Position numbers and translations under genes: made by a program. This document shows, one piece after another, positions 1-64,000 of a stretch of DNA of 64,000 nucleotides. The DNA comes from Boswellia sacra (taxonomy: Eukaryota; Streptophyta; Magnoliopsida; Sapindales; Burseraceae). The stretch is taken from positions 62,001 to 126,000 of the forward strand of contig SNVD02002370.1 in the NCBI GenBank assembly GCA_013180625.2, given 5' to 3'. How positions within the stretch are numbered: position 1 is the first letter of the stretch; each line of letters opens with the position of its first letter. Under the pieces are notes generated by a model. The model saw only the letters and a list, made by a program, of their open reading frames with translations, did not search any database and was not told where the DNA came from.

Positions 1-42
1 AGTGAAGTCTTTCTAAGTACATAGAAACAAGAAAATGAATTA

Positions 43-2555
43 CCTTGACTCAACCTCACTCCTTGTACTCACAAGAGTTGTACTCAGTGGAGTTCTTCCT
101 CCCCTGCCAAAGGCAACCTTCATTAATTTTTGTTGCAAATTTTTAAGATCTTAAAAGTATATGAATAAACAAGTTGGACAGATACCAGAACTAATTTTGG
201 TTGAATAGTCTTTAGCAAAGGTTGAACTTTCTGTGGCCTACAAAAGAATATTACAGTTAGTTTTTAAGTTGAACTAATTTTGCTGTATTATAGTTAACTA
301 AAGAGCAAAGACCAAGGGTAAAAAATAGAGTAATAAATCCAATTCTTATAAGCTTACGAGTAACATCAGTGCACCACCACAAGTGAGAGGTTCCACCACA
401 AAAGCAGCAACTACAAAACACCCTAACTTGAGGATCTACCTCACACTCTATCAAACAGAACAGGTCTGTACTTAACAATAAAAGACCCAGAACTAACCCA
501 TTGTCAAAATGGCCATACCTCCTTTGCAGCATCAATGCTTTTGCAGACAAAAGTTGAACCAAAAACATATTCCATAGCACTCTGCAAGGTGAATCAACTT
601 TCAAACAGACAAAAAACAAGTGGAAGACAGAATATGAACTGCCAGTATTTACATTCTGATAATCCAAAATCTAATGGTTCAACTCATCCATTTATCACCA
701 CACAATGAAACAACAATAATTTCCACAGTAAGCTTTAAAGTTCTGGACCTCAATTGTTAAATGTTAAGGCACGAAACAAAAAGCTTTGCAGGTCTTGCTA
801 CAAAAAAGACCAAAATAACCCAAAAAATAAAACTATATCTTCAGCAGTAGATATCATGAAGCATGAGGTGATTGGGTTTAAAAAGATAAACAAGTATAAC
901 GAAGCATACCTTCAATTCATCATCATAACCAACCAAAGAAAGTGCTAGTTCTGCATTTTCCTTGCCAACCTGCATAAGCAAGGGTAAAATTCGTACATGG
1001 AGGGTAGAAAAGGATTTGTAACTCTCAATCATAGGAAAGGTCAAAGCATTGACTAACCACTCTAAAAGCAGCCCGCTGAACTCTAGGATGAACAGTATTG
1101 GATTGAATTTTATTTAAAGGTATAATTGTTACTCTCCTCCGAAGATCACCATTTTGAAGCAATTGTTTTCCAATATTTTCAGTGTCTACAATAACATTAA
1201 ATAATTTTCCACCAGTAGTCACTTGCAATTGATTTCATTGTGAAGAGTGAAGTTTTTTTTTTTTGACAAGAAAAAAAAGTTGCTAACTGTGCGGGATAGA
1301 GATCTGAATCTTTAGTTATAAAACCAACAGTAGGATGCTCATTACTGACCTCTAAGCCAATCATGGTGGAGCTATCTTTTACTTTGATGAGTTTCAACCA
1401 CACCCTTCACCTTTGACATATCAAAATTTTTCACAGGATCACGATATGTGAACTGTACATTTGCTAACTGTGCGAAGAGATCCCGTATTTCATCTTTCAA
1501 CTTTTGCACCAGCTCCATCTCAGATGCCCGGTCCTGAAAATATGACATTGTGAATGAATGAATTTAACCAAAAAGAAAAATTCCATCTATCTACTTGGCA
1601 AATGTAAAACAACAAGAGAAAATTATTCCTTCTGTAAAGCTTCCATCTGCCCCTCTTTATACAGAAGAGACTCCATAGCCAGTTTAACATTTTCCACATC
1701 TTTTCTTCTAGCATTCATTTCATTCTCCACAGCAAGAGCTTCCCCACATTTTGACATTAACTGATTTTTTTTCTCTCCAAGTTCCTTCTCACAATGGCTT
1801 ATTTTAGTTTTCAGTTGTCTTAGTTCTGTTTCAGCACTACCAACAGAAACCTTGGCATCACCTAGCTGATCTTCAAGGCATTTCTCCTCGTTTCTGCTGC
1901 TCTTGCCAGCTAGTACACCCTACACCAAGAGCAGTTACAACGGCTTTCTTTATACAACTTGGTTCACTGACAAATGACAGCAATAAAAAAGTCAATGGGC
2001 TAAAACAAACAAAGCCAACATGTATAGGGACTCCTTACCTGGTATTCATTTTCATTATCTTCCAAACTCTTAGAAAGTTCCTCAACTCTCTTTTTGAGAT
2101 CAGCTGCTCCTTCTTCAGACTTTCTGATAGCAGAGGCCTTCTCTTCTACAGATTGCTTCAGCTCTTCAATAATGTAAACAATCTAGCAACATTAAGATCC
2201 ATAGTCAAATGTGGAATCAGCAAATGGCAAAAGAGAGAGAGAAGATGCAAAGAGAATAGAAGACTTCAATAAATAGTGCAGCAAGTAACTAACACTGAAA
2301 AGTACATGACAAGAATTAAGAGTTTGAGAATATAAGCACCTTTTTAGCATTCTCTTTTTCACTCCTGAGAGTGTCATCCTCATTATTTAATACAGACACG
2401 TCACAGAAAAGATCTTGAGAAAGTGCATCAACTCTCACAGATAAAGTTTTTACTTCCCCACCCATGCTGGCTTCCTTTTCAGCGGTCTAGCTTGACACTT
2501 ACTTTTCCATTTCCTGTATTTCCAGCTGTGTCCGTTCTGTACTTATTCATAATAA
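43..2555 (-). pseudogene. SMC2: SMC2 (condensin subunit) fragment, frameshifted
   Basis: SMC2 is the CAP-E type ATPase of condensin and compacts chromosomes. Only the late N-terminal coiled coil and the hinge are present here; the ATPase head domains are absent. Exons read on the minus strand from about 2,555 (LEIQEMEK), 2,486-2,340 (SMGGEVKTLSVRVDALS), 2,182-2,039 (SEEGAADLKKRVEELS), 1,919-1,629 (GVLAGKSSRNEEKCLEDQ), 1,533-1,350 (LANVQFTYRDPVKNF), about 1,222-1,058 (GKQLLQNGDLRRRVTIIPL), 969-910 (NAELALSLVGYDDELK) and 581-519 (AMEYVFGSTFVCKSIDAAKE). A possible further exon at about 43-140 (VAF.R..RTP) is weak. After KVKGVV the frame is lost by what looks like a 2-nt deletion, and a stop follows within seven codons. 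The donor after 1,629 reads GA instead of GT. A captured, non-functional fragment is the best reading. Confidence 0.85.
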
Positions 2556-3348
2556 TTCAACCTTCAAAAGAATAGAAGGAAGCAGAAAAAACAATGGTGC
2601 TTTGTATCCTGTAAGTTACAAAATGTGAAGGACCATGACGACATGGATGATCATCAACCAAGATATATGTGCATGGAGAACACTCCTCTAGCATCTGAGA
2701 AATCCGCTTGCTTGTAACCCGACTTCCAATCTATTCATAGTTTAGAATGACAAAATCAATAGGAAAGAATACATTGACCATGCAATCAGCACATATGACA
2801 GAGTCCAAAGGTTATCAAAATTTTCATAACGGTAGCATGCCTGTTATGTTATTTAGCTCGTTTTTAATAAAACGTATACTTTGTTTAAACTTCCAGAATA
2901 ATTTCCATTATATTTAAAAAGGAGGATGCTTAGGGAAAACTTGTAGATTTATGAGTCGGATAATTATTAACTTTATTTAAGAGATTTTTATTCGTGAACT
3001 CCAAAAATAACAAATGCAGTAGTATAAATGAATTTAATATACATAATGTTATATATAATTATTTTACTTTAAGAAGTTTTCTGTATAAAATATTTCAATA
3101 AATGTGTACTAATTTTATACAAAATTATTAATAACAATCAAATCATGGCTAACTGTCACCTCAATAAACTCATCCTATCTCGAACCATCTTCTAAATTTT
3201 GAATAACAAGTTAGGGTGGACTGCAGGTGTATTTAAGAGGCTTAGGATGGTTTTAAGCAGGAACATTTTGGCATCCCTCTTCCAAATGTCTTAAATGCCT
3301 AAAGGAGTTCCCTTGAACTTATACATAATCTGCAAATTTAGTGAAAGA

Positions 3349-3411
<63 letters not shown>
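3349..3411. repeat. AAT/ATT microsatellite, about 21 units
   Basis: An uninterrupted run of the trinucleotide AAT. It lies in the PHYLLO intron between the exon ending at 3,427 (donor GT directly after ...LDTIIQ) and the exon starting at 2,730. On the minus strand it reads as a run of isoleucines only because the frame runs past the splice donor; this is not coding. Confidence 0.95.
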
Positions 3412-5256
3412 CTCCAAAGTGAAGACCTGAATAATTGTATCAAGCTGCATCCAATGCTTGACAGATTCTGAGAGCAGAGAATGATCAAGATGATCAAGAA
3501 ATAAAATGTTTTCTTCAATTTTAGGAAAGAAAGCCAAGATCTTTCTCAATCGTAGTCCTAACAAGATGTCAGCTACAACTAGCCATTGAAGATGTTTAGC
3601 TAGCAGAAGAATTACCCACATCTCATCCTCAGTATGGATGGCACCAACAAGAAGAAGCCCTTTATTAACACCTTCAATTCGTTCAAGAACTTCTGCCATT
3701 TGGCCATAAGTGTGACTCCTACAAGCATGAGAGCGTTGCACTTGAATGTATTTAGTGAATGGTTCAGCGCTAGAGATCCAAGTATCTAATCCCTTCAAAC
3801 AGCTTGACATCCACTTGTGTGGACTATTATCCAATGGCTCCCTAAAAGGGCAGTTAATATGAACAGGACCATAAGGTGAGGAGGTTGCCCAATGCACAGC
3901 AGAGTCGAGCGTGGTAAGTACCATTCGTGCAGGACTCTGATCAGTGGGTGCAGGAAGACTGAAGAAGAACCTTACAAAAGAGCCAAAATGGTTTACCTAT
4001 TGCGAATTAAAAATAAATAAATAATCTTAAGTTTGTAAACAAAATTCAAAATGATATCTATGAGAAAATTACTATGACAAGGAAGCAATCTATTGTGAAA
4101 AATGATATATTATCATTTCCATAGCTTCTAAATGAAATTAATTATTCCACACATGATTGATAGCTTGGTTTGCTCAAGTATCCTAAAGCTCTGGTGGGCG
4201 ATCTACAGCAAGCAATAAAAGTGGCACAAAATCCTGACTTGCTTCCACAACCTGTAAATAATCACTACTCCAAATTAGTTACATGCATGATAGGAATGAT
4301 GAACTAAATTTCTCAAGTTTCTGCACGAAAAATGTCATTAGGAATGAAAATGGAACAAATTCAAGTTCCATTTTACAACCTTGAATTTACAAGATATGAC
4401 CAACCTAAAAGATTAGGTTGGACACAGGATGCAAAATTCATAACCTCCAAATTGAATTAGGTTAAAAAATTAGTCTGACTATTGATCAAATCCTGAGCTC
4501 CCAATCAGCAAGCAATGAAATGCGTTATTTCTCATAGTGCATCCACCCAAATAGGATCAATTGTCTGGGATTTCCATTTTCTGTTCTGTTTTATTATTAT
4601 TATTTTTTAATACTAAAAAATGCCTTGACTTTTCCCTCATTCATTAAAAATTGAGGGCTAATCCAGAACCTACAACGTTGGCAGCTAAGAAACCTGTAAG
4701 ATAGATGATGAGAAATGGGGTTCCTCAAATTAAAAAGAAAGGTAGGAGATGTAGACAGAGAGAAAATAATAGAAGAAATTGAGGCAGAAGTAGAGTGAAA
4801 TTGAGAGAGAAGATAATCTTTTTATTAAAAGATCAAAAATCCATATTCAACAACCTAAGAAAAAATAACTAATCATACATATTTATAGTGCCAATAAACA
4901 TAACTTGACTAAGAAATAGAATCTAATCCCAACTAAACTAGAAAGCACCAAAAATAACTCCTAAACAAAATAGTAAAAAAAAAATTTAGAAAAATAACTT
5001 AAATTAGGATTATTCCCAACTTAGGAAGTCAAAATCCCTAATCTATTAAAATCCCTAATTTTATTCCTAATTATAATCTAATGGGTCCTATGTCAATAGA
5101 TATGTCCTAGATAGGTGACTTAAGAGGATTTGAGCATTCAACCTCTTAGTTGAAACCAAGTACTTACCTGCTCAGCCCTTGGGGTTACTATGTGTGTGAT
5201 GTTTAAAGGATAACGAGTGTCGAATATCACATGGAGATGACGCATAGCAAGTCTTG

Positions 5257-5535
5257 TTGTTTCTTGGTCACTTTACTGACAAGTTTTTAAGCTCTTCTTT
5301 ATCTACATGAGAATCAGCCAACAAGAGTGGATGGTGTCTTCTACCTTAAGGATCTAAAAAAAGGAAAGAGGTTTTGATCATCGCTTCTCTATGAGTACTG
5401 GGTAAAGGTGAAACAACTTGCCTTTGAGTTTGGTGCTTTCAGCATTTTGACCAGTCAGTTATTCATTTAGTCCTCATTTTAACTTTAAAAGATAAAAAGT
5501 GTTAACCTCTATACAACACACAGTTAAACATGCTT
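5257..5535. repeat. 279-bp direct repeat, copy A (inside a PHYLLO intron)
   Basis: This segment begins TTGTTTCTTGGTCACT and ends TTAAACATGCTT. It is repeated in the same orientation at 8,993-9,270 with only scattered mismatches. Copy A lies within the long intron between the MenD exons at 5,637 and 4,251. No terminal inverted repeat or pol III box is evident. It may be an unclassified short mobile repeat or a local duplication. Confidence 0.9.
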
Positions 5536-8500
5536 CAGGGACATCAACTGGGATATGGGAAACATGAGGGTAGAAGTTTATGGAATGCTGAACATTCATG
5601 GAAAATTTATAATTTTGTTTTTTGAACGAAACTCACAGCAGGAAGTAGATTTGAAACTGCAGTGCTTGATGATATTATGATAACTGCAGGTTTGTGAGAT
5701 CCTCTTGCATAACCAACAGCATGAAAAGCAAGTGAGCATTCATAAAAGCAAGCAACACATGTTGTTAGAGGATAAGTGGAAGCAGCAACAGCAAGGGGAG
5801 AGGATCTTAAACCTGGGGCTATATAGAAGTACTGGAAGATAAAGAATTAATCAGAAGCATATACCAAAACAGATATTGAAAACATTGTCCACATTTAAGC
5901 TTACCGTTAACCCCAGACGAGAATATTCTTCAATTAAAAGTGATGCCCAAACAGCATTGATATTTGCACAATCCCACAAGGAAAAATTCATTTCACTAGC
6001 ATGATCCAACTGATAGTCAAAAGAGATACAGCTTGAACAATTATAATCCAAATTTGTTTCTTAAAAGCATATTAAAAGGTTCCAATATCAGCATCAGTTG
6101 GTATCCCAGGTATGCATATTGGACTCATTGCTTTTAAGCAAATTCATGTGATAGCAAAACATGCAGTTAACAACAAATTCCATAACGATTAGCATCCAAA
6201 AGTTAACGCAAAGTACAAAAACAAAAAGGCAGAGAGCAGCCTCAAAGCATAGGACAACTGAGTCAAAGTTAAAAATATTTTATTTTAAAAAGGAAGGCTC
6301 CTTTAAAAATAATAATTAATGTAAAAAAATAAATAAATAAAAAGAGTTTTTAAGGACCATTGTGAGGTTTAGTGGTAGAAGTCACAAAGTCTTCACAGCA
6401 AATTTACCAATTGGAGTCTCGCAATGGGCATCCTCATGTAAAATGTTTAGGTTCAGTCTCAATCACCATCCTACTGCAAAAAGGCCACTAATACGTGCAG
6501 TTGTACAAATTAAAAATATTCAGAAGACAGATCTAAAGAGAAGTTGTATGAACATACAAGCACAATCTACTAAAGCAATATTGATGCATAAAGGTGACCA
6601 GGCAGATTTGGAATTTCTAATATGAAATGAGCTCAACCCAAATAGTACCTCCAGCCTTGACCAAGAACCCAATCTATGGAACGATGAGAAAATTTTAAAA
6701 ATGATAAAATCATATTTGTATGCACTAGTAATATTGACACTGTAGCAGTAATATTAATTCACTAAGTATACCATTTGAACAGTTCTATCATCCACCATGT
6801 TAAGCTTTCTTACAGCAGATCTTATATATTTGGAGTTGTATCTCTCTGCAGTAGGACAAAAATGGTAATTGACCTGAATAGAGATAAACAAAAATATAAA
6901 AATTACTATGATTATAGAAGTAGATAAAAAGCGAATATCTTGTACAACTCTAACAACAAAAGAGTGAATCAAATATATCAAGAAAGTCATTGGTCTGAAT
7001 TGCACGAGTATAGATAGATACCCAAGCACTCATATATATACAACCAAGACATCAAAATCAACATAAAGCTGGTCATGATAATAACAAAAATCAACATCAA
7101 AACGTTAGTATTTTTGCCTGTACATTTTCTTTTTCAAAAACCAAATAACCAATTTGTATAGTTTAATCTCATAAAGAATTCATAAATTCCTCATATCAAA
7201 TTTATTCTAAAATATAAATTGATATTAAAAAAAATGAATGACCAACCTCAAACTACCTGAGAAAAGGATGACTCATAAGATTGAACGGCCTACTCAAATG
7301 TACAATTTAGAGCAGTGACGGTGTTGCTGCCAAGATAGAGACATCCTCTTGCTCATTTAACTCTATCTGTTGAAACAATTAATTTGTTTTTAGAAAGATG
7401 TAAAACAATAGCACTTCTTTCAGCCAAAGCCAAAGAGATATGTAGATGTCAAGAGCAATAACATACACCTCACAAAGTTTAAACAATGATCACAATCACA
7501 AGATCAGTAGAAAATGAATAGCTGCATAAATAGACACGTGGAAGAATTCTAGTCTACCTCAGGAACAAAAAAGTAGAAAGAACCGGCCTCATGCTTCACA
7601 GAAGATGACTCTGTGTCAAAATTAATATCCATAAAACCATAGGTTGTTAGAGGGATCGAATTGTTTGAGAGATATCTGCAAGCAACGACACATAAATTTT
7701 TTAGCTCTTCTCATATGAAGTCAATAACCATGTTGAAAAAAAAAATTTAATATAATATTCCCGAACTAAAAACTAAAAGTTTGCCTTGCTTCTGCTAATA
7801 GGAGACCCAAAATTCACCATATTCTATATTAGAATAGTTAAATAGGAAGGATAACGAGACAAACTTGCTCTATATTGTGTAGTAGTCTTGGACAAAATTT
7901 TGCAATTCCGAAGAGTAATTAGAAGGGAACCGAGAAATGTGAAGTTATGAAAATATGATTAACCTTTTCGGCATGCTACTCCCTCTTGGGGCACTTAAAG
8001 AGGAATGGGTAAAGTAAATAGCAGCTCCAATTCCAAACACTCCACGGGTTTAATTCAAATACAGTGATTTACAATTTGGGCTCTCCATTTCCTTAGAAAG
8101 GAAAAATACAGGAAACACACCCGATGACTTTGGTTGATTGCAAAACCAATTCAAAGTTTTCGCACTTCGGGGCACACCACCTGCAAATGCCCAATCACGT
8201 TACTTACAAGTCCAGCATAATTCCAAGTTCTCCACCTATTAACGTATAATTACTGTGTTCTCTGTTTTTGTTTCCCACATAAAATTAATGATGATGCTAT
8301 AGATGTACAATAAAAATGGAAACCAGATAGCCGAATCCCCCGAAATGTATGTAGCTGCTAAGAACTAGAGTTCCCAAAACAATGTGCATTGATTATATGT
8401 GAAATACAACTATTACTTTAATACGAAACAAAAGAAAATAGTGAAACGTAGTACGTGAATATAAACTTTATATAGCAAAGAAAGGCATAATTAGTCATAC

Positions 8501-8992
8501 CCGAAATACCTAAAATCTCATAACTCCACTAGGAGACTTTGTAGGATCCAACTTCAACTTGTCCACATTTCCTTAATACTCTCCAGCCCATGTTCAAGCG
8601 TCAATGCTGGAGGCAGAGTGTGCGTGATACGAGTCTCCACCGCCACGTCACGATCTTCACTTTCCATGATATCATCAGCAACTACTATCAGCCCATCAAA
8701 CCGCACCCCTTCCACAACCTAACAAACCGTTAAAAAAAAAAGAAGAAATTATAGTAATAGTAATAACACAGACAAACTGAGAAACAACAAAAGAAGGAAA
8801 CAAAGAAAGACCTTGGGTTTGGAGTTTCTAGTAAGGCTTAGAGTGTGGAAGTGAAGGAAAGTTGTTCTGTTGAGAAATGCGAAAGGTGGTGATCGTTTTG
8901 GGTGGATAAGTGGGATTGAAAATGGTTTAGACAAAGTGTTTGTGAAAAGTCCACGAGCTTTCATTATGAATGCGAACGATGTAGATGGAGAA

Positions 8993-9270
8993 TTGTTTCT
9001 TGGTCACTCTACTGAAAAGTTTTGAAGATCTTCTTTATCTACATGAGATCAGCCAAAAAGAGTAGATGGTGTCTTCTACCTTAAGGATCTAAAAAAAGGA
9101 AAGAGGTTTTGATCATCGCTTCTCTATGAGTACTAGGTAAAGGTGAAACAACTTGCCTTTGAGTTTGGTGCTTTCAGCATTTTGACCGGTGAGTTATTCA
9201 TTTAGTCCTCATTTTAACTTTAAAAGATAAAAAGTGTTAACCTCTATACAACACACAGTTAAACATGCTT
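8993..9270. repeat. 279-bp direct repeat, copy B (just upstream of the PHYLLO start)
   Basis: This is the same sequence as 5,257-5,535, starting about 29 bp 5' of the PHYLLO ATG on the gene's strand. Its position would suit the PHYLLO 5' flank being duplicated into the intron, or a repeat inserted twice. Either way it marks the edge of the captured PHYLLO fragment. Confidence 0.9.
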
Positions 9271-9683
9271 AAGGAGATAGCAAATCAAAGATGCAATCAG
9301 CTTTCCTTTTTAATTGATTGGAATCAGGGTGCATTAGCTTCCCTAGCTTCAATCAAAGGTTTCAGCAGCACATTGCTGGATTTAGCATAGCTAAAGATGG
9401 AAAAGACTTGAAAATAATTACCCAGGATATTGTGCAGAATAACAGGGCAACATCAGTCGATGCAAAACAAAAATTCAAAACTCAAGCCTTCTCCCAGTGT
9501 TAGTAAAATTTCATTGGTAGGTACTATTTTGAGACCCAAATGTCATGGAGTGTACCACTTCGGTGCTAAAAACCATGGAGAATGTCGCCTACAGGGATCT
9601 ACTTGCACATAGTTTAACATCAATATACAGGTGGATAAAATTTTACATTCACTGAACATAGAGAACCAAAAAAGTGAAATTAC
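9271..9683. other. No recognisable gene
   Basis: This stretch links the repeat upstream of PHYLLO to the metal tolerance protein fragment. Short open frames here show no family resemblance. The downstream exons expected for the metal tolerance protein are not present. Confidence 0.5.
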
Positions 9684-11486
9684 CTCAGGATATTTTGATG
9701 AGAAAATACCATATACAATAGCTTCAATATCTGACTTGTCCATAGAACTATTACTATTATGATCAATTGTTCCATTCAAACTCTCTTGCCGGTCCATCAC
9801 ATTGGAAGAAAAATGTAAATATGCAGGATCTACAAGGAAATAAAGGAAAAATCAACGGGACACACAAAGACCAAAAGAAAATGATGAAAAGCTAAAACTT
9901 CACTAACATCAGATGAAGAGTGACAAAAAATGGATCAAGGTGAGTAAGATAATGATGAGATTGAAGTTACAACACCAAGATCAATGGGAATTGAAAAGAT
10001 AATTTTTATTACCGTGGCATTAACAAGGTATAACTTAGCCTTGTAGATCAAAGATATGTGTAGCTCCAGTTTATAACTCAAAGAACAAAGGTCAAGGAAG
10101 TTCTTGGTCATAGATAAACAAAATTAAAAAAAAAAAAGATGTGTGCATTTGACAAGAACATCAGAGGACCAAAATATAAGACTAAAGTATTGTAGCAAGA
10201 AGTTAAATGTAAAAAAAGTGAAAACAGGTAAGTGGAGAGGCTATACAGAATGAACTTATGATCTATGTGGTTCTTAAAACCCTCTGAGCATGGTCGCAAA
10301 AGGAAAGTTAAAATCATTCCAGCATCTGTGTTGCACTATTCCCAGGCCCATTCACAAAAGGCCGACCAAAATCCATCATTGGCTAAACACTCATTTGGTT
10401 GTGCTTGGAAATTCAAATATTAGATTGGTGGCATCCTCATTTGTGAGAGGGGCTTTCAAATTAAAAATTAAAACAGAGTATGACTTTTATGACGAAGAGA
10501 CCACATAAGAGAAATGGTGCAGACACCACACTAGTAAATATTTTCACTTTTGTTTTAAAAGGACCAGAAGTAGGTATCTAAATTGAGCACTCCTTGATCA
10601 AAATTGCATGACACCTGCAGAACTAACCCCTGAAGTAAACTTTATTATAGTTCTTCTAGACCAAATACAAAGATGAAAAGATACTTCAGGATGAGACCTA
10701 TGGATTTGATGGCGAACATTTTCGCCAATGCCATGTGCAGCACTAACACTACAAAATGGGTCAACCTGCAAGTTAAGAGTAGAAATCATGCACAAAAGTC
10801 ATTTAAAATTTCCAACAATCTTACATGGATGCAGTTCCATGGTCCAACCTAAACTTATTCATACAGTGTCAAAACTATTAACAAGGATAACATACCACGA
10901 TGTGTACGTCAAGGTACAGGGATGAACCAGCCCTCCTTCCCCTCAATCGGTGACATCCTGCCATGAATGCAAAAATTATTTGAACAACAATATAATAGTG
11001 TAAAAACAACTACTTAACTTCACCAATATAAAAAAAAAACCATCTGGTAAAATGATGATTGTGGAATCCAACAAATTATAGTTCAACATTTATGTTATAG
11101 GTAATCAAGTAATATGATAACAAGGGCTCAAAAAATCAAAATTCTAGTGGATAACTTGACTCCTTCAACATTTAGGATTGTTTGCCTTATAGGATCCAAA
11201 TCTTCCACAGGGATTGCAGCATCAACAAGTTCCAAAACACTAGTGATTTTACAAAAAAACACATAAGTATGATGATTCAAAATACAATCTTAAAAAGATA
11301 AATTTTCCAATGATCTCTCAAGAACTAAAAACAATAATTCAGCACTCAAAAATATTAAGGTGGGACTTTGGTTTGTTGATAGACTAAATGGTGAACATAT
11401 GAAGGAGAGTATAAAATACCTCTGATAACCAGTCTCTAGTCCAACTTTGAAGATCATGCCCGAGACAACTAGACCAGCAAGGGGAT
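9684..11486 (-). pseudogene. Metal tolerance protein (cation diffusion facilitator) C-terminal fragment
   Basis: CDF/MTP proteins export divalent metals into organelles or out of the cytosol. Five exons keep near-canonical splice sites: 11,486-11,420 (DPLAGLVVSGMIFKVGLE), 11,239-11,158 (ELVDAAIPVEDLDPIRQTI), 10,957-10,896 (GCHRLRGRRAGSSLYLDVHI), 10,765-10,685 (VDPFCSVSAAHGIGENVR) and 9,829-9,684 (SNSSMDKSDIEAIVYGIFSS). These correspond to the last membrane segment and the cytosolic dimerisation domain of the plant MTP subgroup with an extended C-terminus. The N-terminal membrane segments with the HxxxD/DxxxD metal site are absent, the short exon between SHPE and DP is missing, and nothing recognisable follows 9,684. 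It shares strand with PHYLLO and SMC2 fragments to its left. The exact MTP subtype is not certain. Confidence 0.8.
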
Positions 11487-11559
11487 CTAGAAACTTGCAA
11501 ATCACAATCAACGCCCAACAAAACAATACAACAGAGTAAGAAATAGAAAGACTATTTGA

Positions 11560-11940
11560 GAGATAGATAGAGAAATCTTACCGAAGAGAGAGCACCGAGA
11601 GATCTTGAAGGAGAGGGAAGCCGTGCAGATCGTGGTGGACAGAACGCGATTGCAGCTTTCTCGTGCAGCTTACAGCTTCGGTCGTATATATGCAGCTTCA
11701 AAACAAGATAGTGGGGGGAATTACAGAAGAACAAGACAAGAATTGAGAGGGAAATCGAGAGGGAAGATAGAATCGAGAGGGAAATCGAGCGGGGGGGTAG
11801 AATCGAGAGGGAAATCGACAGAAATTGCAAGAAGGAAATCGAGAGGGAAAATTGCAAGCGGGAAGAGAAAGGTTTGGGATTTTTAGGGCTGGGGAAAAAG
11901 CGAGAGGGAAAGTCGAAAAAGCTAGAGGCAAAGGTCAAAA
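11560..11940. repeat. Purine-rich leader with GAGAGGGAAATC tandem repeats
   Basis: The plus strand is almost all purine. The unit GAGAGGGAAATC (variants with AAGATAGAATC) recurs several times between about 11,742 and 11,853. On the minus strand this is a CT-rich stretch directly upstream of the captured gene fragments, a typical look for a plant 5' leader or core promoter. A purine-rich stretch in the same relative place occurs in the complete CACTA element near 35,110-35,230. Long open frames here are compositional and are not called as genes. Confidence 0.6.
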
Positions 11941-11989
11941 AAGCGAGTTAGGTCTCCTTTTATATTTTCTAATTTCTTTTATATTTTTT

Positions 11990-12093
11990 TAATTAGTTAT
12001 ACGTGTCACATATTCAATTTACGTCACAAAGGTTAGTCCATTTTTTATAAGGTGTGACATATATTTGGTTTGACCGATTTTTATGTTTACATA
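11990..12093. mobile_element. CACTA subterminal repeat region, inner part
   Basis: Within about 100 bp the motifs CGTGTCACAT, TACGTCACAA and GTGTGACATA occur, alternating in strand. They continue after the nested solo LTR as ATGTGTCATT and TTGTGACACG. Such clustered short inverted motifs next to the terminus are where CACTA transposases bind. Confidence 0.6.
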
Positions 12094-15000
12094 TGTGACA
12101 CTCCAAATTTTAAGTAGGTTTACCTTACATGTATATTGTGAAAATATGTATTATTAACATTATGAGGTATATATATAAATGGATAGGGATGAAATTAGAT
12201 GAGAGATGGAAGGGTGTGAGTGAAAATCTAAGAAAGTGTAAGGGCTTAATTGAAATTGTTGTGTGATGTATATCTATAAAGCATGGAATAACTCTAGAAA
12301 ATTCATTTTCTTTCCCCTTTCTCTTTGAACGTCCAGCACACTCTCTTCCCATTTTCTCTCAATTTTTGCCATGGAATTAAGAGGAGAGGAAGGAAACAAG
12401 AGTCCAAGAGGTAAAGATTCACTCCTCTCTCTCTAACTCTAGCCATAACATTGTAATTGAGTGATGGTTTATTGTTGTTTGTGATATTTCATGTTAGGCA
12501 TGTGCTGTAAATGGCTAGAAAAACATGAATTAGAGTGAATTATGGAAGAATTTAAAGATTTGATGATGCTAGGAAGCTAGAAGTAAAGTATGAGTATGAA
12601 TCCTGCAGAGTTATTTTTCTGAATAGTGCCAAGTCCGAAAATTCCTATAAATTCCATGGTTGTTTGCTGACTCTGAAATTTTGATATGATACACTAGACA
12701 TCTCAAGGAGTTTATAAAATTTTGAAACACTAAAAAATTCATAGTGTGTGAATTGTAATGAATTTTTGAACTTCTAGTTCGAAATTGAGAATTCCCCTAT
12801 TTTAAAACAGGGCAGCGGGAATGAACTCCATTTGAGGGGGCAAATCTTTGTAAAATTTCGTGATTTTTAATATGAAAACGTTTGGGTATGTTTTCTGTTA
12901 TACTGTAAATTTTCATGGTTTTTGGAGTTGTGTATGAATTGTTATGATTTTTCAAATCTGGACTTAAAGAACTGTGAATGTTAAGTTCTAGAACAGAGTA
13001 TGTGAAATAAATTCCGTTTGACTGCCTTAAACTCCTTTGAAAATCATGATTTCTGGTGAAATGACTCTTATATGTGTCTAGTTTTGGACTGGAAAGTTTG
13101 GTAGACATTTGATTATTGTATAATTTTATTCAAAATTGCACTGTTCAGTTGAGAGGTCTGCAGACAGATTTGCTGTGTGAATGAAATTAAGGATTTTCAA
13201 AGGGTATATGACCTTATTTTGACTCAATAAAATTCATGGACTATAATATGTATGTCTATTTGATTTCCATGAATTTTGGTGATGATTGGAAATGAATAAC
13301 CTCTTATTATAATAATCCAACCAATATGTGTGTGTGATAGAGTATAATAAATGATGTTATTGGTTGGTTGAATTGTTGTTAACGTATAAGGGATTTAATT
13401 ACTTCTAAATGGACACTGATCAGTGTGTCATGACTATGGCAATGATTATCAGAGAGGAAGGAGAAGAAGAAGAGATGAACTTTAAACAACTGCTTATCAA
13501 GAAATACATGAAAACAAAATTAAAAGGCGAGGCTAACCAGGTAAGTAGCTAGACTCTTCTGAGGACACAACATATGTTAACTACTAATAAAATGTGTTTT
13601 TTGATTGTGATTGTGAATATATGTGAGTTGTGTGGATGGAATGTGTATGAGGCCATGAATACGTGGACCTTGATATAGGAAATGATTTGATTGGGGTTTA
13701 TAGTGATTTATGAAATGTGTGATTTCACACACTTTGATGTGTATGTGATTGACTTGTTGGCGTAATTTCTACGTGTGTGAGATATAGAAATGTGAATGTG
13801 CCCTCATATATGTGAATTTGTTGTGATATGGCTTGAACAATATTTCCAATGAAATGATGTGAGTATATGAAGAATGAAATACATGCCAAACGTTCTAGGA
13901 CACTAATTCCTCATGTGGATGGCATGACAAATGAATGTCCATGAAATACCATGTGTATTAGAGTTTTATGAATATGTATGAGTGAAAAATGAATGAGATC
14001 AGTTATACATGGAAATAGTCGTGCAACGATATGATTGAAATACATCGAAGAGTAATGGAAGGTGTTGGCACAAGTAAAGAAGTCAATGGGGTTCTATATG
14101 TGTAAAAATGATGCCAATGTGTGGATGGTGCACATCCATAAGTGTATGTGAGATATGTAGGCTTATTGTGTTTATGAATGTATATGTGATTAATGAGAAG
14201 CCTACGTAGAACCTCTATTATGATAGTGAACTGCAATATTGTGATGTGTGAAGGCATGTATCACTGTGTGATGTGTTATGAATTTGAAATTACATGCCAA
14301 GCCCATGGGAATATATTGAATGTCAAATGTCAAATGTGATACCGTTAAATGCTAGCATTATGGGGAATGAATTGTGATATGTTGTGATTGGGTTAGAAGC
14401 TTGACATAGAGCTTCATTTATGTGATTGAAATGTGCAATGTGATATGTGAGTGAAAGCTTAATATAGAGCTTCACTTATGTGACTGAATATGAAAATTGA
14501 TATGTGAGTGGCATGCTACAACTTAGGATATTTGGCTCTCATAGCTTGAGGGGAGGTCTAGACCATGTGTTTCCCTACATGGGACTTGGTAGCATGGGCC
14601 TGTTATCACCTGGATTGTCAGACTAGCCTCGAGCTATTTCAAGTGTAGGCATCTGAATGTATCCGTACTGTTACGTACTCCCATGGCTTGAGGGGAGGTC
14701 TGGACCATGTGTTTCTCTAGACGAGATTCGATAGCATGGGCCCGGTATCACCCGGATTGTCAGACTAGCCTCGAGCTATTTCATGGGTAGGCCTCTGAAT
14801 GTATCTGTACTATTCCGTATTCCCATGGCTTGAGGGGAGGTCTGGACCATGTGTTTCTCTAGATGAGATTCGGTAGCATGGGCCTGGTATCACCCGGATT
14901 GTCAGACTAGCCTTGAACTGATTCATGGGTAGGCCTACATATGGGAACTGACTGTGAAATGAAAAGTCCTACCTTGATTAGAGAGCACTGTTCCTAAGTA

Positions 15001-15897
15001 TCTGTGACTGTACTATGGAAGCTTCCGAAATTATGTGAATTGGATATCCATATGAACAATGTAGCTAGCTTGTGGAAACTCGTGTGAAAATGATTTATGT
15101 GTTTATGGGAGCACTTGAGGATGTGTTAGACTTGTGAAAAGTTTTTTTGTAAATGAGTCGTGTATATAAATGGGTGTTTGTGTAGATATATGTGATGAGC
15201 TTTGACATAGAAAAGCTATGTTTGATCACCTATAGACAAGTATTTATAGAATTAGAAATGTGATAGGATAAGTGAGTAATTGGTCTAGAAAATTGGCCAA
15301 TGATGCAAGGTTGGTGTATAAGCACTATTAAATGGTGCATGAGCGCATCTTTAACTGACCTAAAGAGGTATAGACAGAGAATGGGATCCCTGTGCCATAC
15401 TTTCCATGCTAGAGAGCCAATTGCACCGACTCAAGTAAGAGAGAACAGAAAGTTGGCACATGCATGCCTCTCCCTTGGTGCAGGAGCGCGGAACTGAAAT
15501 TTGCAACGGATTGGAAATCAAAAACTTGGCGTCGCCATGCCAGTTTCCTCGCACAAGGGCGCGATCCTTAAACAGTGAAATCAATTTTCTGACTTTCTTA
15601 GTAGGGCACTGGTGGCTTGTATACTAAGAAATGAACAGTAATCGGTGATATATGGAATAAGTATTGAATAATAGTCATATTCCAAAGTGGTTATCGCCAT
15701 TAATTGTTTTATTTTGAGTGTTATGCCAGTTTTTATAATTCTAGCTGCTTATTGAGTTTTATACTCACTAGTCTGTTGTGTACCTCAGGTATTCGATCAG
15801 TTAAAGATTAGGGAGGATTTCGGCATAGCAACGATTGTGTTCCCTTGGCAAGCTCTTATCCGCTGCAGTATTACTATATTGGATACAGGGTGTGATA
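12094..15897. mobile_element. Solo LTR, 3.8 kb, with 5-bp target duplication
   Basis: It starts TGTGACACTCC and ends GGGTGTGATA. The end is best explained as an original TG...CA pair with one C-to-T change in TGTGACA. The flanking pentamer ACATA is present on both sides (12,089-12,093 and 15,898-15,902). No internal gag-pol is present, so this is a solo LTR left by recombination. The great length suits Gypsy chromovirus-type (Tekay/Del-like) LTRs, but the lineage is inferred from length and ends only. It contains a 142-bp tandem repeat at 14,544-14,936. The insertion split the CACTA subterminal region, so it is younger than that element. Confidence 0.72.
14544..14936. repeat. 142-bp tandem repeat, about 2.8 copies, inside the solo LTR
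   Basis: Copies begin GCTTGAGGGGAGGTCT at 14,544, 14,686 and 14,828, giving a period of 142 bp. Each includes GGATTGTCAGACTAGCCT. Differences between copies are few, so the duplication is relatively recent or homogenised. Confidence 0.92.
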
Positions 15898-15965
15898 ACA
15901 TATGTGTCATTAGCCTAGAAACCAACATAAAATTTGTGACACGAAAACACTATTTTCTTGTAGTG
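15898..15965. mobile_element. CACTA right terminus
   Basis: The interval runs from the resumed subterminal motifs (ATGTGTCATT, TTGTGACACG) to the terminal TTTTCTTGTAGTG at 15,965. The following AAT would be the 3-bp target duplication, but its partner is not in the window. Confidence 0.65.
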
Positions 15966-15968
15966 AAT

Positions 15969-18611
15969 TTGAATACCTAACAGGTGTTAGGTCTCCTCTA
16001 AAATGCACAAGAATATATTCCTTCATCGTACGAAGATATATGCTTCATAAAACCTAATGCTTTCGACCAAGATTGGATTGTTATTAGCTGATAACTCCCA
16101 CTGCCTAAAAGATATCTACTCTAGTATGTTGTATTGTGTAAGCATTGGAACTTTGCTTATGGTTTGGGGCTTGATGATGATACTTGAAGCCATTATTGAG
16201 GTTGGTTCCTATCAAACAAAGCTCTTAAACTTCTAGAAAACATTTCAAAACCTAAAAAACACTTCAAAATCCAAAATCACATCAAAATAGACAAAATAAG
16301 CCATACAGGCATGGAAGCTGGGAGAGCAGGTGCACACTTGCTACTCTTAAGGGTGCATGCCTGGGAAGGTCTCAGAAACCCTTGGAAAACCATAGAATCC
16401 CTAGGAAAATCTAGAGTACAGGTGTGGTGCCAAAACATGAAGGTCCACGCCTTTACTTAACTAGGCGCACGCCTATGCCCGCAGTCCCACATTGAAAAAA
16501 TTTGACAAGCTCATTTCAATAGTTCACCTATAAAAAATTTTTATTATTATTTGACTTGATATATGTAAATTTGTGAAGAAATATTCAAAAATCACAAAAA
16601 TTTTTCAAATTGAGGTTTTCTCTAAAAAAACCTTAATCAAAGAAGTTTTCTTGAAGTTTAAGCTTTCGAGAAGAGGTAAGCACCCTTGAAAAAGGCAAAG
16701 AATTGAGGATCAAAATCCTTTATTCTCTTTCGTTTTAATATTTTGTTAATTGCCATGTTAGAAATATGTTTGGGATTAGTGCCATGTTTAGTGTACATGA
16801 TTAGGATTTAGTATGTTTAGTTTAATTAATTGTCATGATTAGTAGTTAATTAGCATGTTGGTTTACTTAATTGCATGATCAAGTTAATTAGCATGTTTAG
16901 TTTAGTTGATTGCCATGATTAGTGTAGTTAAGGATGTTTAGTTGAATTAATTGCCATGCTTAATTAGTTAGTTTTATGATTAGGATTTATTTTGATATTA
17001 ATGCCATGTCTAGTTTAATATTAATATCCTTAGTTGATTAATCAATTAAATCTTATGTATGATATTGAATCTCCTTGGTAGTCAGAGCCATGGATATATT
17101 TTATGATTAATTGCCTTTTCTTTATCTCTATTTATTTTTTGTTTCTTGTATTTATGCTATCAAATTGAATGAAAATGATTCTATTCTCTTTCTCCTGCTA
17201 CTTAAGTTTCTATTTCTGGGAAAGAATAGGCATGTGCTTGCTTGATATAGACATGCATCTGCAATGAGCTTTTCTAGCAAAGGCGTATGCCCACACCTGA
17301 CTATTTCTAGAACCTAACTTTGGTTGTCTTATAGATTTTATTTTATTTCTTCCATGTATCCAATAGTTTCTAGGCTTAATTGATTGCCATGCCATGATAG
17401 TGGATTTGTTAAACTAGATTGCATTATGCTTAGGTTGATTAGTTGGTTGAATGCCATGTAAATTTCTTCTTTCCTTTATCTTTTACTTTTGCAATTTTTA
17501 TTTTCATATGTTTACATGTTGATTGATTTGAACCTATTCTAACTCTTCACTGCTTCTTTTCTATCTACTGTCATCATTGTTCATGTTCTGTTTCTAAGAA
17601 TAGGACAGACGTGCGCTTACTCGATATAGATAGACGTCTGTGGATGGCTTTTGAGTAGAGGCGCATGCTTGTTTTTATCTCTCTAGAACTTGTCTTCTAT
17701 TTTTTCGCAGCCGCATGTCCTCTTCATTATGTGTTTAGGGTTTGAATGCATTGCCTTGTTAGTTTGATGTCCTTTTTAAATGTATCTTTTTCTTTCTTCA
17801 TCATTTCCTCTATTTGATTCTATGATTTTCTAAGTTTGATGTGGAGTTCTAGTATGTAAAATCTATTTCGTTTTGCTCATGCATATGAGCAGGCATCTTA
17901 ATTTTTAAACAGCGATGCATGCCTACTCGTTTGCCTTCCAGAATCCCTTTTTCTTTATTTCTCCTCTTCTAATGTTACTTTTCATGAGATTCAAAAATTG
18001 ATGTGGATGATTGCAGATGCACTATGATAGATTTAATTTATCATGATTAATGTTACTTTTCATGAGAATCGAAAATTGATGTGGATGATTGTCAGATGCT
18101 ATGATAGATTTACTTTATCTTGATTGAATCCAATGAATGCATCTTCTATCTTCTTGCTTATTTTAAATATTTACAAGTTTGAATCGTTTTAGGCATACTA
18201 AAAGACTGAGAATGAGTTTATCATGGATTTTATCTACTTTTGTTAATTGAAACTGTCCTTGCATGTTTTTCTAGCTTTGAGTGATATTTTTGTGTATGAA
18301 CAGGTGCACATCTTCTTTAATTTTCAAAAGGAGGTGCATGCTTGCTTTGTACTGTATTATAGAATCTGACCTCCTCTAGTTTTGCTCTTTCTAACTAGTC
18401 TGATTTTTTTTTTTTTAATTTCTAAAACTGTTTTGATTGTTTTCTCTCTTTATAAAATTGTGTTTATGAAAGACTTGTTTCCTTTTTACTTACTAATGAT
18501 GTTTTTAATGTTTATGTGCTTGTTGTTTAATGCATGTCAGTTTAGGATAGTTATCTTTTTACATTTATATCTCTAATTAGCTTGTCAACTTCAATTGCCT
18601 TATGCTTCTAT
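15969..18611. repeat. Non-coding DNA with degenerate repeats
   Basis: I see no gene. From about 16,740 to 17,060 short phrases such as TTAATTGCCATGATTAGT recur in varied form. From about 16,310 to 18,350, blocks around GCATGC-type words (ATAGGCATGTGC, GGCGCATGCTTG, GGTGCATGCTTG) recur roughly every 350-400 bp. Each follows a stretch that could be read as an ancient tandem array or an internal untranslated region of a large retrotransposon. No LTR ends or protein motifs were recognised. Confidence 0.5.
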
Positions 18612-19743
18612 TAAGGGTGGGCACTTAAAAATCCTAATTTTGGGTACTAAAATCTAAACCTGACAAACTTCAGATATTTATCGGTCATTTTCTCAAAAAC
18701 CTGAAGAGACATGATCCAATCATATTTTGTTGAAATATAATTATGTACATATTATAGACATGTGTCATTACCTCACTTGTTAGGCATATGTTAATATTGT
18801 GGACCTTAACACATAAAAATAGGGCTATAAAGATAATTTTTCTCCAAACCCTAGGCCCCCACTTTCATATTTTGCAATCCTTATTCACCATTCTCTATCA
18901 ATTGGCAGCTAGACCAACTTGCTCACCATTACCACCTTCCTCACCAATCTGTGTTCTCATCACCATCAAAGATTACATTTCATTTTATAAATCCCTCTCT
19001 CACCTTACCACCTTCCTCATGACAACTTGTTACTCATTTATTTTTTTTATTTTTTTAATTGTTTTCCTTCTCTTGTTAACTCTTCTCGATTCTCAAAGAT
19101 ATTTATTTTTTTTAATTTTTTGGTTGCTTTTCAACCACAAGACTATGATTTTAGCTTTATCTCTTTAACACATGGTTTTTAAATTTCTAAAATTATTGGG
19201 TTTTTGAAATTGTAATTAGAAACTTATGTACATATATATATGAATTTATTTTTATCCTTTTCATTGCCATTTTGTCATTCTTATTCGCAACAAAACTACA
19301 AATAATACAAAAAATCCAAAAAATAACTGATTGTAAACTTTTATAGATATAATAACACCTAAATATTTTTAAAATTTTAATTATAAAAGAAAAATAAAAA
19401 TAAGCAAAACCCAAAATTTGAAATTTAAATTTTGAAAACCCAGAATTTTTTTTTTTGTAGTTATTCCTGGTTATGTATTCTAATACTGGTAACGATTTGT
19501 TGTGTTTGATTGATGAGAAAATGTTGGAGTTTAGGATTTTCACTTTCCCTAATCAAATTAATCGAATGTATGGTTATAGAATTTTTCAACTCCAGTTTAC
19601 CGATGAGACTCGATCCGATCGAGTAGGTTCGGGTAGTGTTAGGTCCAACATGTTTTTTATCCAATCTCGGGTTGGTTTTTCATTACCTGAACCTGATTTG
19701 GTCCAAACCTAACCCCACCCAACCCGATAAATGCCTATCCCTA
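18612..19743. mobile_element. Non-autonomous hAT-like element, about 1.1 kb
   Basis: The left end reads TAAGGGTGGGCACTT and the right end, inverted, reads TAGGGATAGGCATTT, which is the hAT-style TA(A/G)GG...GGGCA terminus. The 8-bp flanks GCTTCTAT (18,604-18,611) and CCTTTTAT (19,744-19,751) match at six of eight positions, consistent with an aged 8-bp target duplication. Sequence near the right end (CGGGTTGGGTGGGGTTAGG, inverted) is the GC-rich subterminal style of such elements. No transposase is seen. Confidence 0.6.
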
Positions 19744-20279
19744 CCTTTTATTCTAACCATTATACTTTACATTTTATTTTGCTTGTCTATTTGAAGTATT
19801 AGTTAGGATACCTTTATGCCTCTTTCCGCCATATTTGTCTTTTTGAGCTATTTATATTTGTGCTTTATTTTGGAAATTGTTGTAATTCCTATCCCTTTTC
19901 CCCCATGTTTGAAGGACAAGTGTCATTCCATTCTCCTCTCTCTTTTTATGGATGTTTATAAACTGTTACACCTCATATATAATTAAGAAAGATAAAATTT
20001 GGTAAATGGACTCAGGATCAAGATGGATAGAATTAATGACTTAGAAACAACCAACTCAGTAAACCCTAGTGGAGACCAGACAGTGTCTAGGTGAACCAAA
20101 GGTTCGCCCCTAACTTCCCAAACCTATCTCTGAAGGAGTGATGGGTAGTTAGGTCCAGAAATGAGGGATTGGCTATCGTCACTCATTGAATTTCCTATGG
20201 TTAATTACGTGGATGGTGACTTCATTTAATTATGTGGATCATGTCCCTATGACTTGATATGATGACTCTCTAAGTCTCC
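19744..20279. other. No recognisable gene
   Basis: This stretch lies between the hAT-like element and the truncated end of the Copia element. The Copia RNase H domain and 3' LTR that should lie here were not found. Confidence 0.5.
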
Positions 20280-21598
20280 AAAAGGAACTTAAAAAAGCAA
20301 TGTCGTTGTCGTTGTGTCTCTCGTGCGATGAAAGCTCCGTTCACACATTGCATGTATGAGGCTCCCAAACGTTGAAGCATATGGGGTCTAACACTCTTTC
20401 TTTTCAATTGTCTTAAGAGACTACTCTCATGAATGATTAACTCCAATCTAAAAAGATAATGAACCTTTTTGTAGAAAATTACATTGCAAGGTTGACCAGA
20501 AACTTTCTCTATGTAGGAAGCCCAAGATAGTGCTAGTATCTTATTCTTTCTATCCTTTATAAATTTAGATATCAAGAACATAACTAGCTTCTCTCAAATC
20601 TTACATTTGGAATTGCTCAATAAGAGAAAAATGTTATAGATGGTAATATTCATTCTCATTCCCTAATGAGAAGAATTTTATCTACGCATGTCATTCGCCA
20701 ATGAGATGAATATTATCTACGTAGAGACTAGGATTGTAACCTTTTTATGTAACTCTCTGGTTGCATCATACTCATGCTTTTATCATCATTTTCATTCAAA
20801 GATGATAAATTGATGTCTATTTTCCATATCATATTATCATTATGAATGGCAATGGAAAAGAGAACCCTAATTTGCTTAAGTATAGCTATTGGTGAGAAGG
20901 TCTCTTTATAGTCGATCCCTTCTCCTTAGGAATAACCCTTTTATGAATTCTTATCTTTCACTTGTATTCCTATTTACAACAAACAAGTTTAATGCCATCA
21001 GAGGAATCTACAAGTTCCTATACAAAATTAGAATCTCATAAATTCTATATATAATTTCATAGCCTTTTGCCAAGATTAAGCATTAGCATCATCCATAAAT
21101 TCTTCATAAGAAACTAGATCAGATTCATCATGACAAGTATCTTTTGATACACTAATGAATCTATTAGGTTAACTCACAATCTTCCCACTATAACGAGGCA
21201 CCATAGGAGGTTGTGAAACTAATTCTTGCACAATGCTTGTCATAGTATTAGATGTTAGTCTTCTAGGATTATCACCAATGATCATATCATCAACTTTCCT
21301 AGACATCTCCATTAAAACAAATTTACTTTTAGGCTTGTAATTTGTCATATAGTCATTCCCTAAGTAATCTATAGTCATACTGTAAGATACTTTCATGTCA
21401 ATTTGACTATAGAATTATTACCCTTTCGTGCCTTTTAGGTTATCCTACAAAAAAAAACACACTTCAGTCCCCAATTCTAGCTTGTCTTTATATCCTTCAG
21501 AACAAGTGCTGGACGCCCCAAACTTTGATGTGGTGTAAACAAACTTTATATCCATACCATAAATCGAATGGTGTTTTAGGGATAGACGTGCAACTAAA
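20280..21598 (-). pseudogene. Copia reverse transcriptase relic
   Basis: Reading leftward one finds, out of frame with each other, TPFDLWYGYK (end of integrase, about 21,570), PPMVPRYSGKIVS (about 21,180), GIDYKETFSPIAILKQIRV (about 20,900), KFIKDRKNKILALSWASYIE (about 20,550) and PYASTFGSLIHAMC (about 20,340). These are standard landmarks of plant Copia reverse transcriptase up to the start of RNase H. The YVDD catalytic block is not recognisable, and several frameshifts separate the pieces. Confidence 0.75.
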
Positions 21599-22803
21599 TG
21601 TTAGATATATGCCTTAAGAGTATGGATATTTTCTGTAATTTGTAAACACTATATGAATAAATAAAAGAGTTTATTTACTTATTTTTGTCTAACTATGATT
21701 GTATTAATGACTTAAGGTTTCAAAGCTTATATGTTGATAAAGTTCTGTAGATATGAGATATATATGAGGCGTAGAACTTTATCATAGCTCAAATTAAGTT
21801 CATAGCCTATAAACAAAAGCTAGGCACTTTGTTTGGATAATGTTGTTGTGTTGTTTGTCTTTAAAAGGGAAATGGTGATTCTCTAACCATTTGAAGTGAA
21901 GACTTCAGGACAGAGACACTTGTGAATTATGAATGCATTGAACATGGACTGTGTAGAGATTATCCATCTGTTGGAAATACCATGACCGAATGTAAATTTC
22001 TACACCCGTAAAGGAACTCATACCTTAATCTTGAGTGGGTAGTGTTGTTCTAGTATACAGGCTATGGTCTTTGACTGGAATAAAAGTGAGACCTAAAGTG
22101 AAAGGTTAATAAATTAACTAGTTGAGATTATAAGATCTGTATGCTAGTAGATACTATACCATAGAAATGCATAACTTTGAAATGATTTCAAAATACCACC
22201 TTGATGGTTTTACAAGATTTTAACGGATAGAATCTTGACCAAGTGTTCAATGAAGCTTCATTAAACTAAGATTTATTTGAATAAATCTTAAATCACTTAA
22301 ATGATATAAATTTGGTATCATGTGCTCAAGATGTAATTTGAGGGTCAAAAAAATAAATTATACCTAGCTCCAATTATTGGTATTTCATAAAGGGTAGTAA
22401 TGCAAACTTGTCACTCAATGGATAAGGTTTAAAGAAATAATTTTAATCAAATTAAATTATTAAGCTTTTTATAAAGATTATTTTATTCAAGAGTGTAACT
22501 TTGGACCTATAGTGGAATGGACCAAAGTTAATAGTGGAACCCACTACAATTATGATATAATAGGGTAATGGGTCAAATATATTGGAACTTATAATTAGGG
22601 ATGTCAAAAACCCGAGGGTAGGTTGAGGATGGCTTTTTAATCACCATCTTGGAAAATTCCTCGAAAATTTAAGGGCTGGGGATAGGCTGAGGAATTTAAT
22701 CTTGGGGCTGGGGAATTCAATTCCCTAGGTATTTACCCGGTTTCTTTTTTTTTTTTTTGGTAATCACTAGTATGTTATTTATATTTAATTTCCAAATTAT
22801 GTT

Positions 22804-22903
22804 CAACAGTCAGGCTTAGCTTGGTGGTGTCTCAGTGTGTTGCCTCTCTCAAGAACCTAGGTTCATAACTCTTGGTCTGTGCTTGCTTTCATGTTTTTTT
22901 TTT
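22804..22903 (+). mobile_element. tRNA-derived SINE-like unit 1
   Basis: GGCTTAGCTTGGTGGTGTC resembles a pol III A box and AGGTTCATAACTC a B box, spaced like a tRNA-derived head. The unit ends in a T-run at about 22,894. It is a diverged copy of the unit at 22,957. Confidence 0.55.
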
Positions 22904-22956
22904 AAAGATAATTAATAGATAGTAATTGATAAAATGATTGGGTTGGACTTGGTTTG

Positions 22957-23049
22957 CAACTGTCAAGCTTAGTCTGGTGGCATCTTAATGTGTTGCCTCC
23001 CTCAACACCCAGGTTCAAGCCACTTGGTCTCGCCTCCCTTTGTTTTTTT
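22957..23049 (+). mobile_element. tRNA-derived SINE-like unit 2
   Basis: AGCTTAGTCTGGTGGCATC (A box) and CAGGTTCAAGCCAC (B box, very close to the GGTTCRANNCC consensus) are followed by a T-run. It lies in the same orientation as unit 1, about 150 bp downstream, within the hAT-like element. Confidence 0.6.
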
Positions 23050-24071
23050 AATAAATAATAATTTGAAAATTTAATTGGGTTGAGCTTGGTTTATAATTGT
23101 TGGGCGTCTTAGGTTGGATGTCAAATTATTGGATGTGGGCCTAATTTAAATGCAAATTGAGTATAAATTTAAAATTATTTATTTATTTAATTAATTCTAG
23201 GTTGGGGCCATGTTGGAGATCATGATCCTCGAAAAACTCATGCCCGTCCTTGGCCTAAGTCCCTAGAATTTCGGGCAATTCCCCGAGTATTGTCGGGTTA
23301 GGGAGCTGGGTACCCATCTCAGCCTGGGTAAATTTGACATCTTTATTTGTAACTAAATATTTCCATAAGTGTCCCTTAGGTAGTTGATCCTAAAAAAGCC
23401 AGAGCAAGGACTAGACTTTGAGAAATTATTTATTTAATTTAATTGGGTTTATTGAAGAATAAGACCCAAGTATTAAATTAAATATTTGAATAGTAAATAG
23501 GCTCATTATTTAATTAATATGATTAATTAAACAATTGAGTTAATGAGGTTATTATTTAATTAATATGAATAATTTAATAATTGTTTAATTAAGAATTAAA
23601 TGCTTGCACTACATTTGGGTTGGACCTAATTAGTGCTAAAAGGTTTAATTGGCCCAATTAGCGTTTTAATGAGATGTAGCCCTAGTACAACTATGAATAC
23701 TAGTCAATTTAGGATAGGATTAGGGCTCACATATGTAAACAACAAGGGTTTAACGTGAAACCCTAGTGTGCCTCTAAGAAGAACAATGCATAGCTCCATG
23801 ATTCTCCCTGAGCTTTCATGTGAAACCACCTCTAGCTCCTCGAGGTGTAACATTTCATCTTCTTGGGTGTCCTTAACCTATTCTTGTGTTTCTCAAGTAA
23901 TAGTCCAATAAAGAAAGATGCCCACACGTCTCGTTCAAGGTGTTTTTTAGACATACTCGAGAATTAAAGTGGTGAAGAAAGCACAAAATTGAAGCCTCTG
24001 ATTGCTAGGTCCTAGTCCTAGAGTTATTTCTACCGTGCTAATTTGATCCAAATTGAGTATGGGATCCTACA

Positions 24072-24700
24072 CTAAGTTCATCAAGTATGCTTCCATTTGG
24101 AAGGCATATCCCCAAAAACTAGTGAGTAACGCTGAATAACTCAACATGGATTGACCCTTGATCAAAAGAGTCCTATTCCTTCTCTCTACATATTTAGGTG
24201 CAATGAGTTGGAATAGTATTCCATTGTCGTAAGAGGTATTTACTACCATTATCAAATCACAATGATTTGATACTTTTACCCAATTGCTTTTCAAACTTAA
24301 TCCCTTACTTTTTGAACTTCTTAAAGGTTTTAGATTTACAGTGCGTTAGGTAAATATACCCACACCTTGAATAATCATTTGATTAAATACTCATATGTGC
24401 CTCTTGTAGTAACACTAAGTGGTCCATAAACATCTTTATGTACCATATCAGTATAATCTTTAGCTCTATTTCCTTTAGCCTTAAAATGGTTTGTTGGAAA
24501 AACTCTCTCTAGGCTTGATTCATAGGTTGGTATAGGTTCGACCTCTAACAAGTTTAGTGCCCATCCCTAACGATCAATTGAATCCTTTTTGAAAAATATG
24601 GCCCAACTAGAAATGCCAAAGATAGATCTGATTAGTGTAAGACATTCTAACTCTTGCTTTATTCAACTTAGTGTCATTTATTGATTTCATTTACAAATTG
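24072..24700 (-). pseudogene. Copia pre-integrase and integrase relic
   Basis: The reading runs leftward. The gag-pre-integrase landmark YLWHF.LGHI is near 24,615 and GDGAL-like RLVRDGALN near 24,560. DVYGPLSVTTRGTYEY, near 24,410, is the start of the integrase core. VERRNRTLLIKGQSMLSYSA, followed by SFWGYAFQMEAYLMNLV, lies at 24,186-24,067. Much of the core with the DDE residues is missing between 24,380 and 24,294, and stops break the frame. Confidence 0.75.
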
Positions 24701-24883
24701 TTATGTACAATTCCATAATAGATAAATCATTTATTCTTCTAATTACAACAAAGTTGTTAAAAAAACTGACTAACAAGATTTTATTGAACAAGCATCCAAA
24801 ATCAAAATTTCGAACATAATGTTTGGGAAAAATAACAATTATCCAAAAATAAAAAAATATATCAAACTATGTAGTTCCCCGAC

Positions 24884-26053
24884 TGTTAGGAATATGCCTT
24901 AGGAGTATGGATATTTTTCTGTAATATTTAAACATTGTTATTAAATAAAGTGTTGCTATCTATATTTTCCGAACTATGATTTTATCAATGACTAAAGGTT
25001 TCAGAGGTTGTACATTAACAAAGTTTCTATCTATATGAGATTATCAAAGACATAGAACTTTGGTATTACTTAAAACTAGTTCACAACCTATATATCTGAG
25101 ACATAGAACTTTGCTCCAATTATTGGTATTCCATGAAGGGTATTTATGTAAACTTGTTGCTCAATGGATAGGGCTTAAAAAATAATTTAATTAGATTAAA
25201 TTATTAAGTTTTTTGTAGAGAGTATTAAATTTTAGAGTGCAATTTTGAACCTATAGTGGAATGAACTAAAGCTAATAGATGAGACCTACTACAATTATGA
25301 GATAATAGAATACTGGTTAAAACTTATTGGAGCTTATAATTAAATATATCTATTAAGGTCCCCTAGATAGGTGACTAACAAATTGTCTAAATAGGGCCTG
25401 GACTTGAGAACTTAATTATTTAATTTAATTAGGCTTATTGCAGAATAAAGCCCAGTATAAATTAGTAAACTAGTAAGCGGGCCAATTTAATTAATGTGAT
25501 TAATGAGTAATTGGGCCTATTACTTAATTGATGAGATTAATTAAGCTATTGGGCTGTTGGGTTAATTAAAGAGTTAATTTATTGAAGGCTTACTTAGATG
25601 GCTTGGACCTTAAAAGCCTTTAAATCCCAATCAGGGTGTTTATATTAGATATAATCCTAATTAAACTAGGTTTACTAATTATAATTAGAGAAGGAATAAG
25701 GGAAAATATATAAGATATATTTAGGGCTTCACATTTTTATGATTAGAACCTCCAAAAAGCCAAAAACGTGAAAGATATACACACTTTCCATGGGAAAAAC
25801 GAATTTAGCCTTAGGGGCTTCTTCAAGTGATGTTTTAACTTCCAAGGCTCCCATTGACCTTTATCTAATGTTCTTAGTTCTTGTACAATGTTGATAGATG
25901 CCCATTTGTTCGGGCAACTTGTAAACATACCTAGGAACTGAAGTGGAAGAAAGCTGCATAAAATTTTTGAAGCCTGTAGTCACAAGATCTGAGTACTGAA
26001 GACTATTCTACTGCGTTGATTGGATCAAAGTTGTGTGGGTTCCTATGCCAACA
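24884..26053 (+). mobile_element. Solo LTR B (Copia family)
   Basis: It starts TGTTAGGAATATGCC and ends CCTATGCCAACA, colinear with LTR A but shorter (internal deletions). It splits the protease-to-pre-integrase region of the host Copia. The flanking pentamers CCGAC and ACATG do not match, so either the boundary is off by a little or the flanks have been rearranged. Confidence 0.65.
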
Positions 26054-26310
26054 ACATGAGTAGACACTAACAAGCCTTAAGGCAAGATCACCTTCATTTA
26101 AAAGTCAAGTCCCATTTAGCCTCTTCAACGAATTACAAACATAGGTAATATCCATAAGTCAATAATTAATGGAATTTACGACAAAAAATATTTTTAGAAA
26201 AGATATTGCCTTTACCAACTTTAAATGGTAGGCAACCTGTCTTCAAATACCTTTTAACTCTATAATAGAAACATTTTCCTATTGGTTGGACTTCATTCGT
26301 TGTTTCCTAG
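26054..26310 (-). pseudogene. Copia gag zinc knuckle and protease relic
   Basis: Near 26,290-26,240 the minus strand reads KCFYYRVKRYLKTGCLPF, which fits a gag CCHC knuckle (CX2CX4HX4C) with the second Cys and the His lost. Just downstream, YVCNSLKRLNGT.LLNEGD resembles the start of Copia protease after the active site. These place LTR B as an insertion inside pol. Confidence 0.5.
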
Positions 26311-26722
26311 GTTATAGATCGATTTTAAAACCTTTCTATATTTGTTCTTAGAGATCTTACTATTTAGTTTTAAACTATAAGAACATTGGACTTAATTTGG
26401 TTTTAGCATCTTTGAAACCTGCTTCATTTTGGCTTTTGAGAGAATTTCTCATTCTTTATTATAATCTATCTTTTTAAAATAAAGAAAAAGAAAAAGAATT
26501 CATTTATATCAAACTTGCCTTACCAAACAACCCTTGTAGGTGAAAAACGATATCATTTGCTTTAGCCATGCATATAAATTTCAATTCCAACAATTGGTTC
26601 AAAGAAATAAATATATAATTGGGCTATTGCATGTGCTTTCTTCCATTTTGCATAGTATTCTTTATCCTTTAAAGTCAAGTATTCATGAGGAGGTAAAGCT
26701 ATACTTGCTTCAAGGGCCCACT

Positions 26723-27482
26723 AAGGGTCATTAGTCAGTGGATCCAACGGATTTAGCTAATAACCAATCTAATTCGATATTTCGGTTTAGATATTTTTTA
26801 ATCCAATCTAATCATATTTTATAAGAAACAACATCCGATCTAGAAAATTATAATCCGATCTAAATCTAATCTAAACTTAAAAAACTTTTTCTAAGAAAAA
26901 TACAATATGGTCCAATCAGAAAACATAATTTAATATGATATGATATAAAATATAATAATAATATATTGATACAAATTTAAATACAAGTAGTATCTCATAA
27001 TACAAGGCATAAAAATTTATTTCTAAATTAATTAAAGTGCCCCAATGAAAAATAACAGTAAACATTTAAATCATCTATTACACAAATTACAACTTTAAAT
27101 AAATTCATAGGACTGCAATGAGCCACGCGTAATATGAAACAATTTATTTCTTGCATTAACTTCAACATTCATGCATATTATAGCGATCTTTTATTTTTAG
27201 TTACTTAATTTAGAGCTTAACATATTTATTATATTAAAATTATTAAAATTATAATGGGTAGGTTCACTTTTATTTTTTAGATATTACATTTTACGTTTTA
27301 TTGGATTAGATGGGTTTATAGCGGATTTTTGTATTAGGATCAATCATTCAATCCAATTTATTTAGTTTTTAAAAATCCTAACGCAATCCAATCTGCCAAT
27401 TAACTAAATCCGATCAAAATTGGATTAGTTTGGATTGGATTGGTCAGTTTGGGCAGATTGGTTTGGATTTTGAACACCCCTA
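26723..27482. mobile_element. Non-autonomous hAT-like element, 760 bp
   Basis: The left end is AAGGGTCATT and the inverted right end TAGGGGTGTT. The flanks GGCCCACT (26,715-26,722) and GACCCGCT (27,483-27,490) agree at six of eight positions, both differences being transitions. The interior is AT-rich, with repeated AATCCAATC/GATTGGATT-type words near both ends in inverted orientation. No coding sequence is seen. Confidence 0.62.
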
Positions 27483-27490
27483 GACCCGCT

Positions 27491-29271
27491 TATGATTTTG
27501 AGCTTGTTTTACAATGTTAAGACTTTTTTTTTTCTACTCTAATAGCCTTCATCACATGGTCTTTAAGAAACTAGGTTTATGACATATTTTCTTTATAAAT
27601 AAACAGTTATATAACATGTCGGATATTAACGTCCATACAAAACCTTTAGAATATTTACATAATGCATGTAATGCATGATGCTTATGCAGTTACCCAAAAT
27701 ATTCTACAATATATATTCAATGGTATTTTAATCAAATAATTACTACTTTCCTTTAGGAAGATATAATAATTTATTTAATTAAATTAGAACTATTTTGAAT
27801 AATTCTTATTTGTAAAATATCTCCTATTTCAATAATAATAATCACCATACTATTTGTCATTAATTAATGAAATAATTCCTTTAAGGAATATCTTTTAAAA
27901 AATTAAGCTAAGTGTATGACCATTGTTAAATGAAATTTCTTTAGGAAATAGTACTAATGGTTACTTGAAACAATTTTATCCTAAGGAGATGACCCTAAGA
28001 CAGGCCGAGACGAGGCTTTTGAATAACCCATCCTAATGGATCAATAATGGAGACTTTAGGTTCATAGCACGAACCTTCTCCCACTCAATCATTTAAAATA
28101 TTTGGGATTTTAAATATGTGATTTATATACAAACCATTTTCTAAAATCTTTTGGAAAAACTCATAATTTTAATCACATTTACTAACTTTAATTAATCGTA
28201 TCGATAAAGTTTGTGATTTATATATGCCTTCCAAATTCTTTGAACAATATATATTAATCATATTGATGCTTGCATGAATATGTTATAATGCATGATGTGG
28301 CACTCTTAATCTAAATGACATGTTATTATTATCACATTATTTAACACTTAAATAAAAGAATACATTTATTTTTCACTTTGCCTTAATCTTAAACAATATT
28401 ACAGTATATTTCTTGGGTTTTCCTTATGTCTTCCTTCTTCTTTGAATGCTCCATATGCTTGAACTCTATTGGTTTCAATATAATTTTCAAAGTTTCAAAA
28501 AAATTGAAGATTTTATGCGCAAAAAAAAAGTTTGGGATGCCCAAAACAACTGAAAATTTTCAAAGACACCCTGTAGATATGGAATGTTTATAATTTTATA
28601 GTTTTACCCTTACATAATGCAAGTATGAGTTTGTGGGCTATACAACTTTGATTTTGTCATCATTTTGGGTTATGAAATCACCAAAACCACAGGAAAAAGA
28701 CGATGCATACCCAAAAACTCAATTTCACTCAATAAGGCCTTAGTTCTAAAACAAACTTAGCCCAAAAAGTGAATACACATGAAACCAACATTGGATTGGG
28801 TTGATCAAACCTGGGTACCCTCTTTGGTTGATTGGTTACTGTCCAATAGCACCTAGATGTCTTGGTAAGGTCTTTAGACTATGCTGTAGTGGCAAGCTAC
28901 AAAGCTAGGCCTAAAAACCAAATCCCAATTGCCTAAGAATCGAAAAAACACCAACCCAGGAAAGATAGGGTTTAGGCATACTTGGTTGGGCTTGGAGCAC
29001 ACTATGGCTCCACCAAGCCCTACCTATTCCATGGTCTAAACCATGGTTGGCGTGGGTAGCTCATGCCATGGTAGCCCCATGTCCCAAACCATGTGCCACC
29101 TAGGTTTCCTACTACAACAATTACACTTGAACTCTGATTAATCACATCTCAACATAACTCACATCTTACACCTTATTATTTCGAAGCTTCTTAGCATTTT
29201 TAACAAGTTAAAAACATCTTAATTATGTATTTTAATCATTTAAAACATCATTCCAAGATGTTAGACATTTT
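27491..29271. other. Interior of the Copia element, no readable gene
   Basis: By position this should hold the gag N-terminal region on the minus strand, but I cannot recognise gag motifs. The DNA is AT-rich with no long frame. Confidence 0.4.
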
Positions 29272-29461
29272 TGTTAGGTGTGTGACTAAAGTTTCATATT
29301 GGCTAGAAGTGGGGAGGATCATGGATTTATAAGTATGAACAAATATTTCCAATGGCATGAGGCCTTTTGGGTAGAGTCCAAAAGCAAATCCACGAAGGTT
29401 TAGACCTAAAGTGGGCAATATCATGTCAATGTGGAAATATGTGTGGCCTACGGTCCCAACA
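29272..29461. mobile_element. TRIM-like solo LTR, 190 bp
   Basis: It starts TGTTAGGTGTGTGAC and ends CTACGGTCCCAACA, a complete TG...CA unit with inverted ends (TGTT...AACA). The flanks ATTTT and GTTTT differ at one base. The very small size suggests a terminal-repeat retrotransposon in miniature or a small Copia LTR. Confidence 0.55.
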
Positions 29462-29989
29462 GTTTTAACATCTAATTAAGATAACTTCCTTCATGTTTTT
29501 AGCAATTTTAGGCTTACCATGTTTGAATTTGATTAAAGTGAAACCTTGTCGTATTTTAATTTGTTCACAACAAAGTCATCCATTTTTCTTACAATTAAAA
29601 TATGGAAACAACTCTATTATTCATGACTCTCAGCTTCATCATCATCTCAATTATGCTTTTTTGTCTTAAACAACTTCATCTCATGGTATTAAGCATTTTA
29701 CATCAATAAATATAAACAAAAATATGGCAAATTAAAAGGAAATAACATAAGCATAAACCATGAAATAATCTAAGACAGAAAGTAATTAAATGGCTTTTGC
29801 GCCACCCCTTAAAATTACAAACCCAAACAAAAATTTTGTGCACATAAAACTCTAAGGCCTTGTGAAAATTGCACACATCAACAATTATAGACAATTAATG
29901 TAAAAAGTAAAGAGATAAAGAATTTGTGCCACACCAAATGCAACATATAAATGCAAATTACAATAGAAAATACCTTAGTTCTCCATAAA

Positions 29990-30006
29990 CCGAGGCTCTA
30001 ATACCA
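29990..30006 (-). promoter_or_regulatory. Primer binding site of the Copia element
   Basis: On the minus strand TGGTATTAGAGCCTCGG follows the LTR end after one base. It matches the common plant Copia site complementary to initiator tRNA-Met (TGGTATCAGAGC) with one change. Confidence 0.8.
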
Positions 30007-30007
30007 T

Positions 30008-31828
30008 TGTTGGGAATCCTAGAGGCAAGGTTGAATGATTCAACGTGGAACACCTCTGGGACTCTACAGAGTAGGCATCAGGCAATTTTCAATTGTGCAT
30101 GATGTTTATGATGGCTCCTGGATGTTTTTTTTAAACCTTTTCAGTTTCCCAGGAATGTCTAATTTGATCAGTAGACATGACGAGTGGGCATCCTGCAAGA
30201 CTAAAAAGAGAAGATATTAGTGATGTTGTTCAGAAATGGAATATCGTAAAAACTAAGAGTCACACTTCTTGTGTGGCGTCTCTTGGCATCTCTATTTGTC
30301 TTTGTGTGGCTTGTGTCAAAACCCTAGCATGTCACGATAGTTATATTTTTTTGTTTTGGCTTAGTTGGCATTCATCAATTTTGCATCTCCTTTCATATCA
30401 ATTACAGAAAATGTTTAAAAATAAACATCCTTCATCTCTTGATTAAACCAGATATCAAATTGGAAACTAAACCAATTGATCAGATAAGGGAGTGACAAAT
30501 CATAACTTTAAAATAAGCTACAACATTTAAAATATCTCTAGGCTAGGGTATACATCAAATATTAGGTTAGACCTATATGTAAACCCATTTTATAATCAAT
30601 CTAATTAATTACCTAGTCCAACTAACTAATCAGAACTCTTTTGCTTAATTACTAATTCCAAATATACAGAAAGCACATCACTTATTAAACTAATCAAGCC
30701 TCTCATAATAAGCCCACTATGGCTTTAGACTATATCCTTTTTTCTAGTCCAAGTCCAATTTTATCAACCAGCTACCTAAGGGATTCTAATGGAAATAACT
30801 AATTATAAGCTCCAATGAATCAAACCTAGTACCATATTATCTCATAGTTCTAATGGGTCTGTTCATTAACTCTGGTTTATTAACTCTGGTCTATTCCATT
30901 ATAGCCCCAACATTGTACTTGTGAATAAAATACACTTTTTAATAGAAAATTTAATGATTCAATATGATTAAATTATTCCATAAGCTCATCCATCGAGCAA
31001 CAAGTTTATATAAATACCCTTATAGAATACCAATAATTGGAGTTAGGGAATTCATCGTTTTACCCTTCCAATTACATCTTGATCTGAGAGACTAGCCTTA
31101 TGCCATTTGAATATCTAAGATCCAATATAATTAAATCTTAATTTAATAAACTTTCTTCATTAAATACTTGGCAAAGATTCATTATCCAAAAACCTTGCAA
31201 ATTTCACAAGATGGTATTCCTTAAACTTTTCTAAGTCATGAATTCCATCTATATGGAATAAAGTTCTTTAGCATATGGATTTTACAATCCCAACTAGCCA
31301 AAATATCGATCTTTCATTTTAGATCTCATTTTGTATTCTAAACAAAGATCATAGCTTGTAAACTAAAGATACACTACCCACTTAAGGTTAAGATAGATAT
31401 ACCTTTAGTTGCCCTTATGTGGAATTTATATTTAGCTATGATATTTTCACTACATAATTAATTCCGCTTGGCTCATGTTCAATGCATTCAAAATGCACAA
31501 GTGTCTTTGTCCTAAAGTCTCTACTTTAATGGTTTGAGACTCACCATCCCCGTTGAGACAAACAACACAACAACCTTATCCAAATAAAGTACCGAATTTT
31601 GTTTATAGGTTGTGAAGAAAATTTCAATAATGATTAAGTTCTGTGTTCTCCCTTATATGACCACTTCATATAAATATAGACTTTATCAATGTATAAGCTT
31701 TGATCCTTAACATTAATAACATTAAACTACTTAACATACTACCATGTTATTAACTAAAACATTCTTTTATTGATAAAAATATTTATTTATTATAGAAAAT
31801 ATTTAACTCCTAATGCATGACCCTAACA
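30008..31828 (-). mobile_element. Copia 5' LTR (LTR C)
   Basis: On the minus strand it starts TGTTAGGGTCATGCATTAGG and ends GGATTCCCAACA, 1,821 bp, directly followed by the primer binding site. It shares long colinear stretches with solo LTRs A and B (for example GGATAA.GTTGTTGTGTTGTT), so all three belong to one family. Confidence 0.78.
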
Positions 31829-33056
31829 ATTTACTCTTTCCTTTCCTCAACAATTTATTTCTTTTGGACTGATGTGCTTCCTTAACCAACTAACCACTAT
31901 TGTTTTCTCCTCCTAAAGAGTCTTTTACTCAGTAGCAAATCTAAAAGGTTCCTGCTGAACTTTTTTTTCCATCAAAGAGATGGTAGCCTCGATCGAAAGT
32001 TTTTCTTGGGATTCCAAATCAATACTTCTATCTTCCAAATATTTTGACATCATTGATACATAATCACTTGAAACATTTTGTTGAGCCTCACTTTTATAAT
32101 GAAAATGTAAAGACAAATTTACCCTAGCAGGAGCAGACAAAAAAAACCGCTCTTGAGAAAAATTTAGAAATACCCTTGCTATTAAGAGTGCTCTGCTTGA
32201 GTTTGGGGAGTTAATCCATGTCACCTTAAAATCATCGGTTGATTAGGAAGTGTTGTGTTGCAGATATTTAATAGAGAACTTATATGAGGTAATAAGCTGA
32301 GGATACTAGAAGATGCTTAGTGGTAGGAGCAAACAAGTGGGATAAGTGATGGTATGTCTGAAGGATTGACACATAAATGAATAATGGATCAAGATATCTG
32401 AGGTTTAGCCTATCACCAAATCAGTATGTATGTTTGATTGGAAATCGATCTTTCGTACTATGATTAGTTTGAATGCGACCATATGCTTAAAGAAAGCATT
32501 CCGATTGCCCGTTTGGTCTGGATTTCCAGAAAGAATTATTTAGGGATGATTTGATTTCGAGTGTAATAGAATGAATGAATGGCTTATGCATGGTTGGGTG
32601 AATGATGAATGTGTTTTAGAGTAATATATGGATGAAGAGGAATGAACTTAACTGCTATAATAGTTTGAATTAAAACTATAAAGCTGGACATATATGCAGA
32701 TGGTTGTACTTAGGCTTGATATGTGACTTGATGAGGAATGAATATGTTTAGGGTAAGGAGGAATGGACTTAATTGCTACTGAACCAAACCCTAAGGCTTG
32801 TATGCAAGAACGATTATGCTCGACTCTATGCAAAGGCTTTATGTATAACTTGAATGACTTGAATGAACTGTGATCGACTTACTTAGCTTACTGATGAATG
32901 TGGTGTCTCTGTATATTTATAATTGGTGAAGGATAACATTAATTTAGCTAGGAGATGTAATAGATAATGATAATGAAATTCTAAGAGATTAAGATAATGC
33001 ATAAGATAAAGGCTAATGATGATTTATCTAGGATAAATAATGCATGATAATTATAA
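31829..33056. other. Intergenic; one unidentified open frame
   Basis: An open frame on the minus strand (32,224-31,925, 99 codons, start MTWINSPNSSRA, end PFRFATE) has a normal-looking, non-repetitive composition, but I do not recognise it. It may be a gene fragment. The rest, to the CACTA element, is AT-rich with repeated GAATGA-type words and no gene. Confidence 0.35.
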
Positions 33057-33977
33057 CACTACAAGAAAATGGGCCTTTTACCGCGGGCCGAAACCGCGGT
33101 AAAAGGCCTTCTACGGCGGGCCTACGGTGGTTTAAGCTCGCCGTATAAAATGGCGTCATAAAAAATTAATTTACTTTTTACCGCGGTTTTGGCCCGCGGT
33201 AAAACGGATTTTACCGAGGGCCATCGGCGCGTAGTAAAAGTTCGTGGTGTGGTCAAAATTTTTTACGGCGGGCCGTGAGCCCGCGGTAAATAACTTACCA
33301 ACCTGGAAAGATAAAACATGGAGCCTTGAACAAAATGAATTAATATACTTTTTCATTGTTGATTACCATAGAAAGAAGGCAATGCAGAATAAAATTCCAT
33401 TGAAAAGATACCCGGTGCCCATTTTGCTTCATTTTCTTTCCTGAACTATTGTATCAGAGAAATTATAAGCAAATTCTCAGCAATTCTGGTGAATTTGTCA
33501 TTCAAAATATCAGAAATTGTTTCCTTATGGCTACAATAGTTTGGTAGTTTGCCCCAGTATTCAACTAGACTTCAACTTCTGGTCTCAGGCTAGGGGCTCA
33601 AAAAGAAGCTCCTAGTTCAAAGGGTGGTGTTATTTTATGTTGATGAAATGAAAAAGAACTTTGACCTCTTCAATCTTTATTGTGTGTATATAAATGCAAT
33701 GCAAAGCGCTCATAACCTCCATTGAAGCACCTAAGATTAACGCACAAGTAGAAGTTGGTGTCGGCCAAAACAGGTAGAAGTCACATCTGGGTAACACCAG
33801 AAAAGTTTTATATTCAACAAAGAGCAACAAGTAACAACAGCAAAGGCACTTTCAAAGAAGGGAAATCAAATATATAAAATTGACTCATAAAGTTACTGAA
33901 TTTGTCTCATATCTTATTCGTTTCCAAACTTGAATCACCATCCTCCAATTACACAAAACATTTGAGACCTGTCAAAT

Positions 33978-34450
33978 TTAACAAGTGGGTTTCTTCTTTC
34001 TAGGAATTGCAACCCTCTTACCCTTCCGGGTCCTAGCATTAGTGCTGGTTCACCATCCTCTGCATGGTAATCCTTGATAATGCCTAATCCCTCTATAGCA
34101 TAGTATGTCAACCAATCTTCCAATGTCATTTTTTATGCATCACCTCTGAAACACCCAAAAGAAAATTCGTTGTTAATAGGAAGTCCCGATTTACAGAAAA
34201 CAAGAGAAGAGGAGAAAGCTAACTAGATCTTCTCTAGTTAGGTATCTTGAAACTTCCTTACGAAGAGAGTTGAGTTCCACTCCAGTTAAGTCTTTGGTGA
34301 GTTTGTTCCCAATGTTGAGGTCACAGAGGATCTGGTGAGCACTAGAGCGACCAACTCCGTAAATGTGCTGAAGAGAGACTTCAAGTCTCTTGTCATTTGG
34401 GATCTCTGTGTTTCCCACACGAAGGCATTGTACACGTAGGCCATGAAATT
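33978..34450 (-). pseudogene. RPS13: Plastid ribosomal protein S13 fragment captured by CACTA
   Basis: S13 is a small-subunit protein at the head of the 30S ribosome. Exon 34,450-34,224 reads RVGNTEIPNDKRLEVSLQHI then YGVGRSSAHQILCDLN, the conserved N-terminal helix-hairpin part. Exon 34,145-33,978 reads CYRGIRHYQGLPCRGW, a TGA stop, then TSTNARTRKGKRVAIPRKKK and the natural end. Expected GQRTST became GW-stop-TST. The transit-peptide exon is missing. The splice donor after 34,224 (GTTAGC) and the acceptor before 34,145 survive. The nuclear-encoded plastid form is the best match. Confidence 0.88.
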
Positions 34451-34767
34451 GCAGAAAACAAAATGACTTCAACTGGTTAAATCATGATTATTCAAACTGT
34501 TATAAAGCATATCTACGGACAATGAATGCCCTGTATCCAGAGTAATTATCACTTGCAACCCAAAAAATTAACAGAAGAACTCAACTAAGCCGGGTTTATG
34601 TGACCTCCTGCACCAACATCAAACACCCAACATCTATTAGAATTATAAACTGAAAAGGCTGAAAAAAAATTAAATAAATAAAAGAAAAGGTTGAGAAATC
34701 GCGCCCAAGATGCCAGCAGTGCAGTAAACTAGAGCGAAGATCATGCTACCAAAGGCCTAAGAAATAC

Positions 34768-34990
34768 CTTGAATCCCAACTGATTTACACTTAGTATCGC
34801 TCCTGAGCACGCCCATAACAGTCAAGATAGTGATGTACAAAAAGAGAAAAGTGGCCACGAACTCAGCGATCCTAGCCCTGTAAAACGACCAAGACGTGAG
34901 CTCGCTAGGCTTGAAAAGTGGAGCCAGTGGCGGCTCAATGTAATCCTTGCCATCTTGGCTCTGCGTAGTTGTTCCAATCAGTGCGACCGA
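34768..34990 (-). pseudogene. Aquaporin PIP first-exon fragment captured by CACTA
   Basis: PIP aquaporins are plasma-membrane water channels. The frame reads [18 protein letters not shown], then [20 protein letters not shown] (first membrane helix), and [16 protein letters not shown] before a GT donor at 34,767. The match is to a PIP2-type protein. Exon 1 is open, but both NPA loops and five helices are missing. A start codon of the native gene is not evident upstream; a frame with an unrelated N-terminus runs to 35,050. Confidence 0.88.
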
Positions 34991-35419
34991 GCTTTCATAG
35001 GAGATAATGGCGAGTGTGTATGAGGAACGGTGCGACGAAGGGGGAAGCACGAGGTTGAAAGGTTAAAGGACGAAGGGTGCGACGAAGGGGGAAGCACAGA
35101 TATTCAGGAAGCAAAATTAGGGAAAAAATTGCAGCTTTGGGCGAGAGAGATTACAACTTTGGGCGGAGAAAATTGGGGAAGAAAAATTAGGGATTTGAGA
35201 GGGAAAAGAGGGAAAAGTTAGAGAGAAGCAGGAGAATGGGCCAAAATAAGAAAAAAGTTGATTATATTACGGTATTTTACTGCGGGCCACAGAACCACAG
35301 TAAAATCTGTAATATCTACTGTGGGCTATGAAGCCCGTCGTAAAATTTTAATTTTTACTGCGGTTTTAGAGGCCCGCGATAAATAGACGCAGTAAAAATC
35401 TCATTTTCTTGTAGTGTAA

Positions 35420-36194
35420 GGATAATGGATGGGGGAAATCCTAGTCTAATCAACCCTTTTACTATCTTGCCCTCCTTTAGCCTTAATTGTTAATTACCTA
35501 AAGTACCTCTTAAATAGGCTTTGGGTTTAACAGATTAGGCTAAAGTGGGTCTCGTTTCTCTTGTTTATGCCAACTAGACCATAACCCATCTAAGAGCCCC
35601 ATGAGTGGCTAAGGTCCACTTGGCCTAACGAGTTAGGCTCGAATTCGATACTACTTACGATTACAGATTCAAAATAGGTTTATTGGTCTTTGGCCTTAAG
35701 CTTAAAGATACCATGAACATAGCCCAAATCCTTAGGTGGAATTAGTGTGCTATAGACAGAATTTGCTAGCTAGACTTTGTAGTTTTGCGCTATCAGAATT
35801 AAGAGTTCAAAGGCCTTTCAATTTGTACTATACTGCTTGTGCTATAGTGCCATTGACTTTTGTAACAAGATACATGTTCAAATTTGTTGTATGTTAGACT
35901 AAGAAGGCTATATGAGTTTGTTTAGGCTTTTGTCATTGACTCATTAGGCTTGAGTAAAATCGAATATCAACATATTTTCAACTTCTTCCACAGACCTTTT
36001 ATTTTCTTTTATGAGCATCAAACATTTTTAGCTCTTTTTGCATGTTCAAATTTTACAATTTGATTAAAACTTATTCATTAAATAAGGAACACAAATTACT
36101 ATTAATTTAGCAGCAGTAACAAGTCAATACATTAATGAATACATGAATTCATTTTGAGTCAAAGTAGTAAAATTTAGAATATACATATATTCCC
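35420..36194. other. No recognisable gene
   Basis: AT-rich sequence without long frames, between the CACTA element and the Tat-type Gypsy relic. Confidence 0.5.
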
Positions 36195-36380
36195 CTAAAT
36201 CAGGGGTGGCGACTTTGTCCCACATTTCTTATATAGTGGATTGGCTTGTGGCTCCTTTTGCCTAACGAGAGCTGTTTTTAGGACAAAACGGTGCTTGCTT
36301 TAGTCCAAAGTGGATAATATCTCATAATGATGCAAGCCCTATAAACTTTTGTAAGAAGTTGAACATCTCCTTATGCTTCT
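36195..36380. repeat. Dispersed repeat with GTCCCACAT motif, copy 1
   Basis: The phrases GGGGTGGCGACTTTGTCCCAC, TAGTGGATTGGCTTGTGGC, AGGACAAAAC and GGATAATATCTCA resemble a family of short LTR-like repeats common in eudicot genomes. A second diverged copy, in the same orientation, lies at 56,489-56,680. Here it sits just upstream of the Tat integrase fragment. Confidence 0.5.
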
Positions 36381-36391
36381 CCTTTCTAGCT

Positions 36392-36611
36392 CATCCGTAG
36401 GCAAATCTTAAGTGGAGGCTGTTAAGAAGCCCATCATACACCTTTCAAGACTAAGTTAGATGCTAGGAAGGGTGTATGGTCAGAAGAGCTTCCGCAAGTA
36501 CTTTGGACATACTGAATCACTGCATTTACAGAAATGAGACTAATGCCATATTCCTTGGCATTTGGGTCAAAAGCAATTATTCTCGTTGAGACTGGTCTCC
36601 TATCACCCTGC
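36392..36611 (+). pseudogene. Tat-lineage Gypsy integrase relic, part 1
   Basis: The plus strand reads VEAV..., then KTKLDARKGVWSEELPQVLW, and PYSLAFGSKAIIPVETGLLS up to the Athila insertion point. KLDARKGVWSEELP...VLW is the classic end of the Tat integrase core. A TGA-type stop and one indel are present. The reading resumes at 48,517 after the Athila element. Confidence 0.8.
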
Positions 36612-38030
36612 TGTTGAAACCCAAAATATACCGCGATTATTATAGTGTAAGTTGAGGTGTCGAATCCATAAGGAGGCTTTCAACAAAAGAGGTTAGTAAA
36701 AAAAAATACTAAAAAGACAATAAAGACATAAAATTTAACTTTAAACTGATTTGTTATAAAGAGACTACAATGCATAATAATTGGAAACAATCGATGGTAA
36801 TTAAGAGGTAAGGCATCAAGAATCACTTATCTATTTTGCAAATCTAATCCCCATTTTGATTCAATAATTATAACTCAATTGAAAGTTTCACATCCCAAAC
36901 AATCAATCAGAAAATATGTATCGTAAAGCATAATTGATAAACACATATAGTTGATATGGACAAACTCTTTACAAGCAATTTTTACCAACAACGTTCATCC
37001 TTATAAGTTATCCAATAGCGACAATATATCAATTGACAATATTGCTGTAAAAGACTAACTCATAAAACGAAACTCCTAATAACAATTATAATTTGACACG
37101 AATCACATAAAGAAAGCGTGACTGAATTTACATGAAATTGAGAATTATAATTTCTAGATTAAAGAGAAATCACAAGATGAGAAAGAGTTTAACACGTAAA
37201 CAAACATACAAAGTTTATAGCCCTTGAGGAAGAATTTAAGTAGAGAAATAGATAAACTACACATAAAAGTTCATCTCTAGCCTTAGCAAGAATTCTAGCC
37301 TAATTTACAATTGATTCCCATCATTTCTAAAGAGAAAATACAAGCAAGAATTGTAATATACAATGATATAATGAAATCCAAAGGATTTTTTCTCCTCTCC
37401 CATTCAACTCCTCAAGGTGTCCTTATATAGATGATTAAATGGAACTATTTTAGTATGAAACAATCTTCCACATTTTCGGCCACCAAACCTTCCACCAAAT
37501 TACAACACATTTTTTGCTACCACAATTGAATTAGGCTTTGTGGAAAACATGAAAGTTGTAGCTTTTTGTCTCATCTTTCCATGGCCACCACATTCATGTA
37601 ATTTGGACAAGTCTTCTATGAGATATGATCAAAACACTGAACATGGGTTGGGTTAAGCAACAATTATAGTTTAGTTTTATTGTGTCTCAATTTCGGCCAA
37701 TCAAATGTTGGATTTGGGCTCTTGATTGTTCTTCAATGATGTGTAGGATTGAGTCATGTTACTCCAAGTTCAAGAATCTCTTCATTTTGATTTATAGCTA
37801 GATTGAGAGTTATTTCCATTTTGTTAGACCTACACAAAGATTTCTATTAATCACAATTTAAGGACAAAACTTTATTTCAAGATAAAGACAAAAAAAATGT
37901 AAAAGAAATGAAACAAATGTAAAAGAGGCATAAGCAAAATAAGTATGCTAAAATATCATAAAAGTTTTACAATATTTACCAATTAGCATTAATTATTTAT
38001 GCTTAAGAGTGTATTTTTATGCGTTTATCA
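36612..38030 (-). mobile_element. Athila 3' LTR
   Basis: 1,419 bp. On the minus strand it starts TGATAAACGCATAAAAATAC and ends ATTTTGGGTTTCAACA. It is colinear with 47,158-48,516. Confidence 0.92.
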
Positions 38031-38046
38031 CAATCCCCAGCCAACT
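38031..38046 (-). promoter_or_regulatory. Polypurine tract of the Athila element
   Basis: On the minus strand GTTGGCTGGGGATTG abuts the 3' LTR start. Its core GGCTGGGGA is the Athila-type plus-strand primer. Confidence 0.75.
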
Positions 38047-39434
38047 TATTGCTAGTCCATAGCAATTCAACCGTAAATGAAATATGAAGAACTACTTCAG
38101 CATTTCAAACAAAAAGGCAGTTCAAGATCATAGTTGCTATAAAGGTTATTTCAATCATAACTTTCAAAATTGAGTGCATGTGAATCAAGCCGAAACCTTC
38201 CTACAACAAACCACAACACATATAGCCTTGAAAATTACTACATGTAAAAGCCTCAACTTCATTTCCTCATAGGTGAATAACTATTTAAACAAGCCAAGAT
38301 TTTTCTCATGGAGTTGGAAAACAGATAAGCACTCAAGAAAATGTCACATTTAAGGATAGATAGAAAAACTAACATTGATCCAAAGATAGAAAAATCAACT
38401 GTTTATAATCAAACCATTCTTGCTACATGCCAGCTTTAAGACTTCTTTCATCTTAAGTGAACAAAAATAAAAAGAGCTTGGTGAGAAAGATTGCTTCATA
38501 AAACTTTTGTCTTATAAAATTGAATGAAGACATTATTGAACTGAATTGACTTTTCTTTTTTTTTTTTACTCTTTTTTTTGTCTTTGTTTTGTTTTGTTTT
38601 GTTTTGGAAGAATTGAAATTTCACCTTGCATCGTCCTTTAGCTAAACAACCAAATAATCCCTCAATCCGAGTAATGACATTCTAAATAAAGATTAACCAA
38701 TTCAAAGGATCAATAAAAGTTCGTAAGCTATTTTCTCAACCTCTCCACTCACTCACAAAAGATGTGTGAGATTAGAAAACTGTAAACTTAAACATAGGAA
38801 TTCTCTTGGCTATATACGTTGAATCATCCATCTTACCACAAGGCTTATCGTTGTACTTAAAATAATTTCAGAATTCATTCTTTGATAACCTAAATAGAAA
38901 AGGTGACTCAAACCAAACAATTTTGAAATCATACCTCGATAGAAAAAAAACCCATTTACATAAGAATTACAGAGAACACATGCAATAAACAGTTGTGCAT
39001 GATATACAACTCAAAACTAAAAACAAATCAAACTAGTTAGAATGCATTTCAAAAGGTAGAAAATTTACTCCCTACTCTATGATTCTTGATCTAATAGATC
39101 CAAAATGCATCTCAAGAGATAATGCACTCTTTACTCTGCAATTCTCAACTAATAGATTTGTTGGTTGACTTGTTAACAATTTTTTTTTTGAAATGCAATG
39201 CAAAACATAACATATGCCTATTACCTAGCCCCAAACAGATCAAAACATTGTCCTCAATGTTTAAATGTAGAAAGAGAAAGTATAGGAGACATCACCTGAA
39301 GCTTCAGTTATTAAAAAGAAACAAACCTCAAAGACACTTAACTAAAAATAAAATGTTGTGAACAAAGCCAAAAGTAAGAAAAGTTACAAACAAAGCGTCA
39401 GATCCGATTCGTGCTTATTGTTCATTCCCATTGA
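38047..39434. other. Athila 3' untranslated region
   Basis: AT-rich DNA with a T-rich microsatellite (TTTTG repeats near 38,580-38,605). I see no env-like frame. Confidence 0.6.
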
Positions 39435-40027
39435 CTAGTCAATTTGAGATGCTGCACGGTCAGGTTCATAAGAAAAAGCTTGTAATTTATCAATTAGTTC
39501 ATCAGTAGTTGAGGCAAAAACAAGGATCCGTTGTGTCGATTGTGAGATAAAACTCTATTCCACAGCTTGCTTAACAAAACACAATAAATAATCAAAGAAA
39601 TTATTGACATTCAACAAACCTATGGGTTTCTAGTGGATATTGACTTGGGCCCAAGAGGCAACTCGAAAGATTTCTTCCAATGTTCCAAAACCTCTTGGTA
39701 AAGCAATAAAGGCATTTGCATTTTGAATCATACAAGCTATGCGTTCATGCATGGATGAGACCTGAAATTCCTTCCTAACTATTCTCTCAGTGATGCTAAC
39801 TAAAGCTTTAGGGATAATACCTAAAACTTGACTTCCTCCTGCATATGTAGTTGTTGACACACACTCTACTAACCCAAGGTTACCTCCCTTTTAAACTAAA
39901 TGAAGTTTTCTTTGAACTAGAACCCTACCAAGATTGTGAACTACTTCTCCAATGCTATATTTTTACCAAGCTGAGATCCACAAAATACACATATATTTCG
40001 AAATCGATAAGCTAAGATTCCCTCCAT
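39435..40027 (-). pseudogene. LOG: Intronless LOG (cytokinin phosphoribohydrolase) retrocopy inside Athila
   Basis: LOG enzymes release active cytokinin bases from riboside monophosphates. The copy starts at ATG 40,027 (MEGILAYRFRNICVFCGSQL) and continues without any intron: VVHNLGRVLVQRKLHLV, KGGNLGLVECVSTTTYAGG, SQVLGIIPKALV, ALPRGFGTLEEIFRVASWAQ, KPIGLLNVNNFFDYLL, and STTDELIDKLQAFSYEPD, ending at a TAG (39,435) in place of the usual Trp near the C-terminus. The catalytic PGGxGTxxE motif reads PRGFGTLEE. Plant LOG genes normally have several introns, so a spliced transcript is the likely source. There are a frameshift after IALE and several in-frame stops. It lies on the element's own strand between integrase and 3' LTR. 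Confidence 0.88.
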
Positions 40028-40382
40028 TTTGATACAACTCACTAACTATGTATATGCAAATGAAGAACATGAGATGTATTTATAGAATGTAAAAAGGTGT
40101 TACAAGAATGACATCTGTATAGGTAGCTCAACTGTTTGTCTGATAAATGTTGAAAATAAAAACAAATAAAATAAAATAAAAATAGGAATTCAAAAATAGC
40201 GGCAACCGTGCATATGTACAGATAGTTGTGCTTGTGGCTCACATCATCCTCTAGTTTTACGTTTAGTAAAGCCTAAAACAGCTTTTAGGAGTTGGGGATA
40301 TGCTTCCCATCTGATTTTTTTATAAATTGGCAAACAGGGTCGTTATGAGTCAGATTCCCAAACTATAGCGTTCCTGCTCTTC

Positions 40383-40745
40383 TCAAAATTGTGTCCATAA
40401 TTTTAAAATCTCTTGGTGAACAATTCCACAAGGATGTGTCTCAAGAGTCAACAAGATATTATTTAGAGATTCCTTACTCAGTCCATCCTTAATGAATTGA
40501 ATCTTATCTTCTCGATTTACAGACACAAATCCTAAAGAGCGACATTGCTTGTTACAGGTCCATCGTGCATATTTGTGACAGACTTGTAATCTATTTGCTC
40601 TCTGCTTTTTCTCATAAGAGCTTTTACTCAAACCAAGCATAAAGCAAACAAAGGTTTTTGAACGTTCACCAGATAATCAGACCTTGGCTTCAATTAACCA
40701 TTGTAAATCAATAGGTAAACCCATGAGCATTAGCAATTTTAGCCT
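40383..40745 (-). pseudogene. Unidentified intronless coding unit upstream of the LOG copy
   Basis: About 120 codons with one internal stop. It reads LLMLMGLPIDLQWLIEAKV, stop, LSGERSKTFVCFMLGLSKSS, then VCHKYARWTCNKQCRSLGF, VNREDKIQFIKDGLSKESL and LLTLETHPCGIVHQEILKLW. The cysteine pairs suggest a small metal-binding segment. Composition looks like a real protein. I do not recognise the family. It could be a second captured host transcript, or an ORF native to the 3' region of this Athila subfamily. Confidence 0.5.
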
Positions 40746-41149
40746 CTCAAACCGTGCTTATAAATTTTTAGTAATGCATTTGGAGGAAGAAAAGGAAAAT
40801 GTTTACGAAGTTTGAAATAATTGTATCCATTTTGAAAGAGAAAAGATGAATGCATGATTTTTGTTTGGGTTACAATTTTTAGGGAACTAGAAAACCAACT
40901 TTAATAGTCATGGAGTACTGCATCTGCCACTTGACCGGGAAATAAAATAAAATATGCAAAAGAAAATAAAAGTAAACACAGAAAATAAAGCAAAAAAGAT
41001 GATGCAAACAGATAATAAAAGCAAAGACAAAGTCAATATATGGTGCAAACAGATAATAAAAGCAAGACAATGAGATAATAAAAGCAAAAAAAAAGTCAAG
41101 ATATGGTATAGATAGATCAAATAGATAAAACCTGGTTAATTATGATAGA

Positions 41150-42077
41150 CAGGAGGCACAAGAGAGATCTCCTTGAGACACATAAATTGGCTTTCCCTTT
41201 CCACAAAATTTTTCAACCGTTGGCTATTAACTTTGAAAATTTGCCCATCAATGGGATCCTCAATCTCAACCGCTCCATTGGGAAAACGTGCTTTACCATA
41301 AATGGCCTAGTCCATCGAGATCTTAACTTTCCAGGGTGTAAATGCAATCAAGAATCATAAAGATAACCTATTGATTTAGCTTAAAGTTTTTCCTCAAGAT
41401 TTGTTTGTCATGAGCTGCTTTCATCTTAGCTTTGTAGATCTTGGAGTTGTCATAGGCATCATTTCGCAATTCTTCTATTTTTGATAATTGTAACTTTCTT
41501 TGAAGACCTACAACACTCAAATCAAAGTTAAGGGTTTTAACGGCCCAATAAGCTTTATGTTCTAGCTCAATGGGTAAATGACAAGCTTTCCCATAGACAA
41601 GGTGATATGGAGACATTTCTAGGATAGTTTTATAAGCAATGCCGTATGCCCATAATGCATCAGAAAGGTGTAAAGAACAGTCTTTATGATTCAAGTTAAC
41701 GGTCTTTTCTAGAATCTGCTTGATCTCTCTATTTGGGAGCTCAGCTTGCCTATTTGTCTGTGGATGGTATGCGGTGGAAATCTTATGAAGAACACCATAC
41801 CTGCACATTAAAGCTTCAAAAGAACGGTTACAGAAATGTGTCCCTTGGTCACTGATGATGACATGTGGAGTACTATACCTAGACAACATGTTTTTAAGAA
41901 ATTTACCACTATTGTGTTATCATTAGTACGACAAGCCACAACCTTCACCCATTTGGACACATAATCAACAGCTAGAAGAATATAAAGATAACCAAAAGAT
42001 GTAGGAAAAAGTCCCATAAAGTCAATACCCAAATAGGCAAATATCTCAGTAACAAGAATAAGGTTAAGAAACATCAT
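41150..42077 (-). pseudogene. Athila integrase
   Basis: Frame 42,077-41,890 reads GIDFMGLFPTSFGYLYILLA and DYVSKWVKVVACRTND, holding the first core Asp (GIDFMG). A frameshift leads into 41,889-41,368 with [19 protein letters not shown] (second Asp) and [20 protein letters not shown] (the third acidic residue region). The C-terminal GPF-type module continues to about 41,160 in other frames (LHPGKLRSRWTRPF). The core is recognisable; the frame is not intact. The N-terminal zinc finger region to about 42,500 is too broken to read. Confidence 0.88.
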
Positions 42078-42524
42078 ATGATGGCAAGATAAAGCACCGA
42101 ACTTTGGACTCTTTCACACAAATGACAAAAATTGTTAGTATCTTTGAATGAAATGGGCCAGTAGAGTCCACACTATAAAATTTTTGTGGTAGACTTTTTT
42201 ATTGACAAATGATCACCACAAGCAGCACTATGGCAAAAGTTTAAGACAATAGCAATTTCACTGTCATGAATGCAACGCCTCATAATTTGGTCAGGGCAAT
42301 ATAGAAAAGATAAGGATCATCCCTATAAAAATTACACACCTCAACCAAGAACTTATGCTTATCTTGTACACTCCAATTAGATGGATCTTTTTCGAAACCA
42401 AGTAATTTACAATATGTGCATAACAAGGTCTTGGCTTACAGTGAAAAGATGTTCATCAGGGAAATCAACTTGAATGGGTTGGACATTAGTGGAATCATGG
42501 AATCAAGACGCGATAAATGATCTG

Positions 42525-42764
42525 TTACGATGTTTTGACACCTTTCTTATCTTTAATGGTTAGATCAAATTCCTGCAAAAGAAGAATCCACCTAATTAGA
42601 TGGGCTTTAGCATCCTTCTTAGAAAAAAGGTACTTAAAAGTTACGTGGTCAGTAAACACAGTAATAGATGAATTAATTAAACAAGAATGAAATTTGTCTG
42701 AGGCAAAAATAACATCTAATAGTTCCTTTTTAGTAGTAGAATAATTCATTTGAGCATCATTCAA
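42525..42764 (-). pseudogene. Athila RNase H relic
   Basis: [20 protein letters not shown] and [20 protein letters not shown] match the RNase H of Gypsy elements, including the usual TTEKE-like and TDH landmarks. The first catalytic Asp region to its right is interrupted. Confidence 0.85.
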
Positions 42765-42937
42765 TGTCCTACTAGTATAGTAAACAACAAAGGGTTTCGC
42801 TTCCCTTCGTTGACAAGGACTACTCTTGTAGCATAGTTATTGGCGTCACACATAATCTCAAATGGAAGGTTCCAATCAGGTGACTACATAATAGGAGCAG
42901 TGGTAATTTTGGTAATTAGTGTTTGAAACGATTCCTC

Positions 42938-43771
42938 TTAAGCTTGAGTCCACACAAATTCGACATCTTTTAATAAGAGGTTACACAATGGTCTAGATAT
43001 AAAAGAAAAAATTTGTATAAACCTCCTACAAAACCCAGCATGCCTCAGAAAAGATCGGACATCTTTTATCATTTTGGGTATAGGTAATTTACAGATCAAC
43101 TCGATTTTAGCCTTGTCAACCTCCATTCCTCTTTCTGAAACAATGTGTTCCAAAACAATCCCAGAAGACACCATGAAATGACATTTTTTCCAATTAAGCA
43201 CAAGTCCTTTTTCTTCACACCTACTTAAAACAAATTTTAAGTTAAGTAGACATGAATCAAAAGAGTTACCAAAAATAGTCAAATCATCCATAAAAATCTC
43301 CATGCATTTTTCAACCATGCCTGAGAAAATACTAAGCATGCAACATTGAAAAGTAGCTGGTGCATTATATAATCCAAATGGCATCCTACGAAAAGCATAA
43401 GTACCGAAAGGGAATGTGAAGGTAGTGTTATCTTGATCCTCTACAGCTATCTCTATCTGGTAATATCTTGAGTACCTATCGAGAAAGCAATAAAAAGGGT
43501 GGCCAGCTACATGTTCCAAGATTTGGTCAATAAAAGGCAATGGAAAGTAGTCTTTTCGAATGGCCATATTTAATTTCCTATAATCAATGCACATCTGCCA
43601 TCCGGTTACTACCCTAGTTGGAATAGATACTCCTTTATCGTTTTGAACCACAGTTACTTCAGATTTTTTAGGCACTACCTGTGTTGGACTTACCCATTGA
43701 CTATTAGATATTGGATAGAGTATACCTGTATCTAACAGTTTTAAGACTTCTTTCTTTACCACTTCTTTCAT
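42938..43771 (-). pseudogene. Athila reverse transcriptase
   Basis: This 277-codon open frame has VVPKKSEVTVVQNDKG, GWQMCIDYRKLNMAIRKDYF, PFGTYAFRRMPFGLYNAPAT and EIFMDDLTIFG, the FMDD active site. The palm residues FLDRYSRY and FMDD are kept, although FLDGYSGYNQ is changed to FLDRYSRYYQ. The linker region with HVVSxRGxEVDKAK and the connection domain (VRSFLRHAGFCRRFI) follow. It is the best-preserved coding stretch in the window. It is broken from gag-protease upstream (43,808-44,339 in other frames). Confidence 0.92.
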
Positions 43772-43807
43772 TGTTGGGTTAAGTCTTCTTTGGGGGTCTC
43801 TACAAGG

Positions 43808-44650
43808 TTAGGTACCTTCCTCTAGATGGATTCTATGGGAAAATATTAATGGAGAAATACCTTTAATATCAGCTATTTTCCAACCTAGTGCAGACTTTTG
43901 TTCTTTTGACAAGTTTATCAATTTTTCATCTTGTTCAACACTAAGTTCTGAAGAAATAATAATAGGAAAGGTATCACCTGCTCCCAAGAATACATGCTTC
44001 AAACCTTTGGGTAGTGGGGAAAGTTCAACTTTTGGTGCCTTTAAGTTAGAGGGTTTTGGCTTCTCTCCTCCACGAGGCAATTCTTCAAAGCGTTCAAGTT
44101 CTTTTATCCTGTGAGTCAAAAACACCAAACACATTAGTCATATCATCAGGAAAATATAAATCTTCAAAATCAAAATCAAGAAGGAATTCTAAAGAGTCAG
44201 AATCCTGTTTTCTATAAGCCTCCTCTGAGATAAGCGTGCCTATCATATATGAATGGTGGCAGTCATCCTTCTCTTGTTGTCGCTTTCCAATATGAAAAAT
44301 ATTCACCTCAAGAGTCATATTCGCAAATGATAATTTCATATACCGTTCCTACAATTAATAAGAGCGTTAGCAGTGGCAAGAAAAGGTCTTCCTAAAATAA
44401 GAGGGATTTTGGAGTCCATATTAACCACAGACTAATTATCCAAAACAAGAAAATCAACAAGGTAATAAAATTTATCAATTTGTAATAGAAAATCTTCCAC
44501 TATTTCACGTGTTTTCTTGACTGATCGATTGGCCAATTGTAGAACTATGAATGTGGGTTTGATCTCTCCAAGTCCTAATTGTAAGTAAACAGAATAGGGC
44601 ATGAGATTGACACTTACTCCCAAGTCTAATAATGCTTGATTGAATTCACG
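43808..44650 (-). pseudogene. Athila protease and linker
   Basis: Near 44,640 the minus strand reads LLDLGVSVNLMPYSVYLQLG. DLG(A/V)S is the protease active-site triad of Athila. It is followed by LQLANRSVKKTREIVEDF and, after a TAG-type break, the ILGRPFLATANALI block (about 44,390) typical of the end of the domain. The linker to reverse transcriptase (ELSPLPKGLKHVFLGAGDTF near 43,990) is open but in a different frame. Confidence 0.85.
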
Positions 44651-44965
44651 TGTCCCGATCTAGTAAGAAATTGTAGGACACCTTAGATCTTTGTACTTGG
44701 CTGATGCTTTCTATTCAATTATTGCACTTACCTGTTTCGTCAAGAATGCAGTCTTCTTGACACGGTGCTTTCTTCTGATGGTGCATAGATCCTTGATAAC
44801 TTTGGCAAAAGCCAGAACCTATTTAATTACATGCAACAACAGAAGATTAATCTTAACTTGTTTCAAGTGTTCTAGAATCTCATTTTGAATTTTTGAGTTT
44901 TTCCTATTAGATTTGAGAGCTTGGGGAAAAGGCACCTGGATCAAAAATTTCTTTTCAAGTTCTTT

Positions 44966-46515
44966 CTAAAAAATGTCCTCCTTTTGTGGGGGAATATCTT
45001 TGTTTTCTATGGTTGTGTTGATTGGCAATGCAAGCTCATTTAAAATCTTATGACTATGAGTAGTAATGGCATTTACCACTTCAAGATTTTGTGTGTCAAA
45101 AGTAGAGGCTTGTGCCATATGTTGCCCTCTTGGATTAGACTGAGTTTGAGATGGAAACTTACCTCTCTCTTGTATGGTCAAAGCATTGGTTAGCTTAGTG
45201 ATTTGACGTTTGATCTCCTTGTTCTCTTCTACCACTTGTGCAAGAACTATTTCAAATTTTTGGTTAGTCTTATTTGGGCCTCCATAAATGCTTGTAAGGT
45301 GTCCTCTAAGGAATTCCTAACTTGTGGTGCATTGTATTGAGGTGCTTGATAAGACGTGGGTTGTTGTTGTTCCTGTTTCCATTGGTTGTTGTTTTGGGGT
45401 TTAGATTTCCAACTAAAGTTTGGGTGGTTTCTCCATCTAGGGTTATAGGTTTCAGAATAGGGTGAATAAGGCTTTTTGTACATCCCTAAGGCATTACATT
45501 ATTCCTCATACACCCCTCTCATCTCACTATAAGTTAGGCAATCCTAAGCTTAGTGTTCCACCCCTCCCAAACAAAGCATGTATCTTGTGATTCAACCTTA
45601 GCTACCGTGTAGGTGACCTTCCTATCTTTGGTTTTCAAGGCTTCCAATTCTGTAGTTAAGACTTCTAATTGGGCTTTAAGGTTGTCATCTTCCCTAAGAT
45701 GGTAAATTCCACTAGGTCGTGACCTATTTGTGCTATCAGTAGTGCTAGGTCTAGTCCATGTGTGGGCTTTTTTAGATAAGTCTTTGAGGAATTCTATGGC
45801 TTCCTCGGGTCTTTTTGAAGGAACTCTCCATTACACATCATCTCAACAAATTGGTGCTCCCTAATTGTGAGTCCCTCATAGAAGTAACTAACCAAGTGCC
45901 AATTTTCATACCCATGATGAGGACACATGTTTAACAACTCTTTAAATCTCTCCCAGGTTTGGTACAACGCTTCACTATCTTTTTGGGAGAAGAAATTTGT
46001 CTGTTTAGGCCATTAGTCTTATGTTGTGGGAAATATTTGTTGAAAAACACTTGGGTCATTTCTGCCCAAGTTCCTATGGATCTTGGCCTTAAAGAGTATA
46101 GCCAACTCTTTGCTTTGTCTTTTAGAGAGAAATGAAAAAATTTTAACCTAACAGAATTTATGGCATTGGCTTGACTATAAAAGGTGCCCACTACTTCTTC
46201 AAATTTCCTAACATACACATAAGGGTTTTCACTATCTAAACCATGGAAAGAGGGTAAAAGATATATCATCCCTGGGCGAAAGTCCAACTTTGGTATATTG
46301 GGTGGAAATATGATACATGATGGTGTGGCTGTGCGGGTAGGAAGCAAATAATCTTTTAAAGTTTTAACGGGGTTATCCTCATGTTGGCTTATTGTATCAG
46401 AATTAGGAGATGAAGATGAACTAAGAATTGGGTTTTCTTTAGTTGTAAAATCTAGTTGTGGTTCTAATTCTGATTTCTTCATAAATCTCCCTCGTTTGTC
46501 TCTAGATCGCTTCAT
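44966..46515 (-). pseudogene. Athila gag
   Basis: It starts at ATG 46,515 (MKRSRDKRGRFMKKSELEPQ). The capsid landmark SFHGLDSENPYVYVRKFEEV and FFHFSLKDKAKSWLYSLRPR, SIGTWAEMTQVFFNKYFP are clear. The frame breaks at about 45,931, and later parts (44,966-45,483, Gln/Asn-rich) continue in other frames. The start codon follows an AT-rich leader. Confidence 0.88.
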
Positions 46516-47132
46516 ACATCCTTACAATTTGTCTCTTTTTTTTTTTGCACAACAAAATTCTCAAATAAAGTTAAAAAGCAATAAGATAAAAAAGTTAGAG
46601 AGAAGAAGAGAAAAAAAATAAAACAAACTAGGTGGCAAAGCCAACCTTTGACAAGTATATGCAGAATTTAAAAAAAGGAAATAAAATAAAAGAAACAAGG
46701 TAGCAAAGCTAACCTTTCAAATATAAAACAAGAATATTAAAACACTATAATTTAAAAAGTTAGAAGTTAGGAAGATAAAAAAAAAAAAATAGGTGCGTAA
46801 AAATAAAAGTAAGATGTGCAAAAATAAATGTTAGGTAAGAAAAAATAAAAATTAGATGCATAAAAATAAAAGTTAGGTGCGTAAAAATAAAAGTTAGATG
46901 CGTAAAAATAAAAAGTTAGTACAAGAATAATTAAGACAACAAAATATTAAAAAAATGAAAAAGAAGAGAATAATAATTAGAGTTAGGCAAGATTAGGAAA
47001 AGTTAGGCAAAGTTAGAAAAAGTTAAGAAATTATTTAAAGCAACAAAAAAAAAAGAAAAGAAAAGAAACTAAGAGATGAAATTTTACAAGAAAAAGAAGT
47101 AAAAAATATAAACCATCTTTCGTCTATTTCTT
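46516..47132. repeat. Athila leader with short tandem repeat
   Basis: An untranslated leader between primer binding site and gag. Between about 46,785 and 46,920 a 19-20 bp unit, GTTAGGTGCGTAAAAATAAA with variants, recurs about five times. Related GTTAGGCAA/AGTTAGAAAA phrases follow to 47,030. Confidence 0.75.
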
Positions 47133-47157
47133 CTCCCTGGCAACGACGCCAAACTTT
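47133..47157 (-). promoter_or_regulatory. Primer binding site of the Athila element
   Basis: On the minus strand TTTGGCGTCGTTGCCAGGGA follows the 5' LTR. It matches the Athila site (TGGCGCCGTTGCCGGGGA), complementary to a tRNA-Asp 3' end, with two differences. Confidence 0.88.
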
Positions 47158-48516
47158 GTTTACGCCACAAATATACCGCAGTTATTATACCATAAGTTGA
47201 GGTGTTGAATCCACAGGGAGGCTTTCGACAAAAGAGGTTAGAAAAGATAGTAAAGACATGATTTGTTATAAAGAGACTACAATGCATAATAATTGGAAGC
47301 AATCGATGGTAGTTAAAGGGTAAGCCATGGAGAATCACTTACATGTTTTATAAATCTAATCCCTACTTTGATTCAATAATTATAACTCAATTGAAAGTTT
47401 TACATCTCAAACAATCAATCAAAAAATATGCATCGTAAAGCATAATTGATAAACACATGTATTTGATTGCATAAACTCTTTATATATTTATCAACATCGT
47501 TCATCCTTACAAGTTATCCAAGAGCGACAATATATCAATTGAAAATATTACAGTAAAAGATTAACTCATAAAACAAAACTACCAGTAACAATTATAATTC
47601 AACACAAATTACATAAAGAAAGCATGATTGAGTTTATATGAAATTTAGAATTATAATTTCTGCATTAAAGAGATATCACAAGATGAGAAAGAGTTTAACA
47701 CGTAAATAAAACTTTATAGCCCTTGAGGAAGAATCAAAGTAGAGAAATAGATAAACTACACATAAAAGTTCATCTCTAGCCTTAACAAGAATTCTATCCT
47801 AACTTTCAATTCATTCCTATCATTTCCAAAGAGAAAATACAAGCGAGAATTGTAATATAATGGAATCCAAAGGTTTCTTCTCCTCTCCCATTCAACTCTT
47901 CAAGGTGTCCTTATATAGGTGATTAAATGGAACTATTTTAGTATGAACCAATCTTCCACATTTTCGGCCACCAAACCTTCCACCAATGTTCAACACATTT
48001 TTGGCTACCAAAACAATTAAATTAGGCTTTGTGGAAAACATGAAAGTTGTAGCTTTTTGTCTCATCTTTCCATGGCCACCAGATTCATGTAATTTGGACA
48101 AGTCTTCTATGAGATATGATCAAAACATTGAACATGGGTCGGCCTAAGCAACAACTACAATTCAGTTTTGTTATGTCTCAATTTCGGCCATCAAATGTTA
48201 GATTTGGGCTTTTGATTGTTCTTTAACTTTGTGTAGGATTGAGTGATGTTACTCTAGGTTCAAGAATCTCTTCATTTTGATTTACAGATTGAGAGTTATT
48301 TCCATTTTGTTAAAGCTACACAAAGATTTTCATTAATCACAATTTAAGGACAACACTTTATTTCAAGGTAAAGACTAAAAAATGCAAAACAAATGAAAAC
48401 AAATGTAAAAGAGGCATAACCAAAATAATTATGCTAAAATATCATAAAAGTTTTACAATATTGACCAATTAGCATTAATTATTTATGCTTAAGAGTGTAT
48501 TTTCATGCTTTTATCA
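47158..48516 (-). mobile_element. Athila 5' LTR
   Basis: 1,359 bp. On the minus strand it starts TGATAAAAGCATGAAAATAC and ends TTGTGGCGTAAACA, abutting the primer binding site. It is colinear with the 3' LTR, but the terminal 15 bases next to the PBS differ markedly. Confidence 0.92.
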
Positions 48517-48870
48517 CCTGTACTGAGGGTATAGTAAAGAACTTAACAATGAAGCCCATTAACTCAACTTAGATCTCCTTGAGGAAGAAAGAGATCTTAC
48601 AAGAACAAAGTTTCTGCTTACCAGGAGAGGGTTGCCTGACACTTTAACTATAAGTTTAAGCGCTAATCCTTTTAGGAGGGAGATTTTGTTTCGAGACAAG
48701 TACTACAAAACACCGAAGATCCCACTGATGGAGCATTGGGACCTAATTCAGAGTATCCTTATCAAGTCAAAGCAGTCATCCGACTGGGCACCTATGGGTT
48801 TGTCACAATGGATAGGTGTGAACAAGGCTTTCATCCCACTTGAGTGTTTGCGACCATAAAACTATGTCAA
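48517..48870 (+). pseudogene. Tat-lineage Gypsy integrase relic, part 2
   Basis: Directly after the Athila target duplication the plus strand reads LNLDLLEEERDL-like NLDLLEEERDLTRTKF, then in another frame GDFVSRQVLQNTEDPTDGAL, GPNSEYPYQVKAVIRLGTYG and FVTMDRCEQGFHPT. This is the C-terminal GPF/Y-type module of Tat integrase, so the Athila element split this gene. The 75-codon open frame 48,632-48,859 is a shadow of it. Confidence 0.82.
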
Positions 48871-51299
48871 AGCCTCTTTCGAGACTTAAGGGAAGATGAA
48901 TGAGCTATGGGCACATCTGAAGAATGGAATGAACACCCAATTTTATATTGGAGAAATGGATGATGGCAATCCGATCCCTTGCTTTGGGACCTAAGCTGCC
49001 CTCATCCCTTCAAAGATAGGTTCAGAAAGTTAGGTATGAGCCATTCGGTCCACCTGGACATAAATCCGACCTTCACTAGGGTATGCCAAATAACAATAGC
49101 TTTAAATTGTTATACAATTTGCCTACGTTGTTCATTTTATGCACATATTTTTCTTTTATCTTTATTAAAGCGTGCAAGGTGATTTTCAATCAATAGCAAT
49201 TATATATTCATATATAGAAGGAGGCGAGAATAAAGAGTTGCATTCCTTCAAACATGGGGGATAGGGGATGGGATTACATTGCTCTTGGATAATAAAGTAA
49301 AGTACTTTAACACTTCAAATGTTACATCCCTTCATTCATATCATATTCATGCAATTAAAATAATCAATCGTTTTGAGACTTGATAAATGGTGAATTCCTC
49401 AGCATCATATGTGTGTCTATTCAATGCTTAGAAGCCTCTTCAAGCATGCATTCATCATATTCATACATTCAAATAAATCAATTAAATTCAAAATGAAGCC
49501 ATCAACTTAATCATGGCATTGATAATTCCATCTACTTTCAATAATTCTATCATGGTAATTCTAAACATGGCAATTCTAGCCTATTCATAGCAGTAAAATA
49601 TGACAATTCTAGCCTAGACAATGGCATTTCTAGCCTAACTGCATTAATCTTGATAAAACATGGCTATTCTAGCCCAATTCAATCAATCAAAGCAAACATG
49701 GACTTCTTGCCTAATTCTATGTTATTTCCTGGCATTATTCAAAGCATTCTTAAATTTTAATCTTAAGCATGATTCTAATCATCTGCTCTTAAGCATGATT
49801 CTAAGCATCAAATAAAACCCTAGCATGATTCCAAATAAGAAAAGGAAAGCGGACTTACCTTGGCATGTTTATACATCTTGCAGGACAACAAAGGATTAAA
49901 CAATTCATAAAGCCCTAGCGATGCTTCTAAGCATTAAATTAAAAACTAAAATGCTTATTCTAAGCAAAAATAAACATAGACATGCTTATTCTAAAGCAAG
50001 AAAAATAAAGAAGAAATTAAGAGGGAGAAGAGAGAATTGCTCTTAGAACATACCATTTTCGAGTTTAGAGCAATATAAAACGCCCGAAAAATATTAAGCT
50101 AGAAAAAGACTTCTTGGAATTTTCACAACTGAGAGAAGAGATTTTTGGATGCCTTTGAAGTGAGCCAAAGGGGTGTTTATATAGTGTGAGCGTGCAAGTG
50201 AAAAAAAGAAGGAAAGAATAAAAAAAGAAAGGTTAGAAATGAAAATTTTCAAGACTTTGCAGTCGACCACCAACCAGTGATAGAAGTGTTGGCTAGCTAT
50301 GGGTGAACCATTGGCCGGTGGTAGGATAGTTAGCCGGTGGTTCACTCACTTCCTCTTTGTTTTCTCATTGCTTTTCATGTGCAGTCCATTTTGACCGTTG
50401 TCTATTCGATCGAATGTAACTCTTTGAATTCAACTTCAATTTGCAATCCATAAAATTCTATCAAGACTAGACATTTGTAATTCGCAATGATATATAACTC
50501 TTTATCAAATTCTTTCTAGATTGATTTCTGTGAATTTTTAAAATCTAGGGTCAATTTCAAAAGCTTCTGCATTCTTCACCTTAGTACACCTTTCTTTTCC
50601 TTTAAGGGCAATTTGGTCATTTCACCTTTCTCAACACTCATCTATTTTTCATCCTTAAGCTTAAAACTCAAGTGTCTACAATAGGAGACTTCTTTATCAT
50701 CTATAGGGCACTTAAAGAAGTACTATCCGTAGTCTCTTTACATATGTAATAACTCCGAATAGGGACTTGTGCATGTGGACATTTATCAATGAAATAACAA
50801 CCAAACAGAGACCTATATGTATTAAAAGAGATTATCAATAAAGTGTTTGGTTCATCTTATTATGATTTGTTCATCTTTAAAGCTCATTTACAATCAAGTC
50901 ACAAGCATGTGTAGAAGATAAAGAGGAAAAGAGCATAACACTACAAAATTTTAAAAAGTTTTTTTTATTTAAAAGTTGGTTGAAGGTTGCCACCCATATA
51001 ATCAAGTAAGTTTGAATCATCACCTAATTATGGATAAAGTCAAAGCTAAAAAAATTATCTTGGTATGATCATTCTATGTAGATAAACATTTAACCAGCTA
51101 AAAGAATTTCCACTGCTCCTAAGAAGTGGCCACATCATCTCTTTCTTTCTCTAAAGATAATGAGGTAGACTCCTTGCTTGGCCTCATAGGATATTGTGTC
51201 CAATGTCGACTCATTATTTTCATATTTCACTATCAATATGTAAAATTGTCAAGGATCTAAGTTCACTGTCAAGATAGATTCTTCCACCAAGTTTAACTT
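48871..51299. other. Non-coding DNA with degenerate repeats
   Basis: At first this is probably the 3' untranslated part of the Tat element. At about 49,500-49,720 the phrase CATGGCAATTCTAGCCTA recurs in altered form about six times. Similar AAGCATGATTCTAA phrases continue to 49,990. Around 50,260-50,345 a CCACCGGC/GCCGGTGG-type word is repeated. No gene was seen. Confidence 0.5.
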
Positions 51300-53330
51300 T
51301 TCAGCTATGTGAGACTAATCAATCTCTGGGTAGCAAATCATGAAACCGTTTACATATACTATTGATCCTATCAATAGAAGAATGCTTCATTGCTTGCTAA
51401 TAAGCATAACTCTTCCAGAAGCGAGCAATTGCTCTCTCAATCCTATTCTCATCAGTAGCAATCCTCTCCCAAAGTTCCTTGACTATGTCACTTGCCATTT
51501 TACATTGAATAACTGCCTACTTTTTAGCTTCAGACACGTCAGCTTTCATTTTGCCCATATGCTCTTTTAGATCTACCATCTTCCTCCTTGTCTTGGTTAA
51601 ATTGTCAAGGCAGACTTGATGTTTCCCCTTTCAATCAGAGACCTCAAAAGTGAGATGGTTGATCTCTTTCAAAAGACTAGTATTAGTAGCCTCCCCTTAA
51701 GCCGAGGGCTCTATCACCTACAGAAAGAAAGATAGAGAGAGAAAAACATATGAGGTAGGACTTTTAAAAGTTTAAAAATAGAAACAAAAAGAAGAAAATA
51801 GAATCCAACCTAAATTATGATACCAACCTTAACGACAATTGCATCACAATATGCAAGTTTTACATGCTCGGGGAAAATGCCAACAAGCATTAAATATTCA
51901 ACACTTTGGGACAATTCACAAAGCTAGTCTCTGTATGTAGAGTCTCTTTGAAAACCTATAATATCGAAGGTAAAATGCCTACGTAGTTGAGAAGTAGGTT
52001 GCAACATTTTCTAGTAAGCTATGAAGCTAACACTTCTGTGGTAGGTTGAAGTAAGGTAGATTTATTATGTGTGGACTTACCTATGGTAGTTCTCGTATGA
52101 TCATCGACTTTCCTTTTAAAGGGTCCAAAGGGTAGAGGACTTCCACTAACTTAGACCAACACTTGCAAAGGGTTGAAGAGGCATCTCGACTTCAAGCTGG
52201 GCAAGTTGTGTCTTAGTAGGATATAAAGGAATTATACCTGCATAAAAGCAAAAATGGTAAAAAGAAAAACATATGCATAATTGAAGAAGAAAAGATCAGA
52301 AAGAAATCATCAGGGTTACCTCATGGGGGTTGTTGAAGTGAAAAGCCAAAAGCGGATCAATTGCTCATGATCAGTGAGATCATTCACTTTCTTTGAACTA
52401 ATGGGTAGTTTGAGTACCTTCCGTAGATCACATTTTGCTTTTTGAGACAAAACAAGATGTTTGGTCCAAGGAGCTAAAAAAAAGTCATGATTAAAATTTT
52501 CATGATAAAAATACGGGATGCCTAAGTAAGAAGAGCAGGATCTTTATAATGCAATAAACTAATAAGTTACCATAGAAACCAAAGCACCTCCTGATCCTCA
52601 AACACTTGCCCTTTGGGTGGGCACCTTCTTGGTACATCTAACTACCACCTCACCATAATTGTCTTTATTTCCAGTCTATCGCATTAGAAGGAATGCCAAA
52701 AAGTTGGTCCAGGTTGCCTATCTTCCCCATTGAGACATATAATGATAATTTGTCTTCGCTAAGTTTGGTGGATGAGAGGCGAAAACGTACTTAACTTGGT
52801 TAGTTCTAGAGTTAGTTCTAGGGTGGTCACCTAGACCTATACTTCTGAACAAACCCTAAAATGCAATCAAAAGTCTCCACCTATTGGCTGACAGTTGGGT
52901 GGGGGCAATGCCTATAGTATCAAGCAATTGTCGGGCGTAATTATTAAAAGGCACCTAGCGACCAAACTTTAGTAATTCCAAGCTTAATCAATGACACTTC
53001 GTAGAGGCTCACTCCACGGATCACCCTTTCTTGGAGGAAATAAAATGACTAAATTTGGGATAAGAAAATGGTTAGCCTGCCACTAGTGTTCAACTATTGC
53101 ATCACTATTTGAGCCAATAGAGGATGACCAATCACTCTTCCTTTCAGCCTCTACCACATTGTGACTAAGGGGCTTCTACTCTACCTCCTAATCTTGACCA
53201 AGTAAGGTCTAATAAAACTCGTTAGCCTCCTCAAGGTTGGTTGCGAGATCCTTGTTCCTTGTTGATTGGCCTTGATGACTTGGTCCCCCTTGCAATACTA
53301 CAACAATGTTAATTCTAGCCATCTACAAAA
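51300..53330 (-). pseudogene. Relic resembling the putative gypsy-type transposase (Transposase_28-like) protein
   Basis: Read leftward in shifting frames: IGIAPTQLSANRWRLLIAF (about 52,930-52,870), KYVFA, NLAKTNYHYMSQWGR (about 52,770), a lysine-rich middle, then from about 51,720 to 51,340 a charged helical stretch (DNLTKTRRKMVDLKEHMGK) like a coiled coil. The first block resembles plant proteins annotated as putative gypsy-type transposons, which occur with Tat-type elements. Many stops are present, and introns are possible. The family call is from memory of the motif style and is moderate at best. Confidence 0.45.
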
Positions 53331-53783
53331 GTAAGGAGGAATTATTAGTCATCAAACCAAACTTGTTCAATAAAAGGAGGATGAAAGAAAAGAAATGTTA
53401 AGCGACCAAGTCAAAAAAATTTTAAAATAGCCCTTGAAGAACCTCTTAAATTCACCCTTTAAAAAGATCAATCTAGTCACTAACCGAAAAGAAAAAAAAA
53501 AAAAACCTCACGAGTTAGTGTACTTTAGAAGTTTTAATTAAGCCCCTGAAAAATTTGTTGGGCTCACAAAGTTTTGGATTTTGCAAAAAGACCCCTACAG
53601 TTAAAAATTATAATAAGAAAAAAAAAGGTGCATGCAACACACCTAGGCAAGTAGTGCTAGCCCCTTGTTGGGCTCACAAACAAATTGTTCCCTTCCAATT
53701 TGTTTCGATTATGGCTAACAAGCATACCATGTCAAGTAACTACAATATCTTAACAGCTCAAAATTGATTTATAAAAATATAGC

Positions 53784-55192
53784 TGATAGGTGTCTATTTA
53801 TGTATTACTTTTATATCAATTCGTCCATGTTTCTTTGCTATATTCCGTGGTATTTTTATGTTTTTGTGTGTTTTGATGTTTGTAGGAGTTTTGGAGCAAC
53901 TTGCACAAAAATGGAGTAAAACCCTTCATTTTCACCTCTGCTAGTCAGTGATCTTCTCGGATTTAATTGTATTGATATACAATGAACCCGACGACATATT
54001 ATATACCGTTGGAAAGCTCTCGAAGTCTATTTTCTGGAGAAATTTACGGTTTATAAATCCATTCAGTGTACCAAAAGTTGTAATCAAAACAGTGTGAGAT
54101 GTATAGAGATATAATTCCACAAGTCACTGTAGCATGTATAATACGGGGCACTGTAGCAAGTCACTGTAGCAGAGTATTTAAACACATTTTAGGGTTTTAT
54201 TTTCATAACTTGAAGAGGGGAGAACGTGGTGGAGGCTGCAGCTCTGGAATTCTTTCATCTCTTGGAGTTCTTGAAGGAGAAAGGAAGCTTGGAAAGAGGA
54301 AGAACTACAATCCAAAGAGAATTACATCAAATTTGCTAAGTTTTTCCCTTCCCTTTCATTTTCTGGAATGTCTCCATGTTGTATTGTATTTACCACGTTC
54401 TTAAACATGTGTAACTGAATCTGAATTGGTTGAGGGTGATTTCAAAGCCCCTGATATGGTTTTTGTAAGTTGATTGTGTAAGGAATTGTTATCCAATTCT
54501 CTAATTGAAGTTGCTTGTATTTTCCCATGTTTAATGCTTATGATTGCTTGCTGGATTGTATTTGGGTGGCCAACTGAATATAATCTGGATATTGTCTATT
54601 GCTAGACTAGAAATCTTGATCCGTAATTTTCTTGAATTTCTAATCCTTAGTAGCAAAATTGTGATCAGAGATTGCAATTGGAGAATATAACCTAAGTTAA
54701 ATAATCCGAGCTTGTGTGTTTATTGCTTAGATCAACCTGTCTTTCTTTCATAATGCATCCATTGAATTAAATTTAGAGAGCTTGTTCTAGGTTGTTTAAT
54801 GGATAGAGATTAAGAAAAGAGCCTATTTTATTTAACAACAAAGTAAGGAAAGATTGGGATAACAGAGCTTGTTGTTATCTACGGTTGATAACTTCAATGC
54901 TGTAATTGGATGACAATTCTACGATTAATTCGCAAATCCATATCTTGTGGTAGAGAAGGATCCCTTAACCAGCTTTCTCTCATTGTTTTTTCATTCGAAT
55001 TAACTTTCTGTTTTGTTATTCTTCGTTTGCATTATTATTTCACTTAGTTAATCAATCAACAAAACCCCCCATTTACTCTGTTTTTGCTTTCGAATAACAA
55101 ATTTAATTAGAATCAATCCTCGTGGGAATGATATCTTACTCATCACTTTATTACTTGTGCGACTAGTATACTTGCTAGTTTCGAACGCATCA
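53784..55192 (+). mobile_element. Solo LTR, 1.4 kb, with perfect 5-bp target duplication
   Basis: It starts TGATAGGTGTCTATTTATG and ends TTTCGAACGCATCA. ATAGC flanks it exactly on both sides (53,779-53,783 and 55,193-55,197). Start and end style (TGATAGG...CGCATCA) is that of Gypsy LTRs followed by a TTGGCGCCGTTGCC primer site, absent here because the element is solo. It contains three CACTGTAGCA words (54,104-54,170) and an AT-rich box GAGTATTTAAACAC near 54,174 that could be a TATA element. Confidence 0.85.
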
Positions 55193-55197
55193 ATAGC

Positions 55198-55917
55198 CAT
55201 CGGGTTAGTCAAAGCACCATTGGTGCCAGTTAATTTCAAGTTTTAATAGCATACCTGAACACAGTTTTACATGCTCTAACTTTTTTAACATAAGTTTAAC
55301 ATACTTGTCGTTCTGTCTCCATCATATTCAAATGTTGAAAAGCATTTCAAAAAACTTGTTTAGTGTATGCTTAATGTATTTTATATTTAACAATAAAAGC
55401 TTCCTAGACTTCCATCTCATTTAATATGGATTCTTTTACTTATATGCATGATCCATGTTTTCGTATTTAGGACACATGCGAATGTGCTCTAATTTTTTCA
55501 TACATGTTCAATGTTAAAGTATTTTTAAAGTTTTTCATACAAGGAAAATACATGCTACCGATTTAACAATTAGGTGTATTTCTTATTTGTATCATAGTTG
55601 TGAGTTGTTTTTCCTATTTTCTACATGATGTAGCCAAGAATATTCTAAGCATGATCCATGTTAAGTGCTCTCTTCTCACAAGTCAAGTGTGTATTGACAT
55701 TGTCTTTTTCTAGCTACATTCCTTAAAGCAATCATCCTGAATGACACGCGACTGTTTGTTTTTCTTATTGATCCATACCACATGAGCTCTTAATCACTTT
55801 TTTTATTTGAAATCTTCCTGGAAGCGCATAAAATCAATGCAATGGAAAGGGGACAAATAAAAAAAAATACGTACATGCAGTAGTGGAGGCTTGGAGAATT
55901 TACTTTAATAAAATACT
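55198..55917. other. No recognisable gene
   Basis: AT-rich DNA between the solo LTR and the Tat-type LTR. Confidence 0.5.
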
Positions 55918-56394
55918 TGTTAAAACCACCTTTGCCATTTGCCTCCCAAGCATTCCCTCTTACTTTTGATCAAGCCCTACTCCTAAGTGGAGGCGAAGAA
56001 AATTGAAGGGATAATATTTGTTTAAAAAAGGATGAAAAGTTTAACTCCTCAAAGACTTTGTTTGTTCAAAACACCACCTCCAAAGGCCTCCAAGTTTACC
56101 TCTTCTAAGATCGATGCTATTTATATATATAAATCTTCTTGATCCTTACTCAAGGTAGGCAAATATTCACTAAACTTTTTCTTTCTCTAAATTTTCTTTG
56201 CTGTTGAGAGCTTCTCTTTCTAGGAAATTTTCTTAGAAAATTTTGGAATACTAGAAATTGACTTGAGCATCAAAGGGTTCACATCGACACCACCGTGAGC
56301 ACCCTTAACCGTTTTCTTTGTTCTAAGACCCAGATTGGACGTTCTGCGCGAGTTTCAACCTCCTTTTTGGCCGTACGAAAATCGTACATCAACA
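55918..56394 (+). mobile_element. Tat-type Gypsy LTR (5'), left edge approximate
   Basis: It ends AAAATCGTACATCAACA directly before a primer binding site. TATTTATATATATAAATC at about 56,111 is a TATA box candidate. The phrase GACTTGAGCATCAAAGGGTT followed by CCGTGAGCACCCTTAACCG is typical of Tat U5. The left end TGTTAAAACCACC is the best TG start but is uncertain. Confidence 0.55.
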
Positions 56395-56416
56395 GTTGGC
56401 ATTGTCTATAGGAACG
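56395..56416 (+). promoter_or_regulatory. Primer binding site after the Tat-type LTR
   Basis: TTGGCATTGTCTATAGGAAC corresponds to the plant Tat sequence TTGGCGCCGTCTGTGGGAA with several transitions. The element is cut off soon after, at the repeat at 56,489. Confidence 0.6.
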
Positions 56417-56488
56417 TCTATACCGACACCTTATTCAAGCATGCCATAACCCAACCCACTAGGGGCCCTGTTGACGCTGGGTCCAAAA

Positions 56489-56680
56489 CAGGGGTGGTGA
56501 TTTTGTCTAACAACTCTTTTGTAGTGGATTGACTTGTGGCTTATAAGAGGAGGGGCTGCTCCTTTTTCCCAAGAAGAACCCTTTTCAGGACAAAACTGTG
56601 CGGGCTCTGGTCTAAAGCAAATAATACCTTATGGGGATGCAAACCCTGTAAAATCCATGTATCTACAACATACATTACTT
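56489..56680. repeat. Dispersed repeat with GTCCCACAT-type motif, copy 2
   Basis: GGGGTGGTGATTTTGTC, TAGTGGATTGACTTGTGGC, AGGACAAAACTGTGCGGGC and AATAATACCTTATGGGGATG are colinear with 36,195-36,380. Confidence 0.5.
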
Positions 56681-56689
56681 TTGCGAGAG

Positions 56690-56864
56690 TAAGAGTTTTT
56701 TGAACTTCCTTGAGCTGATTGTAAATGTTTTTGTTCCTCCAGAGAGCACTTGACCTCGGTGGGTTCGGCGGTAAAAAAGGGCACCAAAGAGGAGGTGGTG
56801 CAGTACTTGCTAGTGCGGATTGAAACAATATTGCATTAATTACCAGTAATAACATCTGCAACAA
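56690..56864 (-). other. Unidentified open frame with signal-peptide-like start
   Basis: From ATG 56,864 the frame reads MLQMLLLVINAILFQSALAS, a hydrophobic start with a plausible signal cleavage, then a Pro-rich stretch and YNQLKEVQKTLTLAK before a possible GT donor at about 56,690. It could be a gene fragment or a chance frame; no family was recognised. Confidence 0.25.
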
Positions 56865-57256
56865 AAATATAAGAATAGAGATTAGTCAAGTTACCATAAG
56901 TGATCGAGGCCCTCACCCCCACAAAACCCACAGGCGGCCCCCACCCCCCACCCAAAAAAAAAAGTTTTGAATAAAGTTTGAGTTACATTTCTTTCATACC
57001 GTATTCTTTACTATAATTATGTGCTCCAATTTTTTCCAAAAATTTTTATATTGAATTGAAAGAATGACCCGGTATTGAGTTAGAATAATATCCCTAAAAT
57101 GGAGTGTTTCTATGAAATGGTGGGAAGGAGGGAATCCTAAGTCCTAACAAAGCTGAAATGAAGTCGTTTCAAGTTTTTGCAAATTTGAGCAAAGTAAAAT
57201 GCAATACTGGGCATAAAATTATGAATTTTATATATTTCAAAAAGTAAACCACAACT

Positions 57257-57288
57257 GTTAGGATGGCTGACTGGTCTAAGGCACCAAT
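57257..57288 (+). tRNA. tRNA-Leu 5' half relic
   Basis: GTTAGGATGGCTGACTGGTC followed by TAAGGCACCA closely matches the acceptor and D-arm of plant tRNA-Leu (GTCAGGATGGCCGAGTGGTC...). Homology stops before the anticodon. It may be a truncated tRNA gene or the head of a tRNA-Leu-derived SINE. It is not functional. Confidence 0.55.
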
Positions 57289-57959
57289 AAAATTTCATAA
57301 CACAATACCAACATAACTACTAAGTTTTTGAATATATAACTAAAAGAAAATATGTAATCAGATTGCAACCTTTAGTCCATCTTTTAAAAAAATATATAAC
57401 TAAAAAACTCTATTAAAAAAAAAATTTTCAATCCCTCTCATTTCTAGTCATTAAATGCATCTCTTAATCTCGTTTCAAATAAAAAAAAAAATCTCTGACT
57501 CTAAAATACAAAATCTCGTTTCAAACCAAAAATATTCTCTTACTCTAAATACAAAATAGTTGCATTTTTTTTTCCTGCACCAAAAAGCTTTGAAAGAGCT
57601 TGTTTGACAACCAAATTGCAACCTTTATTCTCCTTTCCCACCATATGAAGGAAAATATATATGATTGCCAGAAGAGCTTGTACGATCAAACGAAAACTAC
57701 CTATATAACAGTCCATAAACACATCCCCGCATGTCCCTCAATAATTGCAGATATAGAACTAATATTAGTGGGCAACAGCTGTTTTTTATTAAAAAAAAAA
57801 ATCTAAAAGCCCTTCTGAACATGCCACATTTCAATCCAAAATTAAAGCAAATGTATCAAATTTATTCTCTCAAGGATGACACAAATCACAATGCTCCTCA
57901 AACATAAAGAAAACTTACCAAAATAGCCAGCTAAACAAAATTCAATCAATCTATTAACT

Positions 57960-58440
57960 CTAATTAATTAAAGAAAAGAATATGATGTAGTTGGCAATTT
58001 ATATATAACTGAGGATTTTTTATTAATTATTCAATTCAATTTATACAAAAATCTCCAGTTCAATTTTATTTAATGTATTTATTCAATTTAATGTAATCAA
58101 TTAATTAATTAATTTAATGAATTTATTTTAATTCAATTACTAATTAAATTAATTATTTATTCAATTAATTTATTTTAGTTCATTTATTCAATTAATATAA
58201 CTGAATTAATTAAATAACTTTAAATAATTTATTAAATCAATTATTCAATTTAATTAATAAAATTTTATTAAATTTATTCATTTAATTAATTTTGTTAAAT
58301 TAAACTAAATTAATCAATTCAGTTTAATTCAATATTAACCAATTAATAGCGTTAGTCAATTTAATTATTTTAATTAATCAAATTAGTTAATTTTATTTAA
58401 TCAATTAATTTAATTCAATATACCTAGCAATTTCCTACCA
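57960..58440. repeat. AT-rich degenerate AATTAATT tract
   Basis: About 480 bp of almost pure A/T made of TTAATT, TCAATT and ATTTA words, without a fixed period. It shows no open frame or inverted-end structure. Confidence 0.8.
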
Positions 58441-59619
58441 TGCAATACGTGCGAACATGTAAGGCAGAATTCGAAGAATAATTCGCTTTAAAAACCAGAA
58501 AACTTAGGCGTTGAATCGAAACACACGACCTTTGCAAACTCAAAAAACAAGAATTCAAAATATTTAAAAATGGAAATTGAATTAGATCACATAGCCCATT
58601 CAATTAAAGCACTATGATTCCATACACAATTCAATAAAATGTAATTTGAACATAAACCCTGCATCCAAGTTTAGCCCAAAGACCAACTACTACAAAAAAT
58701 AGAACAAAAATTTCTTTTTCATTAGCATTTCACGGACTCGCCGCACAACACTTTTTAGTTTTTATTCCAAACAACTTTAGCGCACCTATGAACTCATACA
58801 AGCATCAAACAACATAAGCATCTTTATTATTTATTATGTTTTATCCTATATAATTTTCGTCTAACAACATACCACAGCTTAATAACCAGATATTTATCGC
58901 AAAATAATCATAATTATAATAAACAACTAATGATATTAGTGATAATAATTTTTTTTATGATGCCTTCTTTACCATCTTTAATTCTCTAGTGATAAGCACT
59001 AATTCAATCTTTAATTTATCATAAAAAACCTTTATGAAGCATATCAAATCAAAATATATTCAGATCTATATTCACTTACATAACTAATCTAACTACTGCA
59101 ATAACAGTGAGATTATATCTTTTGGTTAATAACAACAACAACTACAACAACAACACAACTAATATCACAAGGCCAATAAAAGGCTAATGAAACTAAAAAC
59201 ATGCCTTCTAAGTATATCCACTTAGAATCGCCTTCATGAGGGGTGGGCATCTGTCGATTCGGGTCAAGTCAGTTGGGTTTGGACCCGACCTGGTTCCTGT
59301 TCATGTAAGGAGAAATGTACCCAAAAGCGGGTATGAAATGTGAAGGACCCATAGCTAACTGAGGGAAGTTGGGTCAAATTGCGTAGATTCAGGTATTCTG
59401 GTTAGGGCTTGGGCCCAATAAGGCTACTTGAACTTCAAATTTTAATCTTCAACAGATTTTGGACTTGAGCCTAATCAGGCTTTTTAGGCCTTTTTTTTTT
59501 AATGGTATTTTCGTGTTAAAGTGTTATATTACAACATCATGGCTTCATAAAATTAAAAAAGTTTATCAAGTTCAACACATCTCAAAAGATTTTCATCAAT
59601 TCATGCCAAATCCTACTGT
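58441..59619. other. Intergenic; possible hAT-like left end
   Basis: I see no gene. At about 59,238 the phrase GGGGTGGGCATCTGTCGATTC and the following GGGTTTGGACCCGACC resemble a hAT-type end like that at 18,612, but no partner end or target duplication was found. Confidence 0.35.
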
Positions 59620-59649
59620 TTGGTTTACTAGAAATTATAGCTAAAAAAA

Positions 59650-60604
59650 AGGAGCAAAACACTCAAATTTTGAACTATAAATCAAAAAAGAAGATGATTG
59701 AAGATTTGGCCATAAAGACTCTCACTGTAATTATGAGATTGTTTAGATCCAAAGAGCTCATTGATTCATTTCAAACATATGAAGTAAATCTCAAATAATG
59801 GAATAAGAACAAGTCATCTTCTAAAGTAGCTCTAAAGCACACACAAAGTCTTGATAAATTCCCAACTGAAGGCTCTAAGAATCTTGATGAGGAGAAAATA
59901 ACCTTGTTAACCAAAAATTATGCTAAACTTCTCACGAGGAACATGAAGAATGGAAATTCTAGTACGAGAACAAGTCTGGATTTCAAAAGAGTTTGCCAAA
60001 TTAGTTTCCTCCTCTTACTTATTCAAAAAAGGTCTCAAAAGAAAAGGAGACGAAAAATAAGGGCATTGGGTGTCGAGAGTGTGAGGGCTTTGCTCACATG
60101 CAAGCTGAATATGCCAATACGCTCAAGAAACAAGGAGGTGATATGGCTACAACTTTGAATAACAATAATGAAGAAGAAAATCATCGTGAAGATGATGAGT
60201 TTGATCACACAAGCAATTTTTTGGCCTTCATGGCTTACTCTCAATCATCTTTTTGTCAAGCTTTTGAAAGTGATGCATTTGATGAATCAGATTCTGAAAT
60301 GGATAATCAGCAAAGAGCCTATAATCAAATGTATAATCAATGGGTCCAAATAATATAAATAGCCAAGTTGGTTGAATCCAAAAATAATCAACTTGAAGAA
60401 AATAAGAAGAAGCTGACTAACAAGGTAGAAGCACTTAGTAACCCTATTAACAAGCAATTTCTCTTTGATCACACCATGAAGGAATTGAGTAAGGAAAAAG
60501 CAATAATTGAGAAACTGACACTAGGAAGCTTCAAGCTTGACCAAGTTATTAGCATTGGAACCTCATGGAGACAAAACAAGCCTTCTTTACTGAAGAAAGG
60601 CTAG
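59650..60604 (+). pseudogene. Copia gag relic
   Basis: KELIDSFQTYEVNLK (about 59,750) and KNYAKLLTRNMKNGN (about 59,920) lead, after a frameshift, to a CCHC-type knuckle at about 60,077 (VECEGFAHMQAEYANTLKKQ). The expected first and third metal ligands are altered there (AEC to AEY). An acidic stretch (SDAFDESDSEMDN) and a coiled-coil-like end (60,368-60,604) follow, as in plant Copia gags with RECEGFGHIQAEC knuckles. Confidence 0.72.
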
Positions 60605-61379
60605 CACACTAGAATCTTTGGTGGGAACATTCATAAAGGCAACTACTACAACTGCAGAAGCCAGCGAACTTCCTACAAGGTAGGTAACCAACTTTATGCC
60701 AATTTGGCCTTTTTTTCAGAAAAAGGGTCACATTCATCCTAGATGTTTGAAATTGGAATTCTATTTGTCTAAAATCATTTAGAGTGATAGGAATTTAAAC
60801 TAATAAGAAATACAAATAACATGAAAATACCAATTTGGAAACCAAAGACTAACACGTTTTCTTGTGTTCCATACACATCACTATTGGCTGCTAATCATGA
60901 TCGATGGTATTTTGATGGTGGTGAGGATGTCAATCTAAGATACACATATAACGTTGAATGATAGAGAAAATCTTGGCAATTCGATGGTAAGAGTGATGAA
61001 GGTTTCTTTCTTGGTTATTCATCTAATAGTAAGGCTTATAGAATTTATAATGAGCGAACTAAACTCATTATAGAATTTATAATGTTGTGTTTTATGCTAA
61101 TGAAGTTATTATAGATGAGTTCAAATAAGATGTTGATAAAGGTAACAATGTTTCCACATGATCCCGATCTGTGGGAACATCAGGGTTAGGAATGATTGAA
61201 TCAAAAGCTATAGAACAACAACCAACAACACTAAACCAGAAACATTAGTCACCAAAGGCAAGGAAAGGTCCACCATCATGGATTCAACAAGCTCATCCTA
61301 TGCCCAAAGTGTTTGGAAATCCTAATGATGTCTTGATAACATGAAGGAGATTAACAAATGAATTAAACCATGTGTTATA

Positions 61380-62200
61380 TTTCATTGGTTGAATCGAAAA
61401 ATGTCAAGCAAGCCTTTGAAGATGACTGTTGGATAGTAACTATGCAAGAGGAGCTAGAGCAATTTGTAATAAATGATGTCTAGTTTTTGGTTCCTAGACC
61501 ACATGGAATTAATGTCATAGAAACAAAATGGATTTTTAGGAATAAAATAGATGAATTTGAACATGTAGTCTACAATAGAGCTAGACTTATTGCTCAAGGA
61601 TATACACAAGTTGAGGGAGTGGATTGTGATGAGACCTTTGCTCTTGTAGCCAAATTGGAATCCATCCGTTTACTATTGGCTATGGTTTGTTGCATGAATT
61701 TCAAACTCTAATAAATGGATGTCAAAAGTTTGTTATTGAATGGAGTGCTTCTTGAGGATGCTTATGTGGAGCTACTAGTTGCTTTGAAGATCCTTATTAT
61801 CTTGATCATGTGTACACGCTCAAAAAGGCCTTGTATGGACTAAAACAAGCACCCCGAGCTTGGTACGAAAGATTGACAACCTTGTTGCTTTCTCATGGTT
61901 TCACAAGAGGTACTGCAGACAAAACCTTGTTCATTAAACTTCTAAATCTAGGTATTATTTGTGCTCAAATCTATGTTGATGGCATAGTTTTTGGGTTAAC
62001 CTCTTACTCTCATTCTCAAGAATTTATTTCATTGATGGAAAATGAATTTGAAATGAGCATGGTTGGTGAATTGAGTCTCTCTCTTGGTCTTCAAATTAAA
62101 CAACTTGAAAATTGTATTTCTGTTTCTCAATCCAATTATGCTAAATATATGATCAAGAAATTTGGAATGGAAATGCAAAACATTCTGGGACTCCCATGAG
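61380..62200 (+). pseudogene. Copia reverse transcriptase relic, active site lost
   Basis: WIFRNKIDEFEHVVYNRARL, IAQGYTQVEGVDCDETFALV and LESIRLLLAM lie at 61,520-61,690. After two stops, YTLKKALYGLKQAPRAWYER and IICAQIYVDGIVFG lie at 61,810-61,995. The usual YVDD active site reads YVDG, so a catalytic Asp is gone. Confidence 0.85.
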
Positions 62201-62409
62201 CACTACCTTGCAACTAACTAAATATGAACATAGTAAAAGGTGCTACCACTTTGGATTGTAGCATGATTGGTAGTTTGTTGTCCTTAACTGCTAGTCATCC
62301 TGATATTTGCTTTAGTGTTGGTCTGTCTGAAAGGTACTAGGCAAGTCCAATTGAATCACATATTGCTATAATAGTAACTGTGGAATTTGAACGGTGGTAC
62401 ACTTTTGAT

Positions 62410-62860
62410 AATAATGTCAATCTTGTTGGTTACAGTGATGCGGATTGGGCAGGTAATTTGGATGCCCGCAAAAGCACAATTGGTGGATGTTTTTACTTAG
62501 GAAACAACTTGATTTAGCAAGAAGCAAAATTTCATTTCCTTATCCGTAGCTAAAGCCAAATATATTGCAACTGGAAGCTGTTACACTCAACTTTTATGGA
62601 TGAAGCAAATGATTCTTGACTATGGTTTTCAACAAGAAGCTATCACTGTCTTTTGTGATAACACTAGTGCCATCAACATTTCAAAAAAGCTAGTTCAACA
62701 ATCATACAGAAAGCATATTGAAATTAGGCACCATTTCATATGTTATCTATTGAAGAAAAGTTTATCACTTTGTCATATGTGAATACCATTGTTCAACTTA
62801 CTGACCTATTCACTAAAGAATTAGATACTCAAACATTTAGTAATTTGAAAATGTCCATTG
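62410..62860 (+). pseudogene. Copia RNase H relic
   Basis: NLVGYSDADWAGNLDARKST and GGCFYLGNNLI, then a TAG. Later come ITVFCDNTSAINISKKLVQQ and HIEIRHHFI in a second frame. These are the standard Copia RNase H landmarks (YSDADWAG, CDNTSAI, KHIEIRHHFI). Confidence 0.85.
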
Positions 62861-62890
62861 AAGTTTGCTTGCTACAATCTTTATTTTTTT

Positions 62891-64000
62891 AACAATGTTA
62901 AAATTCTTATGCTGTAAATAAAAAATAAAATAAAAATTTTTGTTCTTAGTTTCTCCTTTGTCAACTGAGTTTTCAGGGTGATTTTGATATGTTATTTCAA
63001 ATAGATACTTATCCATCTTTGTGATTGTGTTTCACATAATATTTTATGCTATCTTTTGTTTTTCATGATTTTTGAACTGGTGTTTACTTTTAAGATTTCA
63101 GATTGGTCCAAATTCTGATTTCTTGTGCAAATGTTTGTTTGAAACCATCTTATTCATCACCTATTAGGAAGGCTACCTTGTGCAAAAGTGTAACCTCCCT
63201 TTGATTAATTTTCTTGGGTGTAATGACCCCTATGCTTTGAAACATCTACCATTGGAGAAGGCTACCTTAGCACAATGAGTGAAAGCTTTAATATGGTTAC
63301 TGTTGAGTGTAATAAAAAAATGTAACTTCATTTAAAAAGTTATTAACAATTGCTTGAGGGAAGGGGGAGTTTCTTATGAAATTTTGGCCAATGTGGTTAA
63401 TTCCACCTTGAGGACACTTAACACACTAAAAGTTTACAAGTTTTGTTTCTTATAGATCTCGTCTATAGAAATTGAGAATTTTAGCTTTAGGATTTCAACT
63501 CTTTGTAATCCTCCAGTTTGGTGTCTCTTGTAATTTGATACTTGTGAATATTTTGTGTCTCTCAGGATTCATTAATTTTGTCATATTTGGTTACAAATCT
63601 TATTCATCTTGAACTGATTTACTCTCTTCTTTGCTATGTGGATGCGTATCTACTATTTTAAGGGAATGTGCAATTTTTTTTTTTTGCATTGTTGGTGCTT
63701 TCATATACTGACACCATGTTCTCATGTGTTTTAACGTATCATAATGTGTGAACTCCATTTTCCTTACTCATTTAATGTTCTCACATGAATTCCTCTTGTG
63801 CACACATCATTTTTAATTAATTTCATTCATTTATTTTTTTAATTTTCTAGCCAGTTATGTTCTTTGCCCTGGGGTTCTTACATTCAGTATTAACTATATT
63901 AGGGCTTTCACTCATTTTACTGAGGTAACCTTCTCTAATGGTAGATTTTTCAGAGCATAAGGGTCATTACACCTAAAAAATTTCTTCAACAAAAGGTAGC
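62891..64000. other. Intergenic, no recognisable gene
   Basis: Downstream of the Copia RNase H. It contains the purine tract at 63,353-63,368 and T-rich runs. No LTR could be matched because no second copy lies in the window. Confidence 0.5.

Follow-up and report, generated by a model that had tools for sequence, protein, structure and literature searches.

The locus studied here raises the question of how an intron-free copy of LONELY GUY (LOG), the gene for cytokinin riboside 5'-monophosphate phosphoribohydrolase, came to lie inside a plant LTR retrotransposon, and whether it is an accident of one insertion or a gene belonging to the element. Host genes picked up by plant LTR elements are commonly regarded as short-lived passengers, and a reading made from the sequence alone had proposed a one-off capture by this very element. 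Starting from the window, by which we mean the whole 64,000-nucleotide stretch of Boswellia sacra DNA analysed, we found instead an accessory gene that the lineage acquired earlier and has conserved, of a kind reported in other plants. It is very likely that the LOG belongs to an Athila-type LTR retrotransposon lineage, which captured it as processed RNA and mobilised it. The features on which the argument rests are listed in the table.

Features of the LOG-bearing element in the window
Feature	Position	Strand	Evidence or remark
Ty3/gypsy element, Athila type, complete but decayed, 11.9 kb	36612..48518	-	LTR pair, PBS, domain order, target duplication
5' LTR	47157..48518	-	1362 bp; 90.5% identity to the 3' LTR over 1359 columns, K2P 0.102
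Primer binding site (PBS)	47134..47151	-	16/18 bases of the tRNA-Asp-type 18-mer
gag remains, fragmented	45537..46521	-	PF03732, E=1.1e-9, and 7.9e-5 just below cut-off
Reverse transcriptase	42941..43807	-	PF00078, E=1e-22
RNase H	42528..42836	-	PF17917, E=2.7e-21
Integrase core, two broken pieces	41371..42113	-	PF00665, E=1.5e-6 and 0.013, both below cut-off
Broken NABP-like accessory gene with two premature stops, in three frames	40288..40813	-	72% identity to P0121 residues 26-159
LOG retrocopy, broken	39384..40027	-	Pfam, tblastn, plant LOG alignment
Remains of C-terminal LxLxL (EAR-like) tail, SDLTLCL plus stop	39384..39407	-	compared with relatives' tails
CATTGAGGACAATG, inverted-repeat-like backbone motif downstream of LOG	39246..39259	-	exact in L001 at 2576 and in 13/20 fetched copies
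3' LTR	36612..38032	-	1421 bp

The element has the ends TG...CA and a target duplication (CCTGC/CCTGT) in which four of five bases match. Its coding frames are broken up; gag, reverse transcriptase, RNase H and integrase follow one another in gypsy order, and a protease piece matches weakly (E=0.022). A Pfam scan of nine open pieces, in an element whose decayed stretches could hide more, found neither a chromodomain nor a second RNase H (aRH), the latter of which would place the element in Tat. A primer binding site complementary to tRNA-Asp is linked with the Athila lineage, and the 18-mer that we take as the tRNA-Asp-type reference occurs exactly downstream of the 5' LTR in the sister copies L031, L032 and L033. 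The RT-RH-INT order between LTRs, the two missing domains and the primer binding site all point to an Athila-type element, in agreement with the sequence-only reading. At substitution rates of 1.3e-8 to 7e-9 the LTR distance corresponds to an insertion age of 3.9-7.3 million years, and we regard the window copy as a dead member inserted roughly 4-7 million years ago.

Within this element the LOG remains align to plant LOG without introns, on the element's strand and between integrase and 3' LTR, exactly as had been described from the letters. Their largest open piece matches PF03641 (E=1.4e-17, 64.6 bits against a cut-off of 27), and tblastn with P0002 gave 66% identity (E~1e-77), and 74% in an additional N-terminal piece. 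The copy had also been called full length with its end at 39435, but it is broken by one frameshift (located between 39959 and 39947) and four premature stops (39891-39893, 39630-39632, 39555-39557 and 39435-39437); the C-terminal tail lies beyond the last of these, and the true end is at 39384. In this broken copy the PGGxGTxxE site reads PRGFGTLEE.

LOG had further been assigned to the place of an env-like gene. Homology gives a different arrangement, in which the integrase is followed directly by the gene that we call NABP and LOG comes downstream of it; an env-like protein at the LOG site was rejected because homology there is to NABP and LOG. Two further pieces of the window NABP match P0121 (182 aa). 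The window's own broken piece scores 15.1 bits, below the cut-off of 23, and the identity of the gene is taken from intact relatives of about 182 aa, in which the domains Carla_C4 (PF01623) and Viral_NABP (PF05515) exceed their cut-offs in six and five, respectively, of the six tested, at moderate scores of 21-34 bits. Relatives occur in many plant records, and the best 120 of 304 matches all carry PF01623 by our reading. Judged by these relatives, the gene would encode a carlavirus-type nucleic-acid-binding protein: it has in common with the Cys-rich nucleic-acid-binding proteins of carlaviruses and mandariviruses the sequence domain and a basic patch followed by a Cys-rich stretch, whereas it is retroelement-encoded, has its own length and moderate scores, and is known here from sequence. 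Its structure model was poor (mean pLDDT 49) and was left unused, and scans of a viral contig set found no relatives of either LOG or NABP. Athila elements with extra or env-like ORFs at the 3' side, in the portions of PMC6317226 and PMC7264820 considered, have in common with the window element the RT-RH-INT order, a tRNA-Asp-type primer binding site, the lack of a second RNase H and chromodomain, and sense extra ORFs between pol and the 3' LTR; in the window element these extra ORFs are NABP and LOG, and none of the window pieces scanned matched Athila ORF1 (PF03078).

The borders of the LOG insert became visible by comparison with L001 (positions 1-3330), which carries an integrase and a NABP of the same kind (the window integrase pieces are 62.6% and 59.2% identical to its integrase and the window NABP 75% identical to its NABP in DNA) and no LOG within the 983 bases following NABP. 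Past the window LOG, homology to this LOG-less contig restarts at CATTGAGGACAATG (E about 1e-6), and NABP and this motif are 229 nt apart in L001 versus 1029 nt in the window. LOG therefore reads as a discrete module bounded at about 40152 and 39300. L001, a single contig, either never had LOG or has lost it. It is DAIEQH010000041.1, filed as a Candidatus Nomurabacteria MAG; its sequence reads as plant retrotransposon DNA, and it is therefore probably plant contamination in a bacterial MAG.

We searched the 638.6-Mb assembly containing the window for other copies. With the PF03641 profile, all 150 matches scored out of 10,198 first-look candidates (which are unverified as copies) were single-exon, with the full domain in one frame and free of stops; a host-LOG query, scored for 150 of 13,083 first-look candidates, gave matches 51-57% identical to Arabidopsis LOG3, eight of them with an internal stop by our own count. 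Cluster member counts were not taken for copy numbers, because clusters of host LOGs also reach 186-225. Twenty copies were fetched, not at random but from among the top PF03641 scores and from long contigs with room around the match. All span LOG residues 8-210 or more, with small frame breaks in three, and in 19 of them NABP lies upstream on the LOG strand, the exception being L028. A window-like integrase piece falls within five of the fetched stretches, which start just about 2.7 kb upstream of LOG. Three contig sizes common to the LOG and NABP match lists (2128, 4511 and 8723; chance of at least three, 0.0035 under length jitter), with a fourth, 905, too short for both genes, also support the pairing, weakly, and are superseded by the NABP genes seen next to the fetched copies.

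The ends of these elements show that LOG has moved with them. Aligned to L018, 14 of the 19 other copies lose homology at one common 3' LTR position (give or take a base), and 13 of them continue into different flanks, the next 20 bases differing in all; L026 ends together with L015 in like manner, and no L018-type end was found in L017, L021 and L029. A shared end at position 5275 of L029 is not that of the element, and the LTR ends defined by L018 and L015 replaced it. For four copies we also retrieved sequence further upstream. Three of these have LTR pairs 97.7, 98.2 and 95.9% identical (the 1.4 kb compared in L018 being most of an LTR with an extra stretch near its start) and an exact 18-base primer binding site after the 5' LTR, and comparison of the upstream piece of L029 found no LTR pair. 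L015/L032 has a perfect 5-bp target duplication, GAGAG, and in L026 three of five bases match by eye. The LTR distances of the three dated copies (K2P 0.019, 0.016 and 0.040) correspond to about 0.6-2.9 million years. From position 6812 of L028 onward (LOG strand) an LTR runs directly into the primer binding site of another element, which suggests two tandem elements with one LTR in common. LOG thus occupies one position in copies whose flanks differ, the outcome that the sequence-only reading had named as the sign of a mobilised gene. The LOGs of this genome form three families (that of the window, that of L015/L026 and a large one with L029); several element families carry LOG downstream of NABP, and LOG has been copied around with them.

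Two native LOG genes of the species, L038 and L039, have seven exons over about 4.5 and 3.8 kb. Because the element LOGs are single-exon, the comparison shows that their source was a processed, intron-free RNA of a host-type LOG, and the proposed capture of a spliced mRNA held up. Capture of spliced RNA and subsequent mobilisation are well supported by these seven-exon genes together with the shared position and different flanks. Both events predate the window insertion, as follows from the native genes, the uniformly single-exon matches and the NABP upstream of nearly all fetched copies. The route by which the RNA entered is a separate matter: a LINE may have placed its LOG retrocopy downstream of NABP, before the 3' LTR of an ancestral element, which then mobilised it. 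A processed-RNA source fits this route and template switching alike, and the capture is too old to decide between them, because with breakpoints bracketed only by the module borders given above any poly-A, target duplication or microhomology is unreadable; we give the LINE route somewhat less than an even chance.

The association probably reaches beyond Boswellia. The element-type LOGs group as a single clade, separate from those of hosts and bacteria, with support of 100/98 in a tree whose bootstrap was not fully settled. It comprised 113 of the 120 listed element-type proteins after filtering by length (two, P0101 and P0072, were removed by hand), 25 host LOGs (every fifth of 120, which makes 24, and Arabidopsis LOG8) and two from bacteria. 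The listed names include Xanthoceras, Melia, Diplodiscus, Pterospermum, Populus, Parasponia, Primulina and Rehmannia, genera that we take to belong to several eudicot orders, a spread read from the genus names given with the LOG proteins. Judging by their names, the seven loci listed for Diplodiscus are spread over six chromosomes. Each of the three Boswellia families groups with proteins of other records, at unstarred forks (95/68, 94/90 and 93/95), and the window species itself may be the source of some of those records. Both old vertical descent and horizontal moves of LOG-bearing elements are possible. The poplar LOGL10 model P0053 falls within the element-type clade and may be a retroelement gene; some other LOG-like gene models in plant genomes may likewise be, which is of practical importance for annotation.

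That gypsy elements can contain a LOG domain is already known: PMC9289625, in the section compared here, describes YgdH (LONELY GUY) domains in Ty3/gypsy consensus sequences of Citrus sinensis and C. clementina, and in Ty3/gypsy of Populus trichocarpa below that study's filter, a result given there as in line with Steinbauerova et al. 2011. Those elements resemble ours in being plant Ty3/gypsy LTR elements with a LOG-family domain, which several of the consensus families contain; compared with that section, Boswellia adds the neighbour gene, the C-terminal tail, the insertion site and the comparison with native exons. Among the matches listed in literature searches on carlavirus-type proteins in LTR retrotransposons and on EAR/TOPLESS with retrotransposons, titles and abstract openings contained no report of the NABP-LOG pair or the LxLxL tail; Steinbauerova et al. 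2011 may hold more. The part of PMC7264820 considered states that transduced aORFs in plant LTR elements occur in one or few copies.

A LOG captured once and then amplified could still be of no use to the element, its conservation reflecting recent descent and the choice of high-scoring copies. The three dated copies are indeed recent (LTR K2P 0.016-0.040), the copies were chosen by score, and the relative L001 has no LOG. A full open LOG ORF (by our own criterion) is present in 14 of 22 loci. In the large family, 12 open copies (66 pairs) give a mean dN of 0.026, a dS of 0.150 and a ratio of 0.176, and NABP, whose frame is open in just four of the 20 fetched copies, gives 0.23 over 6 pairs, values that can be lowered by sampling on score and openness, which over-represents open, conserved copies. 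L015 and L026 differ by three replacement and four silent changes in LOG, and between families dN is 0.23 against a dS of about 1.2. These figures argue that the sampled LOG copies have been under purifying selection and count against a useless passenger, as does an active site kept across a deep clade: the residues R and E and the motif PGGxGTxxE, which we take to serve in the LOG active site, are present in 114, 119 and 106 of the 120 listed element-type LOGs, versus 120/120 for both residues in host LOGs, 11/120 of which likewise lack the motif (14/120 element-type). The predicted LOG model (mean pLDDT 85) matches the fold of Arabidopsis LOG3 (E=1.3e-23). Element LOGs thus have fold and active site in common with plant LOG1/LOG3, whereas the latter have seven exons in Boswellia, no LxLxL tail and a place outside the element clade. 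We consider the passenger explanation improbable.

The tail itself suggests another possibility. An LxLxL motif occurs within the last 25 residues of 93 of the 120 listed element-type LOGs (27 are without it) and in none of 120 host LOGs, a set of those nearest to LOG3, which under-represents other LOG subfamilies; shuffled versions of the two sets of tails give an expectation of 8.7/120 and 0.16/120, respectively. All 14 open LOG ORFs of the Boswellia genome have it in their last nine residues, and the native L038 and L039 lack it, ending in DISR. In an early branch of eight listed proteins, of which Xanthoceras accounts for five, the tail is basic and lacks LxLxL, and the motif may therefore have been added after the capture. 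The motif suggests an EAR function, and binding of TOPLESS is rather doubtful. The element might then use LOG as a scaffold or decoy, the tail recruiting or titrating TOPLESS co-repressors and the enzyme fold serving as a stable carrier. The distribution of the motif, the basic residues that precede it and the predicted disorder of the tail would fit such a role, but a pure scaffold would not need the active-site R and E, which are nearly always kept, and leucine-rich composition accounts for some of the motifs, as the shuffled tails show; we think this unlikely.

That a LINE merely copied LOG mRNA into the already inserted window element, with its own target duplication and poly-A, has a negligible chance despite the intron-free, dead window copy and an A-run about 200 nt past it, as this is refuted by the single-exon sister copies at the same position, behind NABP and in different flanks, and the A-run, rejected as a retrocopy tail, lies outside the insert in backbone common to the LOG-less L001, which also has one.

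We thus return to LOG as an old, mobilised accessory gene, a reading in which we have high confidence: the many copies in sister elements, usually beside NABP, indicate that the element family adopted LOG earlier and kept it. The few open NABP frames, L028 without NABP and the related L001 without LOG speak against it. In active elements, LOG would be made from a 3' message and, with its active site kept, release free cytokinin, which might hold the host cell in a dividing or meristem-like state, in which a retroelement has a better chance of entering the germ line; that cytokinin activation is what is selected seems to us an even call. TOPLESS-type co-repressors are possible partners of the tail, and NABP might shield the RNA of the element or suppress silencing, by analogy with the mandarivirus protein of PMC12172455 (as described in the part of that paper considered). 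Tentatively, the lineage may have kept a cassette of NABP and EAR-tailed LOG after pol across eudicot orders, blunting silencing and rewiring hormone output and TOPLESS repression. If so, this would be a retrotransposon with a virus-like module for host manipulation. A captured LOG maintained as at least 150 stop-free domain matches in one genome, beside a plant-virus-type gene and with a tail absent from the sampled host LOGs, makes it possible to test whether plant retrotransposons manipulate host hormones and co-repressors as viruses do.

Two minor observations concern the surroundings of the element. About 1.6-2.4 kb beyond it lie pieces of host genes on the minus strand, at 34191-34472 and 34757-35050, that resemble plastid ribosomal protein S13 and a PIP aquaporin exon (names given by eye). 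Elsewhere in the window, a 283-bp direct repeat of 96% identity occupies 5257-5539 and 8993-9274.
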